A stretch of 64,000 nucleotides of DNA from Synechococcus sp. LTW-R (GTDB taxonomy: Bacteria; Cyanobacteriota; Cyanobacteriia; PCC-6307; Cyanobiaceae): contig NZ_CP059060.1 of NCBI RefSeq assembly GCF_014217875.1, positions 1 through 64,000 on the forward strand, given 5' to 3'. The position numbers and the translations under genes were made by a program. Shown here piece after piece: positions 1-64,000 of this stretch (the stretch's first letter is position 1; each line of letters opens with the position of its first letter). The notes beneath the pieces were generated by a model. It saw nothing but the letters and a program-made list of their open reading frames with translations, had not been told where the DNA came from and ran no database searches.

Positions 1-434
1 TGCTCGAGGGCGTCCAGGTTGCGCCCAGCGGCTTGATAGGTGATCAGCAGACCATGGCTCTCCGCGAGGTCGCTGGCCCCCAGGCCCGGTTGCCAATCCT
101 TGAGCTTCAGGTTCAGCCGCTCGGCTGAGGCAATCCACTGGGCCGCGATCGAGCTGCGATGGCAGAACACCAGGAAGCGCTCCAGCCGTCCTTCCCGCCG
201 CAACCGCTCGAAGCTCAGGAGGGCCCCCAGGGTTTTGCCGGCCCCTGGCCCCGCGTTGATCAGGACGTCGCTGCCTTGGCGGGTTTCCAACCGGCGCCGC
301 AGCAGTTGGATCAGCTGGGTCTGCCACTGCCGCGGCTGCAGGTTGCTGAGCGGCCGCGGCTCCACCGCAGCGGGCTCCGCGGCGACGGCGGGGGCGCGTT
401 TGGGGACGCGCAGGTCAAACGACAGCGATCGCAT
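1..434 (-). CDS. Superfamily II DNA/RNA helicase-like ATPase, N-terminal part (runs off left edge)
   Basis: The first 144 codons are visible. After a variable Ala/Pro-rich leader of about 30 residues comes an LQPRQWQTQLI segment, resembling the Q-motif/helicase entry, and a Walker A loop GPGAGKT at residues 62-68. The following SFERLRREGRLERFLVFCHR stretch fits motif Ia, so this is probably a DEAD/DEAH or SNF2-type ATPase acting on nucleic acid. The ATG at 434 sits just after a HIP1 octamer (425-432), and no in-frame start was found just upstream. The gene is divergent from the small ORF at 551 across about 115 bases. Motif II and the C-terminal domain lie outside the window, so the exact family is not settled. 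Confidence 0.7.
   Translation of the reverse strand, partial: MRSLSFDLRVPKRAPAVAAEPAAVEPRPLSNLQPRQWQTQLIQLLRRRLETRQGSDVLINAGPGAGKTLGALLSFERLRREGRLERFLVFCHRSSIAAQWIASAERLNLKLKDWQPGLGASDLAESHGLLITYQAAGRNLDALE
425..432. repeat. HIP1 octamer (example of a dispersed repeat)
   Basis: GCGATCGC is the highly iterated palindrome of cyanobacterial genomes. Further copies were read at 7995-8002, 25591-25598, 25801-25808, 46391-46398, 49177-49184, 55069-55076 and 62809-62816, mostly inside genes. This list is not exhaustive. Confidence 0.85.
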
Positions 435-550
435 GCCGCCATTGTGTGGCGATTCGTCCAAAAAAGTTGGGCACTTCTACCTATTCGCATCGGCGCTGGA
501 CGCACTAACTTCCGGCCATCACCCGCTCCCGGGCTTTGCCCCTTTCGCCC

Positions 551-727
551 ATGGATGAGCGTTCTTCGTTTTCACTGAATACCGACGAGCTGCGTCAGCG
601 CTTTGAGCTGGCGCTGAGCCTGGAGTGCGATCTCGATCCGATGATCCTGCGCGCACGCCAACTGCGCCGGCAGGGCTCCAGCCCCCAGGCCCGCTGTTTA
701 GAACAGGAGCTCCTCCCCCTCTTCTGA
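551..727 (+). CDS. Small conserved-looking hypothetical protein (58 aa)
   Basis: This short, mostly helical, soluble protein begins MDERSSFSLN and contains ELRQRFELALSLECDLDP followed by a basic LRARQLRRQG patch. It has no signal peptide or membrane segment. The stop is 4 bases before the next gene (732), so the two are probably co-transcribed. ATG 551 is preferred over the in-frame ATG at 536, because the protein then starts with an acidic, charged N-terminus. I do not recognise a domain and assign no function. Confidence 0.6.
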   Translation: MDERSSFSLNTDELRQRFELALSLECDLDPMILRARQLRRQGSSPQARCLEQELLPLF

Positions 728-731
728 GCCC

Positions 732-1400
732 ATGCGCGTGGCGGTCACCGGCGCCTCCGGCAAAACCGGATGGAGAGTCGTCGACGAAGCCTTGGGCCGG
801 GGCTTCGAGGTCCGCGCGATCGTTCGGCCCGATTCCGTCCTACCGCCTGGCTTGGGAGCGGCCGAGATCCATCGGCTTCACCTCAGTGACGGCCCTGCCC
901 TCCGGGACGCCCTGCGGGACTGCGACGCCCTGGTGATCGCCACGGGTGCCCGCCCCAGCATCGATCTCTTGGGGCCCCTCAAGGTGGATGCCCTGGGGGT
1001 GCGTCAACAGCTCGAGGCCTGCCGCGCCATCGGCCTGAAGCGTGTCGTGCTCGTGAGTTCCCTCTGTGCAGGCCGCTGGCTGCACCCCTTGAACCTCTTT
1101 GGCTTGATCCTGGTCTGGAAACGCCTGGGTGAGCAGTGGCTCGAGCAGAGCGGTCTGGCGGTCACCATCGTTCGCCCCGGCGGCCTGAAGGAAGCCGAGG
1201 AGGACATGGCGGCCCAGGAGCTGCGTTTCTCCGGGGCTGACCAACAGCAGGACGGAAGCCTTCCCCGTCGTCTCGTGGCCCGGGTTTGCCTCGATGCCTT
1301 GGCGGTTCCAGCCAGCGTGGGCCGCATTGTTGAGATCACGAGTGCGGTCCCGGATGCTCCGGCCCCTCAAGCCCCTGCGCTTGCCAGCTGGTTGGCTTGA
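732..1400 (+). CDS. Atypical SDR family NAD(P)-binding protein
   Basis: The protein has 222 residues. A Rossmann fold opens immediately with TGASGKTG at residues 6-13, the NAD(P)H-binding glycine motif of atypical SDRs (SDR_a5/NmrA-like). This is followed by a basic residue after the second strand (VRAIVRPDS), suggesting NADPH. There is a conserved LVSSLCAGRW strand end and a TIVRPGGLKE element typical of this group. Cyanobacterial and plastid relatives include Ycf39-like proteins and NADH-flavin-reductase-like proteins. No canonical YxxxK catalytic pair is obvious, so it may bind nucleotide without classical dehydrogenase activity. It lies directly upstream of pntA1, with a 48-base gap. Confidence 0.8.
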   Translation: MRVAVTGASGKTGWRVVDEALGRGFEVRAIVRPDSVLPPGLGAAEIHRLHLSDGPALRDALRDCDALVIATGARPSIDLLGPLKVDALGVRQQLEACRAIGLKRVVLVSSLCAGRWLHPLNLFGLILVWKRLGEQWLEQSGLAVTIVRPGGLKEAEEDMAAQELRFSGADQQQDGSLPRRLVARVCLDALAVPASVGRIVEITSAVPDAPAPQAPALASWLA

Positions 1401-1448
1401 GAACGCTTCCGGCCGTATGCGAATCTGCCTCCACCCAGGGTCGAGACA

Positions 1449-2597
1449 TTGATTCGTGTTTTAGTGCCAAGGGAGTGCCGGCCTGGTGAAACCAGGGTTG
1501 CGGCCACTCCCGAAACCGTGCGCCGTTTGGCGGCACGCGGCTGCACCTTCGTCGTGGAGCGCGGCGCTGGCCAGGCCAGCGGTTACGACGATGCCTCCTA
1601 TGAAGAGGCCGGTGCTGCACTGGTGGACCCCAGTTCTGAACAGTGGTCCCAAGCCGATGTGGTCCTCGCCGTTCAGGGCTCGGATCTGGCCCAACAGCGC
1701 TCCGAACTCGCTTCGCTGAAGCCCGGCGCCCTGCTGCTGGGTCTGCTGGAGCCCCACGGCAACGACGCCCTCAAGCAGCGCTTTGAGGCCGGTCGCGTGA
1801 CCGCACTGGCGCTCGAGCTGCTGCCCCGCATCAGCCGGGCCCAGAGCATGGACGTGCTCTCCTCCCAGGCCAACATCGCTGGCTACAAGGCTGTTCTGCT
1901 CGCCTCGGCGGCGCTGGATCGCTACGTGCCGATGCTGATGACGGCCGCGGGCACGATCCAACCGGCCCGCGCCCTGATCCTTGGTGCCGGCGTGGCCGGT
2001 CTCCAGGCCCTCGCGACCGCCCGTCGCCTTGGTGCCGTGGCCTACGTCAGCGACGTCCGCCCCGCCGCGAAGGAGCAGGTGGAGTCCCTCGGCGGCCGTT
2101 TCATTGATCCCCCTGAGCTGGATCAGAAGCCCGGTGAAGCCGGCGGCTATGCCAAGCAGGCCACCGAGGCCTTCCTGGCTGAGCAGCGTCGTCAGCTCAC
2201 CGAACAGCTGGCCCTGGCTGACATGGTGATCTGCACCGCCCAGGTTCCCGGCAAGAAGGCGCCGCGTCTGATTGACGACGCGATGCTCCAACACATGCGT
2301 CCCGGCAGCGTCGTGGTCGACCTGGCGGTTGCCCAAGGCGGCAACTGCGAAGGCACCGTGCCCGGTCAGACCGTCTTCCGCCATGGCGTTCAGCTGGTCG
2401 CCGGTGACGGGCTGCCCTGCAGCGTGGCCAACCACGCCAGTGCCCTTTATTCCCGCAACATCGCCGCCCTGCTGGAGCTGTTGCTGAACACCACCGCCGA
2501 GGGGGCCTCCTCGGTGAACCTCGATCTCGACGATGAGATCGTCTCTGGCTGCCTGTTCAGCCACAACGCCCCTGAATCCGCCGGAGGTGCTGCATGA
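1449..2597 (+). CDS. pntA: Proton-translocating NAD(P)+ transhydrogenase, alpha subunit part 1 (NAD-binding domain I)
   Basis: This is the soluble NAD(H)-binding domain I of the membrane transhydrogenase, which passes hydride between NAD(H) and NADP(H) using the proton gradient. It has 382 residues. The alanine-dehydrogenase/PNT N-terminal fold starts LVPRECRPGETRVAATPETV, the signature RAQSMD is at 130-135, and the dinucleotide loop GAGVAG at 179-184. As in many cyanobacteria, alpha is split: the membrane part is the next gene, overlapping by 4 bases (ATGA). The start is a TTG, supported by alignment of the N-terminus to the family. It is first in a three-gene operon that ends at the terminator near 4333. 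Confidence 0.95.
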   Translation: MIRVLVPRECRPGETRVAATPETVRRLAARGCTFVVERGAGQASGYDDASYEEAGAALVDPSSEQWSQADVVLAVQGSDLAQQRSELASLKPGALLLGLLEPHGNDALKQRFEAGRVTALALELLPRISRAQSMDVLSSQANIAGYKAVLLASAALDRYVPMLMTAAGTIQPARALILGAGVAGLQALATARRLGAVAYVSDVRPAAKEQVESLGGRFIDPPELDQKPGEAGGYAKQATEAFLAEQRRQLTEQLALADMVICTAQVPGKKAPRLIDDAMLQHMRPGSVVVDLAVAQGGNCEGTVPGQTVFRHGVQLVAGDGLPCSVANHASALYSRNIAALLELLLNTTAEGASSVNLDLDDEIVSGCLFSHNAPESAGGAA

Positions 2598-2893
2598 GCA
2601 GCCTGAATGAAGCCCTTTGGGTGCTGCTGCTCGGCAGCCTCCTGGGTCTGGAACTGATTGGCAAGGTGCCTCCCACCCTGCACACCCCCCTGATGAGCGG
2701 CGCGAACGCCATCAGCGGCATCACCGTCCTGGCCTCCCTGACCCTGATCGCTCAGGCCCAGGGCAACCCTGGGATGTTGATCCTCGGCGCGGTCTCTCTG
2801 GGCTTCGCCCTGTTCAACGTGATCGGGGGCTTCCTCGTGACCGACCGCATGCTCGCCATGTTCAGCCGCAAGAAGTCAGGAGCACGCCGATGA
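2594..2893 (+). CDS. pntA2: NAD(P)+ transhydrogenase alpha subunit part 2 (membrane domain IIa)
   Basis: This 99-residue membrane protein supplies the alpha-side helices of the transhydrogenase proton channel. Three or four hydrophobic segments are visible: about residues 8-24, 40-55 and 60-83, ending in a basic tail (FSRKKSGARR) that should face the cytoplasm. The motif GANAISGITVL is typical of PntAB/PntA-2. It overlaps pntA1 by ATGA at its start and pntB at its end, which implies translational coupling of the three subunits. Confidence 0.93.
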   Translation: MSSLNEALWVLLLGSLLGLELIGKVPPTLHTPLMSGANAISGITVLASLTLIAQAQGNPGMLILGAVSLGFALFNVIGGFLVTDRMLAMFSRKKSGARR

Positions 2894-4305
2894 GTGGCCT
2901 CGCGCTGTTTGGTTATCTGATTGACCTGCTGGCAGTTCTGCTGCTGGCCCTGGGCCTCAAGGGCCTCTCCAAGGTCCGCTCGGCCCGCTCCGCCAACGGC
3001 CTCGCCGCCCTGGCTATGGGCTTGGCTGTGGTCGGCCTGCTGATTCAGCTGGCCCCCTCGCCGGTGGCCTGGCTTTGGATCGCCGTGGGCACCGCCGCCG
3101 GCGGTCTGCTGGGTTTGATCACCGCCCGCCGGGTGCCGATGACCTCCATGCCGGAGACCGTCGCCCTCTTTAACGGCTGCGGTGGCATGGCCTCGCTGCT
3201 GGTGGCCATTGCGGTGGCCCTCTACAACTCCGCTGAGTCGGACATGGTGGCCCTTGTGTCCATCGTGATCTCCGTCTTTGTCGGTGCGATCACCTTCAGC
3301 GGCTCCATCGTGGCGATGGGCAAGCTGCAGGGCTGGATTGATACCCCCGGCTGGACCCAAAGCCAGGTCCGCCATGGCGTGAACATCGCCATCGCCGTTG
3401 CGGCCCTGGTCGGCGCCTTCGCCCTCCCCGGCGATCCCGCTGGCTCCTCCCTCTGGCTGTTGGTGGTGGCCTCCAGCCTGCTCGGCATTGGCGTGACCCT
3501 GCCCATCGGCGGCGCGGACATGCCGGTGGTGATCTCGCTGCTGAACTCCTATTCCGGTGTGGCTGCCGCCGCCGCTGGTTTCGTGGTGGGTAGCCAGCTG
3601 CTGATCGTGGCGGGCGCCATGGTCGGTGCCGCTGGTCTGATCCTCACCCAGGTGATGTGCGACGGCATGAACCGCTCCCTGGTGAGCGTGCTCTTCGGTG
3701 GTGCCCTGGGTGGCAGCGCCCCCGTGGGTGGCGGCGGCGATGAAGCCGGCTACAGCCGGATCGTCAGCTGCAGCCCTGAAGAGTGCGCCATGGCCCTCGA
3801 GAGCGCCGAGCGCGTTGTCTTCGTTCCCGGTTATGGCCTTGCCGTGGCCCAGGCCCAGCACGCCCTGCGCGAGCTGGCGAAGATGCTCGAGGCCAACGGC
3901 TCCGAGGTCAGCTACGCCATCCACCCCGTGGCCGGCCGCATGCCGGGCCACATGAACGTGCTTCTGGCGGAAGCCGACGTCCCCTACGAGCAGCTGCTCG
4001 AGATGGACACGATCAACCCCGAGTTCCCCCGCACCGATGTCGTCATCGTCCTGGGCGCGAACGACGTGGTGAACCCCGACGCCAAGAACGACCCCAACAG
4101 CCCCCTCTACGGCATGCCCGTGCTCGAGGTGGATGGGGCCCGTCAGGTGTTCGTGGTCAAGCGCAGCATGGGCGCCGGTTATGCCGGCATCAAGAACGCC
4201 CTGTTCGAGCTGCCCCAAACCGCGATGGTCTTCGGTGATGCCAAGGCCGTGCTCCAGGGCCTCTGCTCTGAACTGCGCAGTCAGGGCGTCGGTAAGGGCG
4301 CTTGA
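2890..4305 (+). CDS. pntB: NAD(P)+ transhydrogenase beta subunit (membrane domain IIb plus NADP-binding domain III)
   Basis: The subunit has 471 residues. The first 260 or so form the polytopic membrane domain, with about nine hydrophobic helices and conserved loops such as MPETVALFNGCGGMASLLVA. The C-terminal 180 residues form the NADP(H)-binding domain III, with GYGLAVAQAQHALRELA, HPVAGRMPGHMNVLLAEA and KRSMGAGYAGIKN. Length and layout match family members. ATG 2890 overlaps the pntA2 stop. An in-frame extension upstream to 2617 exists but runs through pntA2 and is rejected. In phototrophs the complex is thought to balance NADPH/NADH pools. Confidence 0.96.
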   Translation: MSGLALFGYLIDLLAVLLLALGLKGLSKVRSARSANGLAALAMGLAVVGLLIQLAPSPVAWLWIAVGTAAGGLLGLITARRVPMTSMPETVALFNGCGGMASLLVAIAVALYNSAESDMVALVSIVISVFVGAITFSGSIVAMGKLQGWIDTPGWTQSQVRHGVNIAIAVAALVGAFALPGDPAGSSLWLLVVASSLLGIGVTLPIGGADMPVVISLLNSYSGVAAAAAGFVVGSQLLIVAGAMVGAAGLILTQVMCDGMNRSLVSVLFGGALGGSAPVGGGGDEAGYSRIVSCSPEECAMALESAERVVFVPGYGLAVAQAQHALRELAKMLEANGSEVSYAIHPVAGRMPGHMNVLLAEADVPYEQLLEMDTINPEFPRTDVVIVLGANDVVNPDAKNDPNSPLYGMPVLEVDGARQVFVVKRSMGAGYAGIKNALFELPQTAMVFGDAKAVLQGLCSELRSQGVGKGA

Positions 4306-4332
4306 GCCGCTCCACGCCAACGCGCGGCATGG

Positions 4333-4353
4333 GGGGCCCTCGGGGCCCCTTTT
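4333..4353 (+). terminator. Rho-independent terminator of the pnt operon
   Basis: A perfect 7-bp stem, GGGGCCC (4333-4339) and GGGCCCC (4343-4349), encloses a TCG triloop and is followed by a short T run (4350-4353). It lies 28 bases after the pntB stop. It also falls between two possible starts of the next gene, which favours the downstream ATG at 4356. Confidence 0.8.
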
Positions 4354-4355
4354 CC

Positions 4356-5363
4356 ATGGATGGTGAGCCGTTTCAGCCTCGCTTTCCCTGGTGGAATGGT
4401 GACCTGCAAACCCTGCGGGACACCTTCCGCACGGATGCCCTGCCCCCCGATCAGGGCCAGCGCCTGCCCTTGGATGTGGGCGGCGGCGAGCAACTCCTCG
4501 CCAAGTTGGATGCCCCCCTCTCTGGGGCGGAGCCCCGGGGCTTGGTGCTGTTGATGCATGGTCTGGGGGGATCCAGCCAACGGGCCGGCCTGCGCCGGAT
4601 GGGGGACACCCTGCAGCGCTCCGGCTTTGCCGTGCTTCGCCTCAACATGCGTGGTGCAGGCGAGGGCCGTGCCCTGGCCCGCGGCACCTATGCGGCCAAC
4701 TGCAATCGCGATCTGCTGCAGGTCCTGCGCCAGGCCCGCAGCTTGGCCGCCGGCCGCCCCCTGCTCGGGATGGGGATTTCCCTGGGCGGCACCAAGTTGC
4801 TCAATGCCCTGACCTCCAGCGCACTTGAGCGCCGGACGGCCGGTCTCGATCCCCAGGCGCCACTTCTCGATGGGCTCGTCACCATCAGCACCCCGGTGGA
4901 TCTCGAGAGCTGCTCGCGCCAGATCGAGCGGCCCCGCAACGGCCTCTACCAGCACTGGCTGTTGAAGCGGCTCGTGGCCCAGACCCTGGCGGATCCCTTC
5001 GGGGTCACGGCGAGCGAGCGGCAGGCCCTGGAGGGCCCCTTGCCGACCATTCGCGCCTTCGATGCGGCGATTACGGCTCCCCGCTGGAGCTATGCCTCGG
5101 TGGATGACTACTACCGCCAGGCCAGTCCCCTCTGGCGGCTGCAGGACCCCCGCATCCGGCGCCAGCTGCCGCCCGCCTTGTTGATCCATGCGGAGGACGA
5201 CCCCTGGGTGCCCGTGGAGCCGACCCGCAGTCTGGAAGCGCTCCAGGACGATCGCTTCCAGCTGCTCCTGACGGCGAAGGGGGGACACAACGGCTTCCAC
5301 GGCCCCGGCGGCTGTTGGACCGATCAGCTCACGGCCCGCTGGTTTCAGGCCTTGCTGGACTGA
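4356..5363 (+). CDS. YheT-like alpha/beta hydrolase
   Basis: This 335-residue alpha/beta hydrolase belongs to the UPF0017/YheT group. It has an N-terminal FPWWNGDLQTL motif, the oxyanion strand LLMHGLGGSS, the nucleophile elbow GMGISLGGTK (Ser), the acid HAEDDPWVP and the catalytic His in KGGHNGF. Substrates are unknown; relatives are thought to be esterases acting on lipids or acyl compounds. In-frame starts also exist at 4302 (TTG) and 4329 (ATG), but both precede or overlap the terminator hairpin, so 4356 is preferred. The 3' end overlaps the convergent ferredoxin-like gene by 19 bases. Confidence 0.88.
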   Translation: MDGEPFQPRFPWWNGDLQTLRDTFRTDALPPDQGQRLPLDVGGGEQLLAKLDAPLSGAEPRGLVLLMHGLGGSSQRAGLRRMGDTLQRSGFAVLRLNMRGAGEGRALARGTYAANCNRDLLQVLRQARSLAAGRPLLGMGISLGGTKLLNALTSSALERRTAGLDPQAPLLDGLVTISTPVDLESCSRQIERPRNGLYQHWLLKRLVAQTLADPFGVTASERQALEGPLPTIRAFDAAITAPRWSYASVDDYYRQASPLWRLQDPRIRRQLPPALLIHAEDDPWVPVEPTRSLEALQDDRFQLLLTAKGGHNGFHGPGGCWTDQLTARWFQALLD

Positions 5364-5698
5364 AACGGCATCCGTTTCACGATCCACTCCTCGATCGGCG
5401 CGCCGCCGATGACGTGCTCCCTCAGGATCCGCTCGATCCGCTCAGCGCTGACACCGCCGTAGACGATCCCCTCGGGCCAGATCAACAGCACCGGGCCTTC
5501 GGCGCAGATCCGCAGGCAGTCCGCCTTGCTGCGCAGCACGATCCCGTCCGCCCGGGACGGGTCTTCCAGCCCCCAGTCCCGCACCAGCCGCTTGAGGGTG
5601 TTCCAGCTTTCAACGCCAACGGCGGGATCAGGGCTGCAGAGTGCCTTGGCCGGGGTCGCGCACAGCAGCAGATGGTGCTGAATCAACGGCTGACTCAA
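5345..5698 (-). CDS. [2Fe-2S] ferredoxin-like (thioredoxin-fold) protein
   Basis: The protein has 117 residues. Four cysteines in the pattern C13-x7-C21 and C61-x3-C65 match the thioredoxin-like [2Fe-2S] ferredoxin family, and [14 protein letters not shown] matches the conserved end of that fold. It probably carries one 2Fe-2S cluster in the cytoplasm as an electron carrier or redox sensor; the partner is unknown. Its start overlaps the dxr stop by ATGA. It may therefore be translated with dxr, whose isoprenoid pathway needs reduced ferredoxin at later Fe-S steps. That link is inference. Confidence 0.82.
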
Positions 5699-6918
5699 AC
5701 CGAGACGGCTGCAGCCTCACGCACCGCCTGACGGGACCAGGCGTCGACCGCGAGCACATCGTCCAGGGAGGGGTGGGCCGTCAGGTCGGCCTTGTGGCGA
5801 TCACAAACCCTGTCGATCAATTTCGGAATGTCCAGGAAGTGAATCCGCTCCTCGAGGAAGAGCGCCACGGCCTGTTCATTGGCGGCGTTCATCACCGCGG
5901 GCATTGTTCCCCCTGCGCGGCCGGCGGCATAGGCCAGCTCCATGCAGGGGTACTTGGCGGGGTCGGGCTTGCGGAAGGTCAGTTGGCCCACTTCCGTCAG
6001 ATCCAGGCGGCGCCAGGGGGTCTCGAGGCGCTCCGGCCAGCTCAGGCAGTAGAGGATCGGCAGCTTCATGTCCGGCCAACCCAGCTGACCCAGTACCGAA
6101 GAGTCGGCGAGCTCCACCATCGAGTGGATGATCGATTGCGGGTGGATGACGATTTCGATGTGGTCGTAGTCCAGGCCGAAGAGGTAGTGGGCCTCGATCA
6201 CCTCCAGACCCTTGTTCATCAAGGAGGCCGAGTCCACCGTGATCTTGCGCCCCATGCTCCAGTTGGGATGGCTGGTGGCATCGGCCACGGTGGCCTTGTG
6301 CAGATCGGCCGCGTCCCAATCGCGGAAGGCGCCGCCGCTGGCGGTCAGTTGGATCCGGCGCAGCCCCGGCGTGGGCACCCCGGTGGAGAGGCGGGCGGTG
6401 TCGGCCCAGGGGGTGCCCTGCAGGCACTGGAAGATCGCGGAGTGCTCGGAGTCCGCCGGCAGTAGGCGTGAGCCGCTCTTGGCCAGTTCCGGCAGCACCA
6501 CCGGACCGGCGGCGATCAGGGTTTCCTTGTTGGCCAGGGCTAAGTCCTTGCCGGCGCGGATCGCGGCCAGGGTGGGCAGCAGGCCGGCGCAGCCGACGAT
6601 GCCGGTGACGACCAGATCTGCCGTAGACCAGGCCGCGGCAGTGCAGAGCCCATCGGAGCCACCCACCAGCTCCGGCATTTTTGCGGGCCGTTCGCTCGGG
6701 GCCAGGGACTGCAGGCGCTCCTGCAGCGCGGGGAGCTTGGCCTCATCTGCTAGGGCCACCACCTCGGGGGCGTGCTTCTGGATCTGACGAACGAGCAGCT
6801 CGAGGTTGTTGCCGGCCGTCAGGGCGACGACCCGGAAGCGATCCGGGAATTCCTCGACGATCTCCAGGGTTTGGGTGCCGATGGATCCAGTGGAGCCGAG
6901 CACGGAGAGGGCTTTCAC
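5695..6918 (-). CDS. dxr: 1-deoxy-D-xylulose 5-phosphate reductoisomerase
   Basis: This enzyme catalyses the first committed step of the MEP isoprenoid pathway, converting DXP to MEP with NADPH and a divalent metal. It has 407 residues. The NADPH-binding loop GSTGSIG is at 8-14, followed by [10 protein letters not shown], the metal/substrate motif [21 protein letters not shown] and the flexible-loop block [21 protein letters not shown]. All key elements are present. It is the upstream gene of a two-gene unit with the ferredoxin-like protein. It is divergent from the DUF368 gene across 76 bases. Confidence 0.97.
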
Positions 6919-6994
6919 GGCGGAGCTCCAAGAATCAGTGGCCAGTTTCCCATTTCCAGGCGCGTAGCGTTGCCGGCACTCCCTTTGATCCGCG

Positions 6995-7933
6995 ATGGCC
7001 GAGCAGACTCCGGCGGCGCCCCAGCGCTGGCCCTACGTCCTGGGATGTGGCTTCGCCATGGGTGCGGCCGACGTCGTCCCGGGGGTGTCCGGTGGCACGA
7101 TGGCCTTCATCCTCGGCATCTACGGCACCCTGCTGGAGGCCGTTTCCGGCTTTGACTTCGAGCTCCTCGGCCTCCTGCGCCGCGGCGCCTGGGCCGAAGC
7201 GGCGGCACGGGTGCACTTGGGCTTCTTGGTGCCGCTGTTGGCCGGTCTCTTGGGGGCCGTGCTGGTGCTCGTGCGCCCGATCACCTGGCTCTATGTGAAC
7301 CAGCCGGCCCTGCTCTTTGCCTTTTTCTTTGGTCTGATCGTCGGCTCGATCGTGCTGATCGCCCGCCACGCCCACTGGGGGGCCGCTGGCCTGGTGGCGA
7401 TGGCGGCGGGTGTGGCGGCGGCGCTGCTGCTGGTGACCCGCACGCCGGTGACGATGCCCCACGACCCCTTCACAATCTTCTGGAGCGGGGCCGTGGCGAT
7501 CATGGCGATGGTCCTTCCGGGCGTGTCCGGCTCCTTCCTGCTCCTGGTGCTCGGGCAGTACCAGCACGTGATGGAGGGGGTGAAGGCCCTGGATCTGGCC
7601 ACCTTGCTGCCCTTCGCCCTGGGCTGTGCGACGGGTCTGCTGCTGTTCGTGCGTTTGCTGAGCTGGCTGCTGAAGCGTTGGCACGGCCAGACCGTCGCCC
7701 TGCTGATGGGCTTCATGGCCGGTTCGCTTTGGAAGATCTGGCCCTTCCGCACCGTGCTGGAGAGCACCACGAATGCCAAGGGCAAGCTGATCGTTCTCCG
7801 GGATGCCCTGGCGGCGCCCCCCAGTGCTTCGGCCTTGGCCGTGTCCCTGTTGTTGATGGGCCTTGGGGTGCTGCTGGTGTTGGGTCTTGAGCGGGTGCAG
7901 CAGCGCATGGGCGCTGCGGAAATGGGCGGCTGA
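6995..7933 (+). CDS. DUF368 polytopic membrane protein
   Basis: This 312-residue membrane protein has about eight hydrophobic segments. The two hallmark repeats of DUF368 are present: [19 protein letters not shown] near residues 23-41 and [18 protein letters not shown] near 170-187, suggesting an internal duplication with two PGVSG re-entrant elements. Some DUF368 members have been proposed to be undecaprenyl-phosphate translocases (PopT), so a lipid-carrier flippase role is plausible but not shown here. ATG 6995 is the first in-frame start after the dxr intergenic region. Confidence 0.85.
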
Positions 7934-7984
7934 GGCCGCTCCCTTGCCGCGCCGGGGAAACTGGGGGCTGCTTGTCTCCCTTGC

Positions 7985-9343
7985 ATGACCTCCGGCGATC
8001 GCGGTCATCCCCCTGAGCAGTGGGGGTCCTCCCTGGGGTTTGTCCTGGCCGCGGCGGGCAGTGCCGTCGGCCTGGGCAACCTCTGGGGCTTTGCCTACCG
8101 CGCCTCCCAGGGGGGCGGCGCGGCGTTCGTCGTTCTCTATCTGCTGATCGTTGCGGTGGTCTGTCTGCCGGTCTTGGTGGCCGAGATGGTCCTGGGGCGC
8201 AGCACGGGCCATGCCCCCCTTCTGGCGCCGATCACCGCCGGCGGTCGCCGCTGGGCCCCGCTGGGTTGGCTGTTCATGGCCGCCGCGATCGGGATCCTGA
8301 GCTACTACGCCGTCTTGATGGGCTGGACCGGCCGCAGCCTGATCCATGCCTTGAGTGCGCCGCTTCCCGCCGACATTCCCGCGGCTGAGCGCTTCTTCGC
8401 CGGCATCAGCAGCGGCGGCGACGCCGTGCTCGGGCACCTGATCAGCCTGGCCCTGACCGGGGTGGTGGTGGCGGCGGGCATCAAGGCCGGCATTGAGCGC
8501 CTGACCCGCTGGGCGATGCCCCTGCTCTTCCTGCTGCTGCTGGCCTTGGTGATCTGGGCGGCCTTCCTGCCTGGAGCGCACGAGGGCTACAACGGCTTCC
8601 TGCTGCGTTGGGACGCCAGCAAGCTCACGGATCTGACCACGATCCGCAACGCCTTCACCCAGGCCTTCTTCTCGATCGGCACCGGCATTGGCGCGATCTT
8701 GGCCTACTCCACCTACCTCAATCGCCGCAGTGGGATTCCCGGTGAGGCGGTGGCGGTGGTCGGCATGGACACCGCCGTTGGCCTGATGGCCGGCTGCATC
8801 ACCTTCCCGCTGGTGGCCAGCTTTGGCCTGGTGGATGTGGTGAGCAGCAGCACCGTGGGCACCCTCTTCATCAGCCTCCCCACCGGTTTGGCCTCCCTCG
8901 GCGGCGCCGGTCGGGTGGTGGCCGCACTGTTTTTCCTGTTGGCCTATGTGGCCGCGATCACCTCGTCGGTCTCGCTGCTGGAGGTGCCGGTGAGTTCGCT
9001 GATGGATCGCCTCGGTTGGAGCCGCTCCCGCTCGGTCTGGCTGATGGTGCTGCTGATTGCTGTGATCGGCCTGCCCTCCTGCCTGGATGTCGCGGTGCTC
9101 GAGCGGATGGATGCCCTCTTCGGTGGCGTCTGCCTGATCGCCGGTGGCCTGCTGCTGGCCCTGCTGTTGGGCTGGCAGGTGCCCGATCGCTTCCGCACGG
9201 ATCTGCTCGAGTCGGGGTCCTCGCCGGATCTGGTGCGGCTGCTGCGCTGGGCCCTGCGCTGGATCTCCGTGCCGGCCATCAGCCTGGGCCTGCTGATCTC
9301 GATCATTGACCTGGCCAAGAGCTGGAGCGGCGCTGGCGCTTAA
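7985..9343 (+). CDS. Neurotransmitter:sodium symporter family transporter
   Basis: The protein has 452 residues and about 11 membrane segments. The TM1 unwound sodium site is recognisable as GSAVGLGNLWGF at about residues 25-36, and TM6 as FFSIGTGIGAILAYSTYL. It should import an amino acid or similar solute with sodium across the plasma membrane. The TM1 motif normally reads GNxWRF; here the arginine of the extracellular gate is replaced by glycine (residue 35). Bacterial NSS members of this 'sodium-dependent transporter' branch vary in substrate and none can be assigned. It is 51 bases downstream of the DUF368 gene on the same strand. Confidence 0.88.
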   Translation: MTSGDRGHPPEQWGSSLGFVLAAAGSAVGLGNLWGFAYRASQGGGAAFVVLYLLIVAVVCLPVLVAEMVLGRSTGHAPLLAPITAGGRRWAPLGWLFMAAAIGILSYYAVLMGWTGRSLIHALSAPLPADIPAAERFFAGISSGGDAVLGHLISLALTGVVVAAGIKAGIERLTRWAMPLLFLLLLALVIWAAFLPGAHEGYNGFLLRWDASKLTDLTTIRNAFTQAFFSIGTGIGAILAYSTYLNRRSGIPGEAVAVVGMDTAVGLMAGCITFPLVASFGLVDVVSSSTVGTLFISLPTGLASLGGAGRVVAALFFLLAYVAAITSSVSLLEVPVSSLMDRLGWSRSRSVWLMVLLIAVIGLPSCLDVAVLERMDALFGGVCLIAGGLLLALLLGWQVPDRFRTDLLESGSSPDLVRLLRWALRWISVPAISLGLLISIIDLAKSWSGAGA

Positions 9344-9366
9344 CTGAGCGGAGCTGTCCTCTCCCC

Positions 9367-9582
9367 ATGGCCATCGGTCCCCAGTGGCTTCAACGCTTCA
9401 ACTTCATCGAGCGGGCGAAGTTGGAGCGTCAGCTGTGGGAGGCCTTTGAGCGGGGCGAGCCGATTGAGACCCTCGTCGAGCAGTGCGAGCCGGGCTTTCA
9501 AAAGGAGGTCTGGAGCACCACCGCTATCCGGATCCGCAAGATCGAGAAAATGATGCGAGATCAGCAGGCGCCGAAGGGTTAA
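9367..9582 (+). CDS. Small cyanobacterial-type hypothetical protein (71 aa)
   Basis: This soluble, charged, helix-rich protein contains WLQRFNFIERAKLERQLWEA, an acidic middle (ERGEPIETLVEQCEPGFQ) and the basic C-terminus RIRKIEKMM. The single Cys is at about residue 39. It lies 23 bases after the sodium symporter, so it may be the last gene of that unit. It ends 4 bases before the convergent cysS stop. No domain is recognised. Confidence 0.7.
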   Translation: MAIGPQWLQRFNFIERAKLERQLWEAFERGEPIETLVEQCEPGFQKEVWSTTAIRIRKIEKMMRDQQAPKG

Positions 9583-9586
9583 GGCG

Positions 9587-11017
9587 TCAGCTCCTCAGCC
9601 ACTCGGTCAGGCCACCGGGCTTGTCAATCAGCTCGATCCCCTGGGCCTTGAGCTCGTCGCGAATCCGATCCGCGGCTGCGAAGTCCTTGGCCGCCTTGGC
9701 CGCTTTGCGGGCTTCAATCTGTTCCTCGATGGCGGCGTCATCGAGCCCGCCGGCGCTCGCCTGGGCCTCGTGCTTGAGGCCCACCACCTCGGCGAGCTCC
9801 AGCAGCAGAGCGAGTTGTTGTTGATGGCCGTCCTGCTGCAGCTCGTCGCTGGCGCTGGAATCCCCGCGCTCGATCCGGTTGGCCAGGCCCCGCAGCGGTT
9901 TGGCCAGCTCAAAGAGCACGGCCAGGGCGGCGGAGGTGTTGAGGTCATCGTCCATGGCTGCCGCGAAGCGCGCGCGCGCGTCCGCCAGCGCGGCTGGCCA
10001 CTCCGTGGTCGTGCTGCCGGCAGCGGCGAGGCCGAGGGCGGCATTGAGTCCCTTCCAGCCGGTGGCCGCCGCCTCGAGGGCCTCCGCGGTGAAGTCCAGC
10101 GGTTTGCGGTAGTGGGCCTGCAGGGTGAACAGGCGCAGGGTCATCGGTGAGACCCCGGAATCCAGCAGGGCCCGGATCGTCGTGAAGTTGCCGAGGGATT
10201 TCGACATCTTCTGGCCGCCGACATTGACCATGCCGTTGTGGAGCCAGTAGTGGGCCAGCTCCTTGCCGGTGGCCGCTTCCGATTGGGCGATCTCGTTCTC
10301 GTGGTGGGGGAAGACGAGGTCTGCACCGCCGAGGTGGATGTCGATGGTGTCGCCGAGCTCCTCGCGCACCATCGCCGAGCACTCGATGTGCCAGCCCGGG
10401 CGTCCTTGACCCCAGGGGGAGGGGAAGCTGGGCTCGCCGGGTTTCGCACCCTTCCAGAGGGCGAAATCAAAGGGATGTTGTTTGCGGGCTTCTTCCGCAC
10501 TGGCCACCCGGCCGGCGGCGTTGTCCTGCTGCTGCTTGAGATCGCGGCCGCTGAGCTTGCCGTAGCCGGCGTGCTTCATCACGGCGAAGTAGACGTCCCC
10601 ATCGGCGGAGTAGGCGGCCCCCTTGGCCTCCAGTTCACTGATCAGGGTGCGAATCGCATCGAGGCTGCGGGTGGCCCGCGGCATCCGATCCGCCGGAAGG
10701 ATGTTGAGCCGCCCCATGTCGGCGACGAAGGCCTCGATATTGCGCTCGCTCACTGCGTCCATCGAGCTCCCCTCTTCGCTGGCGCGGTTCAGGATCTTGT
10801 CGTCGATGTCGGTGTAGTTCTGCACGAAGGTCACGGCGTAGCCGCTCCAGCGCAGGTGGCGGCGCAGAACATCCCAGGCGATGTAGCTGCGGGCGTGGCC
10901 GAGGTGGCAGAGGTCATAGACGGTGACCCCACAGCAGTAGATGCTGACCTTGCTGGGCTCGATCGGCGTGAACTCCTCGACGCGGCGGGTGAGGGTGTTG
11001 GTGAGCCGCAGGGTCAT
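9587..11017 (-). CDS. cysS: Cysteinyl-tRNA synthetase
   Basis: This class I synthetase charges tRNA-Cys. It has 476 residues. The HIGH-like motif [10 protein letters not shown] is at residues 37-46, the zinc/substrate block GWHIECSAM near 210, the [13 protein letters not shown] signature is present, and the KMSKS motif KMSKSLGNF lies near 270. The helical C-terminal anticodon-binding region carries [20 protein letters not shown]. Its ATG overlaps the polA stop (ATGA), so cysS is downstream in a polA-cysS operon. Confidence 0.97.
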
Positions 11018-13947
11018 TTCGCTTCCATCCAGTTGGGGCCAACGCCGGTCTCTACCACCAGGGGCACAGACAGGGTCACCGCGCGCTCCATGGTTTCACG
11101 CGTCAGGTTGAGCACGGCCTCTAGGGCATCCGGTGCCGCCTCGAGCACCAGTTCGTCGTGGACCTGCAGCAGCAGGCGCGCCGGCAGGCCGCTCTCGCCG
11201 AGCCGTTGCTGCAGTTGGACCATGGCCAACTTGATGATGTCGGCGCTGGAGCCCTGGATGGGGGCGTTGGCGGCGGCCCGCAGTTGCTGGGCCTCCATGC
11301 CGCCGCGGCGAGCCACATCCAGCTCGATCTCCAACGGGTCCTTGCCCAGGTGACGGCCCAGGCCACTGGGGTCGAAGGCGAAGGGGCGGCGGCGCCCCAG
11401 GATCGTCTCGACATAGCCGCGGCTGAGGGCGAGGCGCTCCTGCAGTTCGAGGAAGGCGAAGACCTTCGGGTAGCGCTGCTTGTACTTGCTGAGGAACTCT
11501 TTGGCTTCGGCCTGGCTGACGCCGGTCTCCCGGGCGAAGCGCTGAACGCCCATCCCATAGATGACCCCGAAGTTGATCGTTTTGCCGAGGCGGCGCTCGT
11601 CGCTGCTGACCTCGTCTTTCTCGAAGAGCAGTCGGGCGGTCAGGGCGTGGACGTCGTCACCGTTTTGGTAAGCCTGAACCAGCACCTCCTCGCCGGAGAG
11701 GTGGGCCAGGATCCGCAGCTCGATCTGGGAGTAGTCGGCGCTAATCAGGGTCCAACCGGCCTCGGGCAAGAAGGCTTTGCGAATGCGGCGGGAGAACTCT
11801 GTGCGAACGGGGATGTTCTGCAGGTTGGGGTTGCTGCTGGAGAGCCGTCCGGTGGCGGTCACGGCCTGGTTGAAGTCCGTATGGACCCGGCCGGTTTCCG
11901 GCTCCATCAGGGCCGGCAGGGCATCGACGTAGGTGCTCTTGAGCTTGCTCAAGGTGCGGTGCTCGAGCACCAGGGCCACCACCGGGTGGGCGTCCTCGAG
12001 CTTCTCGAGCACCGTCGCATCGGTGCTCCAGCCGGTCTTGGTCTTGCGGGACTTTTTGCGATCGAGACCGAGGGTGTCGAAGAGCAGTTCCCCGAGTTGC
12101 TTCGGTGAGGCCAGGTTGAACTCAGTGCCGGCGGCCTCCTTGGCCACCGTCTCCAAGCGCTCCAGGGTGGCCTTGAGTTCGCGGCTGAGTTCGCCGAGGT
12201 AGTCGTTATCGATGCGAATTCCGGTCGCCTCCATCTGGGCCAGCACGGGCTCGAGGGGCAGCTCCACCTGATCGAGCAACGTCGGCAGGGCGTCGCCCAG
12301 GGCTTCCAGTTGTTCTCTCAGCAGGGGGGTGAGCCGGTAGGTGACATGGACATCCATGCCGCAGTAGAGGGCGGCTTGGGCCATCGGGACCGCCGAGAAG
12401 TTGGCCCCTTTGGGCACCAGTTCGCTGTAGCTGGTGGGCAGGAAGCCGAAGTTCCGCTGGGCGAGCAGCTCCAGCCCGTGTTTGGCGTTGGCGTCCCGCA
12501 GGTAGTCCGCCAGCAGGGTGTCCATGACCACCCCGGCCAAGGGCAGGCCATGGCGCAAGAGGATCAGCCGGTCGTACTTGGCGTTCTGCAGCGTCTTGGG
12601 GTGCGCGCTGCTGCCCAGCCAGGGGGCGAGGGCCCCCAGCACCTGGTCCAGAGGCAGTTGGGGCGGATCGCTGAGTTCGGCTTGATGGCCAAGGGGGATG
12701 TAGGCCAGGTCGCTGAGGCCTGGGCCCCAGCAGACGCCCAGGCCGACGAGTTCGGCTTGGAAGGGATTGAGGCTGGTGGTTTCGGTGTCGACAGCCACCG
12801 GGTTCAGTGGGTCGTTGCAGGCCAGCAGGCGCTGCACCAAGGCCTCAAGCGCCTCGGGGCTGGTGATCAGTTGGGGCTCGAGGGCCGGCGTTTCGCTCGC
12901 TTTGTCCTCGCTGGCTTCGGGTTCGGTTGGGACCTCAGCCTTTGCGGCTGGTTCAGCGGCTGGCGTGGGGGGCTCGCTGGAGAAGACCGTGGCGAAGCTG
13001 TTCACCTGACGACGCAGGCTGAAGAGCTCCAGTTCCTCGAGGCTTTCGGCGAGGGAGTCGCTGTTGACGGAGCCCAGGGGAAGACGCGGGTCGCTGGGGA
13101 GCGGGATGTCCACCAGGATCTCGGCGAGCATCCGTGAGCGGTAGGCGCTCTCCCGGTCCGAGCTGAGCTTGCCGAGGAGGGCCCCCTTTAGTGCCCCCTT
13201 GGGATCTTTGGCTTTGGGGCCAGCGGCTTCGAGCTGCTCGAGGGCGGCATAGATCCCATCGAGATCGCCGTGGGCATTGAGCAGGGTGATGGCGGTCTTC
13301 GGACCCACCCCTTTGACGCCGGGGATGTTGTCGCTGCTGTCCCCCGTGAGGGCCTTGAGATCGACGACCTCTTCCGGGGTGACCCCCAACTTGGCGACGA
13401 CGCCGTCGCGGCGAATCTCGAGGGGGCCGCTGCTCTTGGCGTAGGGACCGCCTCCCATGTAGAGCACGGCGATGTCCCGCTCGTCGTCGACGAGCTGGAA
13501 GAGATCGCGGTCTCCAGAGAGGATGCGCACCCGCCAGCCGTCGTTGGCCGCCCGGTTGGCCAGGGTCCCGAGGACATCGTCGGCTTCATAGCCGGGAGCC
13601 ATGCAGAGGGGGATGTCGAGGGCCTGCTGAAGGATCTGCTGCAGGTTCCCGAGGTCCTGGAAGAAGTGTTCGGGTGCTGCTTCACGATGGGCTTTGTAGG
13701 CCTCGTCAGCTTCATGGCGGAAGGTGGGTTCAGCCGTGTCAAAGGCGATGACTACCCCCTGCGGGGCCAGGCCTTTGCAGTTGTCCAGCAGGGCCTTGAG
13801 GAAGCCGTAGGTGACCGAGGTGGGGATGCCCTCTTTGGTGCTCAGTCCCCCTTCACCCCCTTTGCTGAAGGCGTAGAAGCTGCGGAAGGCCAGGGAGTGG
13901 CCATCCACCAGCAGCAGCAGGGGTTTGAGGGTGGTGCCGCCGGTCAA
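11014..13947 (-). CDS. polA: DNA polymerase I
   Basis: This 977-residue repair and Okazaki-fragment polymerase has three domains. The 5'-3' exonuclease occupies about 1-300 ([37 protein letters not shown]). After an Ala/Glu/Pro-rich linker near 325-365 comes a 3'-5' exonuclease that keeps its first metal ligands ([12 protein letters not shown]), so proofreading is probably active. The polymerase domain from about 580 carries [30 protein letters not shown] and [11 protein letters not shown]. The gene heads the polA-cysS operon and is divergent from the DUF1643 gene, with only about 50 bases between them. Confidence 0.97.
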
Positions 13948-13998
13948 AACGCCCTGGAAATCAAGTGGGCCCAGCCTGGCAGAAGGGGCCGGGCTGCT

Positions 13999-14511
13999 TT
14001 GAGCGCCTGCGGCCGTTATCGCTGGTGGCTCGAGCGGCAGTGGCAGCGAGAGGCTCCGCGGCTGCTCTTTATCGGCCTGAATCCCTCCCGGGCCGATGGC
14101 CAGCGGGACGACCCGACCCTGCGGCGGTTGCTGGGCTTCGCCCAGTCCTGGGGCTATGGGGCGCTGGAGGTGCTGAATCTGTTTTCACGCATCTCCCCCA
14201 GTCCGGCCGTGCTGCGGCGCAGTGCCGATCCCATCGGTTCGGAGACCGATCCCTGGTTGCGGCGGCGCCTGGCTCACCTGGCGCGCTCGCCTGGCTCGGC
14301 GGTCTGGCTCGGCTGGGGGAATGGCGGGCAGTGGCGGGGCCGCGATCAGGCGGTTTTGCCGGTCTTGCTCCAACAGGATCTGCCGCTGTTGGCCCTGGGG
14401 CTGACCGCTAGCGGCCAGCCCCGCCATCCGCTGTATGCCGCGAAGGCTGCGCGGCCGCTGCGTTTGACCCATTCTGGGGAGGAGCTTCGGTCTGGTTTCG
14501 CCCTCCGATGA
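13999..14511 (+). CDS. DUF1643 domain protein
   Basis: The sequence LLFIGLNPSRADGQRDDPTL is the hallmark of DUF1643, a small cytosolic family of unknown function often found beside DNA-metabolism genes. Later conserved stretches include VLNLFSRISPSP and VWLGWGNGG. The length from TTG 13999 is 170 residues. No ATG is available: candidate starts are TTG 13999 (MSACGRYRWW) or the rarer CTG near 13954, so the 5' end is uncertain. It is divergent from polA and overlaps the next gene by ATGA. Confidence 0.75.
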   Translation: MSACGRYRWWLERQWQREAPRLLFIGLNPSRADGQRDDPTLRRLLGFAQSWGYGALEVLNLFSRISPSPAVLRRSADPIGSETDPWLRRRLAHLARSPGSAVWLGWGNGGQWRGRDQAVLPVLLQQDLPLLALGLTASGQPRHPLYAAKAARPLRLTHSGEELRSGFALR

Positions 14512-14759
14512 CCCGCACCCCCAGCCGCTACGCGATCCATCTGCTGCTCTCGGGGGGCCATGAGCAGGTGGTGCACTTCCCCAGCCTGGATGCCTTTCAG
14601 CAGTGGGACGGAACCGTGCTGAACGCCGGACCGGCGGATGCATTTATCAATGTCCCGATCACGGAGCTCCCCGGGGAATATCTGGTGGTGCGCCCCAGTG
14701 CCGTGAAGGGGATCCGAGTGGAGCCGGTCTTCGGCGCCCTCGATGACGATGACTTCTGA
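14508..14759 (+). CDS. Hypothetical protein (83 aa), probably translationally coupled
   Basis: This small soluble acidic protein contains RYAIHLLLSGGHEQVVHFPS, FINVPITELPGEYLVVRPSAV and the tail GALDDDDF. The first part looks like alternating beta strands. It overlaps the upstream DUF1643 gene by 4 bases and the downstream antiporter gene by about 17 bases, so the three are probably one transcript. I do not recognise the family. Confidence 0.72.
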   Translation: MTRTPSRYAIHLLLSGGHEQVVHFPSLDAFQQWDGTVLNAGPADAFINVPITELPGEYLVVRPSAVKGIRVEPVFGALDDDDF

Positions 14760-16026
14760 GCTGATCTGGGGCTTTGCCTTCTTTGCAGGGGCCCTGGCGC
14801 GGTTGGTTGCGCGCCTGAGCGGCTGGCCAGCGGTGGTGGTGCTGTTGGCGTCGGGTCTCTTGATCGGCGATGCCGGCCTCGATTGGGTGCAACCCGAAGC
14901 CCTTGGGGGCGGGCTGGAGTCCCTGGTGGGACTCCTGGTCAGCCTGGTGCTCTTCGATGGCGGCCTGAATTTGCGTCTGGCCGGCCGAGACCTGCAGCGC
15001 GCGGTCCTGCAGTTGGTGCTCACCCGCGGCCTGCTGGGGCTCGCGGGCGGCGCCCTCTTGGCCCATGAATTGGCGGGGTTGTCCTGGCCGTTGGCTTGGG
15101 TTTTTGGTGCGATTGCCCTGGGAACCGGCCCCACGGTGATCACGCCCCTGGTGCAGCAGATGCGCCTGGTGCCGCGGCTCTCCACGGTGCTGGAGGCGGA
15201 GGGGTTGATCCTGGAGCCGGTGGGGGCGGTGCTGGCGCTGCTGCTGTTGCAGCTGGCCCTGGGTGATCTCTCCCAGTGGGATCAGGTCCTGCCGCTGTTG
15301 CTGCTGCGCTTGGGCGGCGGGGTGTTGATCGGCAGCCTGTCCGGCTGGCTGCTGGTGCTGGTGTTGGAGCGGCTGCCGCGGGAGGCCGAGGGCCTGAAGT
15401 TGCAGCTGAGCTTGGGGGTGCTCTTTCTCTTGGTGAGCGGCACCCAGGTGCTGCTGCCGGAGGCCGGTCTGCCGGCGGCGGTCTCGGCTGGGGTTGTCGT
15501 CGGCCTGGGCCTGAAGGAGGAATCGAGCAGCCTGGATGCGCTGATCGCCCACCTGGCGCAGTTGGCGATCACGGTGCTCTTTCCACTCTTGGCGGCGGAT
15601 CTGTCCTGGGGCGAGCTCTCGCCGTTGGGTTGGGGTGGGGTGAGTTGCGTGGCCGCCTTGATGCTGTTCCGCTGGTTGGTGGTTCAGGCCGGTTCGCTCG
15701 GGCTGCCGGGCCTGAGCTGGGGCGACAAATTGATGCTCAGCTGGGTGGCGCCGCGGGGCATTGTCACGGCGGCGGTGGCCAGCTTGTTCGCCTTGAAATT
15801 GGACGCCGCTGGCATCCTCGGCGGCGGCACGCTGAAGGGCCTGGTGTTCCTGACGATCTTGATCACGGTGGCGGTTCAGGGGCTCTCGGCTCCCCTGCTG
15901 GCCCGTCGTCTGGGGCTCGTGGAGAGCGACCTAGAGGCTGCGCTCGATGCGAGCCCGGGCCTCGCCGCTGGGTTGGAGCAGCAGCCAGGTGGTGAGCAGG
16001 TCGGGGCCCTGGAGGCTGCCGAGTAG
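14743..16026 (+). CDS. Cation:proton antiporter (CPA family)
   Basis: This 427-residue membrane protein has about 12 hydrophobic helices and an NhaP/KefB-type core. Blocks include [33 protein letters not shown] (in place of the more usual ATDP motif), [20 protein letters not shown] and [19 protein letters not shown]. It should exchange Na+ or K+ for protons at the plasma membrane. There is no C-terminal TrkA/RCK regulatory domain. ATG 14743 and ATG 14749 are equally possible. Its last 96 bases overlap, in antisense, the 3' end of gltX. Confidence 0.85.
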
Positions 16027-17382
16027 GGCGGCCCGCAAGGTTTTCATCAGCACGCCTTTCTTGACTCCGGCCGCAGCGACGGCCTTGCCCAGGAGCTCCT
16101 GGGCGGCTTCGGTGCTCAGGGGGCCTTCCGGGAGGTGCTCCAGCAGGGCCTTCAGGGCTGGACGGGCCCCCTCCAACTCGAGTTGCTTCAGGGCCGCTTC
16201 ACTGAGTTCGGGCCGCTCAAAGAAGGGGCGGGCCTGCTCGAGGCCGTCCTTGAGGGTGACGAGGGAGGGGCCGAGGAGGGCACAGAGCTCCTTCAACCAA
16301 GTCGCATCGCTGTGGCTCCAACCCTGGGCGCTCCACTGGGGTTCGAGTTCCGCCAGCAGCTGTTCGGGGCTGCGCTCATGCAGCACCTGGCTGTTCAGCC
16401 AATTCAGCTTGTCCCAGTCGAAGCGGGCTCCGGCCTTGTTGACCCGATCGAAGCCAAAGACCTTCGCAGCGTCGTTGAGGTTGAAGCGCTCCTCCATGCC
16501 CTCCGGCGGGGACCAGCCCAGCAGGGTCATGTAGTTGGCGAGGGCTTCCGCGGTGTAGCCCTGGTCGCGGAAGTCATTGACCGAGGTCACCCCATCCCGC
16601 TTGGAGAGCTTTTTGCCCTCCTTGTTGAGGATCAAGGGGGTGTGGGCGAATTCGGGGGCCGGCGCACCAAGGGCGGCATAGAGCAGCAGCTGCTTGGCGG
16701 TATTGGCGATGTGATCTTCGCCGCGGATCACATGGCTGATGGCCATGGCGGCGTCATCCACGACCACCACGAGGTTGTAGAGGGGGTCGCCGATCTGATC
16801 GGCCGGGGCCCGGCGGGCAATGACCATGTCGCCGCCCAGGTCGCTGCCGGACCAGCGCATGGCCCCACGGACCAGGTCGTTCCAGGTAATGACGGCATCG
16901 TCATCAATGCGGAAGCGAATGGTGGCTTCTCGTCCTTCGGCGATGAAGGCCTGCTCCTGTTCGGGGCTCAGGTTGCGGTGACGGTTGTCGTAGCGGGGGG
17001 CCCGGTTGGCGGCCGCCTGCTGCTCACGCATGTCTGTGAGCTCGGCTTCGGTGGCGTAGCAGCGGTAGGCCTTGCCGGAGTCCAGCAACTGCTGAATGGC
17101 GGCGCGATGGGCCTCGATCCGCTCGCTCTGGATGACCGGTTCCGCGTCCCAGTTGATCCCCAGCCACTGCAGGCCTTCCAGGATGTTGGCGGTGTATTCG
17201 GGTTTGCTGCGCTCTTTGTCGGTGTCCTCGATGCGCAGCAGGAATTCGCCACCGAGATGCCGGGCGAAGAGCCAGTTGAAGACCGCGGTACGCGCGGTAC
17301 CGATGTGGAGGGTTCCAGTCGGGCTGGGGGCGAGACGCACACGGACCGCCGCTCCAGTTCCAGTCACTGGCGTTGACCTCAA
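15931..17382 (-). CDS. gltX: Glutamyl-tRNA synthetase
   Basis: This class I synthetase charges tRNA-Glu. In cyanobacteria the product also feeds tetrapyrrole synthesis through glutamyl-tRNA reductase and HemL (hemL is at 32.1-33.4 kb). It has about 483 residues. The HIGH motif lies in [19 protein letters not shown] and the KMSKS-type motif is [13 protein letters not shown] near residue 257. The start is uncertain: TTG 17382 or GTG 17367, with the conserved [11 protein letters not shown] beginning about 13 residues in. The gene begins 9 bases downstream of tRNA-Asp. The terminal 96 bases overlap the antiporter gene on the other strand. Confidence 0.96.
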
Positions 17383-17390
17383 GGTGGAAA

Positions 17391-17464
17391 CGGGACTGAC
17401 GGGATTCGAACCCGCAACTTCCGCCGTGACAGGGCGGTGCTCTAACCGGTTGAACTACAGTCCC
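17391..17464 (-). tRNA. tRNA-Asp (GTC)
   Basis: A 74-nt cloverleaf read on the minus strand. The acceptor stem is GGGACTG (17458-17464) paired with CAGTCCC (17392-17398), plus discriminator G. The anticodon arm reads CGCCCTGTCACGGCG with anticodon GTC, and the T-arm is GCGGGTTCGAATCCCGT. CCA is not encoded. It sits directly upstream of gltX and could share its transcript. Confidence 0.95.
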
Positions 17465-17614
17465 TTGAGTGCTCTAAGAGCTCTCTCCGTCTGGGATTTC
17501 AAGGCCCCAGCCGTGTCGCGTCGACGACCTCAAAAGTATCCGTTGTCGCCCTGCCCTCCGTCAACACACTCGCCGCTGAACCGGGCAAACCTTGCGAACT
17601 GGCACGGTCTGAGC

Positions 17615-17643
17615 AATAAAAAAGCCCGCCAATGGCGGGCTTG
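17615..17643 (-). terminator. Rho-independent terminator after the 62-aa gene (minus strand)
   Basis: On the minus strand, GCCCGCC-ATTG-GCGGGC forms a stem-loop followed by a run of six Ts (forward 17617-17623). It is 27 bases beyond the stop of the gene at 17670, in the right orientation to end it. Confidence 0.85.
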
Positions 17644-17669
17644 AAAGGTGATGAGCGGAGCCCAAGCGT

Positions 17670-17858
17670 TCAGGGGCGGAAACCGGCGGGTTCGATCAGG
17701 CGGACCTGATTGCCACGGGCAGTGAACTCACGGCCTTGGTCGCTTTGGACGACCACGCGACCGCCGGATTTGACGCGGATCACCCGGGCACGAACCCAGC
17801 CGAGGGCGGCGGATTCCAGAACCTTGACCACATCACCGGGCTGTAGATCCAACTCCAT
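17670..17858 (-). CDS. Small beta-rich hypothetical protein (62 aa)
   Basis: The protein begins MELDLQPGDVVKVLESA and continues with RARVIRVKSGGRVVVQSD and EFTARGNQVRLIEP. The regularly spaced strands and KOW/SH3-like feel suggest a small barrel, perhaps RNA- or DNA-binding; that is only inference. An in-frame ATG lies upstream at 17891, but the compact domain starts at 17858, which also leaves 37 bases to tRNA-Trp. The strong terminator at 17615-17643 follows. The unit may be tRNA-Trp plus this gene. Confidence 0.68.
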   Translation of the reverse strand: MELDLQPGDVVKVLESAALGWVRARVIRVKSGGRVVVQSDQGREFTARGNQVRLIEPAGFRP

Positions 17859-17895
17859 GTCCGGAAACGAGAGACTGCAGGTAGGGGACATCGAA

Positions 17896-17968
17896 CGCGC
17901 CGTGGAGGACTTGAACCCCCGACATCAGGTTTTGGAGACCTGCGTTCTACCAACTGAACTAACGGCGC
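17896..17968 (-). tRNA. tRNA-Trp (CCA)
   Basis: A 73-nt cloverleaf on the minus strand. The acceptor stem is GCGCCGT (17962-17968) paired with ACGGCGC (17897-17903), discriminator G. The anticodon loop CTCCAAA between CAGGT and ACCTG gives anticodon CCA. The T-arm is GGGGGTTCAAGTCCTCC. It lies between rplS and the 62-aa gene, all on the same strand. Confidence 0.95.
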
Positions 17969-18018
17969 AGGGCCGATGTCCCCTCGTCAAAGACTTCTGA
18001 AAACCAGATGTCTTCAGT

Positions 18019-18041
18019 GGCCACGACGGTTTGACGTGGCC
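18019..18041 (-). terminator. Possible hairpin after rplS
   Basis: A perfect 7-bp inverted repeat, GGCCACG (18019-18025) and CGTGGCC (18035-18041), lies 24 bases beyond the rplS stop and before tRNA-Trp. There is no T run, so it may be a processing or weak termination structure rather than a classic terminator. Confidence 0.4.
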
Positions 18042-18064
18042 GTGTTGCTTAAGGCGTTTGAGCC

Positions 18065-18568
18065 TCAGCGATCGAAGCGCTGCTTGACGCGAGTGGCTTT
18101 GCCCACCCGGTCGCGCAGATAGAAAAGCTTCGCCCGACGCACCTTACCGCGGCGTTCCACCTTGATGGAAGCCACCTGGGGGCTGTGGATCATGAAGACG
18201 CGCTCCACGCCGATGCCCTGGAAGATGCGGCGAACGGTGATGGTCTCGTTGAGGCCACCGTGGCGCTTGGCGATGATCACGCCTTCGAAGGGCTGGATGC
18301 GCTCCTTGTTGCCCTCTTTGATGCGGACGCCGATCCGGACGGTGTCACCGACGTAGATGTCGGGGAGCTCCTTGGGGTTCTTGGCGATCTGCTCGGCCTC
18401 GAAGGCCTGCATCAGGGCATGGGCGCTGAGCTTGCCCACAGTTGCTTTAGCGGCAGCGGGCTTTTCGGCCACAGCTACGGCGGAGTCAGTTGCAGCCTCG
18501 GTGCTGGCGGCTTCCTGGGTCTCTTCGTTCTTGATCTCGTCGGTCATGTCCTTGGAATCCGCTGCCAT
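18065..18568 (-). CDS. rplS: 50S ribosomal protein L19
   Basis: This component of the large subunit sits at the 30S/50S interface. It has 167 residues, longer than the roughly 115 of typical L19. The conserved core begins near residue 60 ([18 protein letters not shown]-type block) and runs through [29 protein letters not shown] and [17 protein letters not shown]. The first 55 residues or so are an Ala/Glu/Thr-rich acidic extension, seen in some picocyanobacteria. ATG 18568 has a good GGAG upstream; ATG 18547 is the alternative. The PepSY-like gene lies 43 bases upstream on the same strand. Confidence 0.96.
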
Positions 18569-18611
18569 CCAGCTCCGTGAAAACGCCTGGCCAAACAACC
18601 AGTGTACTGGC

Positions 18612-18917
18612 TCAAGGTGCCCCCGATTCTCGGGGACGCAGACGCCAGAGCCGGCGGATCGCCAGGGTGGTGCCTGTGACCAGCATCCATAGCAGACCGA
18701 GCCCGTTGAGGAGGACATAAACGGGCTCGGCGGCTGGGCCGAGCCATTCCCCTTCGTGCAGGACCATTAGCCAATGCACCTGGTCGCGGCCCAGGCCTCC
18801 CCAGTCCTTGAGCAAGCGGTAGGCCATGCCGCTGCAGACCGTGAGCAGCAGTGGCAGCACCACGACGGGCGCCACGGCGGCATGCAGACGGCGCATCCAA
18901 GCCAGGGTCGCTTTCAT
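18612..18917 (-). CDS. Small PepSY-TM-like membrane protein
   Basis: The protein has 101 residues. Two clear membrane helices (about 12-30 and 66-85) flank a short loop with [20 protein letters not shown]. The N-terminal helix ([22 protein letters not shown]) with a conserved His, plus the loop, resembles PepSY-associated transmembrane proteins, here reduced to a minimal form without the PepSY domain. It is probably in the plasma or thylakoid membrane; the function is unknown. It is upstream of rplS and divergent from map. Confidence 0.65.
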
Positions 18918-18999
18918 GTGGGCATCGCCAGGGCGGTCGCGCGCGGCACAGATCGGGGCTCAGGTTCTAACTTGCAAAGAGCAGGCCTGCACTGGCGCG

Positions 19000-19866
19000 A
19001 TGAACCTCTTTGCTGATTTGCTGGCCGCCACCCAGAAAGAGCAGGGTCAGCTGCCCCAATCGGTGGTGACCCAGACCGGTCCCCGGATTCAAAAGAGTCG
19101 ACGCGGGGTTGAGGTCAAAAGCGCGCGCGAAATCGAGACCATGCGCCAGGCCAGCCGGATCGTGGCCACGGTCCTGCGCGAAATCATGGAGTTGGCGCAA
19201 CCCGGCATGACGACGGGTGATCTGGACGCCCACGCTGAAAAGCGCATCCGCGAGATGGGCGCGGTCCCGAGCTTCAAGGGCTACCACGGCTTCCCGGCCA
19301 GTATCTGCGCCTCCATCAATAACGAGGTCGTCCACGGCATCCCCAGCAACAAGCGGGTGATCAAGGCCGGTGACCTCGTCAAGGTCGACACCGGTGCCTA
19401 CTTCGACGGCTACCACGGCGATAGCTGCATCAGCCTGTTGGTGGGCGAGGGTGCCTCCCAGGAGGCCCAGGACCTGGCGCGCGTTGCCCAGGAGTCCCTA
19501 ATGAAGGGCCTAGCCACCGTGAAGGCCGGCAGCACCCTGATGGACCTCGCCGGTGCCGTCCAGGACCACGTCGAGGCCAACGGTTTTGCGGTGGTGGAGG
19601 ACTACACCGGCCACGGCGTCGGTCGAAACCTGCACGAGGAGCCCTCGGTCTTCAACTACCGCACCCGGGAGCTGCCCAACCTGAAGCTGCGTCCGGGGAT
19701 GACCCTGGCGGTCGAGCCGATCCTCAACGCCGGCAGCAACGCCTGCCGCACCCTGAAGGACCGCTGGACCGTGGTGACCGTGGACGGCAGCCTCTCGGCC
19801 CAGTGGGAGCACACGATCGCGGTGACCAGCGACGGCTGCGAAATCCTGACGGACCGCGACTTCTAA
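19000..19866 (+). CDS. map: Methionine aminopeptidase, type I
   Basis: This enzyme removes the N-terminal Met from new proteins using a dinuclear metal site. From ATG 19000 it has 288 residues. The pita-bread fold ligands are visible: D130 ([15 protein letters not shown]), D141, the His in [12 protein letters not shown] near 205, the Glu in LAVEPIL and the Glu in QWEHTIAV. The substrate His is in NNEVVHGIP (H112). An N-terminal extension of about 35 residues precedes the catalytic domain. The 3' end overlaps the convergent SDR gene by 4 bases. Confidence 0.95.
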
Positions 19867-20609
19867 GCCCCTCGGCTCACCAGCCGGAAGTAGGCCCAGC
19901 GGCTCAAGGTGGCCAAGGGCATCAAGACATAGGTCAAGGGGTTGGGGGTCACGATCACCAGCCCTAAATCCCAATGGGCTTGTCTGAGGATTTCGCGGGC
20001 CACGAAGTCTGCAGACATCAGTCCGATGGGATTGAGAGCAGAGCGGAAGGGCCCCAGGACCAGGCGGCGGATGCGGAAGCTGGGACGGGCCAGATCGAGG
20101 CTGCGCAGGCTCAGCAGTTGCCCCTGCAGCCGCTTACTGATCTCGTAGAGCGGGCTGACCGCCGCTTGGATCTCGGCTTCCGAGGTGTTGATCCAGACCT
20201 CCCGGGGGGTGCTGCCGTCGTCCTGCTGAGCGAAGAGCTCGAGCAACCGCCAGCTGCTCAGGGCATTCACCTCGAGGGAGCGTTGGATGGCCTCCGGGCT
20301 GCGCTCGCCATGGCAGTTCAGGCCGTGGTTGACCACCAGGATGTCGGTGCGAGCCAGGACGTCGTTGAGGTCTTGCTCTTGCCCGACGCTCCAGCGCACC
20401 TGCTCGAGGGGAACGGGCTCGCCGGAGCTGCGCTCGAGGAGCAGCGGTTGATTGCTGCTGGTCAGCGCGATCAGCTGGGCGCCGGCGGCATCGAGCTGCA
20501 GCAGCAGGGCTCGCCCCAGGCTGCCGCTGGCTCCGGTGACGGCAACGGTGCGTCCTTGAAAGCGCGGCAGTCCCATGCGGTGGTGGGCGATGGCCTCAGC
20601 TTGCGCCAT
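19863..20609 (-). CDS. Short-chain dehydrogenase/reductase
   Basis: The protein has 248 residues. The glycine motif TGASGSLG is at 25-32, the active-site serine in VWINTSEAE, and the YxxxK pair in [10 protein letters not shown], so it is probably an active oxidoreductase. The C-terminal part ([24 protein letters not shown], then a hydrophobic [14 protein letters not shown]) resembles the SDR half of cyanobacterial 'sterol desaturase/SDR' fusions, suggesting a membrane-associated lipid substrate. ATG 20609 is chosen; ATG 20636 would overlap the divergent gene's start and ATG 20576 is also possible. Confidence 0.8.
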
Positions 20610-20634
20610 CCTCGGTGCAGAGGACGGTGCTGGC

Positions 20635-21021
20635 ATGTCGGCGGGGCTGGTGGCCTTGTTCGCTCCCTATTGCCAAGGGAGCGCACGCCCGGAGGAGCTG
20701 GAGCAAGCGCTCGAGACCTTGGCCCGTGGCTCCTGCAGCGGCGTGCGTCAGCTCAAGCCGGCCGGGCAGCGACCGTTTCGCCTGAGCTGGAGGGCGGGGG
20801 TGGCGCCCGCCGAGCCGGCGCAGTTGGAGTTGGTGGTGGAGGCGGATCCCTCTCGCCCGTCGCCAGCCTTGCCCGGGGCCTCCTACAGCTGCTCGGTGGC
20901 CACCTCCCAGCTGGTGCTTTGGTTGATGGATCGCCAGGGCCCAGAGGGTGCGGCGGATCTGCCGGAGAGCTTCTGGCAATGGTTGTTGCTCGGTCTCGAG
21001 CCGAGCCCTGGCACCCCTTAG
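20635..21021 (+). CDS. Hypothetical protein (128 aa)
   Basis: This soluble protein has motifs LEQALETLARGSCSG, PFRLSWRAGVAP, a beta-strand stretch AQLELVVEADPS and the C-terminal LPESFWQWLLLGLEPSPG. It has the look of a conserved picocyanobacterial protein, but I do not recognise a family. It starts 26 bases from the divergent SDR gene and ends 24 bases before the phosphotransacetylase-like gene, with which it may be co-transcribed. Confidence 0.65.
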   Translation: MSAGLVALFAPYCQGSARPEELEQALETLARGSCSGVRQLKPAGQRPFRLSWRAGVAPAEPAQLELVVEADPSRPSPALPGASYSCSVATSQLVLWLMDRQGPEGAADLPESFWQWLLLGLEPSPGTP

Positions 21022-21045
21022 ATTCAGCGAAAGAACTGGGGTGAC

Positions 21046-22164
21046 ATGGTCCAGGGCAACGCGGCGAATCACGCTTCCCCCGCCCTGTTGATCGGTTCCT
21101 GTGCGCCCTTCAGTGGCAAATCAGCGGTGGTGCTGGGCATGGCCCGCCAGCTGCTGCAGCGGGGCGTCACGGTCAGGCTCGGTAAACCCCTTGCCGATAG
21201 CGCGGATGCCAGTGGCACCGAGGCCTCCGCTCCCCTGATTGACGACGACGTCCGCTTCGTCGGCCAAATCCTCGGGTTGAAGGACGACCAGCTCGTTTCC
21301 TCGATTCACCTCAAGGACGACGAGGCTGCCCGCGGCCGCCTGCTGGATGGGAACCTCCAGCCCGGCGCGGGATTTGAGCAGCTGCGGCAGCAATTGCAGG
21401 CTTCGAGCGATGGGCTGACCTTGATGGAGGCCTCCGGAAGCCTCAACGATGGTCGTCTCTATGGCCTGAGCTTGGCCCAGGTGGCCCAAGGTCTTCAGGC
21501 TCCGGTTCTCTTGGTCCATGCCTGGGAGGACAGCAGCAGCGTTGAGCCGTTGCTCGCGGCCCGCGATCAGTTGGGTGATCTCCTCGCTGGGGTGGTGCTC
21601 AACGGTGTTCCCCCCGCCCAGGTGGCGGCCCTGCGTGCCGACGTCGTCCCGGCCCTGGAGCGTTTGGGCCTGCCGGTGCTGGGTGTGATGCCCCGCTCTC
21701 CCCTGCTGCGCAGCGTCACGGTGGAGGAGTTGGCCCGCCGGCTCGATGCCCGCACCCTGTGCTGCCCGGAGCGGCACGATCTGTTGGTGGAGACCCTCTC
21801 CATTGGTGCGATGAACGTGAACTCCGCCATGGAGTTCTTCCGTCGCCGCCGGAACATGGCGGTCGTGACCGGTGCGGACCGGACCGATATTCAACTGGCG
21901 GCCCTCGAGGCGTCGACCCAGTGTTTGATCCTCACGGGCGCAGGCGATCCGCTGCCCCAATTGATCTCCCGGGCGGAGGAACTGGAGGTTCCCTTGCTCA
22001 AGGTGGACCATGACACCTTGACCACCGTTGGTGTGATTGAAAACGCCTTTGGCCAGGTCCGGCTGCATGAATCGGTGAAGGCCACCTACGCCTTCCGCCT
22101 GGTGGAAGAGCATTGTGATTTTGAGCGGCTTTTTAGTCGTCTGCGCCTGCCAGTCCCTGCGTAA
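21046..22164 (+). CDS. Phosphotransacetylase-family protein (BioD-like P-loop plus DRTGG domain)
   Basis: The protein has 372 residues. The N-terminal half is a dethiobiotin-synthetase-like NTPase with the P-loop GSCAPFSGKS at 17-26 and the motif LMEASGSLNDGRLYG. The C-terminal 130 residues form a DRTGG domain (NSAMEFFRRRRNMAVVTGADR, CLILTGAGDPLP). This is the regulatory N-terminal part of enterobacterial-type Pta, without the phosphate acetyltransferase catalytic domain. It is therefore unlikely to be a phosphotransacetylase itself and more likely a nucleotide-dependent regulatory or ligase-like protein. Cyanobacteria commonly carry such stand-alone proteins. Confidence 0.82.
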   Translation: MVQGNAANHASPALLIGSCAPFSGKSAVVLGMARQLLQRGVTVRLGKPLADSADASGTEASAPLIDDDVRFVGQILGLKDDQLVSSIHLKDDEAARGRLLDGNLQPGAGFEQLRQQLQASSDGLTLMEASGSLNDGRLYGLSLAQVAQGLQAPVLLVHAWEDSSSVEPLLAARDQLGDLLAGVVLNGVPPAQVAALRADVVPALERLGLPVLGVMPRSPLLRSVTVEELARRLDARTLCCPERHDLLVETLSIGAMNVNSAMEFFRRRRNMAVVTGADRTDIQLAALEASTQCLILTGAGDPLPQLISRAEELEVPLLKVDHDTLTTVGVIENAFGQVRLHESVKATYAFRLVEEHCDFERLFSRLRLPVPA

Positions 22165-22201
22165 ACACTGCTAATTTCGAAGCGTCAGCTGGTGTTATGC
22201 G

Positions 22202-22714
22202 TTGACCCGGTCTCTTGATCTGCCGGCCCTCGACCGGATCGACACCCTGGCTCAAGAGCTGGCGATGCTCCAGGACAAGAGCAAGCGCCGGATTGCCATC
22301 CTTGGCAGCCGCCACGTCCCGGTGGTTTCGGTGCACCTGGTCGAGTTGGTGGCACGCTCCCTGGCCCAGGAGGGACACAGCTTGATTACGTCGGGTTCCC
22401 AGGGCGTGAACGCCGCTGTGATTCGTGGCGTCCTTGAGGTCGACCCGTCACGCCTGACGGTTCTGTTGCCCCAGAGCCTGGATCGCCAGCCCCGGGAATC
22501 CCGCGATCAACTGGATCGGGTTCTGCATCTCGTGGAGAAACCCGAGAACGACGAGTTGCCGTTGCCGATGGCCAGCAGCCTCTGCAACCAGGAGATCATC
22601 CGCCGCTGCGACCAGCTGATTTGCTATGCCTTTCACGACAGCGAGACCTTGCTGACCAGCTGCCGGACCGCTGAGGACATGGGCAAGGTGGTCAGCCTGA
22701 TGTTCTTCGACTGA
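22202..22714 (+). CDS. DprA/Smf-like Rossmann protein (DNA recombination-mediator protein A family)
   Basis: This 170-residue protein has one Rossmann-like domain with IAILGSRHVPVVSVHLVELVA, a SLITSGSQGVNAAVIRG loop and a C-terminal NQEIIRRCDQLICYAFHDSETLLTS segment. The pattern matches the cyanobacterial DprA-related family, shorter than true DprA and without a winged-helix domain. Binding of DNA or nucleotide is plausible. The start is TTG 22202; the nearby ATG at 22197 is out of frame. It sits 37 bases after the DRTGG gene on the same strand. Confidence 0.72.
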   Translation: MTRSLDLPALDRIDTLAQELAMLQDKSKRRIAILGSRHVPVVSVHLVELVARSLAQEGHSLITSGSQGVNAAVIRGVLEVDPSRLTVLLPQSLDRQPRESRDQLDRVLHLVEKPENDELPLPMASSLCNQEIIRRCDQLICYAFHDSETLLTSCRTAEDMGKVVSLMFFD

Positions 22715-22722
22715 TCCCCTGG

Positions 22723-23139
22723 TCAGTTGGCTGCGGCGATGACGCTCTGCAGTCCTTCCCAATAGAGGAGACCGGCGCAGGTCATCGCACCCGCCCAGCA
22801 GAGGGAGCGAACCGGGGGCAGGTTGGCCACATAGGCCGCGATGTAGCCCAGCCGCAGGGCCGGATAGATCCAGGCGGCGGCAATGGCCACCGGTGAGCTG
22901 ACCCCTGCGATCAGGCAAATCAGGGCTGCTGGGGCGTAGAGCGTGAAGGCCTCGAAGCTGTTGAGGTGCGCCCAGTTGGCCCGCTTGCCCCACTCCGGCA
23001 GCCGCTCGGCCATGGCCCGGGGGGCGGCGAGGTCGCTCAGCTGGAAGTCGGCCTTGGAGCGGGCAGCGCCGAGGGGGACCAGGCTGGAGACCACGACACC
23101 GGCGCTGAGGAAGAGCGACCAGGCAAAGGCGGGATGCAT
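22723..23139 (-). CDS. MAPEG family membrane protein
   Basis: This 138-residue protein has four hydrophobic helices (about 5-22, 62-80, 84-104, 110-130). The loop RLPEWGKRANWAHLNSFEAFTLYAPAAL contains the Asn/Glu-rich motif of MAPEG proteins, related to microsomal glutathione transferases. Whether it acts as a glutathione transferase here is unknown. ATG 23139 gives a proper first helix; the in-frame codon at 23205 only adds a basic leader. It is convergent with the DprA-like gene, 8 bases apart. Confidence 0.8.
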   Translation of the reverse strand: MHPAFAWSLFLSAGVVVSSLVPLGAARSKADFQLSDLAAPRAMAERLPEWGKRANWAHLNSFEAFTLYAPAALICLIAGVSSPVAIAAAWIYPALRLGYIAAYVANLPPVRSLCWAGAMTCAGLLYWEGLQSVIAAAN

Positions 23140-23203
23140 CGGAGCCAGAGGGCTTGGGTTGCCTCCTTTTCTAGGCTGGTCCCGGTTCCCCCCGCGCGAG
23201 CGC

Positions 23204-23695
23204 ATGGCCTCCAGCTACTCCTTCGACGTCGTCTCCGATTTCGATTGGCAGGAATTGGTGAACACCCTCGATCAAGTGCGCCGCGACGTTTCGACCCGCT
23301 ACGACCTCAAGGATTCCGGCACCGAGGTGGACCTGGAAGAGACCAGCTTCACCATCACGACCGCCAGCGATATGACCCTTCAGGCGGTGGAAGATGTGCT
23401 GCGTCAGAAGGCGACCAAGCGCAATCTGTCCCTGAAGATCTTTGATTTCCAAACCCCGGAGCCCGTGGGCGGAAACAAGGTCAAGCAGGTGGTGAAATTG
23501 CGCAAAGGTCTCACCCAGGACCTGGCGAAAAAGCTCAGCAAAACCATCCGCGACGAGCTCAAGAAAGTCACCGTGGCCATCCAAGGGGATGCGCTGCGGG
23601 TGACCGGCAAAAGCAAAGATGACCTGCAGGCGGTGATCCAGCTGCTCAAAGAGCAGGACGTGGAAGTGCCCCTGCAGTTCCAGAACTACCGCTAA
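23204..23695 (+). CDS. yajQ: YajQ family nucleotide-binding protein
   Basis: The protein has 163 residues, the usual length for YajQ. It opens SYSFDVVSDFDWQELVNTLDQ and carries the conserved RYDLKDSG, ETSFTITTASDMTL and VKLRKGLTQDLAKKLSK blocks of its two ferredoxin-like folds. Homologues bind nucleotides, and some bind cyclic di-GMP to act with LysR-type regulators. It acts in the cytoplasm. ATG 23204 fits the family N-terminus. It is divergent from the MAPEG gene. Confidence 0.92.
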   Translation: MASSYSFDVVSDFDWQELVNTLDQVRRDVSTRYDLKDSGTEVDLEETSFTITTASDMTLQAVEDVLRQKATKRNLSLKIFDFQTPEPVGGNKVKQVVKLRKGLTQDLAKKLSKTIRDELKKVTVAIQGDALRVTGKSKDDLQAVIQLLKEQDVEVPLQFQNYR

Positions 23696-23712
23696 GGGTC
23701 GTTCGTCAGCCC

Positions 23713-26700
23713 ATGAGCCGCTCTGGCTGGCGTTTTTGGATTGACCGAGGTGGGACCTTCACCGATGTCGTTGCCCGTTCTCCGGATGGGGAGCTGACGG
23801 TCGTCAAGGTGCTCTCGGAGCAACCCGACAGGCCGGGCGATCCGGCTGTGCGGGTGATCCGCGAGTGTCTTGGCCTGCACGCCTCAGAACCCATCCCTGC
23901 GGGTCTGGTGGCGGAAGTGCGCCTGGGCACCACCGTGGCCACCAACGCCTTCTTGGAGCGGGACGGCGCCCCCACCCTGTTGCTGATCAACCAAGGCTTC
24001 GCCGATCTGCTCGCGATCGGTGATCAGCACCGCCCCGATCTGTTTGCGCTCGCCATCCGCCGGCCCCAGCCGCTGCAGGGGCGCGTGATCGAGGTCCAGG
24101 GCCGTTTGGCCGCCGATGGTGCTGAGCTTCAACCCCTCGTGCTGGATCAGGCCCTCGAGGCCGCCGTCTCCGCGGCGAAGGCCGATGGCTACCGCAGTGT
24201 CGCCGTTGCCCTGCTCCATAGCGCCACCAAAGGGAGCCATGAGCAGCAGCTCGGCTCCTGGTTGGAGTCGTTTGGCTTTGAGCAGGTGGCGCTCTCCCAC
24301 CAGGTGAGTCCCTTGCCCCGTTTGGTGCCCCGAGGCCAAACGACGGTGCTCGAGGCCTCGGTGGGGCCGGTCCTGCAGGGGTATCTCCATCAGGTGCAGC
24401 AGGCCCTCGGCCCCGCGGTGCCACTGCGGGTGATGCAGTCCAGCGGGGTCCTGGCCGCTCCGTCGGCGCTGCGCGCCAAAGACACGATTCTCTCGGGACC
24501 GGCCGGTGGCTTGGTCGGCGCGGTGCGCACGGCGGCCCAGGCCGGCTTTGGCCGCATCGTCGGGTTTGACATGGGCGGGACGTCGACGGACGTCTGTTAC
24601 TGCGATGGGCCCTGGCCGCGGCTGGAGCAGGTGGAGCTCGAGGGGCTGCCGATTCAGGCGCCGATGCTGGCGATTCACACCGTGGCTGCCGGTGGTGGAT
24701 CCCGGTTGCAGTTCGATGGTGTGCGCCTGCGGGTGGGCCCCGAGTCGGCGGGGGCGGATCCGGGCCCGGCTTGCTATCGCCGCGGTGGACCCCTGTCCGT
24801 GACCGACGCCAATCTCTTGCTGGGACGGCTGCAGGTCGATCACTTCCCCGCTGTCTTTGGTCCAACGGGCGATCAACCCCTTGATGCAGCCACCGTTCGC
24901 GAGCAGTTCGAGGCCCTCGGCAAGCGCCTGGAATGCTCCGCGGAAGCGGCTGCCGAGGGGGCCTTGGAGCTCGCCCTTGAGCGGATGGCGGAGGCGATTC
25001 GCCGCATCTCGATCCAACAGGGCCATGACGTGCGTGAGGCGGTGCTCTGCTGTTTCGGTGGGGCCGGCGGTCAACACGCCTGTGCGTTGGCGGAACGGTT
25101 GGGGATGCAGCAGGTGCTGCTGCATCCCTTCGCGGGGGTGCTCTCGGCCTATGGCATTGGCTTGGCCGATGAGGGGCAGGTGCTGCTGCACCCCTGCGGT
25201 CGCCCACTGACCGCCAGCAGCCTGGCGGAGCTCGAGGCGATCACCGCTGAACGGCTTGCTGCCGTGCCGGCCGGGGCCCAGATGGAGCGGACCCTGCAGC
25301 TGCGCTTGCCCGGACGGGATCAGTGCCTGCCCCTGCTGTGGTCCAGCCCTTGCCCCGGGGTCCAGGAACTGCGGCAGCAGTTCATCGCCCAGTTCCAGCA
25401 GCGCTATGGCTACCTCCCCAGTGGCGATCCGCTGGAGATCGTCGTGGACCGCCTGAGTGTGGAGTTCAGCTGGCCCGGTGCCAGCGCTCAGCCCCAGCCG
25501 ATGGCCGTCGCCTCAGAGGGTGCCGAGGCGGGCGAGGTGCCCCTCTATCTCGATGGCGTCTGGCGGACCGCCGCCCTCTGGCAGCGCAACGCGATCGCGG
25601 CTGGTCAGGTGCTGCAGGGGCCCGCCTTGATCTGTGAGGCCACGGGAACCAACCTGCTGCCGGCCGGCTGGAGTGCCCGTTGCTTGCCCGGCGGCGAACT
25701 GCTCCTGACCTTCGAGCAAGCGGGTCGTCTCAGCAGCAGCGCCGAGCGGGCCAGCGAACCGGACCCCGTCAATTTGGAGTTGTTTGGCCATCGCTTCATG
25801 GCGATCGCCGAGCAGATGGGGACGCGTCTGCAGCAGACGAGCGTCTCGGTGAACATCAAGGAGCGCCTTGATTTCTCCTGCGCCTTGTTTGATGGCCGCG
25901 GGCGCCTGGTGGCCAATGCCCCGCACATCCCCGTGCACTTGGGCTCCATGGGCGAGAGCGTTCTGGCCTTGATGCGGGCAGTGGAGAACGCCGAGCTGGA
26001 CCCATTGCAGCCCGGTGACGCGCTGGTTTCGAACAACCCCTTCAACGGCGGCACCCACCTGCCTGACCTCACGGTGATATCGCCGCTGTTTTCACCGACA
26101 GGCGGGGACCAGCCCGTGGCCTTCGTGGCCTCGCGTGGTCACCACGCCGATGTGGGAGGCATCACGCCGGGATCCATGCCATCCAGTAGCCGCTCCATCG
26201 CTGAGGAAGGACTGCTCTTCGACAACGTTCCGCTGGTGCGGGGTGGCCATTTGTTGGAGGAGGCCTGGCGAGAGCGCTTGGCGCAGGGCTCGTGGCCGGC
26301 CCGCAATCCCGATCAGCTTTTGGCGGATCTGCAGGCCCAACTGGCCGCCAACGATCTCGGGGTCCAGCGTCTCTTGGCCTTGATGACCGCGGCGGGCGAG
26401 GAGCGGGTGCTGGCCTACATGGGCCACGTTCAGGACCAAGCGGCCGCGGCGGTGCGTCAGGTCTTGAGCCGACTGGCCGACGGGGAGGCGCGGGTCCAGC
26501 TCGATGGGGGGCCTGAAATCGTTGTGCGTCTGCTTGTGGATCGTGCGGCCCAGCGGGCCCGGATTGACTTCAGCGGCACGTCCCCTCAGATCGCGGGCAA
26601 TCTCAATGCGCCCTTGGCGATCACCAAGGCGGTGGTGCTCTATGTCTTCCGCGCGCTGGTGCGTGAGTCGATTCCCCTGAATGCGGGCTGCTTTGACCCC

Positions 26701-27312
26701 CTCGAGTTGGTGGTGCCCGAGGGGTGCCTGCTGAACCCCCGGCCACCGGCCGCGGTGGTGGCCGGCAATGTCGAGACGTCGCAGGCGGTGGCCAACGCCC
26801 TCTTTGCGGCCGTGGGTGCCCTGGCGGCGTCCCAGGGCACGATGAACAACCTCAGCTTTGGCAATGCCCACTGCCAGTACTACGAGACGGTTTGCGGCGG
26901 CACCGGCGCGGGGGATGGGTTTGCGGGAGCCGATGCGGTCCAGAGCCACATGACGAATTCCCGCCTGACGGACCCCGAGATCCTTGAGCAACGCTTGCCG
27001 GTGCGGCTCGAGCAATTTGCGATCCGCCGCGGCAGCGCGGGAATCGGTCGCTGGCCCGGTGGTCACGGCGTCGTGCGCACCTTGACCGCCCTGGAGCCCC
27101 TGACCGCGTCTCTGTTGAGCGGCAGTCGCCGCGTTCCCCCCTTCGGCATGGCCGGCGGTGGTGCGGGGGCCTGCGGTCAGAACAGCCTGCGGCGGGCGGG
27201 GACAGAGCAGATCGAGCTGCTGCCGGGTTCCACCCAGGTGGAGTTGCAGCCTGGTGATCAACTGCAGATGGCCACCCCTGGTGGTGGTGCTTACGGAGCG
27301 ATCGAGCCATGA
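23713..27312 (+). CDS. 5-oxoprolinase (fused HyuA/HyuB, ATP-hydrolysing)
   Basis: This enzyme opens 5-oxoproline to glutamate with ATP, the last step of the gamma-glutamyl cycle. It has 1199 residues and both family domains in one chain. The HyuA ASKHA-type half has WIDRGGTFTDVVARSPDG at the N-terminus and FDMGGTSTDVCYCDGPW near 285. The HyuB half begins near 685 with LELFGHRFMAIAEQMG and has NNPFNGGTHLPDL and ASRGHHADVGGITPGSMP. The fused layout is that of OPLAH rather than split hydantoinase. It overlaps the downstream gamma-glutamyltransferase by ATGA, strong support for the oxoproline role. yajQ ends 17 bases upstream. Confidence 0.9.
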   Translation: MSRSGWRFWIDRGGTFTDVVARSPDGELTVVKVLSEQPDRPGDPAVRVIRECLGLHASEPIPAGLVAEVRLGTTVATNAFLERDGAPTLLLINQGFADLLAIGDQHRPDLFALAIRRPQPLQGRVIEVQGRLAADGAELQPLVLDQALEAAVSAAKADGYRSVAVALLHSATKGSHEQQLGSWLESFGFEQVALSHQVSPLPRLVPRGQTTVLEASVGPVLQGYLHQVQQALGPAVPLRVMQSSGVLAAPSALRAKDTILSGPAGGLVGAVRTAAQAGFGRIVGFDMGGTSTDVCYCDGPWPRLEQVELEGLPIQAPMLAIHTVAAGGGSRLQFDGVRLRVGPESAGADPGPACYRRGGPLSVTDANLLLGRLQVDHFPAVFGPTGDQPLDAATVREQFEALGKRLECSAEAAAEGALELALERMAEAIRRISIQQGHDVREAVLCCFGGAGGQHACALAERLGMQQVLLHPFAGVLSAYGIGLADEGQVLLHPCGRPLTASSLAELEAITAERLAAVPAGAQMERTLQLRLPGRDQCLPLLWSSPCPGVQELRQQFIAQFQQRYGYLPSGDPLEIVVDRLSVEFSWPGASAQPQPMAVASEGAEAGEVPLYLDGVWRTAALWQRNAIAAGQVLQGPALICEATGTNLLPAGWSARCLPGGELLLTFEQAGRLSSSAERASEPDPVNLELFGHRFMAIAEQMGTRLQQTSVSVNIKERLDFSCALFDGRGRLVANAPHIPVHLGSMGESVLALMRAVENAELDPLQPGDALVSNNPFNGGTHLPDLTVISPLFSPTGGDQPVAFVASRGHHADVGGITPGSMPSSSRSIAEEGLLFDNVPLVRGGHLLEEAWRERLAQGSWPARNPDQLLADLQAQLAANDLGVQRLLALMTAAGEERVLAYMGHVQDQAAAAVRQVLSRLADGEARVQLDGGPEIVVRLLVDRAAQRARIDFSGTSPQIAGNLNAPLAITKAVVLYVFRALVRESIPLNAGCFDPLELVVPEGCLLNPRPPAAVVAGNVETSQAVANALFAAVGALAASQGTMNNLSFGNAHCQYYETVCGGTGAGDGFAGADAVQSHMTNSRLTDPEILEQRLPVRLEQFAIRRGSAGIGRWPGGHGVVRTLTALEPLTASLLSGSRRVPPFGMAGGGAGACGQNSLRRAGTEQIELLPGSTQVELQPGDQLQMATPGGGAYGAIEP

Positions 27313-29132
27313 CTGTGCGATCACGCCTTGCGCTTGGCCTCGCCGCGCTCGCTGTGGCCTCCCCCCATCCCGTTCTCGCGAACCTGTTGCAGGAGCGCAG
27401 TCAACGCTTCCATCCGGTGGAGTCGTCCGCGGGAATCGTGGCGGCCCAGGAGGCCCAGGCCGCGGCGGTCGGCGCCCAGATCCTGCGGGAGGGCGGCAAT
27501 GCCGTCGATGCGGCCGTGGCCACCTCCTTCGCCTTGGCGGTGACCTTGCCCCAGGCGGGGAATTTGGGGGGAGGTGGTTTCCTCGTGCTGTGGCTGCCCA
27601 AGCGGGGACCCATGGCGACCTGCGCCGCCGCCGCCCGGGGACCTGAGCTTCCCGAGGCCATCCAGCTGGGCCGCGGTGAGGCCGTCGCCCTGAACTTCCG
27701 TGAGAAGGCCCCGCTCAAGGCCGGGCCGGATCTGTTCTTAAACCCCGATGGCACGGTCAATCGGCGCTTGGCCCTGCGCAGCCTGCTCAGCACGGGGGTG
27801 CCGGGCACCGTCGCGGGCTTGACCCAGGTGCAGCAGCGCTACGGCTGTCTGCCCCTGGCGACGGTGATGCAGCCGGCGATTCGCCTCGCGGAGCAGGGCT
27901 TCGCGGTGGGGCCGGAGTTGAGCGCTTCCCTGGAGGCGGCGGCACCGATCCTGAAGGCCGACCCCAGCAGTGCCGCCCAGTTCTTCAAGGTTGGTGGTGC
28001 GCCCTACCGCCCCGGTGAGCTGTTGAAGCAACCGCTGCTGGCGGCCAGCCTGCGCTGCATCGCCCAGCAGGGCGCCCGCTGCTTCTACCGCGGCCCCTTG
28101 GCCCAGGCCCTGGTCGCTTTGATGCAGGACCAGGGCGGTCTGATCAGCCGGGAGGATCTAGAGCGCTACCGGGCCCCGTGGATGCGTCCCTTGCGGGGTG
28201 AGCTCCAGGGCCATCCGGTTTTGACCATGCCTCCACCCAGCGGCGGTGGCGCCACCCTGCTGCAACTGCTGAATGTCCTGGAGCCGCTGCAGCTGCAGAC
28301 CACCGGGCTCAACAGTGCGGCGACGATCCACCGGATGGTCGAGGCGATGAACCTGGCGTACCGGGATCGCAATCGGCTGCTGGGGGATCCGGATCAGGTG
28401 GCGATGCCCCTGGATCGTCTCCTGAGCAGCCGCTATGCCGATCAACAACGGCAACGGATCCGGCTGGATCGCCATCGCCCCGCCGCCGAACTCGAAGCGG
28501 AACCCCTGCCGCTCCACGGCGGCACGAACACCACCCACCTCTCGGTGGTGGACCGTGATGGGGGCATGGTGAGCACCACCACCACCTTGAACACGGCCTA
28601 TGGCAATGGCATCTCCGTGCCTGGTGCCGGCTTCCTGCTCAACAACGAGATGGATGACTTCACGGCCAAGCCCGGGGCGCCCAATGCCTACGGCCTGCGC
28701 CAGGGCAGTCAGAACGCCATCGCTCCGGAGCGCCGCCCCCTCAGCTCGATGACCCCAACGCTGGTCTTCCACCGCGATGGCCGGCCGCTGCTAGCGACCG
28801 GTAGCCCCGGGGGCAGTCGGATCATCACCACCGTGCTGCAGGTGCTGCTGAACCGGCTCGTGCACGGCCTCAACCTGGCCTCAGCAGTGGCGGAGACCCG
28901 CATTCACAGCCAACTCTGGCCCGACCAGATCAGCGCCGAGCAGGGGTTGAGTCCCGACACCTGGCGACTGCTCGAGCAGCGGGGCCACGAGCTCAAGCTG
29001 CGCCCGGCGATGGGCTCGGCCAATTCCGCTGAGGTGCGCTATGGCGGTGATCACCAGGGCCTGCCCGTCGGCAGTTGGGGTGTGGCGGATCCACGGCGAC
29101 TGGATGCGGCGGCCGTGGCGGAGCGCCCCTAG
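27309..29132 (+). CDS. ggt: Gamma-glutamyltransferase
   Basis: This enzyme cleaves gamma-glutamyl bonds (glutathione and relatives) outside the cytoplasm. It has 607 residues. An N-terminal signal peptide of about 24 residues ends near PVLA, followed by the conserved GGNAVDAAVATSFALAV and GNLGGGGFLVLWL. The autoprocessing and catalytic threonine lies in GTNTTHLSVVD (about Thr408). Downstream are MVSTTTTLNTAYG and SSMTPTLVFHRDG. It should mature into large and small subunits in the periplasm. It is translationally coupled to 5-oxoprolinase and convergent (4-base overlap) with the TRAP transporter operon. Confidence 0.94.
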   Translation: MTVRSRLALGLAALAVASPHPVLANLLQERSQRFHPVESSAGIVAAQEAQAAAVGAQILREGGNAVDAAVATSFALAVTLPQAGNLGGGGFLVLWLPKRGPMATCAAAARGPELPEAIQLGRGEAVALNFREKAPLKAGPDLFLNPDGTVNRRLALRSLLSTGVPGTVAGLTQVQQRYGCLPLATVMQPAIRLAEQGFAVGPELSASLEAAAPILKADPSSAAQFFKVGGAPYRPGELLKQPLLAASLRCIAQQGARCFYRGPLAQALVALMQDQGGLISREDLERYRAPWMRPLRGELQGHPVLTMPPPSGGGATLLQLLNVLEPLQLQTTGLNSAATIHRMVEAMNLAYRDRNRLLGDPDQVAMPLDRLLSSRYADQQRQRIRLDRHRPAAELEAEPLPLHGGTNTTHLSVVDRDGGMVSTTTTLNTAYGNGISVPGAGFLLNNEMDDFTAKPGAPNAYGLRQGSQNAIAPERRPLSSMTPTLVFHRDGRPLLATGSPGGSRIITTVLQVLLNRLVHGLNLASAVAETRIHSQLWPDQISAEQGLSPDTWRLLEQRGHELKLRPAMGSANSAEVRYGGDHQGLPVGSWGVADPRRLDAAAVAERP

Positions 29133-30499
29133 CCCTTCAGTAGGGACGGCAGCCCGTTCACCAAGGACGGGAAGCAGAGGATCAGGAGCAGGACCACCAG
29201 CTGAACCCCAATGAAGGGCCAGGCCCCGCGGTAGATCGATTGGGTGCTGACCTCCTCGGGGGCGACGCCCCGCAGGAAGAACAGGGCAAACCCAAAGGGA
29301 GGCGAGAGGAAGGAGGTCTGCAAGTTGGCGCCAATCAGCACCCCGAACCAGAGCAGGGCCTCGGGGCCGAGCAGCTGCCGGGCGCTGGGCAGCAACAAGG
29401 GCAAGACGATGAAGGCGATCTCAAAGAAGTCGATGAAGAAGCCCAGGCCAAAGATCACGGCCATGCTCACCAGCAAAAAGCCGGCTTTGCCCCCCGGCAG
29501 GTTGAGCAGCAGATCGCTGATCAGGTGATCGCCGCCCACGCCGCGGAAGACCAGGCTGAAGGCCGTCGACCCGAGCAGGATCGCCAACACCATCGACGTG
29601 GTGCGCAGGGTGTCGTCGCTGACCTGGCTGAGGGCGCGGCGGTTCAGCCCCCCCTCCAGGGCCGCCAGGGCCAGGGCCCCGATGGCGCCAATCGCACCGG
29701 CTTCCGTCGGGGTAGCCAGGCCAAAAAAGATGCTGCCCAGCACCAGCAGGATCAAACCCAGGGGCGGCAGCAGCACCCGCACTAGCTGCTGGCCGCTGGG
29801 CCGCTCGGCGCTGGGATCGGTGTCAACGGGGGGTGCCAGTTCGGGCTTGAGGCTGCTGATGATGACCACGTAGAGGGCGAAGCCCGCGGTCATCAGCAAC
29901 CCAGGGATCAGCGAGCCCAGGAAGAGGTCACCGACGGAGACCCCCAACTGGTCGGCGAGGACCACCAGGACGATGCTCGGCGGAATGATCTGGCCCAAGG
30001 TGCCCGAGGCGGCGATCACGCCGGTGGCCAACGAGCGGTCGTAGCCCGCCCGCAGCATCACGGGCAGGGAGATCAATCCCATCGTCGTCACCGTGGCGGC
30101 GACCACGCCGGTGGTGGCGGCGAGCAGTGCCCCGACCAGGACCACCGCCAACGCGAGGCCGCCGCGGACGCCCCGCAGCAGTTGGCCCATCGCCACCAGC
30201 AGGCGTTCAGCGATGCCCGAGCGCTCGAGCATCGCCCCCATGAAGACGAAGGCCGGAATCGCCAGCAACGTGAAGTTGCTCATGATCCCGAAGATCCGCT
30301 GGGGCAGGGCCGTGAGGAACTGGGGGTCAATCACCCCAAAGGCCATCCCCAGCAGGGCAAACAGCACCGAGATGCCGCCTAAGCCGAAGGCGACCGGATA
30401 GCCGCTCAATAGCGCCAGCACCAGGGCGATGAACATCGCCGGTCCCAGGACTTCACCCGGGAAGAACGTGATGACGTAGCCGAAGGCCTCGAGTTCCAT
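29129..30499 (-). CDS. dctM: TRAP transporter large permease (DctM family)
   Basis: This main translocating subunit of a tripartite ATP-independent periplasmic transporter has 456 residues and about 12 hydrophobic segments. Typical DctM blocks are LLSGYPVAFGLGGISVLFAL, NFTLLAIPAFVFMGAMLERSG, GVVAATVTTMGLISLPVMLRAGYD and PPSIVLVVLADQLG. It works with the DctQ and DctP proteins directly upstream. It is last in the operon and shares a base with dctQ. Relatives in cyanobacteria (Gtr-type TRAP) have been linked to glutamate or 2-oxoacid uptake. Confidence 0.93.
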   Translation of the reverse strand: MELEAFGYVITFFPGEVLGPAMFIALVLALLSGYPVAFGLGGISVLFALLGMAFGVIDPQFLTALPQRIFGIMSNFTLLAIPAFVFMGAMLERSGIAERLLVAMGQLLRGVRGGLALAVVLVGALLAATTGVVAATVTTMGLISLPVMLRAGYDRSLATGVIAASGTLGQIIPPSIVLVVLADQLGVSVGDLFLGSLIPGLLMTAGFALYVVIISSLKPELAPPVDTDPSAERPSGQQLVRVLLPPLGLILLVLGSIFFGLATPTEAGAIGAIGALALAALEGGLNRRALSQVSDDTLRTTSMVLAILLGSTAFSLVFRGVGGDHLISDLLLNLPGGKAGFLLVSMAVIFGLGFFIDFFEIAFIVLPLLLPSARQLLGPEALLWFGVLIGANLQTSFLSPPFGFALFFLRGVAPEEVSTQSIYRGAWPFIGVQLVVLLLILCFPSLVNGLPSLLKG

Positions 30500-31005
30500 C
30501 AGCGCTCGCGCCGCAATCTCAGCGCCTGGGCCAGGCCCTGCAGGGCCAGCAGGCCGAAGCCCAGGGGAATCAGGCTCTTGATCCAGTAGCGCGGCAGGCC
30601 GTTGGGATCGGGGGACTGCTCCCAGATCTGCCAGGACTGCACGGCGGGCAGCAGGGAGACCAGCAGCACCATGATCGCGAAGGGCAGGAGCAGCAGCAGC
30701 GTGCCGCCGAGTTCAATGCGCCGTTGCTTGCGGGCCGACCAGCGGCTGTGGAGCACATCCACCCGGACGTGGCCGTTGCGTTGGAGCGTGTAGCCCAGCC
30801 CCAGCAAAAAGGCGACGGAGAACAGGGCCCACTGGGCTTCGATCAAGGCGTTGGAGCTCACGCTCATCCCCAGGGCGAGTCCGAGGTAGCGCCCGACCAC
30901 ATTCCAGGCGCCGACCACCAACATCAGCAGGATCGACCAGCGGCCAATCCAGGCGGCGCCCTGGTTGAGGCGATCGATCTGATCGGGCCAATCGATGCGC
31001 GCCAT
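30499..31005 (-). CDS. dctQ: TRAP transporter small permease (DctQ family)
   Basis: This 168-residue membrane protein has four helices, with the DctQ-type sequence NALIEAQWALFSVAFLLGLG, then RNGHVRVDVLHSRWSARKQR between helices 2 and 3. It bridges the binding protein and DctM. Both ends overlap its neighbours by a single base (TGATG-type junctions), so the three TRAP genes are tightly coupled. Confidence 0.9.
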   Translation of the reverse strand: MARIDWPDQIDRLNQGAAWIGRWSILLMLVVGAWNVVGRYLGLALGMSVSSNALIEAQWALFSVAFLLGLGYTLQRNGHVRVDVLHSRWSARKQRRIELGGTLLLLLPFAIMVLLVSLLPAVQSWQIWEQSPDPNGLPRYWIKSLIPLGFGLLALQGLAQALRLRRER

Positions 31006-32120
31006 CAGCGGGTTTGGCCGTAGCTGAAGCTGGCGTAGGAGAGCTGGTTGACCCGGTTCCAGGCCCAGATCTGATCGCGGAAGGTCTGCCAGCCCCCGTA
31101 GATCGTTTTGAAGTCCTGGTTTGCCCGCGCCGTGTCGGCGTAGAGCTGATCGCTGGCTTCGCGGGCCGCCTTCAAGATCGCCTCGTCGTAGGGCCGCAGC
31201 TGGGTCCCGCCGCTGATCAACCGCTGCAGGGCTTCGCCATTGAGGCTGTCGTAACGGCTCAGCATCGAGAGGTTCGCCTCGTAGCAGGCCGTGCTGAACA
31301 TCGCCTGGTAGTCATCGGGGAGGCTGCGCCAGGCCCGTTGGTTGACCAGGGCTGCCAGGGTTGGTCCCGGCTCCCACCAGCCCGGGTAGTAATAGAAGCG
31401 GGCCGCCCGCGGCAGGCCGAGCTTCTCGTCGTCATAGGGGCCCGTCCACTCCGCGGCATCGATGGCACCGCGGTCGAGGGCCAGGTAGATCTCTCCGCCT
31501 GGGAGCACTTGGACATTGACGCCGAGGGAGGCCATGACCTTGCCCCCCAAGCCGGGGATGCGCATTTTCAGGCCGCGCAGTGACTGGAGGCCCTCGAGTT
31601 GCCGCTTGAACCAGCCGCCCATTTGCGCCCCGGTGTTGCCCGCAGGGAAGCTGAGCACCCCGAAATCGGCGTAGAGGCGGTTGATCGCTTCATTGCCGCC
31701 GCCCTCGTAGAGCCAGGCGTTCTGCTGTTGCGCCGTGAGGCCAAAGGGCACGGAGGTGCCGAAGGCCAAGGCGGGGTTCTTGCCGACGTAGTAGTAGCTG
31801 GAGGTGTGGCCGCATTCGACCGAGCCGTTCTGGACGGCGTCGAGCACCTCGAGGCCCGGCACCAGTTCACCGGCGGCGTAGGGCTCGATCTGGAAATGGC
31901 CGTCGCTCAGTTCGGCGACCCGGCGGCTGATGGTCTGGGCGCCGCCAAAAATCGTGTCGAGGGAGTGGGGCCAGCTGGTGGCCATCCGCCAGCGGACCTG
32001 GGGTCGGGCAACTCCAGAGGCCTCGCTGACCTTGCGGATGCGGCAGGCCCCGAGCAGTCCAGCGGCACCTGCGGAGCCGGCCGCCGTGGCCGCAGCCCGG
32101 AGCAGGCCCCGCCGTTGCAT
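31005..32120 (-). CDS. dctP: TRAP transporter substrate-binding lipoprotein (DctP family, TakP-like)
   Basis: The protein has 371 residues. The N-terminus has a twin-arginine pattern (RRGLLRAAA) and a lipobox LGAC with Cys26, so it is probably a Tat- or Sec-exported lipoprotein on the outer face of the plasma membrane. The mature part shows RWRMATSWPHSLDTIFGGA, the conserved KMRIPGLGGKV arginine and AAEWTGPYDDEKLG. These match the TakP branch, which binds 2-oxoacids with a cation; the real substrate is not established. ATG 32120 lies 2 bases past the hemL stop, so transcription may come from hemL. Confidence 0.9.
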   Translation of the reverse strand: MQRRGLLRAAATAAGSAGAAGLLGACRIRKVSEASGVARPQVRWRMATSWPHSLDTIFGGAQTISRRVAELSDGHFQIEPYAAGELVPGLEVLDAVQNGSVECGHTSSYYYVGKNPALAFGTSVPFGLTAQQQNAWLYEGGGNEAINRLYADFGVLSFPAGNTGAQMGGWFKRQLEGLQSLRGLKMRIPGLGGKVMASLGVNVQVLPGGEIYLALDRGAIDAAEWTGPYDDEKLGLPRAARFYYYPGWWEPGPTLAALVNQRAWRSLPDDYQAMFSTACYEANLSMLSRYDSLNGEALQRLISGGTQLRPYDEAILKAAREASDQLYADTARANQDFKTIYGGWQTFRDQIWAWNRVNQLSYASFSYGQTR

Positions 32121-32122
32121 GG

Positions 32123-33439
32123 TCAGGCCACCGCGGCGAAGCACTCGCGGAAGGCCGCGATGGTGGCGTCGATGTCCTCGTCGGAGTGGGCCAGGGAGGT
32201 GAAGCCGGCCTCGAAGGCGCTTGGGGCCAGGTAGATACCGCGTTCGAGCATGGCGCGGTGGACCTTGCCGAAGCGCTCAGCGTCGGCGGCCTTGGCCTCT
32301 TCGAAGTTGCGCACCGGGCCTTCGCAGAGGAAGAAGCCGAACATGGCGCTCACCGAACCACCGGTGATCGGCAGACCCGCAGCGCGAGCGCCTTCCATGA
32401 TTCCGTTGATCAGTCGGCTGGTGACGGCTTCAAGGCGCTCGTAGCTGCCGGGTTGCTTGAGCAGTTCCAGGGTCTTGATCCCGGCTGTCATCGCCAGGGG
32501 GTTACCGCTGAGGGTGCCGGCCTGATACATCGGACCCGCGGGAGCCACCATGCTCATGATGTCGGCGCGGCCGCCATAGGCACCCACCGGCAGGCCACCA
32601 CCGATGACCTTGCCCATGGTGGTCAGGTCAGGGGTGACGCCGAACTTGGCCTGGGCACCGCCGTAGCTGATGCGGAAGCCGGTCATCACTTCGTCGAAGA
32701 CCAGCAGGGCGCCGTTCTCCTTGGTGAGCTCACGGATGCCTTCGAGGAAGCCGGGCTCGGGGGTGATGAAGCCCGCGTTGCCGACGATCGGCTCGAGGAT
32801 GACACCAGCGATTTCGCCGGGGTTCTCAGCGAAGAGCTGCTTGACCGCTTCCAGGTCGTTGTATGGAGCGGTGAGGGTGCTGGCGGCCGTGGTGCGGGGG
32901 ACACCGGGGGAATCGGGCAGGCCCAGGGTGGCCACACCGGAGCCGGCCTTCACCAGGAACATGTCCGCGTGGCCGTGGTAGCAGCCTTCGAACTTGATGA
33001 TTTTTTCGCGGCCGGTGAAGGCGCGCATCAGGCGCAGCACCGACATGCAGGCCTCGGTGCCGCTGTTCACGAAGCGCACCATCTCGACGGAGGGGACCGC
33101 GTCGATCACCATCTCCGCCAGCTGGTTCTCCAGGGCGCAGGGGGCGCCAAAGCTGGTGCCCTTCTCCAGGGCATCGTGCAGCGCGCCGATCACCTCAGGA
33201 TGGGCGTGGCCGCAGATGGCCGGGCCCCAGCTGCCGATGTAATCGATGTAGCGATTGCCGTCGACGTCCCAGGCATAGGCCCCTTTGACGCGGTCAAACA
33301 CGATCGGCTGGCCGCCCACCGAGCGGAAGGCGCGTACGGGGGAACTCACGCCGCCGGGCATCAGCTTCTGGGCGGCACTGAAGAGTTCCTGGGACCGGGT
33401 GGTGTTGTGCACAGGTGCCGAGACAGGAGCCGAGGTCAA
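32123..33439 (-). CDS. hemL: Glutamate-1-semialdehyde 2,1-aminomutase
   Basis: This PLP enzyme makes 5-aminolevulinate from glutamate-1-semialdehyde for chlorophyll, haem, phycobilin and cobalamin synthesis. It has about 438 residues. Conserved blocks are [70 protein letters not shown] and the PLP lysine in [19 protein letters not shown]. No ATG fits the N-terminus. TTG 33439 gives the usual short leader before [12 protein letters not shown] 33478 and GTG 33412 are alternatives. It lies upstream of the TRAP genes on the same strand. Confidence 0.95.
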
Positions 33440-33459
33440 AACGGAATCCGCAGACTTGA

Positions 33460-33478
33460 TTGGGGCTCGAGACCCCAA
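33460..33478. promoter_or_regulatory. Inverted repeat in the hemL/glcD divergent region
   Basis: TTGGGG (33460-33465) and CCCCAA (33473-33478) flank CTCGAGA, giving a near-complete 19-bp palindrome. It lies 21 bases upstream of the preferred hemL start and about 75 bases upstream of glcD, so it could be an operator or leader hairpin. No regulator is assigned. Confidence 0.35.
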
Positions 33479-33553
33479 ATGGGCCTTAAGCGTCGCCCAT
33501 CCTTACGCAATCCCCGCCCCAGCGGTCGAGACCGTGCCAGCTCGTTAAGGTCG

Positions 33554-35047
33554 TTGGGCGTCCCGGCAATCGCTGTGAATCCAGACTGGGGCTTGGTTGA
33601 ACGCCGGTTGAGGACCCTGCTCCCCGCGCGCTCGGTGGTGGCCAAGCGTCAGGAGTTGCTGGCCTACGACTGCGACGGATTGACGCTGCATCGCCATCAA
33701 CCCCCCCTGGTGGTCCTGCCGGAGACCACCGATGAGGTGGCCGCGGTCGTGCGGTTGTGCAACGAGCTTCAGGTTCCGTTTATTGCCCGCGGGAGTGGAA
33801 CGGGCCTCTCTGGCGGGGCCTTGGCGGAGCAGCCCGCCCTGGTGATCGCCACCAGTCGCATGCGCCGGGTCATCGCCATTGACTTGCCCAACGAGCGCAT
33901 CACGGTGGAACCCGGGGTGATCAACAGCTGGGTCACCCGCGCGGTGGCGGGGGATGGCTTCTATTACGCGCCGGATCCTTCCAGCCAGGTGGCCTGCAGC
34001 ATCGGCGGCAACGTCGCCGAAAACTCCGGCGGGGTGCACTGCCTGAAGTACGGCGTGACGAGCAACCACGTCCTCTCCATGGAGGTCGTTCTGCCCGATG
34101 GCAGCGTCACCACCTTGGGCTCGGGGATGGCGGAGACCCCCGAACTGGACCTGCGCGGCGTCTTCATCGGCAGCGAGGGAACCCTGGGGATTGCGACGGC
34201 CATCACCCTGCGTCTGCTGCGTCAACCCGCCTGCGTGGCCGTCTTGTTGGCGGACTTTGCCTCGATGGAAGCGGCCGGGGAGGCCGTTCGTCTGGTCACC
34301 GCCGCTGGGGTGCTGCCTGCGGGCATGGAAATCATGGATCGGCGCTGCATCCATGCCGTCAACGATTTCTTTGGGGTCGATGAGTACCCCCGTGAGGCCG
34401 CGGCGGTGCTCCTGGTGGAGCTCGATGGTCACCCCTTGGAGGTCGAGGAGTCGGTGCGGATCGCGGCTGATCTTTGCCGGGAGGCCGGGGCGGGCGGCGT
34501 TCGTGAGGCCTGGAGCCAGGAGGAGCGGGATCGGCTTTGGAAGGGCCGCAAGAGTGCGATCTCAGCCCTGGGCCGTCAATTCCCCAACTATTACCTCCAG
34601 GACGGAGTGGTGCCGCGCACGGCCCTGCCCCGGGTCCTGGCCGCAATTGAGCGTCTGAGTGAGGAGCATGGCTTGGCCGTGGCCAACGTCTTCCATGCCG
34701 GTGACGGCAACCTCCACCCGCTGATCCTGTACCGCTCGGATGAGCCGGGGGTGAATGAGCGGGTGACCGCCCTCGGGGCGGCCATCTTGAAGCTCTGCCT
34801 CGATGCCGGCGGCAGCATCAGCGGCGAACACGGGGTGGGCAGCGACAAGCGTTGCTATATGGACTGGATGTTCAGCCCGGACGATCTGGAGACGATGCAA
34901 CTGGTGCGCCGGGCCTTCGATCCCGATGGCTTGGCAAACCCCGGGAAGATCTTCCCCACCCCGAAGACCTGCGGCGAATCGGCTCGCCGCTGGGTCGAGC
35001 TGAAAGAGGAAGGCCGCAAGCTCCCCGATGGGGTCGAGCTCTTTTAG
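33554..35047 (+). CDS. glcD: FAD-linked oxidase, glycolate dehydrogenase subunit-like
   Basis: The protein has about 497 residues and belongs to the FAD-binding type 4 (PCMH) family. The FAD site contains PFIARGSGTGLSGGALAEQ and SIGGNVAENSGGVHCLKYG, with GVFIGSEGTLGIATAI. The C-terminal oxidase domain has NVFHAGDGNLHPLILY and SGEHGVGSDKR. It should oxidise glycolate (photorespiration) or D-lactate at the membrane; the cyanobacterial context favours glycolate. TTG 33554 or GTG 33575 could be the start, as there is no ATG. It is divergent from hemL and overlaps xth by 4 bases. Confidence 0.9.
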   Translation: MGVPAIAVNPDWGLVERRLRTLLPARSVVAKRQELLAYDCDGLTLHRHQPPLVVLPETTDEVAAVVRLCNELQVPFIARGSGTGLSGGALAEQPALVIATSRMRRVIAIDLPNERITVEPGVINSWVTRAVAGDGFYYAPDPSSQVACSIGGNVAENSGGVHCLKYGVTSNHVLSMEVVLPDGSVTTLGSGMAETPELDLRGVFIGSEGTLGIATAITLRLLRQPACVAVLLADFASMEAAGEAVRLVTAAGVLPAGMEIMDRRCIHAVNDFFGVDEYPREAAAVLLVELDGHPLEVEESVRIAADLCREAGAGGVREAWSQEERDRLWKGRKSAISALGRQFPNYYLQDGVVPRTALPRVLAAIERLSEEHGLAVANVFHAGDGNLHPLILYRSDEPGVNERVTALGAAILKLCLDAGGSISGEHGVGSDKRCYMDWMFSPDDLETMQLVRRAFDPDGLANPGKIFPTPKTCGESARRWVELKEEGRKLPDGVELF

Positions 35048-35865
35048 GGCCAGCTTTCGTCCTCGTCCTCCTCGTCTGTGGGCCAGGCCAGGTTGACGAC
35101 GACGGGGGCATGGTCGCTGGGCTGGACGTTGCCTCGGGGTTGTTTATCGATGACGCAGCCGGTGGCGCAATCCAGCAGCTCCTCAGACAAATAAATGTGG
35201 TCGATCCGCCAGCCCAGGTCCCGGTCCCAGGCGCCGCTGCGGTAGTCCCACCAGCTCCAATGGCCGCTGCCCGGCTCGAAGACCCGGAAGACATCCGTCA
35301 GTCGATCGCCCAGGGCGCCGCGTAGGGCGCTGCGCTCTGGCTCACTGGCCATGATCGTTCCGGTCAGGCGCCCTGGATCCGGAAGGTCCCGGTCCTCCAG
35401 GCCGATGTTGAAGTCCCCGACCATGCAGAGCGGATCGCCCTGCTCCTCCTGCACGGCGAGATAGCGCTGCAGGCAGCTCAGCCATTCCAGCTTGTAGGGG
35501 TACTTCTCGCTTTTCAGGGAGCTGCCATTGGGGACGTAGAGGTTCAGGATCCGCACCCCATCCAGCAGGCCGCTGATCACCCGTTTTTGTTCACTCAGCT
35601 GCGCGGCGTCAGGCAGAAGCGCCTCAAAGCCCACTTGAACGTCCTCTAGGGGCTCCCGGCTGATCAGCGCGACGCCGTTGTAGGCCTTCTGCCCACTGAT
35701 GGCGCAGTGGTAACCGATCTGCTCGAAGGCCTTCAGCGGGAAGAGGTCATCGCTGACCTTGGTTTCCTGGAGGCAGAGCACATCGGGTTCATGGGCCTGC
35801 AGCCAAGCCAGCACTTGCTCCAGGCGGGTCCGCACCGAATTGACGTTCCAGCTGGCGATGCGCAT
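35044..35865 (-). CDS. xth: Exodeoxyribonuclease III (AP endonuclease)
   Basis: This Mg-dependent repair nuclease cleaves at abasic sites and has 3'-exonuclease activity. It has 273 residues of the EEP fold: RIASWNVNSVRTRLEQ, the metal ligand Glu34 in CLQETKVSDD, VGDFNIGLEDRDL, RIDHIYLSEELLD and the catalytic SDHAPVVV near 255. The last 12 residues are an acidic tail (TDEEDEDESW). It is divergent from the secreted protein at 35922. Confidence 0.95.
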   Translation of the reverse strand: MRIASWNVNSVRTRLEQVLAWLQAHEPDVLCLQETKVSDDLFPLKAFEQIGYHCAISGQKAYNGVALISREPLEDVQVGFEALLPDAAQLSEQKRVISGLLDGVRILNLYVPNGSSLKSEKYPYKLEWLSCLQRYLAVQEEQGDPLCMVGDFNIGLEDRDLPDPGRLTGTIMASEPERSALRGALGDRLTDVFRVFEPGSGHWSWWDYRSGAWDRDLGWRIDHIYLSEELLDCATGCVIDKQPRGNVQPSDHAPVVVNLAWPTDEEDEDESWP

Positions 35866-35921
35866 CGGCGGCGGTGTGGTTTGGGGCTGCTCCTAGCATT
35901 CCGTGGTTCGACGGATGTGCC

Positions 35922-36245
35922 ATGCCTCGGGGACTTGCCAGCGGCTTCAGCGCGGTCTTGATCGCTGCAGCGGCAGTGGTGTCCCCGGCGGCTCGCGCCC
36001 AGACCACCAACACCAACCTGGCCCCTGAAACCAGCGTCTTTGACCAGGGGCCCGGCGGCACGAGCCGCCAAGGGGGATCGCTGCTGGACAGCACGAACCC
36101 GATCGACTTGATGAACAAGTTGCGGCGCAACACGGCGATGGATGACGCGACCGATCCGGGTGACGCCATCGATGCGGCCCTGCGCCAGCTGGATTCGCAG
36201 TCGGCGGCCCCTAGCCCTGGTTCGCCTTTGGTGACGGCGCCTTAG
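35922..36245 (+). CDS. Secreted hypothetical protein (107 aa)
   Basis: A clear signal peptide covers residues 1-26 (GFSAVLIAAAAVVSPAARA, cleavage before QT). The mature chain of about 80 residues is polar, with repeated Asp/Asn and GGTSRQGGSLLDSTNPIDLMNKLRRN, and ends in a Ser/Pro tail. No Cys is present. I infer a periplasmic protein of unknown function. ATG 35922 is chosen so that the signal peptide is N-terminal. The end overlaps the TPR gene by 35 bases on the opposite strand. Confidence 0.65.
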   Translation: MPRGLASGFSAVLIAAAAVVSPAARAQTTNTNLAPETSVFDQGPGGTSRQGGSLLDSTNPIDLMNKLRRNTAMDDATDPGDAIDAALRQLDSQSAAPSPGSPLVTAP

Positions 36246-37044
36246 CCGGCGGCTTCTTCGTCTCGCGCAGAGTCTGCAGCCCCCAGCTGGCGGCGACCCG
36301 GTCCAGGCGTGGGTCTTTTTTCTCGGGTTGCCTCGCCTGGGCTTCGGCGAGGGCTTGAGAGGCCCCAGGCAGATCCCCTTGGTCCTGCTTCAGCAGGGCA
36401 ATCGCTAGGAGGGGCTTGGGGTCCCGCGGGAAGTCCTTGGCCAGTTGGCCGTAGAGGGCCAGGGCATCTGCCGTTTTGCCCTGGCGTTGACGGAGATCGC
36501 CCAGGAGCAGGCCGATGCCCATCTTTTGCGGCTGGGGAGTCGGCTTGCTCTTGGCCTCCAGCAGGGTCTTGAGCTGGGCTTCCGCCTCGGTTCCGCGTCC
36601 CTGCTCGAGTTGCAGCAGGGTCAGCAATTGCAGGGCCTCGATTTGATCGGGCTTGAGGTTCAGGATCTGGCGCACCTCCCGCTCGGCCCCGGGGCGGTCG
36701 TTGTTGTTGCGGCGCAGCTCGGCCAGGAGCACACGCAGCTGCCAGTTCTGGGGCTGTTGATCCGCCAGGCGCTCCAGCACCAGGCTGGCCTCCTGGGATT
36801 GCCCCTGTTGGATCAGCAGGTCAACGAGCCGCTGTTGATCGGCCGCGCTCGCCGAACCGTCCCCGAGGCGTGCCTGCAACAGGGCGACTTGCCGCTCGCG
36901 GCTCCCCTCGGGGCTGCCTTGGGCTTTGAGGGCTTGGTGCTGACCGAGCAGCCAGCCGCCGGTGATCGAGACGGTCACCAACCCTGATGCGACCAGGGCG
37001 ATCAGCACGCCATCGCGCTGGTTGTGGCGGCCTCGTGCCTGCAT
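36211..37044 (-). CDS. Membrane-anchored TPR protein
   Basis: The protein has 277 residues. One membrane helix at about 13-34 (GVLIALVASGLVTVSITGGWLLG) is followed by about 220 residues of helical repeats with TPR spacing, e.g. NWQLRVLLAELRRNNNDRPGAE, QIEALQLLTLLQLEQGRGTEAE and DALALYGQLAKDFPRDPKPLL. The tail is basic and Pro/Ala/Lys-rich. The topology suggests a short cytoplasmic N-terminus and a periplasmic TPR scaffold. Partners are unknown. Confidence 0.8.
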   Translation of the reverse strand: MQARGRHNQRDGVLIALVASGLVTVSITGGWLLGQHQALKAQGSPEGSRERQVALLQARLGDGSASAADQQRLVDLLIQQGQSQEASLVLERLADQQPQNWQLRVLLAELRRNNNDRPGAEREVRQILNLKPDQIEALQLLTLLQLEQGRGTEAEAQLKTLLEAKSKPTPQPQKMGIGLLLGDLRQRQGKTADALALYGQLAKDFPRDPKPLLAIALLKQDQGDLPGASQALAEAQARQPEKKDPRLDRVAASWGLQTLRETKKPPAKAPSPKANQG

Positions 37045-37147
37045 CGAGGGAGCTGCAAGTCCGGCTCAGTCTGGGGCCTTTTTGCAAGCTCGGTACATTG
37101 TCTTGCGGGCGATGGATTTCACGAGCGCCCAGAGGGTTTCAGCCACG

Positions 37148-37759
37148 ATGCGTCAACACCCCATTTCCCCGGTGACAGAGCCGATGCAGTACCGCGCCAT
37201 CGGCGTGGTGCGGGGGACTTACGTGCCCGCTGATCCGGAACAGCTCACCCGAGGAGTGATTCAGACCGAGGACGGCTCCGAGATTGATGCCGTCGTTCTC
37301 GGTCGCGTGCTGACCTTGATGCGTCGTCACCTCGACCTCAGCAAGTCCCACCTCTGGGTCGCCTATCCCCGATTCCGCGATCCCGATCAGCTGCACCTCC
37401 AGCTCGTGGGTGTGTGGGAGCCCAGCACCCTCTCCCCGGATGAGAGTGAGGGCGATGGGGATGACCTGCCCGAAGGCGACGGTTACTTCTCCGTGCGCGG
37501 TGAGCTGATCTACACCCGTCCGGACGACGGTGATCTGGTGGTCAAGATTCGCCAGCAGCCCCGCTCCGACGGTCGTCGCCCGACCCCGTTCAAGCTGCAG
37601 CTAAAGGGCCAGGTGGATCCGGCCCATCTGCGCCATTTCGTCTCCCTGGACCTGCGCCGTGACGGGCAAACCCTGCAGGTCGAGAACCACGAAGTGATTG
37701 CTCCGGTGCCCCAACGGGCTGGCCGGGGTCGCGGCGGTGCCCGCGGCGGACGCCGCTAG
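37148..37759 (+). CDS. Hypothetical protein with Arg/Gly-rich C-terminus (about 203 aa)
   Basis: The conserved-looking core begins MQYRAIGVVRGTYVPADPEQ and continues LTRGVIQTEDGSEIDAVVLG, MRRHLDLSKSHLWVAYPR and SVRGELIYTRPDDGDLVVKI. An acidic insert (DESEGDGDDLPEGDG) lies near residue 105. The last 13 residues are RGG-type (GRGRGGARGGRR), which in other proteins binds RNA, so a nucleic-acid link is possible but unproven. ATG 37112 and 37148 are both possible starts. It is followed by the M41-like gene 15 bases later. Confidence 0.7.
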   Translation: MRQHPISPVTEPMQYRAIGVVRGTYVPADPEQLTRGVIQTEDGSEIDAVVLGRVLTLMRRHLDLSKSHLWVAYPRFRDPDQLHLQLVGVWEPSTLSPDESEGDGDDLPEGDGYFSVRGELIYTRPDDGDLVVKIRQQPRSDGRRPTPFKLQLKGQVDPAHLRHFVSLDLRRDGQTLQVENHEVIAPVPQRAGRGRGGARGGRR

Positions 37760-37774
37760 GAACGGGATGCGGCC

Positions 37775-38437
37775 ATGACTTCGCCGCCACCGTTGCGACT
37801 GGCGAGTTCCGATCAAGGCTCAACCGCGGCCCTGCGGGCCGGGGTTGCCGTCGCAGGCGTGAGTGTGGTGACGGTGGTGGGCCCCGTGCTGGGGCTCTCC
37901 CCTTGGCTGATTGCCGCTGCGGCGGGTGGGGCCCTGACGGCCCTCACCGTGGATGCGGCCCGCTTCGGTGGCCTGGGGGGCCATCTCTTGGCGGAATCGC
38001 TTCCCTTTGGCTTCGGCCGCGCACGGCTGCGGCGCATCGCGGTCCATGAGGCTGGTCACCTGCTATTGGCGGCTGAGAACCAGCTGCCGGTGAAGCAGGT
38101 CCTCGTGGGCAGCCGGGCGTGTTTGCGCCATGGTTTGCGGGTGAATGGCAGCACCGAGTTGGAGCCCCCCGCCCAGGTGAAGATGCCGCTGGAGGACCTG
38201 CGCCGTTGGAGCCGGGTGCTGCTGGCCGGGATGGTGGCCGAGACCGTGGAATACGGCGGCTCCCGTGGTGGCGCCGATGACCGGGCGCTGCTGGGGTGGC
38301 TTTGGGGGCTCTCCGGCCACGACGTGACGACGGCTCAGAACGAACAACGCCGGGCCCGCCGCGAGGTGCAGCAGTGGCTCGAGCAGCACCGCGAGCGGCT
38401 CCAGGCCAGCGCGGAGCAGCTTCTCCAGGAGGCCTGA
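37775..38437 (+). CDS. FtsH-like M41 peptidase domain protein lacking the AAA ATPase
   Basis: The protein has 220 residues. Two hydrophobic stretches (about 22-40 and 42-58) are followed by a zinc peptidase core with HEAGH at 91-95 and, as in FtsH, a distal block AGMVAETVEYGGSRGGADD whose Asp would be the third zinc ligand. There is no Walker A or AAA module, so it cannot unfold substrates by itself. Either it acts on small or unfolded membrane proteins, or it is a regulatory pseudo-FtsH; its zinc ligands look intact. It is coupled to larC by a TGATG overlap. Confidence 0.8.
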   Translation: MTSPPPLRLASSDQGSTAALRAGVAVAGVSVVTVVGPVLGLSPWLIAAAAGGALTALTVDAARFGGLGGHLLAESLPFGFGRARLRRIAVHEAGHLLLAAENQLPVKQVLVGSRACLRHGLRVNGSTELEPPAQVKMPLEDLRRWSRVLLAGMVAETVEYGGSRGGADDRALLGWLWGLSGHDVTTAQNEQRRARREVQQWLEQHRERLQASAEQLLQEA

Positions 38438-39630
38438 TGGGAGCCCTGGCGGTCGTCGATTGCCCGACGGGATTGGCCGGCAACATGCTGCTGGCGGCCC
38501 TGTTTGATTGCGGCCTGCCGGAAGACGCGGTCCACGAACCCCTGGCGGCCCTGGGTCTGGGCGGCCTCTATCGCCTGCAGCTCGAGGAGCGGCGCAGCGT
38601 GGGTCTGCGGGGGCTGCACCTGGAGGTGGAACCGCTCGAGCAGCAGCCGCCCCACCGCCATTGGGCCAGCCTGCGCGAGCAGATCCAGACCGCCCCGCTG
38701 GACCCCGTGCTGCGGAGCGACGTCTTGAAGGTGTTTGGCGTGCTGGCGGAGGCCGAAGCCGCCGTGCATGGGTCGGCACCGGAGCAGGTGCACTTCCACG
38801 AGGTGGGTGCCCTCGACGCGCTGGTGGATGTGGTCGGGGTCTGTGCCGGCCTGCGGCACTTCGGCGTGGAGCGCTTGATCTGCAGTCCGCCCCCCGCGGG
38901 CCATGGCCAGGTGACGACGGCCCATGGCCTTTTGCCAGTTCCCGTGCCTGCCGTGCTCGAGCTGGCCATACGCCATGGGGTTCCCATGGCCAGCAGCGCT
39001 GGCTTTCCCCCGGCTGAACTGACGACCCCCACCGGTTTGGCCTTGATGGTGGCCTTGGCGGAGGGCTTCGGCGCGGCACCGGCCCTCACCCCGAGCCGTC
39101 TGGGCATTGGCTTGGGCACGCGGGAGTTGGATCGCCCGAATCAGTTGCGCCTGCTGCTGGCTGAGACGGAGGTTGCCCCCGGGCCCGCCTTGCAGACGGT
39201 GGTGCAACAGCAGGCCCAGATCGACGACGCCACCCCGGAGGATCTGGCCTTTCTTCAGGAGGCTCTGCGGGAGGCGGGGGCCTTGGAGGTCTTCGCCCAG
39301 CCGGTGCTGATGAAGAAGGGACGCGCCGGCAGCTTGATCACGGCCCTGGCCTGGCCCGAGCAGGCCGAAGCCCTGCGCGCGATTTGGTGGCGCTTCGGCA
39401 GCAGCCTGGGGGTGCGGGAAGAGCTGCAGCAGCGCTGGGCCCTGCCCCGCCAGATCGAGGAGCATCAGACCCCTTGGGGCCCGGTGCGCTTCAAGACGTC
39501 GACACGGCCGGATGGCAGCGTGCGGCGCAAGCCGGAGTTTGAGGACCTGGTGCGGTTGGCCGAGGAGCGGCAGCTGCCCCTCGATCAGCTGCGCCAGGCC
39601 CTGCTGCAGTGGCGGGAGGAGCAGCGGTGA
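38437..39630 (+). CDS. larC: LarC-type nickel-pincer cofactor insertion protein (DUF111)
   Basis: This 397-residue LarC family member, by analogy with Lactobacillus LarC, would act as a CTP-dependent cyclometallase inserting nickel into the pyridinium dithio-acid pincer cofactor. Family hallmarks are VVDCPTGLAGNMLLAALFDCG, VHFHEVGALDALVDVVGV, PPPAGHGQVTTAHGLLPVP and ELTTPTGLALM. No larA, larB or larE is in the window. The usual start DxxxGxSGDM appears here as DCPTGLAGNM. It is coupled to the M41-like gene upstream and the flippase-like gene downstream (GTGA). Confidence 0.87.
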   Translation: MGALAVVDCPTGLAGNMLLAALFDCGLPEDAVHEPLAALGLGGLYRLQLEERRSVGLRGLHLEVEPLEQQPPHRHWASLREQIQTAPLDPVLRSDVLKVFGVLAEAEAAVHGSAPEQVHFHEVGALDALVDVVGVCAGLRHFGVERLICSPPPAGHGQVTTAHGLLPVPVPAVLELAIRHGVPMASSAGFPPAELTTPTGLALMVALAEGFGAAPALTPSRLGIGLGTRELDRPNQLRLLLAETEVAPGPALQTVVQQQAQIDDATPEDLAFLQEALREAGALEVFAQPVLMKKGRAGSLITALAWPEQAEALRAIWWRFGSSLGVREELQQRWALPRQIEEHQTPWGPVRFKTSTRPDGSVRRKPEFEDLVRLAEERQLPLDQLRQALLQWREEQR

Positions 39631-40565
39631 TCGAGCGGCTCAGACGGGTCGCGCTGCCCGGGGGCGCCCGGCTGTGGTTGACCGCCGCCAGTGTTGCCTT
39701 TGTGGTCTCTGCGGTGGTGTCCCACGGCAGTCAGTTGCTGCAGTTGAGCCTGGATCGTCAGTCGTGGCTCTGGCTGGCCTTGGGCTTGGGTCTGAGTGCC
39801 TTGAGCCTGGTGGTCAATGGCCTGGCCTGGGGGGTGGTGCTGCGCTGGCTTGGGGCGATGCCCCGCTGGACGCCCGTGGTGTTGCTCTTTCTGGAGTCCA
39901 ACCTGCGCAAGTACCTGCCTGGTGGGGTCTGGCACCTGCTGGCTCGGCTGCGGGCCCTGCGCGCGGGGGGACCCTGCCGGCAACCGCTGAGTGGGCGCCA
40001 GGCCCTTGGGGCGGTGCTGCTCGATCCGTTGTTGATGGCCGTGGCGGCCTTGGCGTTGGTGGCCCTGGGGGGTGGTGTCTCCTTGCTGGCCTTGCTGCCC
40101 CTGTTGGCCTTACTGCCCCGTTGGCTGAACCCGCTGCTGGAGGGTTTGGAGCGTCGCCGCGCGAAGGCCCTCGAGGTGGATCTCTCGGACCTGCGTTCGG
40201 GAAGCCTGCGCCTTCCGGGCTATCCCTGGGTCCCCCTGGCGGCGGAGTTGGTCTTTGTCCTGTGCCGCTTTGCCGGGTTTGCCTGCTGCGTTCAAGCCTT
40301 TGATCTGGCTTTCCAGCTGGATTGGCTCGGCTGGTTGTCGGGTTTTGCCCTGGCCTGGACCGCCGGTTTAGTCGTGCCGGCGGCCCCTGGCGGCTTGGGG
40401 GTGTTTGAAGCGGTCTTGGTGCTGCGCCTGGCCGCCGCCGTTCCCGAGGCTCCGCTGCTGGCCGTCGCCTTGAGCTATCGACTCGTGGTGTCTTTGGCGG
40501 ATCTGTTGATGGCGGCCACCGCCCGCCGGGACCTGGCGGCGCTTCGCAACAGTGGGTATTGTTGA
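39627..40565 (+). CDS. Lysylphosphatidylglycerol-synthase-TM-like membrane protein (UPF0104)
   Basis: This 312-residue protein has about seven or eight membrane helices. Signature blocks of the UPF0104/LPG synthetase TM family are FLESNLRKYLPGGVWHLLAR near residue 90 and GLVVPAAPGGLGVFEAVLVLRL near 250. The family includes flippase-like parts of lysyl-PG synthases; no transferase domain is present here. The start is GTG 39627, overlapping the larC stop. It is probably an integral plasma-membrane protein that moves or binds a lipid. Confidence 0.82.
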   Translation: MIERLRRVALPGGARLWLTAASVAFVVSAVVSHGSQLLQLSLDRQSWLWLALGLGLSALSLVVNGLAWGVVLRWLGAMPRWTPVVLLFLESNLRKYLPGGVWHLLARLRALRAGGPCRQPLSGRQALGAVLLDPLLMAVAALALVALGGGVSLLALLPLLALLPRWLNPLLEGLERRRAKALEVDLSDLRSGSLRLPGYPWVPLAAELVFVLCRFAGFACCVQAFDLAFQLDWLGWLSGFALAWTAGLVVPAAPGGLGVFEAVLVLRLAAAVPEAPLLAVALSYRLVVSLADLLMAATARRDLAALRNSGYC

Positions 40566-40586
40566 GAAGTGCCCTGAGGGAACGTC

Positions 40587-41060
40587 GTGCCTGCTGGTCC
40601 TGTCTCCCCGGTGCAGGCCGATGCGTTGCGCAGCTCCCTGCATGACCGGGGCCAGCGTCTGACGCCCCAGCGCCAACGGGTCTTGGCCCTGTTCGAGCGC
40701 CTCGGCGAGGGCAGTCACCTGAGCGCTGAGGAGGTGCATCAGCGCCTGCTCAAGGCCGATGAACGGGTCTCCCTGGCCACCGTCTATCGGACGCTGCGGC
40801 TCCTGAGTTCGATGGAGCTGCTCTGTGAACTCGAGCTGCCAGAAGGCGGGCGCCGCTTTGAGTTGGCCAGTGATGAGGCCCACCGGGACCATCACCATCT
40901 GGTCTGTGCGCGCTGCGGCCACACCGAAGAATTTGAGAGCGAAGCCGTGCTGCGGGCCGGCGGCGAGGCGGCGGCGCAGCACGGCTTCCAGTTGCTCAAT
41001 TGTGTCTTGAACGTTCGGGCGCTCTGCCCGAGCTGCGCCCAGCAGGACGCCGAGGGCTAA
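40587..41060 (+). CDS. Fur family transcriptional regulator
   Basis: The protein has 157 residues. The winged helix spans about 25-80 (LTPQRQRVLALFERL, VSLATVYRTLRLL). The metal-binding half has DEAHRDHHHLVCARCG, with structural zinc cysteines C107, C110, C147 and C150 and the regulatory His cluster at 99-104. It could be the iron (Fur) or peroxide (PerR) regulator; nothing in the sequence alone decides this. A second family member, the probable Zur, is at 45927-46328. The start is GTG 40587. The gene directly abuts the small minus-strand gene at 41061. Confidence 0.9.
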   Translation: MPAGPVSPVQADALRSSLHDRGQRLTPQRQRVLALFERLGEGSHLSAEEVHQRLLKADERVSLATVYRTLRLLSSMELLCELELPEGGRRFELASDEAHRDHHHLVCARCGHTEEFESEAVLRAGGEAAAQHGFQLLNCVLNVRALCPSCAQQDAEG

Positions 41061-41201
41061 TCAGCGGCGGTTGACGCGAACGGGGACGAGGGCCGGCTGC
41101 ATCAAGCCGCCGCCACCGTTGTCGTCGTCGGAATCGGTGCCGAGCCAGTAGATCAGGCCAACGAGCCCGAAAACCGTCGTGAGTGCAACGAACTCGGCCA
41201 T
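41061..41201 (-). CDS. Small single-helix membrane protein (46 aa)
   Basis: This short gene begins MAEFVALTTVFGLVGLIYWLG, one transmembrane helix, followed by an acidic, Gly-rich linker DSDDDNGGGG and a basic C-terminus (VPVRVNRR). The shape is that of small subunits attached to membrane complexes. Its stop abuts the stop of the convergent fur gene with no bases between. It is downstream of hupE on the same strand (65-base gap) and may be co-transcribed with it. The product is unidentified. Confidence 0.6.
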   Translation of the reverse strand: MAEFVALTTVFGLVGLIYWLGTDSDDDNGGGGLMQPALVPVRVNRR

Positions 41202-41266
41202 CCAGGGGATACGGTTTGATACACCATAACGGCGTTTTTCGCTTCTGCTGTCGCGGTTGCTGCAGC

Positions 41267-41842
41267 TCAGAGGGGAGCGAGGGCGAGCAGGCCGCCGGCC
41301 AGCGCCAGCAGAGCGGCCCCGAGGGAAGCGCCGCCGCGCTCAAGCCTTTGGCTCAGCCAGGCGCTGGCGCCGACGACGGCGACCGAGCCCAGCAGTGCAC
41401 CGGCCCACCAGAAGGAGCTGCCGCTGGACTCCAGGCCGTGGAGCAGGGCGTGGACCGAAACACCGCCGGCCACGGTCAGGGCCAGGATCTGACGGCTGCA
41501 GAGACCGCGCAGCACCAGAACCAAGACGGCGGCCACGGCGGAGAGCGCCAGGGCTGCCAGCACTTCGGCTCCAGGCAGTTGACCGCCGAAGCTGCCGAAG
41601 ACCGAGCCGATCAGCGCTCCGGCCAGGGCGTAACCCAGGATTTGGCGGCCTGCCTGGGCGGCGCAGAGGCCAATGGCCACCAGCATCAGCAGGTGGTCCA
41701 GACCCAGCAGCGGGTGCAGGGCGCCATCGATGACTCCGTGCTCGGCGCCGCCATGGGCGCCGGCGGGCAGCACCGACAGCAGGCTCAGGCTGAGACCGGC
41801 GGCGGCGCTGCTCAGCAGTGATCGGGTCAGTTTGGAGGTCAT
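41267..41842 (-). CDS. hupE: HupE/UreJ family permease, probable cobalt transporter
   Basis: This 191-residue protein has a signal-like first helix ending at PAGA, then the exposed metal motif HGGAEHG (H30, H35) and the family signature HPLLGLDHLLMLVAIGLCAAQ (H43, D49, H50), with about six further helices. HupE/UreJ proteins move nickel or cobalt. A cobalamin riboswitch directly upstream on the same strand points to cobalt, as proposed for B12-regulated HupE genes in cyanobacteria. The start is ATG 41842, with GGAG a few bases before it on the minus strand region. Confidence 0.9.
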   Translation of the reverse strand: MTSKLTRSLLSSAAAGLSLSLLSVLPAGAHGGAEHGVIDGALHPLLGLDHLLMLVAIGLCAAQAGRQILGYALAGALIGSVFGSFGGQLPGAEVLAALALSAVAAVLVLVLRGLCSRQILALTVAGGVSVHALLHGLESSGSSFWWAGALLGSVAVVGASAWLSQRLERGGASLGAALLALAGGLLALAPL

Positions 41843-41879
41843 GGCAGATCCGGTCCGCGCCGGTACTGAAGGGGAAGGA

Positions 41880-42004
41880 CGGAGTGCGGCGAGCGTTCTG
41901 ACTGGGGAGCGGCGCGCTCCCATCACAGCTGCGGGACAGTGCCGGATTCGCGCCGGACTTTCCTCGTTGCCTTCCTGGGCTGAATCCAGGAAACCGCTCC
42001 CCGG
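41880..42004 (-). promoter_or_regulatory. Cobalamin (B12) riboswitch in the hupE leader
   Basis: Read on the minus strand, the leader contains GAGGAAAGTCCGGCGCGAA, then TCCGGCACTGTCCCGC, AGCTGTGATGGGAGC and AGTCAGAACGCTCGCC in the order of the AdoCbl riboswitch core, including the paired CCGG arms around GCGAAT. It ends about 40 bases before the hupE ATG and starts about 10 bases after the CobW gene's stop. It should lower hupE expression when B12 is plentiful, either by terminating transcription or by masking the ribosome site. Boundaries are approximate. Confidence 0.88.
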
Positions 42005-42013
42005 ATTATTGCT

Positions 42014-43117
42014 TTAGGAGAAACCCTTGCCTGCATCCTTGGCGACGCAGGCCTGGAGTTGCTTGCGGATCTTGGCGTGGTCGAGGTTCTTCCCGATCAC
42101 GACCAACTGGTTCTTGCGGTCGCTGGGCTTGCTCCACTCGCTGTCGTCGATGGAGAAGCGCTTGCCAGCCAGGTGGAAGACGTGGCGCTTGCTGCTCTCG
42201 TTGAACCAGAGGATTCCCTTGGCGCGGAAGACACCGGCGGGCAGCTGGTTGTCGAGGAAGTTCTGAAACTTCCTTAGGGAGAAGGGGTCTGCGCTGTCAA
42301 AGGAGAGGGACGTGAATCCCTCGATGGCGAGGTGATCGGCGTGGGAATGGTCGTGGGAGTGCCGGTGATCGTGGGCATGGCTGTGATCGTGGTCGTGGTG
42401 ATCGTGGGAATGGTCGTGATCGTGCTCATGCACGCAGTGACCGTGGTCGTGGTCGCAGTCGTCGTGGTTTTGCTGCGCGGCCACCTTGTCGCTCTCAAAG
42501 AGGCCAACGCTGAGCAGGAGCGGCAGGCTGACCTCCCCTTTGACCGAGCGCAGGATCCGCGCATCGGTTTTGATCTCCCGCAGCTTCTCCTCCACGGCAG
42601 TGAGGCGCTCCTCGCTGACCAGGTCGCACTTGTTGAGCAAAAGGATGTCGCCATAGACCACCTGGGCCCGGGCCACTTCCCCAACAAGGATTTCGTCGCT
42701 GAAGTTCTCGGCATCGACCAGGGTGATGATCGAGTCGAGCCGGGTCTGATCCCGTAGATCACTTCCAATGAAGGTCATGGCCACCGGCAGCGGGTCGGCG
42801 AGACCCGTGGTTTCCACGACCAGATAGTCGACGGGATCCGGACGATCGAGGATTCGATAGACAGCGTCCAGCAGCTCCCCGTTGATGGAGCAGCAGATGC
42901 AGCCATTGCTGAGTTCGACCATGTCATCGCTGGTGGCGATGATCAGATCGTTGTCGATGCCGATCTCACCGAACTCGTTCACTAGAACAGCGGTTTTGAC
43001 ACCCTGCTGGTTGCTGAGAATGTGGTTCAGCAGCGTGGTTTTTCCCGCGCCAAGGAAGCCCGTCAGGATGGTGACGGGGAGCCCGCTATGGGCCTGATCC
43101 ATCAGGCTGCTGCTCAT
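42014..43117 (-). CDS. CobW/COG0523 G3E GTPase with His-rich loop, probable zinc metallochaperone
   Basis: The protein has 367 residues. The P-loop GFLGAGKTT is at 20-28, the metal-binding GCICC at 72-76, ETTGLADPLPV near 103 and the NKCD base motif near 162. A strikingly His/Asp-rich segment (218-262) of DHDHxH type separates it from the CobW C-terminal domain (LRKFQNFLDNQLPAGVFRAKG). COG0523 proteins with such loops serve zinc allocation under zinc limitation (ZNG1/YciC type), while others serve cobalt. Divergence from znuA across a Zur-like box favours zinc; the B12 riboswitch gene downstream leaves cobalt possible. ATG 43117 is preferred over TTG 43123. Confidence 0.92.
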   Translation of the reverse strand: MSSSLMDQAHSGLPVTILTGFLGAGKTTLLNHILSNQQGVKTAVLVNEFGEIGIDNDLIIATSDDMVELSNGCICCSINGELLDAVYRILDRPDPVDYLVVETTGLADPLPVAMTFIGSDLRDQTRLDSIITLVDAENFSDEILVGEVARAQVVYGDILLLNKCDLVSEERLTAVEEKLREIKTDARILRSVKGEVSLPLLLSVGLFESDKVAAQQNHDDCDHDHGHCVHEHDHDHSHDHHDHDHSHAHDHRHSHDHSHADHLAIEGFTSLSFDSADPFSLRKFQNFLDNQLPAGVFRAKGILWFNESSKRHVFHLAGKRFSIDDSEWSKPSDRKNQLVVIGKNLDHAKIRKQLQACVAKDAGKGFS

Positions 43118-43202
43118 GGTCAAGGCGGCTTGCTGCGGCTTCGAATCGTTCCTAAGTCTGGCTGGTTACGTGCTGGCAGAAAGACCAAGGTTGCTCCAAG
43201 CG

Positions 43203-43217
43203 TGAGAACTGTTATCA
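43203..43217. promoter_or_regulatory. Candidate Zur operator shared by the CobW gene and znuA
   Basis: TGAGAACTGTTATCA is a 15-bp palindrome with six of seven base pairs matching around a central T. It is close to the A/T-rich inverted repeats bound by Zur in cyanobacteria. It lies 86 bases upstream of the CobW start and 23 bases upstream of znuA, in the only divergent promoter of the zinc cluster. Assignment rests on pattern and context. Confidence 0.6.
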
Positions 43218-43239
43218 TTCCCAAAATCGCTCCACGTAT

Positions 43240-44178
43240 TTGTCGCGCTTTCTGGCGCTCGCCCCTGGGGGAGCTCTCGCTGCCGGCTTGGCAGCTTTTT
43301 CACTTGGGCCGATCGCGGTCGCTCAACCCATTCCGTCTGTGGTAGCGGCGAACGGGATTCTTTGTGATCTTGTTCGAGTTGTCGCAGGCGCAGATGTTTC
43401 TGTCGTCTGCCTTGTCCCGAACGGGGGTGACCCTCACGATTACCGATTAACCGCTCGTGATCGATCGGCGATTCAGTCGGCTTCGGTGGTTTTCCTCAAC
43501 GGTTACCAGTTGAGCCCCGCCTTGGATCGGATCGGGCGTCTGAAGCGGACCGTCAAGGTTGCTGAAGTGGCTGTGCCCTCGAGCCCTCGCCGCGACCCGC
43601 ATGTTTGGCACGACCCCATGCAAGCGGCGTCGATGGCGACTGTGGTTTCGAATCAACTCAAGGGTCTTGTTCCATTACAGGCGGTCGCCGGGATCGGTGC
43701 CCGCGCGTCGCGAGTGCGTTCCGAGCTGAAGCGGTTGGACAAGTGGGCTTCTAGTCAATTCGACACGATTCCCAAAACCCATCGCGTGATCGTCACCGAG
43801 CATGACGCGCTCTCTTCTATGGCTACGCGCTACAAAGTTCGCTACTTGCCCCTCATGCAATCGTTCGCATCGGGTGGCCCCTTGCGTCCAAGCAGCCTCG
43901 GTTCCATTGTGCAGGCTGCACAATCATCAGGGACCAAGTATCTCTTTTCTGAAGCAAAGAATCCCTCCAAAACTCTCAGGCGAATTAGCAAGGTTTCTGG
44001 AGTTCCCATTTATCGGTCTCAATTCCTGTCCGTTGATGGTGTCGCGAATGGCGGGACGTATGTCTCGACATTTGTCTCCAATGTTTGCTCGGTGGTGACG
44101 GCCCAGGGTGGCGTGTGTGATCGCACTTCAGGAGACGCTCTTGGGGCTCAGTGGAAGGCCTTGGGTCGTTCTCAATAA
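43240..44178 (+). CDS. znuA: Zinc ABC transporter substrate-binding protein (ZnuA-like)
   Basis: This 312-residue periplasmic cluster A-I binding protein has a signal peptide of about 28 residues ending AVA. The three expected histidines are seen: H66 in GGDPHDYRL, H121 in RDPHVWHDP and H188 in VTEHDAL, with an acidic residue in FSEAKNPS as the likely fourth. Unlike many ZnuA proteins it has no His-rich loop. Paired cysteines (C42/C57 and two near the C-terminus) may form disulfides. The start is TTG 43240. GC content here is visibly lower than in the flanking genes, suggesting transfer or different constraint. The barrel gene follows 35 bases later. Confidence 0.88.
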   Translation: MSRFLALAPGGALAAGLAAFSLGPIAVAQPIPSVVAANGILCDLVRVVAGADVSVVCLVPNGGDPHDYRLTARDRSAIQSASVVFLNGYQLSPALDRIGRLKRTVKVAEVAVPSSPRRDPHVWHDPMQAASMATVVSNQLKGLVPLQAVAGIGARASRVRSELKRLDKWASSQFDTIPKTHRVIVTEHDALSSMATRYKVRYLPLMQSFASGGPLRPSSLGSIVQAAQSSGTKYLFSEAKNPSKTLRRISKVSGVPIYRSQFLSVDGVANGGTYVSTFVSNVCSVVTAQGGVCDRTSGDALGAQWKALGRSQ

Positions 44179-44213
44179 ACCTACTACCCGAGCTCAAAAA
44201 CAACTTAACTTCC

Positions 44214-45188
44214 ATGCAAAAACTTCTGATTGGTCTCTCCAAAAAACTCGCTGTCGGCCTCGGTTGCGTTGCATCCTTCACGTTCCCTGCCTCTGCACAT
44301 GGCGGAGCGGAAGGCTCTGATCTAAAGCCTGGTGAATACAAAGCCTCTCCCATCCTCACGATTGAGGGCCACGGTGGTCTGGAAAACAATCTTCAGGGCC
44401 AACCAAGGCACTACGCCATTGACGGTCTGTTTGGAACGGTCCTGGAGTGGGGCCTGAGCAACGAGGGCAGTTTTGCGATTGAGGCGGCTATCGGGCCGGC
44501 GCTGGTTTGGGGTGAAGCGGAGCACTTTTATGGTCAAGTCCATGTTCATGGGGCTGAAGAGGCGCATGAAGATGAACATGAAGACGAGGACCATGCCGAA
44601 GAAGAAGGCCATGACGATGAGGTCGTGACATCGGCTAGCCCTTGGAGACGTACGGATATCAAGGGCTATCTCTCTGCTCGCTACCAGCCGAACAAAAATT
44701 TAAGCATTCAGGCCACCTACAAGCCCTACTACATCACACGTACGCAAGACGAAGATAAGCTTGGTCTTCGCAACGAAGTGCAGGCTGGTGCTACATACGC
44801 ATTTGGCGATGGTGACGTCAACTTCGCCCTTGGAGATGGCTTGGAAAATATTGTTGACGGCATTTTTGTGTCTGCCTACAACAACACCGGTTGGGACAGC
44901 GATGGGACCTATCTGGGTAACTACACCGACACCTGGGCTGGGTTTGGCTTTAATTACGACAAGCTCAATGTGACTCTCTCGGGCGGTCCTCGCTTTTACA
45001 CCCCTGGTAGCTACGCCAACCTCCCCCAGCGCACGGACTGGGGTGGTGAGATCGAATTCGAGTACCCGATCGCTGAGAACGTTGTTGCCTTTGCCCATTG
45101 GGAAGCGATATACAGCTCTCAAAATGGAGAAGGTTGGGGTGTCGGGTTCCAGCACCACATCGGCACGGGTGTCAGTTTCCGCTTCTAA
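44214..45188 (+). CDS. Outer-membrane beta-barrel protein with His/Asp/Glu-rich loop, candidate zinc-linked porin
   Basis: The protein has 324 residues. A Sec signal peptide ends FPASA (about residue 28), and the mature chain opens with HGG. Alternating hydrophobic strands ending in aromatic residues, and a final Phe (GTGVSFRF), indicate an outer-membrane barrel. Residues 102-137 form an insert dominated by His, Asp and Glu (AEHFYGQVHVHGAEEAHEDE and onward), which should lie in an external or periplasmic loop and bind metal. The gene sits between znuA and znuC on the same strand, so metal passage or capture at the outer membrane is a strong inference. I do not know a named family. GC content is low relative to neighbours. 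Confidence 0.82.
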   Translation: MQKLLIGLSKKLAVGLGCVASFTFPASAHGGAEGSDLKPGEYKASPILTIEGHGGLENNLQGQPRHYAIDGLFGTVLEWGLSNEGSFAIEAAIGPALVWGEAEHFYGQVHVHGAEEAHEDEHEDEDHAEEEGHDDEVVTSASPWRRTDIKGYLSARYQPNKNLSIQATYKPYYITRTQDEDKLGLRNEVQAGATYAFGDGDVNFALGDGLENIVDGIFVSAYNNTGWDSDGTYLGNYTDTWAGFGFNYDKLNVTLSGGPRFYTPGSYANLPQRTDWGGEIEFEYPIAENVVAFAHWEAIYSSQNGEGWGVGFQHHIGTGVSFRF

Positions 45189-45237
45189 GGCGTAGCGCTG
45201 AGATCCGTCTAGCGTGAACTGACTACTCCGAAACGCT

Positions 45238-45930
45238 TTGCTTCGCGTCCGCAACCTCTGCGTCCATCGCGGTCAGCAATTGGTCTTGGACCATCTCTCC
45301 TTTCAGATCAACCAAGGCTCCTTAGTCGCCTTGGTTGGCCCGAATGGAGCAGGAAAAACCACTCTGCTTCATGCCCTCGAGGCCCAGTTACCGGTGACCT
45401 CAGGTTCCATGGAATTGGCTGGTTCTCCGTTAACACCACCCCTAGCTCGCAGCCAGATCGCCCTAATGCCCCAGCGGGGAACTATCGATTGGAGCTTCCC
45501 CATCACGGTCCAGGACTTGGTCTCCCTGGGACGGATGTCTGGCCGTCGACCAGGCTGTTGCGACGTTGATGCGGCGCTGCAACGGGTTGGTCTTGCTGGA
45601 TTGGGTAGGCGTCGATTGGATGAACTCTCAGGCGGTCAGCAGCAACGTGCTCTTTTGGCCCGAACGTTGTTGCAGCCGGCAAATCTCTTGCTTCTCGATG
45701 AGCCCTGTGCCGCGATTGACCCTCCCTCTCGCACCAACCTGTTGCAGGTGATGCGTCAACTCTGCGATTCAGGCTTGACCCTCGTCGTCAGTAGTCACGA
45801 CTGGGGCAGTGACCTGGATCGTTACGATCAGGTGCTCGTGTTGGATCGTGCCCTGCTGGCTCAAGGGCCTCCTGAGACGGTCCGGCGCTCATTGGGTGAT
45901 TTGAGAGTCGGCCACGACTGCTGTGGTTAG
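45238..45930 (+). CDS. znuC: Zinc ABC transporter ATP-binding protein
   Basis: The protein has 230 residues. Walker A GPNGAGKT is at 34-41, a Q-loop lies in ALMPQRG, the signature LSGGQQQR is at 130-137, and Walker B LLLLDEP at 150-156 is followed by the H-loop VVSSHDWG. Sequence and context place it in the ZnuC/MntB-type metal ABC group. The start is TTG 45238, 49 bases after the barrel gene. Its stop overlaps the zur stop by 4 bases, because zur lies on the opposite strand between znuC and znuB. Confidence 0.92.
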   Translation: MLRVRNLCVHRGQQLVLDHLSFQINQGSLVALVGPNGAGKTTLLHALEAQLPVTSGSMELAGSPLTPPLARSQIALMPQRGTIDWSFPITVQDLVSLGRMSGRRPGCCDVDAALQRVGLAGLGRRRLDELSGGQQQRALLARTLLQPANLLLLDEPCAAIDPPSRTNLLQVMRQLCDSGLTLVVSSHDWGSDLDRYDQVLVLDRALLAQGPPETVRRSLGDLRVGHDCCG

Positions 45931-46328
45931 TGACTTGGCCGGGACTTGCACTGCTCGCACAGGCCAAAAAACTCCAGGGTGTGGAAGAGCAGTGCGAACC
46001 CCTGGCTGTCTTCCGTCTCGAGGTCGACATGATGCACAGGGCAGCGCTTGAGCACAGCCGTTGTGCCGCAGTCAACGCAGGTGATGTGGTGTTCGTCTCG
46101 CCCCAACGGGGCAAACAGAGCTTCGCCGCTGGGGAGATGTCTGCAGCGGATCTGTCCCCGTTGCTGCAGTTGGCGCAGGTGTCGGTAGACCGTGGCCAGT
46201 CCCATCGGACTGTTGCTGGCCCGCAGACGAGCGTGCAAGTCCTGCCCGGACAGCTCTTGGTTGGCCTCCTCCAAGTGCTGGATGATCAGCTGTTGCCGCT
46301 CGCTAATGCCAGCAACCTGGGAGGGCAT
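45927..46328 (-). CDS. zur: Fur family regulator, probable zinc repressor Zur
   Basis: The protein has 133 residues. The winged helix is at about 8-65 (GLATVYRHLRQL), with structural zinc cysteines C84/C87 and C124/C127, and HH at 80-81 plus CPVHH at 96-100 as sensory-site ligands. Compared with the longer Fur-type protein at 40587, its genomic position between znuC and znuB identifies it as Zur. It would repress the znu genes, and probably the CobW gene, when zinc is sufficient. It is divergent from znuB across only 32 bases, in which I see no clear operator. Confidence 0.92.
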   Translation of the reverse strand: MPSQVAGISERQQLIIQHLEEANQELSGQDLHARLRASNSPMGLATVYRHLRQLQQRGQIRCRHLPSGEALFAPLGRDEHHITCVDCGTTAVLKRCPVHHVDLETEDSQGFALLFHTLEFFGLCEQCKSRPSH

Positions 46329-46360
46329 GCGCTTCCGCCTTGGACGTAATTCCAGATCCT

Positions 46361-47152
46361 ATGGCTGACTCTTGGTGGCTCACACCCTTCGCGATCGCCC
46401 TGGTGGTGGGCATGCTCTGTCCCTTGGCGGGAACGGCACTGTTGATGCAGCGCCGGCTCTTTCAGGTCAATTTGATTTCCCATGCGGTGCTGCCTGGGCT
46501 GGCCATCGCCCTCTTTTGGGGCATTGAACCGGGACTGGGTGGATTGATTAGCGGGGTGTTGTTTGCCTTGGTGGCCGAGCGGATGACCAGCGCTCTTCCC
46601 CAGGGGGATCGCAACCGGGAGGCCGTCCTGAATTCGGTCTTGGCCGGATCGCTGGGCCTTGGCGTTCTGCTCATTCCCTTGTTGGGGATTCGGGTGGATC
46701 TCGAGGCTGTGCTGTTTGGGGACCTCCTGGCCGCGGGTCCCCGTGAGCTGATCCAAAGCCTCGTGGCCTTCGCCGTGATCGTGATGCTCTTGACGCTTCG
46801 CTACCGGCAGTACGTCTATCTCGGGGTCGACCCTGTGGGCGCCCAGGCCGCTGGTTTGCGGGTGAATTCCCTGCGTTTCTTGCTGACGCTCGTGGCCGCG
46901 GTGGCGGTCGTGAGCGCGGTGAGCGCCGTTGGCATTGTGTTGGTGGTGAGTCTCATGGCGGCGCCGGCCCTCTTGGCGATGCCCAAGGCCAGGAGTCTCC
47001 GGCAGGCCCTGTTGCGCTCAGCCCTTTGGGGATTGCTGATCTCCGGCGCTGGTTTCGTTGTTGCGGTGCAACCTGCGATCAACCTTCCCCCCGGGCCCGT
47101 GATTGGGGTTGTGTGCATGGCAACCCTGCCCTTGCAGTTATTGCGCCGGTAG
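46361..47152 (+). CDS. znuB: Zinc ABC transporter membrane subunit
   Basis: This 263-residue ABC-3 family permease has about eight hydrophobic helices. Typical blocks are MLCPLAGTALLMQRRLFQVN at the start, HAVLPGLAIALFWG, and the cytoplasmic coupling region GVDPVGAQAAGLRVNSLRF. It forms the membrane channel with ZnuC and ZnuA. ATG 46361 is preferred to the in-frame TTG at 46340. The gene is separated from znuC by zur on the opposite strand, so it needs its own promoter or long read-through. Its 3' end overlaps the convergent gene at 47138 by 15 bases. Confidence 0.92.
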   Translation: MADSWWLTPFAIALVVGMLCPLAGTALLMQRRLFQVNLISHAVLPGLAIALFWGIEPGLGGLISGVLFALVAERMTSALPQGDRNREAVLNSVLAGSLGLGVLLIPLLGIRVDLEAVLFGDLLAAGPRELIQSLVAFAVIVMLLTLRYRQYVYLGVDPVGAQAAGLRVNSLRFLLTLVAAVAVVSAVSAVGIVLVVSLMAAPALLAMPKARSLRQALLRSALWGLLISGAGFVVAVQPAINLPPGPVIGVVCMATLPLQLLRR

Positions 47153-48451
47153 CCAAAAAGCCTGCTTGATCGGTTTGTCCAGGACCTTCAACGCCAAGGT
47201 GGAGGCCTGAAGCTCTGCCGCACGCCCCAGTGACTCCTTGGGATTGCGCAGGGCCAGCAGCAGCACATCTCGGGTGGGATCCAAGGCAAAGCCACTGCGC
47301 ATTTCCAGTTCCCATCCTTTGAGTTCGCGCTGGGTTTGGACGACGCCCGATCGGTTCATCACTACGACGCGCGGGGTTTGGCTGTTGGTCGCTTGGTCCC
47401 AGTGGGTCAGCAAGAGCCAGATGCGTTCCCCGCTGCGTTCGCAGGCCGTTCCCATCACGGCATCCAGGCCAATCCAGAGCTGCTTGGGGGGTTGCCCGGG
47501 CTCCAGCAGTTCAACGGATTGGCGGTAGTCCGGCCATCGCCGCGTCAGTAACGCTCGGCCCCCCGTTGGACAAACACTGCTCAGGTCGCGGCTCCCCGGC
47601 AGGAACTGCCGTCGCGGTGGGTGGCCCGGGAGGTTGCTCAGCACCAGGCCATCGGCCTCGGGCGCAATCAGTGCTCCGCCTCCCGGAAGCAGCTGAGCCG
47701 TTCCTGAGGCGTCCAGATCGAGGCGCCTGCGTTGCCCATTGGCTTGGATCAACGACGTGAATGAGCGGGCGAACCCTGGAGCTCCCCACTGAATCAACAG
47801 ATCGCCTTTTCTGTTGCTGCTGAAGTGGCTGAAGGTCAGTGGACTCTCGAGCAGTCGCTTGATTCCCTTCACGACAAGGGATTGGGGCTTGGACGCAAAG
47901 GTGGCCTGTTGATCGAGTTCAAGCAGCCAGGTCTCTTCAGTGCGCCCGCCACTGGTGCTGAAGGCAATTCCCGCTCCATTGCCGAGGGGCTCCACGGAGG
48001 TGATGGGGCCGTTGGCTTCGCTCAGGAGTCTCCAGTGGCCATCGCGTCCAAGGAGCTCGAGTTGGTCCCCTTGGGGGCCAGGACTGACGACCACCAGCCA
48101 GGGCCTGGGATCCCACCAGAACTGTTGTTGAGCGAGAGCAACACCGCGTTGATCGGCTCCCCCCAGGACGACCTTCAAGGGGGCTGTGATGGTTTGTCCT
48201 GGATCCAGCAACAGGCGCAGAAGATTGCCGCTGCCCAGCCATTGGTGGGTCAGCGCCGGCTCCAGCTGGCTCGTCTTGGCCACGCTGGCTCGCTCCATGG
48301 GCCGGCTGAATTTCGCGCTGAGCGCTGCAGGTCCAGAGGTGACGGTGCTGGATTCCAACCGGCGGAGTTGGGGCGGCCTCTGCAGCAGAACCTGTTGCTG
48401 CAGTGCGGATAGGGCCAGTCCAGCCGCCAGGAACCAGCGCAGTTGTCTCAT
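47138..48451 (-). CDS. Exported Ig-like/propeller-like hypothetical protein linked to the permease pair
   Basis: The protein has 437 residues. An N-terminal signal or anchor helix (RWFLAAGLALSALQQQVLL) is followed by a short bacterial Ig-like (SbsA/Big_5-type) stretch, AKFSRPMERASVAKTSQ to LLLDPGQTI. After this come about 330 residues of repeated beta units (HWRLLSEANGPITSVEPL, GDLLIQWGAPG, ALLTRRWPDYRQSVELLEPG), which look like a beta-propeller. It is probably periplasmic. Its ATG overlaps the stop of the TIGR03943 gene (ATGA), so it belongs to that operon. I know no named family. Confidence 0.72.
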   Translation of the reverse strand: MRQLRWFLAAGLALSALQQQVLLQRPPQLRRLESSTVTSGPAALSAKFSRPMERASVAKTSQLEPALTHQWLGSGNLLRLLLDPGQTITAPLKVVLGGADQRGVALAQQQFWWDPRPWLVVVSPGPQGDQLELLGRDGHWRLLSEANGPITSVEPLGNGAGIAFSTSGGRTEETWLLELDQQATFASKPQSLVVKGIKRLLESPLTFSHFSSNRKGDLLIQWGAPGFARSFTSLIQANGQRRRLDLDASGTAQLLPGGGALIAPEADGLVLSNLPGHPPRRQFLPGSRDLSSVCPTGGRALLTRRWPDYRQSVELLEPGQPPKQLWIGLDAVMGTACERSGERIWLLLTHWDQATNSQTPRVVVMNRSGVVQTQRELKGWELEMRSGFALDPTRDVLLLALRNPKESLGRAAELQASTLALKVLDKPIKQAFWLPAQ

Positions 48452-49131
48452 GGTTCGAGGGGTTGCTCGGGCCGTGGGATCGATCGGATCTCCTCGGCGA
48501 GCACGATGCTCTGACTCGATCCACTGGTGGTGGTCTCCACGGCCATTTGGCCGCGGATCGAGAGCCAGGTGTCGCGTTGGGGTTTGTAGTCCTCCGGCCA
48601 CCGAATGGGAAGGCCAATCGGAGTGGCATCCGCCAGGCAGCAGCGCACCGTCAGGCGACCCAATTGGGGGCGGCCCCCGTTCGGGGTGTACACGAAGCCG
48701 CTGATGTTGACGGGATCACCGACATAGAGCTGGGGGTCGGGTTGGCTGCGCAATAACCGCACCCAATCGGTCAAGGTCCGCTGCGAGGGGGGGAGGACAA
48801 ATTCCAGCTCCGACGTCCCATTGAAGGCCTCACTGCGACTGGCGGCGAGATCGCTGAAGGACGGATTCGGTGGTGCCAAGAGAACCGCGATAGCCATCGC
48901 GCTGCTGAACAGCCAGGCCCGTTGGGTTTGGACGGACTCACGCCCTGCGGCGGGCTGAAGCCATTGCTGAAGGGCCAGGGCCAAGAGGGCGACACCGCAG
49001 ATCCCCACCAGGGGATGGAAGGCGCCCCTCAGCAGAAGGTCCAGGCGCCCGCTCAGGGTGCTCAGCACTAGGGCGGCTCCCCAGAGTCCCAAGGTCAGCG
49101 GGCGGATCAGAGCAGCCAAAGGTTGACCCAT
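48448..49131 (-). CDS. TIGR03943/DUF1980 (YcgQ-like) membrane protein, permease partner
   Basis: The protein has 227 residues. Three hydrophobic helices in the first 110 residues or so are followed by a soluble domain with VGDPVNISGFVYTPNGGRPQ, LTVRCCLADATPIGLPIR and WLSIRGQM. This matches the COG3689/TIGR03943 family, regularly encoded beside a COG0701 permease, as here. The CC pair in RCCLADA is a possible metal site. The pair has been connected with zinc/Zur regulons in other bacteria (recalled, not checked). It overlaps the permease gene by 25 bases. Confidence 0.85.
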   Translation of the reverse strand: MGQPLAALIRPLTLGLWGAALVLSTLSGRLDLLLRGAFHPLVGICGVALLALALQQWLQPAAGRESVQTQRAWLFSSAMAIAVLLAPPNPSFSDLAASRSEAFNGTSELEFVLPPSQRTLTDWVRLLRSQPDPQLYVGDPVNISGFVYTPNGGRPQLGRLTVRCCLADATPIGLPIRWPEDYKPQRDTWLSIRGQMAVETTTSGSSQSIVLAEEIRSIPRPEQPLEP

Positions 49132-50063
49132 TGCCCCAGTAGCAACACAACAACACTGGCTCCAATCGCGGTGATCGCGATCGCTTTGGGCCGCATGATC
49201 ACCCCAAATAACCCCAGCAATTTGAGGTCCACCACCGGCCCCAGCACCAGAAAGGCCAGCAGCGCGCCCGGTGTGATTTGAGCGGCGAAGCCCAGCGCCA
49301 GAAAGGCGTCCACGCTTGAGCACACCGAAATCACCACCGCCATCAACATCAAGCTGAGGATTGAGAGGGTCGGTGCTCCTCCGACCGCCAGCAGCCAGCT
49401 GCGAGGCAGAAGGGTTTGGACGGTGGCGGCGATCAAGCTGCCCAGGATCAGCAACACCGCCAGGTTGAGAAACTCCCTCGTGCTGTGCTCGAGAACCGTC
49501 CTCAGGCTGGGCCGACTGGGCTCGGCTCGAGGGGGCGGGGGTGTGCCAAGAACGCCACTTTTGCGCTCCAGCAGGCTGGCTTCCTCGAGCGGCTGGCTGA
49601 GCCGGCGCTCCGCCAGGAGGCTCCTTTCCAGCAGTTGCCCCTCGGGCAGCCGCTGCAGCACGCCTGAGAGGACCACGGCCACCAAGAGGGCGCCGAGGGG
49701 GCGAGCGGCGATCAACCAGGGCTGATCGGGGAAGGCCGCCCAGGTGCTGGCCAACACGATGGGGTTCAGGACCGGGGCCGCGAACAAAAAGCCCAGTGCC
49801 GAGCCCATCGAAGCGCCGCCCGCGAGCAGCCGCCGGGCGACAGGGACATTGCCGCATTCGCAGGCTGGCAGGGCAAAGCCCAGGCCGGCACCGCTGAGGG
49901 GCGCCAAGATTGGCTGGTCCGGCAGGCGCTGCAGCCAACGGCCACCCGGCGCGATCCAGCGCGCCAAGCCGGCAATGAGGACCCCAATGAAGAGAAAGGG
50001 CAGGGCCTCAATCAGAAGCCCTTGGAAGATCGCCCAAATCGTCGCGATTCGAGCCAAGGGCAC
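49107..50063 (-). CDS. COG0701/DUF318 permease
   Basis: This 318-residue permease has about eight to ten helices in two related halves. The first half contains ALPACECGNVPVARRLLAGG, the Cys-x-Cys-Gly motif of this permease group; the second contains ISVCSSVDAFLALGFAAQ, with CSS at the equivalent site. The loop between them (about 150-190) is charged. The motif and the TIGR03943 neighbour suggest a metal- or metalloid-related transporter, with direction unknown. The start is GTG 50063. It heads a three-gene operon running to 47138, facing the znu genes. Confidence 0.87.
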   Translation of the reverse strand: MPLARIATIWAIFQGLLIEALPFLFIGVLIAGLARWIAPGGRWLQRLPDQPILAPLSGAGLGFALPACECGNVPVARRLLAGGASMGSALGFLFAAPVLNPIVLASTWAAFPDQPWLIAARPLGALLVAVVLSGVLQRLPEGQLLERSLLAERRLSQPLEEASLLERKSGVLGTPPPPRAEPSRPSLRTVLEHSTREFLNLAVLLILGSLIAATVQTLLPRSWLLAVGGAPTLSILSLMLMAVVISVCSSVDAFLALGFAAQITPGALLAFLVLGPVVDLKLLGLFGVIMRPKAIAITAIGASVVVLLLGQWVNLWLL

Positions 50064-50081
50064 TCGCTAGGTCGGGAGCCC

Positions 50082-50540
50082 TCAGTCTCGCCCCATCAGC
50101 GCGGCGGGGGAACCACCTGTGCCCTGGCTTGCCGTGGACGGAGGGGCGGGGTCTTGGGCGACCTCGCTGTAGAAGCTCGTATCCAGGTTGCTCAGTAAAT
50201 AAGGACGGTTGGTCTCGAAGTGCAGGTGGGGGCCGGTGGTCCAGGCGCCGGTGTTCCCGCAAAGCCCGATCAGGTCACCCCGCTTGTATTTGCCCGGGGC
50301 CTGGGTGCTGTGCAGGTGGCTGTAGCTGGTTTCGAGGCCGTTGTTGCCCACCAGCACCACGGTGTTGCCGTGGGTGTGGCTGCGGACCACGGAGGCCACA
50401 CCGTCATGGGCCGCGCGCACCGGAGTGCCAACGGCGCAGGCAATGTCCAAGGCCGGATGCTCAGCGTGGGCGTCTTGGGTCACAACCCCTGGCATGGGAT
50501 TGAGCAACTGCAGTGCTGGAACCAGGAGTGCAACGGGCAA
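50082..50540 (-). CDS. M23 (LytM-type) peptidase domain protein
   Basis: The protein has at least 152 residues. The M23 zinc site is complete: HPALDIACAVGTPV gives the HxxxD pair and GPHLHFET the HxH motif, with SYSHLHS between. It would cleave peptidoglycan cross-links in the periplasm. From TTG 50540 the N-terminus is hydrophobic but lacks basic residues. In-frame codons upstream, back to an ATT near 50570, would add RFRFRES and complete a signal peptide, so an unusual ATT start is possible. The gene ends 18 bases before the permease operon. Confidence 0.85.
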   Translation of the reverse strand: MPVALLVPALQLLNPMPGVVTQDAHAEHPALDIACAVGTPVRAAHDGVASVVRSHTHGNTVVLVGNNGLETSYSHLHSTQAPGKYKRGDLIGLCGNTGAWTTGPHLHFETNRPYLLSNLDTSFYSEVAQDPAPPSTASQGTGGSPAALMGRD

Positions 50541-50546
50541 GAAAAA

Positions 50547-50566
50547 GCTTTCGCGAAATCGAAAGC
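50547..50566. promoter_or_regulatory. Perfect inverted repeat at the M23 peptidase start
   Basis: GCTTTCG (50547-50553) and CGAAAGC (50560-50566) flank CGAAAT. It is either an operator or mRNA hairpin just upstream of the TTG start, or part of the coding sequence if translation begins at the ATT near 50570. Confidence 0.4.
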
Positions 50567-50623
50567 GAATCTTAAGTTACGACCCCTGAGACTTGAATGT
50601 CGCCTATGCGACAGGATTGGGTC

Positions 50624-51049
50624 TCAATCGGGATGGCTGTTGCAGGGCATCCAGCCAGAGCCCATCCGATGGGCGCCGCTGCAGCCGAGGGTTCGGGCTT
50701 GATCGAGGGCCTCCTGCTGGCTGGGATAGAGCGTGAGTGTCTTGGCTTCCGGCCGGTGGACGTGGGCCTGGCTGGGGTCTGGGCTCCACGTCCAAAGCCC
50801 CATCGCGTTCAGTCCAGCGACGGCAACGCCCATGCCGACAAGGCAGGCATTGAGCACGCCCATGCCGACAACCCCCAGGCTCACCACGCCCATGGGCACC
50901 ACGCCAATGCTCACCACCCCCATGGGCACGATGCCGATGGAGACGATCCCCAGCGGCGCATAGCCAATCGCCACGCGTTTGGGCGGGGCCGAACAGCTCG
51001 AAGCGATGAAGGTCTGGGTCTCGGCCTGACGTTCAGGACTGCGGACCAT
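50624..51049 (-). CDS. Gly-every-fifth-residue repeat protein with C-terminal DUF3721-like Cys/His motif
   Basis: The protein has 141 residues. From residue 29 to 84 a glycine falls at every fifth position (29, 34, 39, 44, 49, 54, 59, 64, 74, 79, 84), within units such as PMGVV and SIGVV; only position 69 (Cys) breaks the register. The DNA shows the same 15-base periodicity. The segment is very hydrophobic and could be a pentapeptide solenoid or membrane-embedded. Residues 105-139 (LTLYPSQQEALDQARTLG, then CSGAH and MPCNSH) match the small cyanobacterial DUF3721 predicted metal-binding domain, with C123, H127, C136 and H139 as ligands. It neighbours the zinc cluster. Confidence 0.75.
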   Translation of the reverse strand: MVRSPERQAETQTFIASSCSAPPKRVAIGYAPLGIVSIGIVPMGVVSIGVVPMGVVSLGVVGMGVLNACLVGMGVAVAGLNAMGLWTWSPDPSQAHVHRPEAKTLTLYPSQQEALDQARTLGCSGAHRMGSGWMPCNSHPD

Positions 51050-51086
51050 GGCGCTCCTGCGAACGCGCCATTCTGCTGCCAATGAA

Positions 51087-51563
51087 TCAGTTGGCCTGCG
51101 CTTTGTTGCTAAACCACGTCGGGACGGCGCTGTAACAAGCCGCGTTCTTCTCGTTCTCCCGGGCTTCCACCTTCCAGCAGCAGCTGCGGCCGCCATCACG
51201 GGTCCTCAGCAGCGTGTTGGCCCAGTCCCAGACCAGGGCGGCACTGGCTTCCATCCCGACGTTGTCCATCACCCGCAGATCCAGGGCCCCCTGTGCGTGG
51301 AGGCTCTGCCACTGCTCCAGCAGCGGGTCGTCGGCGTTGACCAAAAACGTGTGGTCAAACTGCTGTCTGAGGCGTTGCTCCAGCTCGCTGAGACTGGAGA
51401 AATCCACCACAAAGCCGTTCTCGTCGAGCTCCTCGGCTTGGAACCAGAAGCAAAAACTGCGGCTGTAACCGTGCACAAAACGGCAATGGCCGGCGTGTCG
51501 CCACTGACGGTGGCAACAGGGATAGCCGCTAAAGGTTTTGCTGCAGGTGTAGGCGGCGGTCAT
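51087..51563 (-). CDS. 6-carboxytetrahydropterin synthase-like (QueD/PTPS family) protein
   Basis: The protein has 158 residues. The T-fold start TCSKTFSGYPCCHRQWRHAG and the metal site GHCRFVHGYSRSF are clear, followed by DENGFVVDFSSL and DPLLEQWQSL. In QueD the zinc motif is usually HGH; here it is HGY, with additional His and Cys residues upstream, so this is a divergent paralogue. It could make the queuosine/7-deazaguanine precursor or another pterin. Paralogues of zinc enzymes are often placed near Zur-controlled genes, but no operator is visible here. Confidence 0.8.
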   Translation of the reverse strand: MTAAYTCSKTFSGYPCCHRQWRHAGHCRFVHGYSRSFCFWFQAEELDENGFVVDFSSLSELEQRLRQQFDHTFLVNADDPLLEQWQSLHAQGALDLRVMDNVGMEASAALVWDWANTLLRTRDGGRSCCWKVEARENEKNAACYSAVPTWFSNKAQAN

Positions 51564-51608
51564 CCCCGGTGAATCTTGGATGTGGGTCTTGAGGGAGGAT
51601 CGGGGTAG

Positions 51609-52304
51609 ATGGATCGGCAGCCCTTGCAGGCATCATTTCAGGCCCCAGATCCGGCCTTCATCAGCTCCCTTCGTTTTAACGAGGCCGGCCTGATCCCGGC
51701 GGTCGCGCAGGACTGGCTCGACGGTGCGGTCCTGATGGTCGCCTGGATGAACCAAGAGGCGATCGAGCGCACCCTGGCCACGGGCGAGGTGCACTACTGG
51801 AGTCGCTCCAGGCAGGAGCTTTGGCACAAGGGGGCCACCAGCGGCCACACCCAGGCCCTGCGCGGCCTTCGCTACGACTGCGATGCCGATGTGTTGCTGC
51901 TCACCATCGAGCAGAAGGGTGACGTCGCCTGCCACACCGGCGCCCGCAGTTGCTTCTACGACGACGGCCCCAGCCCAACGGACGGTGGTGCCAGCGCCGC
52001 GCCTCCGCCTGCCGATGTCTGCACGGAGCTGATGCGGGTCATCGAAGGACGCCGCGATCAGCCCGAGCCCGGCAGCTACACGAACAAGTTGCTGGAGGGC
52101 GGTGACAACCGAATCCTCAAAAAGATCGGGGAGGAGAGCGCCGAATTTGTGATGGCCTGCAAGGACAACAGTCCAGAGGAGATGGCGGGCGAGGCGGCCG
52201 ACATCGTCTTCCACCTCCAGGTCGCCTTGGCCCACCACGGCGTCAGCTGGCGCAAAGTCCAGGAAGTCCTCGCGGCGCGCCGCGGAGCCCCCCGTCGCGA
52301 GTAG
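51609..52304 (+). CDS. hisIE: Bifunctional phosphoribosyl-AMP cyclohydrolase / phosphoribosyl-ATP pyrophosphatase
   Basis: This fused enzyme of histidine synthesis performs steps 2 and 3. It has 231 residues. The HisI part (about 1-125) contains [33 protein letters not shown] and the metal site [20 protein letters not shown] with CHTGARSCF. The HisE part (about 135-231) has [20 protein letters not shown] and [20 protein letters not shown] 51609 is the natural start. It is convergent with the RND adaptor gene, 2 bases apart. Confidence 0.96.
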
Positions 52305-52306
52305 GG

Positions 52307-53386
52307 CTACTTCAGTTGAATGGGGCTCCCGTGGCGGAGCCCCGAGCGGTGGCTCAAGATCACACGATCTGTTGGCGACAGTCCGCTGAGCACCGGATAG
52401 CGATCACCCTGCAGGGGGCCCAAGCGGACGCTGCGCTGCAACGCCACGGTGCTGTCCGCCGGAAGGCGCTCAATGCGTGCCAGGGGCGTTTTGCCGGGGT
52501 CCTTCTTCCAGTCGGCCGGGGTGCCGACCACAAAGACGAACCTTTGACCGAACTGGCGTGTGACCGCCTCAAAGGGGACGGCGAGCTGGCGCTCAGCGCC
52601 AATGATCAAGCGGGTTCTCAGCCGTTGCCCGTCCCGCAGCATGCCGTTGGGGTTGTCGACCTTGGCCTTCGCCAGCAGGGTCTGGCTGCTCGGGTTGATG
52701 TTGGGGTCGATCATCGTCACCCGCCCCTTGGCGATGGGCCTTTGCCCTTGGCCATCCAGCAGTTGCACCAGTTGGCCGCTGGCGAGACGGTTCGCCTGGG
52801 CTGCCGGCACGTCGATGCGGGCCTGCAGGGCCTCATTGCGGATGATTCGGCTGAAGGGGCTACCGGCCTGGAGCACATCCCCCGCTTTGACGCTCAGATC
52901 GCTGATCACTCCTGCGATCGGAGCGCGGACATCCTTGTAGGAGAGGTCCGCCAACTTGGCCCGTAGGGCTTGGTTGGATCCGATCGCCTTGGCTTCAAAT
53001 TCATCCCGCTGCAGGGCGGTGGCGGCCCCCTCCTTCACCAGACCCGCGAAGCGTTCGTAGGCCAGTTGATCGCTTTTGCTCTGCGCTTTCAGGGCGGAGA
53101 CGTCGGCTTTGAGTTGGGTTTGATCGAGGACCAGCAGCAGCTGCCCCGCCTGCACGGGCTGCCCGGACTGGACCAGGACCCGTTGAATGCGTCCGCCGGC
53201 CTGGGCCGCGAGTTCGATCTCATCGGTCGCCTCGAGGGTGCTGACGGTATCGATGCTTTGCACGAACACCTCCCGCGCCAGGGGAGCGGCCTTGACCTTC
53301 TGCGGCGGCCGTCCTGTGGGGGAGCCGCAGCCAGTGATTGCCAGGAGTCCAAGGGCGGCCAACGCTGGCCAGAACGGTTTAGGCAT
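52307..53386 (-). CDS. RND efflux periplasmic adaptor (membrane fusion lipoprotein)
   Basis: The protein has 359 residues. A signal peptide ends in the lipobox LAITGC (Cys about residue 20), so it is anchored to the plasma membrane. The lipoyl/barrel-sandwich halves are AAQAGGRIQRVLVQSGQPVQ and YKDVRAPIAGVISDLSVKAGD, flanking a helical hairpin, followed by beta-barrel and membrane-proximal domains. It couples the RND pump to an outer-membrane channel, not encoded nearby. It overlaps the pump gene by 8 bases. Confidence 0.93.
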   Translation of the reverse strand: MPKPFWPALAALGLLAITGCGSPTGRPPQKVKAAPLAREVFVQSIDTVSTLEATDEIELAAQAGGRIQRVLVQSGQPVQAGQLLLVLDQTQLKADVSALKAQSKSDQLAYERFAGLVKEGAATALQRDEFEAKAIGSNQALRAKLADLSYKDVRAPIAGVISDLSVKAGDVLQAGSPFSRIIRNEALQARIDVPAAQANRLASGQLVQLLDGQGQRPIAKGRVTMIDPNINPSSQTLLAKAKVDNPNGMLRDGQRLRTRLIIGAERQLAVPFEAVTRQFGQRFVFVVGTPADWKKDPGKTPLARIERLPADSTVALQRSVRLGPLQGDRYPVLSGLSPTDRVILSHRSGLRHGSPIQLK

Positions 53387-56300
53387 GGGTCCTCCGGGCT
53401 TTGAGTTGGAGCTCCCAGCCCTTGATCAACCTGTAGCTACTGGGCACGACAAACAGGCTTAAGACGGTGGCCACCAGCAGTCCGAAGAACACCACGGTGC
53501 CGATGCTGATCCGGCTACTGGCGCTGCTGCCACTGGCGAGCAGCAAGGGCAGGAATCCAGCGAGGGAGGAGATCGCCGTCAGCAGGATCGGCCGCAGCCG
53601 GGAACGGGCCGACTCGCGGATCGCTTCGTCCACGCTCAGTCCCTCCCGTAGGTGCTGGTTGGCGAATTCCACGATCAGGATGCCGTTCTTGGCCGCCAGG
53701 GCCACCAGGACGAGGAGTCCCATCTGGCCATAGACATCCAGTGGCAGCCCCCGCAGCACCAGGCCCCCGAGGGCTCCCAGCAGGGCCAGGGGGACGGTAA
53801 TCAAGATGATGAACGGGTCCAGCAGGTTCTCGTAGAGGCCGGCCAGCACGAGCCCCATCACCAAGACCGCCAGGGCAAAGACCCGAACGGTGCTGCCGCC
53901 GGAGCGCCGCTCTTCTTCGGCCAGTCCCCTCCAGGCCAGGTCGGTGCTGCGGCCGCCGAGTTGCTGTTGCAGCCGCTCCAGTTCGGCCATCGCTTGTCCG
54001 GTGCTCACCCCTGAGGCCGGCAGGGCGCGGATGCTGATGGAGCGGACCAGGCGGCTGTGGTTGATCGTGCTGGCTCCACTGGAGACTTCCACCTGCACCA
54101 ACTGACCAACGGGGATCAGGGCTCCCTTCTTCGAGCGCACCTGCAGGGCCAGCACGTCATCGAGGTTGCGCCGTCCTCCCCCATCGAGTTGAACAATCAC
54201 CCGGCGGACCTGGTCCCCCTCAAAGCTGTCATTGACGTAGCTGCTGCCCAAGCTGGCCTGCAATGTGCTGACCAGCTGGCTTAGCTTGACTCCGAGGGAG
54301 GCCATTTGCAGCCGATCGGGCTCCAGGCGCAAGAGCGGTGAATCGGCGCTGAAGCGGGTGGAGACCCGCTCAAACCTGCCGGTGGCATTGGCGGCTTGGA
54401 TCAGCCGCTGCGCTTCCCTGGCAAATTGCTGCAGGGACAACTGGCCATTGCTGGTGTCGAGCAGCTCCAGCTCGAGCCCACCCTCGCTGCTGAAACCGCG
54501 CACGCTGGGCGGCTGGCTGACGATCACCGTTGCTCCCGTGATTTGCTTGCGCAGAGCGCGGTTCAGGCGTTGGGCCACCGCTTCCGTGCTGGGGCGGCCC
54601 GGTCCCCGTTGACCGATCGGTTGGAGACGCAGGAAGAGCAGCCCCTTGTTGGGGGTGCTGTCGCCGAAGGAGCGTCCGGCATAGAAGTTGCCGGTTCGAA
54701 TCGCCGGGTCCGCCGCCGTTAGTTCTTGCACCTGCTGCATCACCGCCTCGGTGCGCTGCAATGAGAGCCCCTCCGGCAGGACCACGACTCCCCGCAACTG
54801 TCCGTTGTCTTCCTGGGGGATGAAGGCCGTCGGTCTCCAGCTCAAGCCCAGGGCCGTGATCAGCAGACCCAGCACGACGCTGGCCATGACGCGGCGGCGT
54901 AGCCGCAATGAGCCCTCGAGCCAGCGTCCATAGGGGGCTTCCAGGGACTCCAGCCAACGCCGGGGTGGATCAATCCAGCGCAGCAACCAGGCGGGCTCGC
55001 GCTGTTCGGCGTGGAGCAGGCGACTGGCCGCCACAGGGGTGAAGCTGATGGCGTTGAAGGTTGAAACCGCGATCGCCGCACTGATGCTGATGGCGATCGG
55101 CGCATAGAGCCGACCCACGCTGCCCTCCAGGCCGATGACGGGGAGGAAGACCACCACCAGTACCAGGGAGGTGGCGACCACCGCGCCTCCGAGTTCGGCC
55201 ATGGACGCGCGAGCCGCCGCCAGGGGGGAGGCGCCGGCCTTCAAGCGTCGGCCGATGTCCTCGCTGACGACGATGGCGTCATCGACCACGAGGCCCGAGG
55301 CCAGCACCATTCCAAACAGGCTGAGGGTGTTGATCGAGCCCCCCGCCAGCTTGATCAGGCTGATCGAGCCGAGGAGGGAGACCGGGACGGCCAGGGCACT
55401 GATCAGGGCGAGGCGGCTGTTGCCGAGCCCGAGCAGCAGGGCCAAGAAGACCAGCAAGACCGCATCGCGAAGGCTGCCCGCCGTCTCGCCAATGCTGGTG
55501 CGAATCGTCTCCGCTTCGTTGACGATCAGCTGCAGATCAATGCCCGGGGGAATGTCCGGCTGCAGTTCGGCCAGGGCCCGCTCCACCGACTCACTGACCG
55601 CGAGGGCATTCGTGCCGTCCCGTTGGTAGACGCCAATGGCGACCGCGCTGCTGCCCTGGAGGTTGGTGGCGACGGCGTCATAGCTCTCACTGCCGAGGAC
55701 CACCCGGCCGATGTCGCTGAGCAGCACGACCCCACCCTCGGGCCCCTCGCCGACCACCAGCTGTTCGAGTTCCTCGGGGCTGCGCAGCCGCCCTTCCATC
55801 TCCAGCGGCAGGGTGGTGGCCTGGCCGGGGGGCATCGGCGCTTCACCGGTTTGTCCGAGGGCAGCCAAGACGTTTTGGGCTTGCAGGGCCCGCTCCACGT
55901 CGTTAATCGTCAGTTGGCGCTCCAGCAGCGCCGTGGGATTCAGCCAGAGCCGGAAGGCCATGGGGCTGCCGCCAAACAGACGGACATCACCGACCCCCTC
56001 CACCCGCTGCAACCGCTGCTGCACGACCTGGCTGACCCAGCCGTTGAGGAACTGCGGTGTGTAGCGCTGGGGATCCGCGCTGAAGCTCAGGACCATTAAG
56101 AGGTCATCGGAGCTGCGTCGGACTTGCACACCGAGGCGGGCGACTTGGGCCGGCAGCCGCCGTAGGACCTGGGCGATCTCGTTTTGGGTGTTGACCTGGT
56201 TGAGCTCCGGGGAGCCGCCGCGGAAGTTCAGCTGAATGCTGCTGCCGCTTCCGCTGCTGCTCGAGCGGATGCTCTCCAAGCGCTCAAGCCCATTCAGTTG

Positions 56301-56522
56301 TTGCTCGATCAGGGCCGTGACTCCCTGCTCGACCACCTCGGGGCTCCCCCCGGGATAGGAGCTCCGGACACTGACCCGGCCCGGGGCAATGCCGGGCAAG
56401 TTCTCCACCTGCAGGCCGCTCAGGCTGAGGGCCCCCATCAACAGCAGGAGCAGGCTCAGCACCAAGCTGAACACGGGCCGTCTCAAGAACAGATCTGAGA
56501 GGGTCCGCCTCGGCGGAGTCAT
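53379..56522 (-). CDS. RND efflux pump inner-membrane subunit (AcrB/HAE1 type)
   Basis: This proton-driven trimeric pump has 1047 residues, the usual length. It has TM1 followed by a large porter domain (QVENLPGIAPGRVSVRSSYPGG), TM4 with the proton-relay pair in GLVVDDAIVVSEDIGRRLKAG near residue 410, and a second repeat with QMGLLVLVALAAKNGILIVE. The Asp-Asp pair and the hydrophobic-amphiphilic HAE1 features indicate drug or lipid export rather than heavy-metal export (CzcA type). It is co-transcribed with the adaptor (8-base overlap) and the upstream matrixin-like gene (ATGA). Confidence 0.95.
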   Translation of the reverse strand: MTPPRRTLSDLFLRRPVFSLVLSLLLLLMGALSLSGLQVENLPGIAPGRVSVRSSYPGGSPEVVEQGVTALIEQQLNGLERLESIRSSSSGSGSSIQLNFRGGSPELNQVNTQNEIAQVLRRLPAQVARLGVQVRRSSDDLLMVLSFSADPQRYTPQFLNGWVSQVVQQRLQRVEGVGDVRLFGGSPMAFRLWLNPTALLERQLTINDVERALQAQNVLAALGQTGEAPMPPGQATTLPLEMEGRLRSPEELEQLVVGEGPEGGVVLLSDIGRVVLGSESYDAVATNLQGSSAVAIGVYQRDGTNALAVSESVERALAELQPDIPPGIDLQLIVNEAETIRTSIGETAGSLRDAVLLVFLALLLGLGNSRLALISALAVPVSLLGSISLIKLAGGSINTLSLFGMVLASGLVVDDAIVVSEDIGRRLKAGASPLAAARASMAELGGAVVATSLVLVVVFLPVIGLEGSVGRLYAPIAISISAAIAVSTFNAISFTPVAASRLLHAEQREPAWLLRWIDPPRRWLESLEAPYGRWLEGSLRLRRRVMASVVLGLLITALGLSWRPTAFIPQEDNGQLRGVVVLPEGLSLQRTEAVMQQVQELTAADPAIRTGNFYAGRSFGDSTPNKGLLFLRLQPIGQRGPGRPSTEAVAQRLNRALRKQITGATVIVSQPPSVRGFSSEGGLELELLDTSNGQLSLQQFAREAQRLIQAANATGRFERVSTRFSADSPLLRLEPDRLQMASLGVKLSQLVSTLQASLGSSYVNDSFEGDQVRRVIVQLDGGGRRNLDDVLALQVRSKKGALIPVGQLVQVEVSSGASTINHSRLVRSISIRALPASGVSTGQAMAELERLQQQLGGRSTDLAWRGLAEEERRSGGSTVRVFALAVLVMGLVLAGLYENLLDPFIILITVPLALLGALGGLVLRGLPLDVYGQMGLLVLVALAAKNGILIVEFANQHLREGLSVDEAIRESARSRLRPILLTAISSLAGFLPLLLASGSSASSRISIGTVVFFGLLVATVLSLFVVPSSYRLIKGWELQLKARRTHA

Positions 56523-57169
56523 GGCTGGTTGGAGGGCAGCTCAGCCTGGGTCAGCCCTGGCTGTTCTTGCAACCACATCAAGGTCGCTCGATCGCGGGGG
56601 CTGAGCTCGAGCACGGGGATCGGTCCGGCTTTGACGGCCAGGGCATCGCCGGCTTGGTCGCTATGGCCCCAGAGACCAAAGGCGTGGCCCAATTCATGGA
56701 GGCTCGTGGCCTGGATCGCCGTTTGGGCTTGGCCGGGGCTGATCAGCACGGTCACCAGCGGCTCCCGTTGCCAGCGTTGCTGCCGGCGCACGTCCTGCAG
56801 TTGCAGCAGGGCCCGTCCGTTGCTGGCGCGGTTGTTGCGCAGGGGAGGCCGACGGCGTTCCACCCGCACCTGGGCCCGCAGCGGATCGGAGACGAGCTCA
56901 ATCGGCAGCAGCTCCTGCCAGGTGCGCAGGGCGGCGCCGACGGCTCGATTCCAGCGCTGCTCCCAGATCGCCCCAGGACCGTCGGTTTCCACGGGCTGGA
57001 CCCAGACGCACCAGTGACGGCGTCGCGGCCAGCCCGCCGGGGTTGTCCTCAGGCGGTCGCTGTAGCCAACGCCGCTGGCCGCGGCCGCCTCGATCAAGAG
57101 CGGACCCTGACCAGGCCAGGGCCGCACCTCGGAGGCGACGGGACAGGGATCTGGAGGCGGCAGCTCCAT
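56519..57169 (-). CDS. Matrixin-like zinc metalloprotease
   Basis: The protein has 216 residues. The metzincin motif SLHELGHAFGLWGHSD gives HExGHxxGxxH, the three-His zinc site of M10/M12-type proteases. A downstream Met-turn candidate is harder to place. The N-terminal half has several Trp/Arg-rich strands (RRRHWCVWVQPV, RAQVRVERRRPPL) and no obvious signal peptide, so location is uncertain. It overlaps the RND pump start by ATGA and follows the DUF2214 gene by 8 bases, an unusual operon. Confidence 0.8.
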   Translation of the reverse strand: MELPPPDPCPVASEVRPWPGQGPLLIEAAAASGVGYSDRLRTTPAGWPRRRHWCVWVQPVETDGPGAIWEQRWNRAVGAALRTWQELLPIELVSDPLRAQVRVERRRPPLRNNRASNGRALLQLQDVRRQQRWQREPLVTVLISPGQAQTAIQATSLHELGHAFGLWGHSDQAGDALAVKAGPIPVLELSPRDRATLMWLQEQPGLTQAELPSNQP

Positions 57170-57177
57170 CGCTGGTC

Positions 57178-57675
57178 TTAACCAGGCAGGCCGACGCCCC
57201 GGGCCATCAAGGTGGCGAGGAACGGAATCAGGGCAAAGCCCACCAATTCGATATTCAGGATCCAGGCCAGGCGCTTCGCCAGGGCTTCGCTCACTTGGGG
57301 CAGCTCACCTTTGCGCAGGGGGATGGCCCAGGTGATGTAGGTGATCGTTGGGTAGAGGGAGAGGCCACCCACGGAGAGGTAGAGGCCAACCTTCCACCAG
57401 AACAGGGGGTTCTCCGTATAGAACTCGGACCCCTGACCGAAGTGCATCACCCGCAGGATTCCGCTCACCAGCAGGGCGAGGGCGGCCATTCCGTAGACCA
57501 CATCCGTGATCACCATCAAGGTGGCGTCCTTGCGGTTTGGGTTGGGCTGGATCAGGCGGCGTTCCAGCACCAGGGCGCCAAAGCAGAGCATGAAGCTCAG
57601 GTAGTGGACGTAGGCCACGCCGGCTCGAGTGAAGACGGTCGGTGCGATGTCGGCGATCAGAGCCGGGGCGGGCAT
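57178..57675 (-). CDS. DUF2214 family membrane protein
   Basis: This 165-residue protein has four membrane helices (about 18-36, 56-75, 87-108, 136-155). Motifs are YVHYLSFMLCFGALVLERRL, RVMHFGQGSEFYTENPLFWW and KVGLYLSVGGLSLYPTITYI. The histidines at the helix ends recall haem- or copper-binding membrane families, but DUF2214 has no settled function. It is the first gene of the unit that continues with the matrixin-like protease and the RND pump. Confidence 0.85.
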   Translation of the reverse strand: MPAPALIADIAPTVFTRAGVAYVHYLSFMLCFGALVLERRLIQPNPNRKDATLMVITDVVYGMAALALLVSGILRVMHFGQGSEFYTENPLFWWKVGLYLSVGGLSLYPTITYITWAIPLRKGELPQVSEALAKRLAWILNIELVGFALIPFLATLMARGVGLPG

Positions 57676-57867
57676 GGCCTTGGACGGGATGGGCTCCAGA
57701 CCGTAGCGACTGAGGGGCTGCGCTGGTTTTGTTCAGGCTTCGGAAGCCAATCTGCAGTTGCGAAGCAAATATGAATTAGGGAAGAACTTTGAAACTTGGA
57801 AGCTTTTTAGTGCCTTTTTTTATTGAGCAAAAAAGCCCTTAGGTTCAAATCAGCAGAACGCGCAATC

Positions 57868-58803
57868 ATGGCCAGCTCGCTGAGTGCTTTCTTGGGTGAA
57901 ATTGGTCGTCACCAATTGTTGACACCAGAGCAAGAGCTGATGCTTGGCCGCAAGGTACAAGCGATGGTGCACTTGCATGAGCGCTGCGCTATGGCTGGTG
58001 GTGTTGGCGAGGCCTGCAGCTACAACGACATCGAAAAGCGCACGATGCGCGTGGGCGAGCGGGCCAAAGATCAGATGATCACCGCCAACCTGCGCCTGGT
58101 GGTCAACCTGGCCAAGCGTTACCAGGGCAAGGGTCTTGATCTGTTGGATCTCATCCAAGAGGGGACCCTCGGTTTGACCCGGGCCGTGGAGAAATACGAC
58201 CCCACCCGTGGCCATCGCTTTAGTACTTATGCCTACTGGTGGATTCGTCAGGGTCTCAATCGTGCGCTTTCGACCCAAAGTCGCACGATTCGGATCCCTG
58301 TCAATGTCAATGAAAAATTGACACGCCTGCGGGCGGCGAAGGCGCGTTTGATGCAGCGCAATGGCATGGCGCCGACCTCACAACAGTTGGCGACGGCATT
58401 GGGTTTGCCGCTCGATGAAATTGAGGATTTGCTGGGTTGCGAACTGCGCAGCGTCACGGTCAGCCTGCAGGGCATCGTCAAATCCAAATCCGATCCCACG
58501 GAGTTGGTCGATGTGCTCCCCAGCGAGGACCTTCCGCCGATGGAGCGTTGTGAATTGGCGGAGCGCAATGCCGCCGTTTGGAAGCTCCTGGATCAGTCGA
58601 ACCTCACCCCGAAGGAGCGCACCGTGGTGATGCTGCGCTTCGGCCTGGATGGCAGCCATGAATGGCGGACCTTGGCCGAGGTGGCGCGCCTGCTGGGCTG
58701 CAGCCGGGAGTACTGCCGTCAGGTCGTCCAACGGGCCCTGCGCAAGCTGCGCAAGGTGGGGATTCAGAGCGGCCTGGTGGACGTCAGTTCTGTCGTCCAG
58801 TAA
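57868..58803 (+). CDS. Group-2-type RNA polymerase sigma-70 factor
   Basis: This 311-residue non-essential-type sigma factor of the RpoD family, common in cyanobacteria, has region 1.2 with LTPEQELMLGRKVQAM. Region 2 contains NLRLVVNLAKRYQGKGLDLLDLI and RFSTYAYWWIRQG. Regions 3 and 4 carry IRIPVNVNEKLTRLR and the helix-turn-helix TLAEVARLLGCSREYCRQVV. It lacks the long N-terminal 1.1 region of the primary factor. ATG 57868 is chosen; TTG 57823 is in frame. The 192-base upstream region is unusually AT-rich and should hold its promoter. It may direct stress, light or nutrient responses. Confidence 0.93.
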   Translation: MASSLSAFLGEIGRHQLLTPEQELMLGRKVQAMVHLHERCAMAGGVGEACSYNDIEKRTMRVGERAKDQMITANLRLVVNLAKRYQGKGLDLLDLIQEGTLGLTRAVEKYDPTRGHRFSTYAYWWIRQGLNRALSTQSRTIRIPVNVNEKLTRLRAAKARLMQRNGMAPTSQQLATALGLPLDEIEDLLGCELRSVTVSLQGIVKSKSDPTELVDVLPSEDLPPMERCELAERNAAVWKLLDQSNLTPKERTVVMLRFGLDGSHEWRTLAEVARLLGCSREYCRQVVQRALRKLRKVGIQSGLVDVSSVVQ

Positions 58804-58847
58804 GTCGGCCCTCAGAATGGTGTCATCGCTTGAGGTGACACCAGCCC

Positions 58848-59213
58848 ATGGCTGTCGACCCTGCTGCCCAACCCATTGATGCCCAGGTGCTGGGCAGCAC
58901 CGAGGTGGATGAGGGGGCGCTGCGCCAGCTGTTGCGCCGTGCCGGTCGTGCCATCGCCCGGCCAGCCCTGGAATGTCTGGAGCTGATGCTCGATCCGGGC
59001 ACGCCACCCCAGGTGCGCCTGACGATGCTGGCGGCCTTGACCTATCTCCTGGTGCCGGTCGATCTGATCCCTGATTTCATTCCGGCTGCGGGCTTTAGTG
59101 ATGACCTGGTGGCCTTGACCGCTTTATTGGGGCTCTGCACGCGTCACATGAGCGACCCCATTCGGATCCGGGCGCAACGCAAACTGGATCGCTGGTTCCC
59201 CCCGACGCGCTGA
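58848..59213 (+). CDS. YkvA/DUF1232 family protein
   Basis: The protein has 121 residues. The DUF1232 signature is complete: MLAALTYLLVPVDLIPDFIPAAGFSDD followed by LVALTALLGLC, a hydrophobic hairpin probably dipping into the membrane. The function of the family is unknown. A 44-base gap follows the sigma factor gene. Its stop overlaps the start of the next gene (TGATG). Confidence 0.85.
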   Translation: MAVDPAAQPIDAQVLGSTEVDEGALRQLLRRAGRAIARPALECLELMLDPGTPPQVRLTMLAALTYLLVPVDLIPDFIPAAGFSDDLVALTALLGLCTRHMSDPIRIRAQRKLDRWFPPTR

Positions 59214-59542
59214 TGGCTGCTCTGACCTCTGAGCAGTTAGACGAACTGCAATCGTTCATCAAGGACTGGCTCCGCCACAGCGGCAGGACGCAATCGGATT
59301 TGCGCCGGGCGCTGCGGGCCAGTTCGATTCGGATGCCGGTGCTGCTCGATGAGCTCGACCGCACCTACCGGCGCGATGGCCTGGTGGGGTTGGCGGAACG
59401 TCTCTGTGACATTGAGGCGGTCTGGCAAAGCGAGGATCAAGGCGGGGGGGCTGTGGCTGATGCGTCACCCGCTGTCGAGGATTCCTTGGGGCAATTGGAC
59501 CTGCTCCTGGAAGAAATCCGACTGGAAGTCGGAGATGGCTGA
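59213..59542 (+). CDS. Hypothetical helical protein (109 aa), coupled to the DUF1232 gene
   Basis: This soluble protein, rich in Leu, Arg, Asp and Glu, begins TSEQLDELQSFIKDWLRHSGR and continues QSDLRRALRASSIRMPVLLDELD, with GLVGLAERLCDIEAVWQS. The acidic C-terminal third (DSLGQLDLLLEEIRLEV) suggests a coiled region. The SGRTQSDLRRALRAS stretch has a helix-turn-helix flavour, so DNA binding is conceivable. No family is recognised. Confidence 0.7.
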   Translation: MAALTSEQLDELQSFIKDWLRHSGRTQSDLRRALRASSIRMPVLLDELDRTYRRDGLVGLAERLCDIEAVWQSEDQGGGAVADASPAVEDSLGQLDLLLEEIRLEVGDG

Positions 59543-59589
59543 CGGCTGCCGTCAGTCACGTCACAGTGGGTGCACGTTGCACCGCTGAG

Positions 59590-59835
59590 ATGTCCCGCAC
59601 CCGTTGGCTGGCCTGGGCTTCCGCCGTTGCCCTGGGCGCGGCCTACCCCGCTGCCGTTCAGGCTCAGTCGGAGAGCTTCCTCTGGGGACCGGGCAGCAAT
59701 GTGGGTCCGGCAACCACGGTCGAACCCAAAAACTGTGTGACCGCAGCGGACGGAAGTATCACCTGCGACACCAAGTTGGTGAACCCTCCGGGGGATACTC
59801 CGGCGAAGCCCCAGTACACGCCCTTTCGTAATTGA
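59590..59835 (+). CDS. Small secreted protein (81 aa)
   Basis: The signal peptide MSRTRWLAWASAVALGAA to VQA (about residue 25) is followed by a short mature chain of about 55 residues, rich in Gly, Pro and Thr, with two cysteines in KNCVTAADGSITCDTKLV that probably form a disulfide. It is expected in the periplasm or outside the cell. The stop overlaps the next gene's TTG start. Confidence 0.68.
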   Translation: MSRTRWLAWASAVALGAAYPAAVQAQSESFLWGPGSNVGPATTVEPKNCVTAADGSITCDTKLVNPPGDTPAKPQYTPFRN

Positions 59836-60320
59836 AGTCTCTGTTCTGTGATCGCGCTTTCCTGAGAGGGATCTCAGGGTTTGAGCGCGCGCTCGCCAAG
59901 GTGCTCTCGGTCACCCTCACGGTGGTCCTGGTGGTGGCGACCCTGCAACTGCTGCTCTTCCTGGGCAGCGACCTGCTGGATCTTCAGGTCAATTGGACCG
60001 GTGAGGGCCTGGTGGGTCTCCTGGATCAAATCCTGGTGATTTTGATTGCCGTGGAGGTCCTCCAGAACCTCACCGCCTACCTGCGGGAACACGTCGTTCA
60101 GATCGAGCTGGTGCTGGTGACGGCGTTGACGGCGGTCGCCCGCAAGGTGATTGTCTCCCCTCCGGGCATGCAGAAGGACCCGGCTGTGCTGATCGGTTTG
60201 GGGGTGGCGATCGTCTCCTTGGCGGCGGCCTACTGGCTGGTGCGCCAATCGCACCTCAAGCGTCCGCCGACCAGAACAGAGCCAGCCACACCGTCCCCGG
60301 ATCCGGATCGGTTGCCGTAA
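59832..60320 (+). CDS. PsiE-like phosphate-starvation-inducible membrane protein
   Basis: This 162-residue protein has four hydrophobic segments (about 25-48, 62-80, 92-106, 118-140). The motif LVGLLDQILVILIAVEVLQNL followed by YLREHVVQIELVLVTALTAVARK is characteristic of the PsiE family. The function is unknown; in E. coli psiE responds to phosphate and cAMP. The start is TTG 59832 in an ATTGA overlap with the secreted protein's stop. Its last 65 bases overlap the cupin gene on the other strand. Confidence 0.8.
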   Translation: MKSLFCDRAFLRGISGFERALAKVLSVTLTVVLVVATLQLLLFLGSDLLDLQVNWTGEGLVGLLDQILVILIAVEVLQNLTAYLREHVVQIELVLVTALTAVARKVIVSPPGMQKDPAVLIGLGVAIVSLAAAYWLVRQSHLKRPPTRTEPATPSPDPDRLP

Positions 60321-60789
60321 CCCGATGCCGGCGATGCGGTGCGATCAACAGTGCATCGCCGACGCAGAGGTCCCGAGGCTGGCCTTCGTCTTCAAAGTGC
60401 AGCGTCGCGCTTCCACGTAGCAGCAGGACCCATTCGCTCTCCGCCTGGTCGTACCAGCCTTGCGCTGGGCTGATGGCCTGGCAGGAATGAATGCGCTCGA
60501 GCCGCCAATGCTGGCCGCTGGCTAGGACCTCGGTGTGTTCCTGGCCGGCGGCCGGGCACGCCCCCCGCAGCAGGTTGGGTTGATCCGACGGTCCAGCCGG
60601 TTTCGCTGGGCTGTCCCCCCAGCGCCGGCCGATGTCAAAGCCGAACTGGGCGGCCAGTTGCACCACATCGTGGTGATTGCTGCAGTCCCGCAGCGCCTGG
60701 CGCAGGGCGGGCTGCGCTTCGCTCAAGGCCACGAAGGCATTGAGTTGCTCGATCTTGTTGAGGAACTGTTGGAGCTGCGCTTCGGCCAT
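60256..60789 (-). CDS. Nif11-like domain fused to a cupin
   Basis: The protein has 177 residues. Residues 1-58 (LQQFLNKIEQLNAFVALSEA to QFGFDIGRRWG) match the Nif11 leader-type fold, normally found as RiPP precursor leaders or stand-alone nitrogen-fixation-linked proteins. A charged linker is followed by a single cupin barrel, with WVLLLRGSATLHFEDEGQ and LCVGDALLIAPHRRHRV, which would bind a metal or small ligand. No cyclase or protease for a RiPP is nearby. The start ATG 60789 overlaps the GNAT stop (TGATG), so the two are co-translated. Confidence 0.75.
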   Translation of the reverse strand: MAEAQLQQFLNKIEQLNAFVALSEAQPALRQALRDCSNHHDVVQLAAQFGFDIGRRWGDSPAKPAGPSDQPNLLRGACPAAGQEHTEVLASGQHWRLERIHSCQAISPAQGWYDQAESEWVLLLRGSATLHFEDEGQPRDLCVGDALLIAPHRRHRVTATDPDPGTVWLALFWSADA

Positions 60790-61262
60790 CAATTCAGTAT
60801 CGGTTTCAGCGATCTGCTGAGGTTGAACCGCTCAAAGGGGACTCCGCGGATCAACAACGTTTCTCTCCAGCGAATGCGCCAGCCCAGGGAGAGCAGCAAT
60901 GGGGTGGAGATCAAGCTGGCTTCGGTGTGCAGTTCTGCGAGGTTCTCCTGTGCAGCTGCGGTCTCCGCGGCCTTGACCAAGGCACTCCCATGGCCCTGGC
61001 CTTGGGCCTCGGGATGGCAATAGAGAAGCGAGAGTCGCGCGTTGGGATCGCGCAGCGCAAAGGCGAGTAGTTGTCCGTCTGAACCTTCGCTGGCCAGGCC
61101 TTGGCCTCGCGTCAGGGCTGCATGGAGGGATGGACCTTGCGAAGCCCAGGCTTCTCTTTGTGCCTGTGTGTACAGCTTCTGGTCGCAACTCAGCACCGCC
61201 TGCTGATAGATGCGGATCGCTTCAGTGTGCTCCTCCCTGCGTAATTCTCGGATCCGATGCAT
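60789..61262 (-). CDS. GNAT family N-acetyltransferase
   Basis: This 157-residue protein has the acetyl-CoA loop in LSLLYCHPEAQGQGHGSALVK (motif A, Q/R-x-x-G-x-G/A form) and the C-terminal LSLGWRIRWRETLLIRGVPF strand pair. The N-terminus, RIRELRREEHTEAIRIYQQA, is typical of this superfamily. The substrate is unknown. It is the upstream gene of a two-gene unit with the Nif11-cupin protein and is divergent from cyAbrB across 120 bases. Confidence 0.85.
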   Translation of the reverse strand: MHRIRELRREEHTEAIRIYQQAVLSCDQKLYTQAQREAWASQGPSLHAALTRGQGLASEGSDGQLLAFALRDPNARLSLLYCHPEAQGQGHGSALVKAAETAAAQENLAELHTEASLISTPLLLSLGWRIRWRETLLIRGVPFERFNLSRSLKPILN

Positions 61263-61382
61263 CGAGGGCTTTGTTAGTCAACGTCTTGCCGAATTCTCCC
61301 TTGATTTGGATTTCTTGGCGCTGGTCGCTAGCTAAACCGTGCTGTATGTTGCACCAGTATCCGGCTAACACCCTCTACTTCG

Positions 61383-61748
61383 ATGCTCACGGGTTCTGAT
61401 CTGCTGGCCAAAGTTAAAGAGCTTGGCGATGTAAGTAAGTCCGATATCGTCCGCGCCTGCGGTTATGTGTCCTCCAAGAAGGACGGTGGTGAGCGCCTGA
61501 ACTTCACCGCCTTCTACGAGGCCCTGCTGGAAGCCAAAGGCGTTGAACTGGGTGTCAGCAGCAAGGTTGGCAAGGGTGGCCGCAAGCTCAGCTATGTCGC
61601 TACCGTTCAGGGCAACGGCAACCTGCTGATCGGTAAGGCCTATACCGCCATGCTCGATCTGCAGCCCGGCGACGAGTTCGAAATCAAGCTCGGCCGCAAG
61701 CAGATTCGTCTGATTCCCGCCGGCGGTAGCGACGAAGACGAGGAGTGA
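61383..61748 (+). CDS. cyAbrB-type transcriptional regulator
   Basis: This 121-residue cyanobacterial AbrB-like DNA-binding protein has an N-terminal domain, LLAKVKELGDVSKSDIVRAC and RLNFTAFYEALLEAKG, then a C-terminal AbrB-like swapped-hairpin segment (about 65-115: VATVQGNGNLLIGKAYTAML, GDEFEIKLGRKQIRLIP). It ends with an acidic tail, DEDEE. In other cyanobacteria cyAbrB proteins are abundant and influence carbon/nitrogen balance and hydrogenase genes. The terminator at 61788-61819 follows. Confidence 0.92.
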   Translation: MLTGSDLLAKVKELGDVSKSDIVRACGYVSSKKDGGERLNFTAFYEALLEAKGVELGVSSKVGKGGRKLSYVATVQGNGNLLIGKAYTAMLDLQPGDEFEIKLGRKQIRLIPAGGSDEDEE

Positions 61749-61751
61749 TCC

Positions 61752-64000
61752 TCAGCTCGAACGGCTGAGTTTCACCTCAACACCAGTAGCCCCTTCGATG
61801 GAGTCGGAGGGGCTTTTTTCTTGGGCCCAGTTCAGGACGTGTTGATAGTCCTCGGGATGGCAGCTCAGCAGGATCAATTGCAGGCCCTGCTCCATCCCCC
61901 GTTGGAGCATGCCTTGCAACTGGGCGAGACGCTGACGATCGGTATTCGTGAAGGCATCGTCAAAGACCAGAGGCAGGGCGCCGTCATAGGCCTGCATCAG
62001 GACTTCGGCCATGGCCAGACGCAGTGCCCCCGCCAGTTGTTCGCGCATGCCTCCACTGAGTCGCCCAAAGTCGTAGGCCTGGTTGTCTTGCAGCAGTTGC
62101 AGTTGCTGGAAGCCGTATTTGGGATTGAACTCCAGTAGGGCCCGCTCAGATCCGGCATTCAGCAACACATCGAGATAGGGGTTGAGGGCGGCGCAGAGCG
62201 GTTCGCTGTAGCGATTCGCGAGCTCGGCTTGGGCCTGATGGAAATGCTCCTGCAGGAGTTGGAGGGCTTGGGCTTCCCGCTCCTGCTGGCGCCTCTCCCG
62301 TTGCACGTTCTCCAAGCGGGCCTGGGCCAGCTCCAGTTGCGCGCTGGGGTTTTGGGCTCCGAGGCTGGCGCAGCGTTGTTCGTTTTGACCCCGTTCATTC
62401 AGCAGGAGTTCTTTCTCCTGGTTGAGTTGCTCGAGCAGTTGTGCGGCCCCCAAGGAGCCGGGGCGCTGCCGCTGCAACTGTTGGCGTTCGGCCTCGATGG
62501 CGCCCAGGGTGCCTCGGCGTTGCAGAAGCTCCTGTTCGAGTTCCTTCAGCCGCTCGGCGCTGGCTTCGGCTGGGGCCTCCTCCTGCAGCCGGGCGTTCAG
62601 CATTGCCAAGGACCCCGAGAGTTGCTCGAGGCGGCTTCGTTGTTGCTCGAGCTGGCGGGCCTGAACCTGCTCCTGTTGGCGCTCCTGGTTCTGCTGTTGT
62701 TGCTGCGCCTCCAGAGCGCTGCTCTGCCGCTGGATGCTCTCGCGCAGCTCCGCATCCAGCGCTTCAAGTGCCGTAGGGGCATCCGGCAGTTCTTCGGGGC
62801 TGGCCTGGGCGATCGCCCGCTCGAGCTCACCCTGCCGCGGCAGCAGTGCAGCGAGTCGCTCGCTGAGTCCGGACCAGGGGATGGCCTTGGCGGCTTGGCG
62901 CAGGGTGGAGAGCTCCTGCTCGAGGCTTCGCCGTCGCTGCTCGATCGCCTCCGCCGCTTCGCTGTTGGCGACTCCGAGTTGTTTCGCGAGCAGCCCGCAG
63001 TCCTGATGGCAACGCTCCAGTTGGGCCTGGGACTGGGGCAGGGCGTCGCCGCCCCCGGGACTCACCCTCAGGCGCACCCCATCGCCGACCTGGAGATCGC
63101 TGATGCTGTTGAGTTGTCTCCGCTCACCTGGCTGGATCAGCGCTCCGCCCAGCTGGATGGCTTGATCGCTTTGGAGCACCTCAATGCTGGTGGCCATGGC
63201 CTCGAGCCGCGCTTCTGCTTGGGCGATGGCTTGCTCGGCCCGCCGCAAGCTGCGCACCTGTTCGGCGGTGATCATCGGCAGGTCGGCCAGGGTCTGCTTG
63301 AGCCGCGAGGCTTCCGCCTGCAGGCGGTTCATCTCCTGCTGATGGGCCTCGAGCTGTTGGCGTTCACGCCGCACTTGCTGTAGATCCAGCCGCTGGCGAA
63401 CCCGCTCTTGCTTAGCCCGCAGGTGTTGCAGGTGCTGCTCTGCTGCTTTGCTCTGCTGGGCCTGCCGCTCCTGGTCCGCGCTCCGCTGGGCCTGCTGCGT
63501 GAGGGCTTGCTCGAGTTGCTGTTGCAGTTGGCGTTGTTCCTTCTGTTGCTCCTGCTGGGTTCGCTCGAGCTCCTGCCGTTGTTTGTGTTGCCGCTCGAGG
63601 GCCTGGTGTTGGAGCAGCACCGGCTCGAGTTCGGCTTGGAGCAGGTGTTGGCGTTGCTCGAGTTCCCGCTCCCGCAGTAAGCCTGGCCGCAGGTCCTGAT
63701 CAATGCTGTTGAGGCGTTCGGCGATGGCCCCCAGCCGCTCCATCGCCTGCTCCAGCTCCAGCAGCTGTTGCTGGGCCGCATTGCACTGCTCAATGCCCTC
63801 CTCTTCCCGCTGGATGACCTGGGCGAGGGGGGAGCCGGCCTTGATGCGGCCCGTTGCGGTGAACAACTGCCCCAGCCGTTGCTGCAGTTGCTCGACCACT
63901 TGGCGATCGAGCGGTGACTGCATCGTCCCGAGGTTGGTCTTGGCTTGCAGTTGCTGCAGCAGCCGCTCGTAGTCGTAGCTCTCCGGTTTGCCCTCCAAGG
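61752..64000 (-). CDS. SMC/SbcC/YhaN-like ATPase, C-terminal part (runs off right edge)
   Basis: About 749 codons are visible. Most is Gln/Glu/Arg/Leu heptad coiled coil, broken by a globular segment near residues 240-320 of the visible part (ISDLQVGDGVRLRVSPGGGD), perhaps the hinge. The C-terminal ABC half has the signature RLSGGMREQLAGALRLAMAE, Walker B LPLVFDDAFTNTD and an H-loop LILLSCHPEDY. Walker A must lie off the window at the N-terminus. It probably acts in DNA repair or double-strand-end processing like SbcC/Rad50; the partner nuclease is expected upstream. The TTG near 63998 is unlikely to be the real start. Confidence 0.85.
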   Translation of the reverse strand, partial: LEGKPESYDYERLLQQLQAKTNLGTMQSPLDRQVVEQLQQRLGQLFTATGRIKAGSPLAQVIQREEEGIEQCNAAQQQLLELEQAMERLGAIAERLNSIDQDLRPGLLRERELEQRQHLLQAELEPVLLQHQALERQHKQRQELERTQQEQQKEQRQLQQQLEQALTQQAQRSADQERQAQQSKAAEQHLQHLRAKQERVRQRLDLQQVRRERQQLEAHQQEMNRLQAEASRLKQTLADLPMITAEQVRSLRRAEQAIAQAEARLEAMATSIEVLQSDQAIQLGGALIQPGERRQLNSISDLQVGDGVRLRVSPGGGDALPQSQAQLERCHQDCGLLAKQLGVANSEAAEAIEQRRRSLEQELSTLRQAAKAIPWSGLSERLAALLPRQGELERAIAQASPEELPDAPTALEALDAELRESIQRQSSALEAQQQQQNQERQQEQVQARQLEQQRSRLEQLSGSLAMLNARLQEEAPAEASAERLKELEQELLQRRGTLGAIEAERQQLQRQRPGSLGAAQLLEQLNQEKELLLNERGQNEQRCASLGAQNPSAQLELAQARLENVQRERRQQEREAQALQLLQEHFHQAQAELANRYSEPLCAALNPYLDVLLNAGSERALLEFNPKYGFQQLQLLQDNQAYDFGRLSGGMREQLAGALRLAMAEVLMQAYDGALPLVFDDAFTNTDRQRLAQLQGMLQRGMEQGLQLILLSCHPEDYQHVLNWAQEKSPSDSIEGATGVEVKLSRSS
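61788..61819 (+). terminator. Rho-independent terminator after cyAbrB
   Basis: AGCCCCTTCGA (61788-61798) pairs with TCGGAGGGGCT (61804-61814) with one G-U pair, followed by a run of six Ts (61814-61819). It lies 40 bases past the cyAbrB stop, inside the 3' coding end of the convergent ATPase gene. Confidence 0.85.

Follow-up and report, generated by a model that had tools for sequence, protein, structure and literature searches.

ZnuD of Neisseria is described as a Zur-regulated outer-membrane zinc protein with a His/Asp-rich extracellular loop; it belongs to the TonB-dependent receptors, contains a plug, and had its barrel modelled with 22 strands (PMC2895646, PMC3872050). In Mycobacterium smegmatis the porin MspD is induced by zinc starvation as well as by loss of Zur, and a role in the passage of zinc through the outer membrane was proposed for it (PMC13098993). 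In Synechococcus WH8102 the gene cluster synw0968–0973 is derepressed in a zur mutant; one of its genes, synw0972, is likely co-transcribed with znuA and goes up at zero added zinc (PMC9337993). This gene is the next one after znuA (synw0971), itself under Zur regulation and divergent from znuC; the product of synw0972 is called an ‘uncharacterized protein’, and the terms ‘outer membrane’ and ‘porin’ are absent from the main text (PMC9337993).

In our literature search SYNW0972 was mentioned only in PMC9337993, and no described relative of the protein considered below was found; Barnett 2012 and 2014, outside the scope of this search, may mention the gene. The accessible text of PMC10957091 (on ZepA) has nothing on it, and we found no mention of it in PMC8374608. 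As to how scarce zinc passes the outer membrane in picocyanobacteria without TonB-dependent receptors, the literature that we found holds no settled answer.

Here we consider an open reading frame in the window (the whole stretch of DNA analyzed, 64 kb) which corresponds, by gene order, to synw0972. Sequence, predicted model, conservation and gene order suggest that the product of the window gene is probably a TonB-independent outer-membrane zinc-acquisition protein, i.e. a zinc-capturing channel feeding a ZnuA that has no His-rich loop.

The barrel gene and its predicted structure

The open reading frame at 44214–45188 (+) begins with ATG and encodes 324 residues, the last one Phe; from the frame itself, its relatives and a predicted model we annotated it as an outer-membrane 12-strand barrel protein with a His/Asp/Glu-rich loop. 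Since 39 relatives (93 to 42% identity) share with it 47 invariant columns, the frame is not a chance ORF. Phe ends 102 of 106 members of the family (Leu ends three, Tyr one).

A preliminary description, made from the letters of the window, had claimed a signal peptide, barrel-like strands, a C-terminal Phe and a 36-residue segment made mostly of His, Asp and Glu; the last two are present in the protein, and the first two are predicted for it. A helix predicted at residues 2–20 is followed by ASA and then HGG, which fits a probable signal peptide of residues 1–28 (44214–44297, +), as judged from model and sequence; with cleavage after ASA the mature protein would probably start at His29. The acidic segment, residues 102–137 (codons at 44517–44624, +), contains 23 His, Asp or Glu among 36 residues (7 His, 5 Asp, 11 Glu), while elsewhere in the mature protein their share is 14% (binomial tail 1e-11). 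The window protein has a probable signal peptide, an even number of predicted strands and a C-terminal aromatic residue, the features by which outer-membrane beta-barrels are recognized.

The AlphaFold2 model of the window protein is a barrel of twelve strands (mean pLDDT 77, pTM 0.72), with pLDDT below 50 at residues 17–33, 112–143 and 200–213, the loop and a conserved turn included. A second model, computed for a member with a longer loop (genome G267), again has twelve long strands (mean pLDDT 75, pTM 0.69). In both models the acidic loop connects strands 3 and 4 and stands at one rim of the barrel. As the N- and C-termini of such barrels are usually periplasmic, a loop that joins strands 3 and 4 should be extracellular in the model. 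The turn at residues 198–215 (44805–44858; GDGDVNFALGDG) would by topology lie on the periplasmic side; it is one of the best conserved stretches of the barrel, yet the model has low confidence there.

Autotransporter barrels were the nearest solved folds (Z about 18, rmsd 3–4, 221–228 aligned residues), followed by the COG4313 channel (4rl8; Z 16.8), KdgM (Z 16.0) and NanC (Z 14.8). All of these have 12 strands, as the window barrel has; a search of PDB chains found no sequence relation to it (best E 0.92 with the window protein, no match with the profile). None of these barrels is known to have a metal loop. A fold shared with solved barrels shows no function. Viral matches found by Foldseek were generic barrels at about 10% identity.

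Conserved residues and loop variation

As a class, His outside the loop is the most conserved residue type of the barrel: in 40 members each of the seven non-loop His reaches a conservation of at least 90%, six of them without any exception. In 101 full-length members, His104, His295 and His315 are kept in 101, His53 and His66 in 100, His29 in 96 and His314 in 95; Glu51, Asp70, Asp148, Asp208, Asp239, Arg273 and Asp275 are each kept in 100 or 101. By strand alternation in the model, Glu51, His53, His66, Asp70, Glu90, His104, Glu279 and His315 are expected to face the lumen.

Length and composition of the loop were counted from the alignment of the same 101 members. Loop length is between 19 and 170 residues (median 41), and DDH-like repeats are present. 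A net acidic loop is common to all 101 members. At least three His are present in the loop of 95 of them, one or two in a single member and none in five; thus His is the rule in the loop without being essential to it, and the acidic character never varies. The longest loop, of 170 residues (locus L138, 7001–8365, −), carries Lys/Arg-rich blocks amid His/Asp repeats.

These observations bear on an explanation of the gene other than a zinc channel. One could speculate that the barrel merely anchors the loop, a surface sponge raising zinc near the cell, and that ordinary porins carry the ion. Variable loop length and low model confidence in this region would agree with such a role, as would the presence of other porins in marine Synechococcus, where SYNW2224 and SYNW2227 are each named ‘possible porin’ (PMC3865332). 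Conservation tells another story: it is the barrel, not the loop, that holds the conserved residues (the seven His and the invariant Asp, Glu and Arg), and the five members with His-free loops still keep the barrel His. We consider the sponge unlikely. PMC13098993 refers to Barnett 2014 for a Synechococcus porin of the outer membrane that works with ZnuABC; this porin is reportedly SYNW2224, a protein other than the window barrel.

Gene neighbourhood

The barrel gene lies 35 nt after znuA (43240–44178, +; PF01297, 159 bits) and 49 nt before the ABC ATPase gene znuC (45238–45930, +), all on one strand, as the preliminary description had it. The FUR-family regulator gene zur (45927–46328, −), recognized by similarity to WH8102 Zur (7NE9), is antisense between znuC and the ABC permease gene znuB (46340–47152, +); a gene of a COG0523 (CobW) GTPase with a long His-rich stretch (42014–43123, −) diverges from znuA. 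The genes znuC, znuB and that of the GTPase were assigned by family matches.

Co-occurrence of homologues with zinc genes, which had been named as a check, was observed throughout the family. There are 108 barrel loci, the window included; when four with <400 nt of upstream sequence were left out, 99 of the remaining 104 had znuA as the immediate upstream neighbour of the barrel gene, in the same orientation. The gap between the two genes has a median of 45 nt (89 measured loci), and placement of znuC and znuB varies: divergent, upstream, or downstream as in the window. In five loci (L038, L066, L071, L075 and L101), each with 2.6 kb or more of upstream sequence, no znuA adjoins the barrel gene; for L066 and L101 a loop-less znuA is present elsewhere in the genome (L220 and L221), and the genome of L038 (G062) has no close ZnuA (best E 1.4e-8).

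The constancy of this pair has to be weighed against the possibility of a general small-solute porin that came into the Zur operon by chance, with more pores simply giving higher permeability. MspD is a precedent (PMC13098993), and the fold resembles also that of sugar and general porins; still, adjoining znuA in nearly all loci would not be expected of such a porin, and the conserved His pattern and the anionic loop are unlike a non-selective pore, which makes this explanation quite improbable.

Several further genes lie around the zinc cluster of the window. A cobalamin riboswitch (41871–42013, −; 57.5 bits) is ahead of a HupE/UreJ-like gene (41267–41926, −), probably a cobalt transporter adjoining the cluster; a second FUR-family regulator is encoded at 40587–41060 (+). 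Beside znuB there is a pair of genes for a TIGR03943 protein and an ArsP_1 permease (48451–50063, −). In locus L135, genes similar by eye to this pair follow the barrel gene, together with a 440-aa gene that could correspond to synw0973.

Putative Zur control and the metal of the system

A Zur-box-like palindrome, TGAGAACTGTTATCA (43203–43217), is situated between the divergent COG0523 gene and znuA. Scored against the cyanobacterial Zur-box consensus, this putative site reaches 11 of 14 and is the best match in the whole window; judging from its position, the COG0523 GTPase gene may share it with znuA. A sigma-70 promoter scan gave no site. Across genomes we scanned the surroundings of the znuA start, from −250 to +150 nt relative to the first position of its open frame. 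Palindromes that scored at least 10 of 14 were found in 88 of 95 barrel loci (best scores in shuffled sequences average 8.1) and in 45 of 57 barrel-free znuA loci (shuffles average 8.4). As the box is present in barrel-free loci too, it goes with znuA rather than with the barrel.

Between the window Zur and WH8102 Zur (7NE9), 70 of 124 aligned positions are identical, and all four sensory residues, D77, H79, C95 and H115, are retained in the window protein. The metal of the binding protein is less sharply defined. NCBIfam models rank the window ZnuA as MntC (112.7 bits, cut-off 400), AztC (103.9, cut-off 350) and ZnuA (24.7), with none passing, and its nearest solved relatives bind zinc, manganese and iron. 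In this protein family, His at the third ligand position is typical for zinc-type and Glu for manganese-type binding proteins. Because family models and solved relatives are mixed in metal, the assignment of zinc rests on Zur, on synteny with WH8102 and on the third-ligand His, by the general rule just given.

Transport of another metal (Co, Ni, Fe or Mn), or metal export, with zinc genes near by shared control only, would find some ground in the cobalamin riboswitch with its HupE-like gene, in the second FUR gene nearby and in family models that do not fix the metal of the ABC system. On the other hand, the constant partner across loci is znuA, and Zur regulates the syntenic gene of WH8102 in a zinc-linked manner (PMC9337993); we regard the other metals as very unlikely.

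Family, spread and database matches

With the window protein as query (E 0.001 or better), barrel relatives were found in 113 of 400 sampled Cyanobiaceae genomes, its own included; for good genomes only, the count was 70 of 251. A search of the phylum sample with the 40-row alignment gave matches in 26 of 386 genomes, the own genome included; all 26 are Cyanobiaceae, thus no spread beyond this family was seen among the 386. Among 40 relatives of the window genome there were 11 matches, again with its own, all in one genus. A scan of named genomes produced 66 loci, those of Synechococcus WH7803 and RCC307, Prochlorococcus MIT 0701, Vulcanococcus and Cyanobium among them.

In a genus that we take to be that of Synechococcus CC9605 and CC9902, 29 of 34 genomes match the barrel (19 of 19 good genomes, with the gene decayed in one, G288). 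The layout of synw0972 is that of the fetched loci of this CC9605/CC9902 type. The decayed gene of G288 (L219, 3082–3833) has several stops and lies beside an intact loop-less znuA: a natural loss.

The barrel genes form a real, conserved, zinc-linked outer-membrane barrel family. The statement that it has no named family was nearly right; it has to be modified with respect to PF24653 (Phage_OMP), a model of cyanophage OMP-like barrels to which the similarity is weak or borderline. It was the only Pfam match of the window barrel (24 bits, under the curated cut-off of 27); 32 of 40 members hit this model with an E of 1 or less, and of ten members scored two exceed 27 bits (36.5 and 31.5) and one prints 27. 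The match covers 122 positions in the C-terminal part of the barrel, not the loop. The window barrel has no match in NCBIfam and only a chance-level one in PHROGs (E 0.15). Pfam ZrgA is matched by one of 40 members (best E 0.3), and CopB is not among the 12 Pfam families that the 40 members match at E up to 1, so that the barrel is assigned neither to ZrgA nor to CopB/PcoB. In two loci the barrel gene is followed by a further gene of related appearance: in L038 by a second barrel gene (8016–8783; PF24653, 50.9 bits) and in L053 by a 274-aa ORF with a like C-terminus.

A phage or viral origin was considered and rejected: tblastn of the window barrel against 50 697 phage records gave no match, and none of 168 pattern-matched stretches from a viral-contig scan encodes a barrel relative. 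That the protein is a surface barrel with a structural role or one that faces phages, its loop diversified by repeat slippage or phage pressure and its zinc binding incidental, is hardly credible; this view could appeal to the weak PF24653 similarity and the DDH-like repeats, but no relative was found in the phage records or among the viral-contig candidates, and neither pairing with znuA nor the Zur box follows from such a role.

The ZnuA partner and its history

We scored His-rich loops of ZnuA as the His count per 30 residues within the 150 residues ahead of the DPHxW motif. The window ZnuA has at most one His in any 30, which bears out the claim that it lacks the His-rich loop. Adjoining a barrel, ZnuA has at most three His per 30 in 93 of 96 loci (exceptions L041, L119 and L126; 12 of the 108 barrel loci were not scorable), and in barrel-free genomes, taken from among the ZnuA matches listed, it has four or more in 55 of 57 (exceptions L216 and L218).

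This contrast is the strong side of the suggestion, made in the preliminary description, that metal capture moved to the outer membrane. The weaker side is the number of independent events. When 93 ZnuA rows were placed in a tree, three changes were needed for the barrel label and six for the loop-less label, which leaves 2–3 independent pairs; association of loop-less ZnuA with the barrel is therefore mainly joint inheritance and cannot reach significance. Furthermore, among second ZnuA copies fetched from barrel genomes 8 of 9 have a His-rich loop, so replacement of the His-loop ZnuA is not general, and a second, His-loop ZnuA may remain in barrel genomes.

In the window's own lineage a native His-loop znuA was apparently replaced by the znuA–barrel pair, as far as sequence comparison tells. 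Six barrel-free genomes of the same genus have a His-loop znuA divergent from znuC, which is followed by zur and znuB. To the proteins of these six genomes the window ZnuC is 69–74%, Zur 66–68% and ZnuB 66–67% identical, while ZnuA is only 34–38% identical; in the tree it falls with the barrel-linked ZnuA of G023 and G020, apart from the His-loop group. Four genomes of the genus (G005, G008, G013 and G024) have the znuA–barrel pair separate from a native His-loop cluster. It is the distance of ZnuA, with ZnuC, Zur and ZnuB near to genus relatives, together with these separate pairs, that points to replacement. A search of the window genome with a His-loop ZnuA as query found only one other such binding protein, at 473436, with Glu in place of the third His; by the ligand rule it looks manganese-type, thus besides the loop-less ZnuA no zinc-type binding protein was found in this genome.

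Route across the outer membrane and proposed function

In the window genome (G000) there was no match to the TonB-dependent receptor barrel (PF00593), TonB_C (PF03544) or ExbD (PF02472), while controls matched; zinc should therefore pass the outer membrane in a TonB-independent way, which agrees with the earlier claim that the barrel is not TonB-dependent. PF00593 was also absent from Pfam scans of the window barrel and 40 members. TonB-dependent receptors are present in 14 of 222 Cyanobiaceae genomes with 95% or more completeness (208 are without). None of these 14 is among the 113 barrel-positive genomes; of the 14, only G047 is a listed barrel miss, and as they fall in four genera the exclusion of receptor and barrel is a hint only. 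We see the barrel as the best candidate for the zinc route across the outer membrane, with ordinary porins as the alternative.

The interpretation given in the preliminary description is largely supported. Of the three findings that it named as refuting, a fold other than a barrel and homologues mostly away from zinc genes were looked for and not observed; as to the third, a lack of response to zinc, the syntenic synw0972 serves as a proxy and does respond (PMC9337993). Our reading combines computed results (predicted barrel, loop position, conservation, gene order and box) with the response to Zur and zinc, which comes from print by synteny; from these we infer the outward position of the loop, zinc binding, channel activity and hand-over to ZnuA. 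The zinc-acquisition channel would work as follows. Zur would repress znuA and the barrel gene together, so that both would be made when zinc is scarce. The barrel would insert in the outer membrane with its anionic, usually His-rich loop facing out to collect Zn2+; conserved His, Asp and Glu of the inner wall, with the N-terminal His, would guide the ion along the lumen, and on the inner side the loop-less ZnuA would receive it and deliver it to ZnuBC. Against this reading we counted the five His-free loops, the second, His-loop ZnuA, the small number of independent pairs (2–3), the five loci without znuA, the low model confidence in the loop and at turn 200–213, and the mixed metals of ZnuA relatives.

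A wider proposal can be made tentatively, as something that we consider slightly less likely than not. The family might represent a new class of transporter, a 12-strand barrel made passively zinc-selective by an outer His/acid loop and an invariant path of His, Asp and Glu in the lumen, and forming with the loop-less ZnuA a transferable two-gene module; in picocyanobacteria without TonB-dependent receptors the collecting loop might have moved from the periplasm to the surface. Be that as it may, the barrel family is a widespread, Zur-linked candidate beside znuA in many ocean and lake picocyanobacteria, and its probable role is to aid the uptake of scarce zinc where the usual energy-driven receptors are absent.

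Comparison with known systems

By the tests made, neither ZnuD nor MspD is a relative of the window barrel. Msp porins are thought to be octameric, and the searches made gave no mycobacterial relation to the barrel. PcoB (7pge), an outer-membrane copper protein, is like the window protein a barrel linked to a transition metal; as a fold match it is far from the best one (Z 11.9, rmsd 5.1, 190 aligned residues).

In contrast to ZnuD, the window barrel has 12 strands and 324 residues and comes from a genome without a TonB_C or ExbD match; having this strand number, no PF00593 match and no TonB–ExbD system, it does not belong to TonB-dependent receptors. With a loop that is putatively external and a Zur-box-like site ahead of znuA, it may work like ZnuD while not being a member of that family. 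If this is true, a passive, metal-selective route would be added to the known TonB-dependent zinc receptors, and the zinc-collecting loop would sit on different proteins of one pathway.
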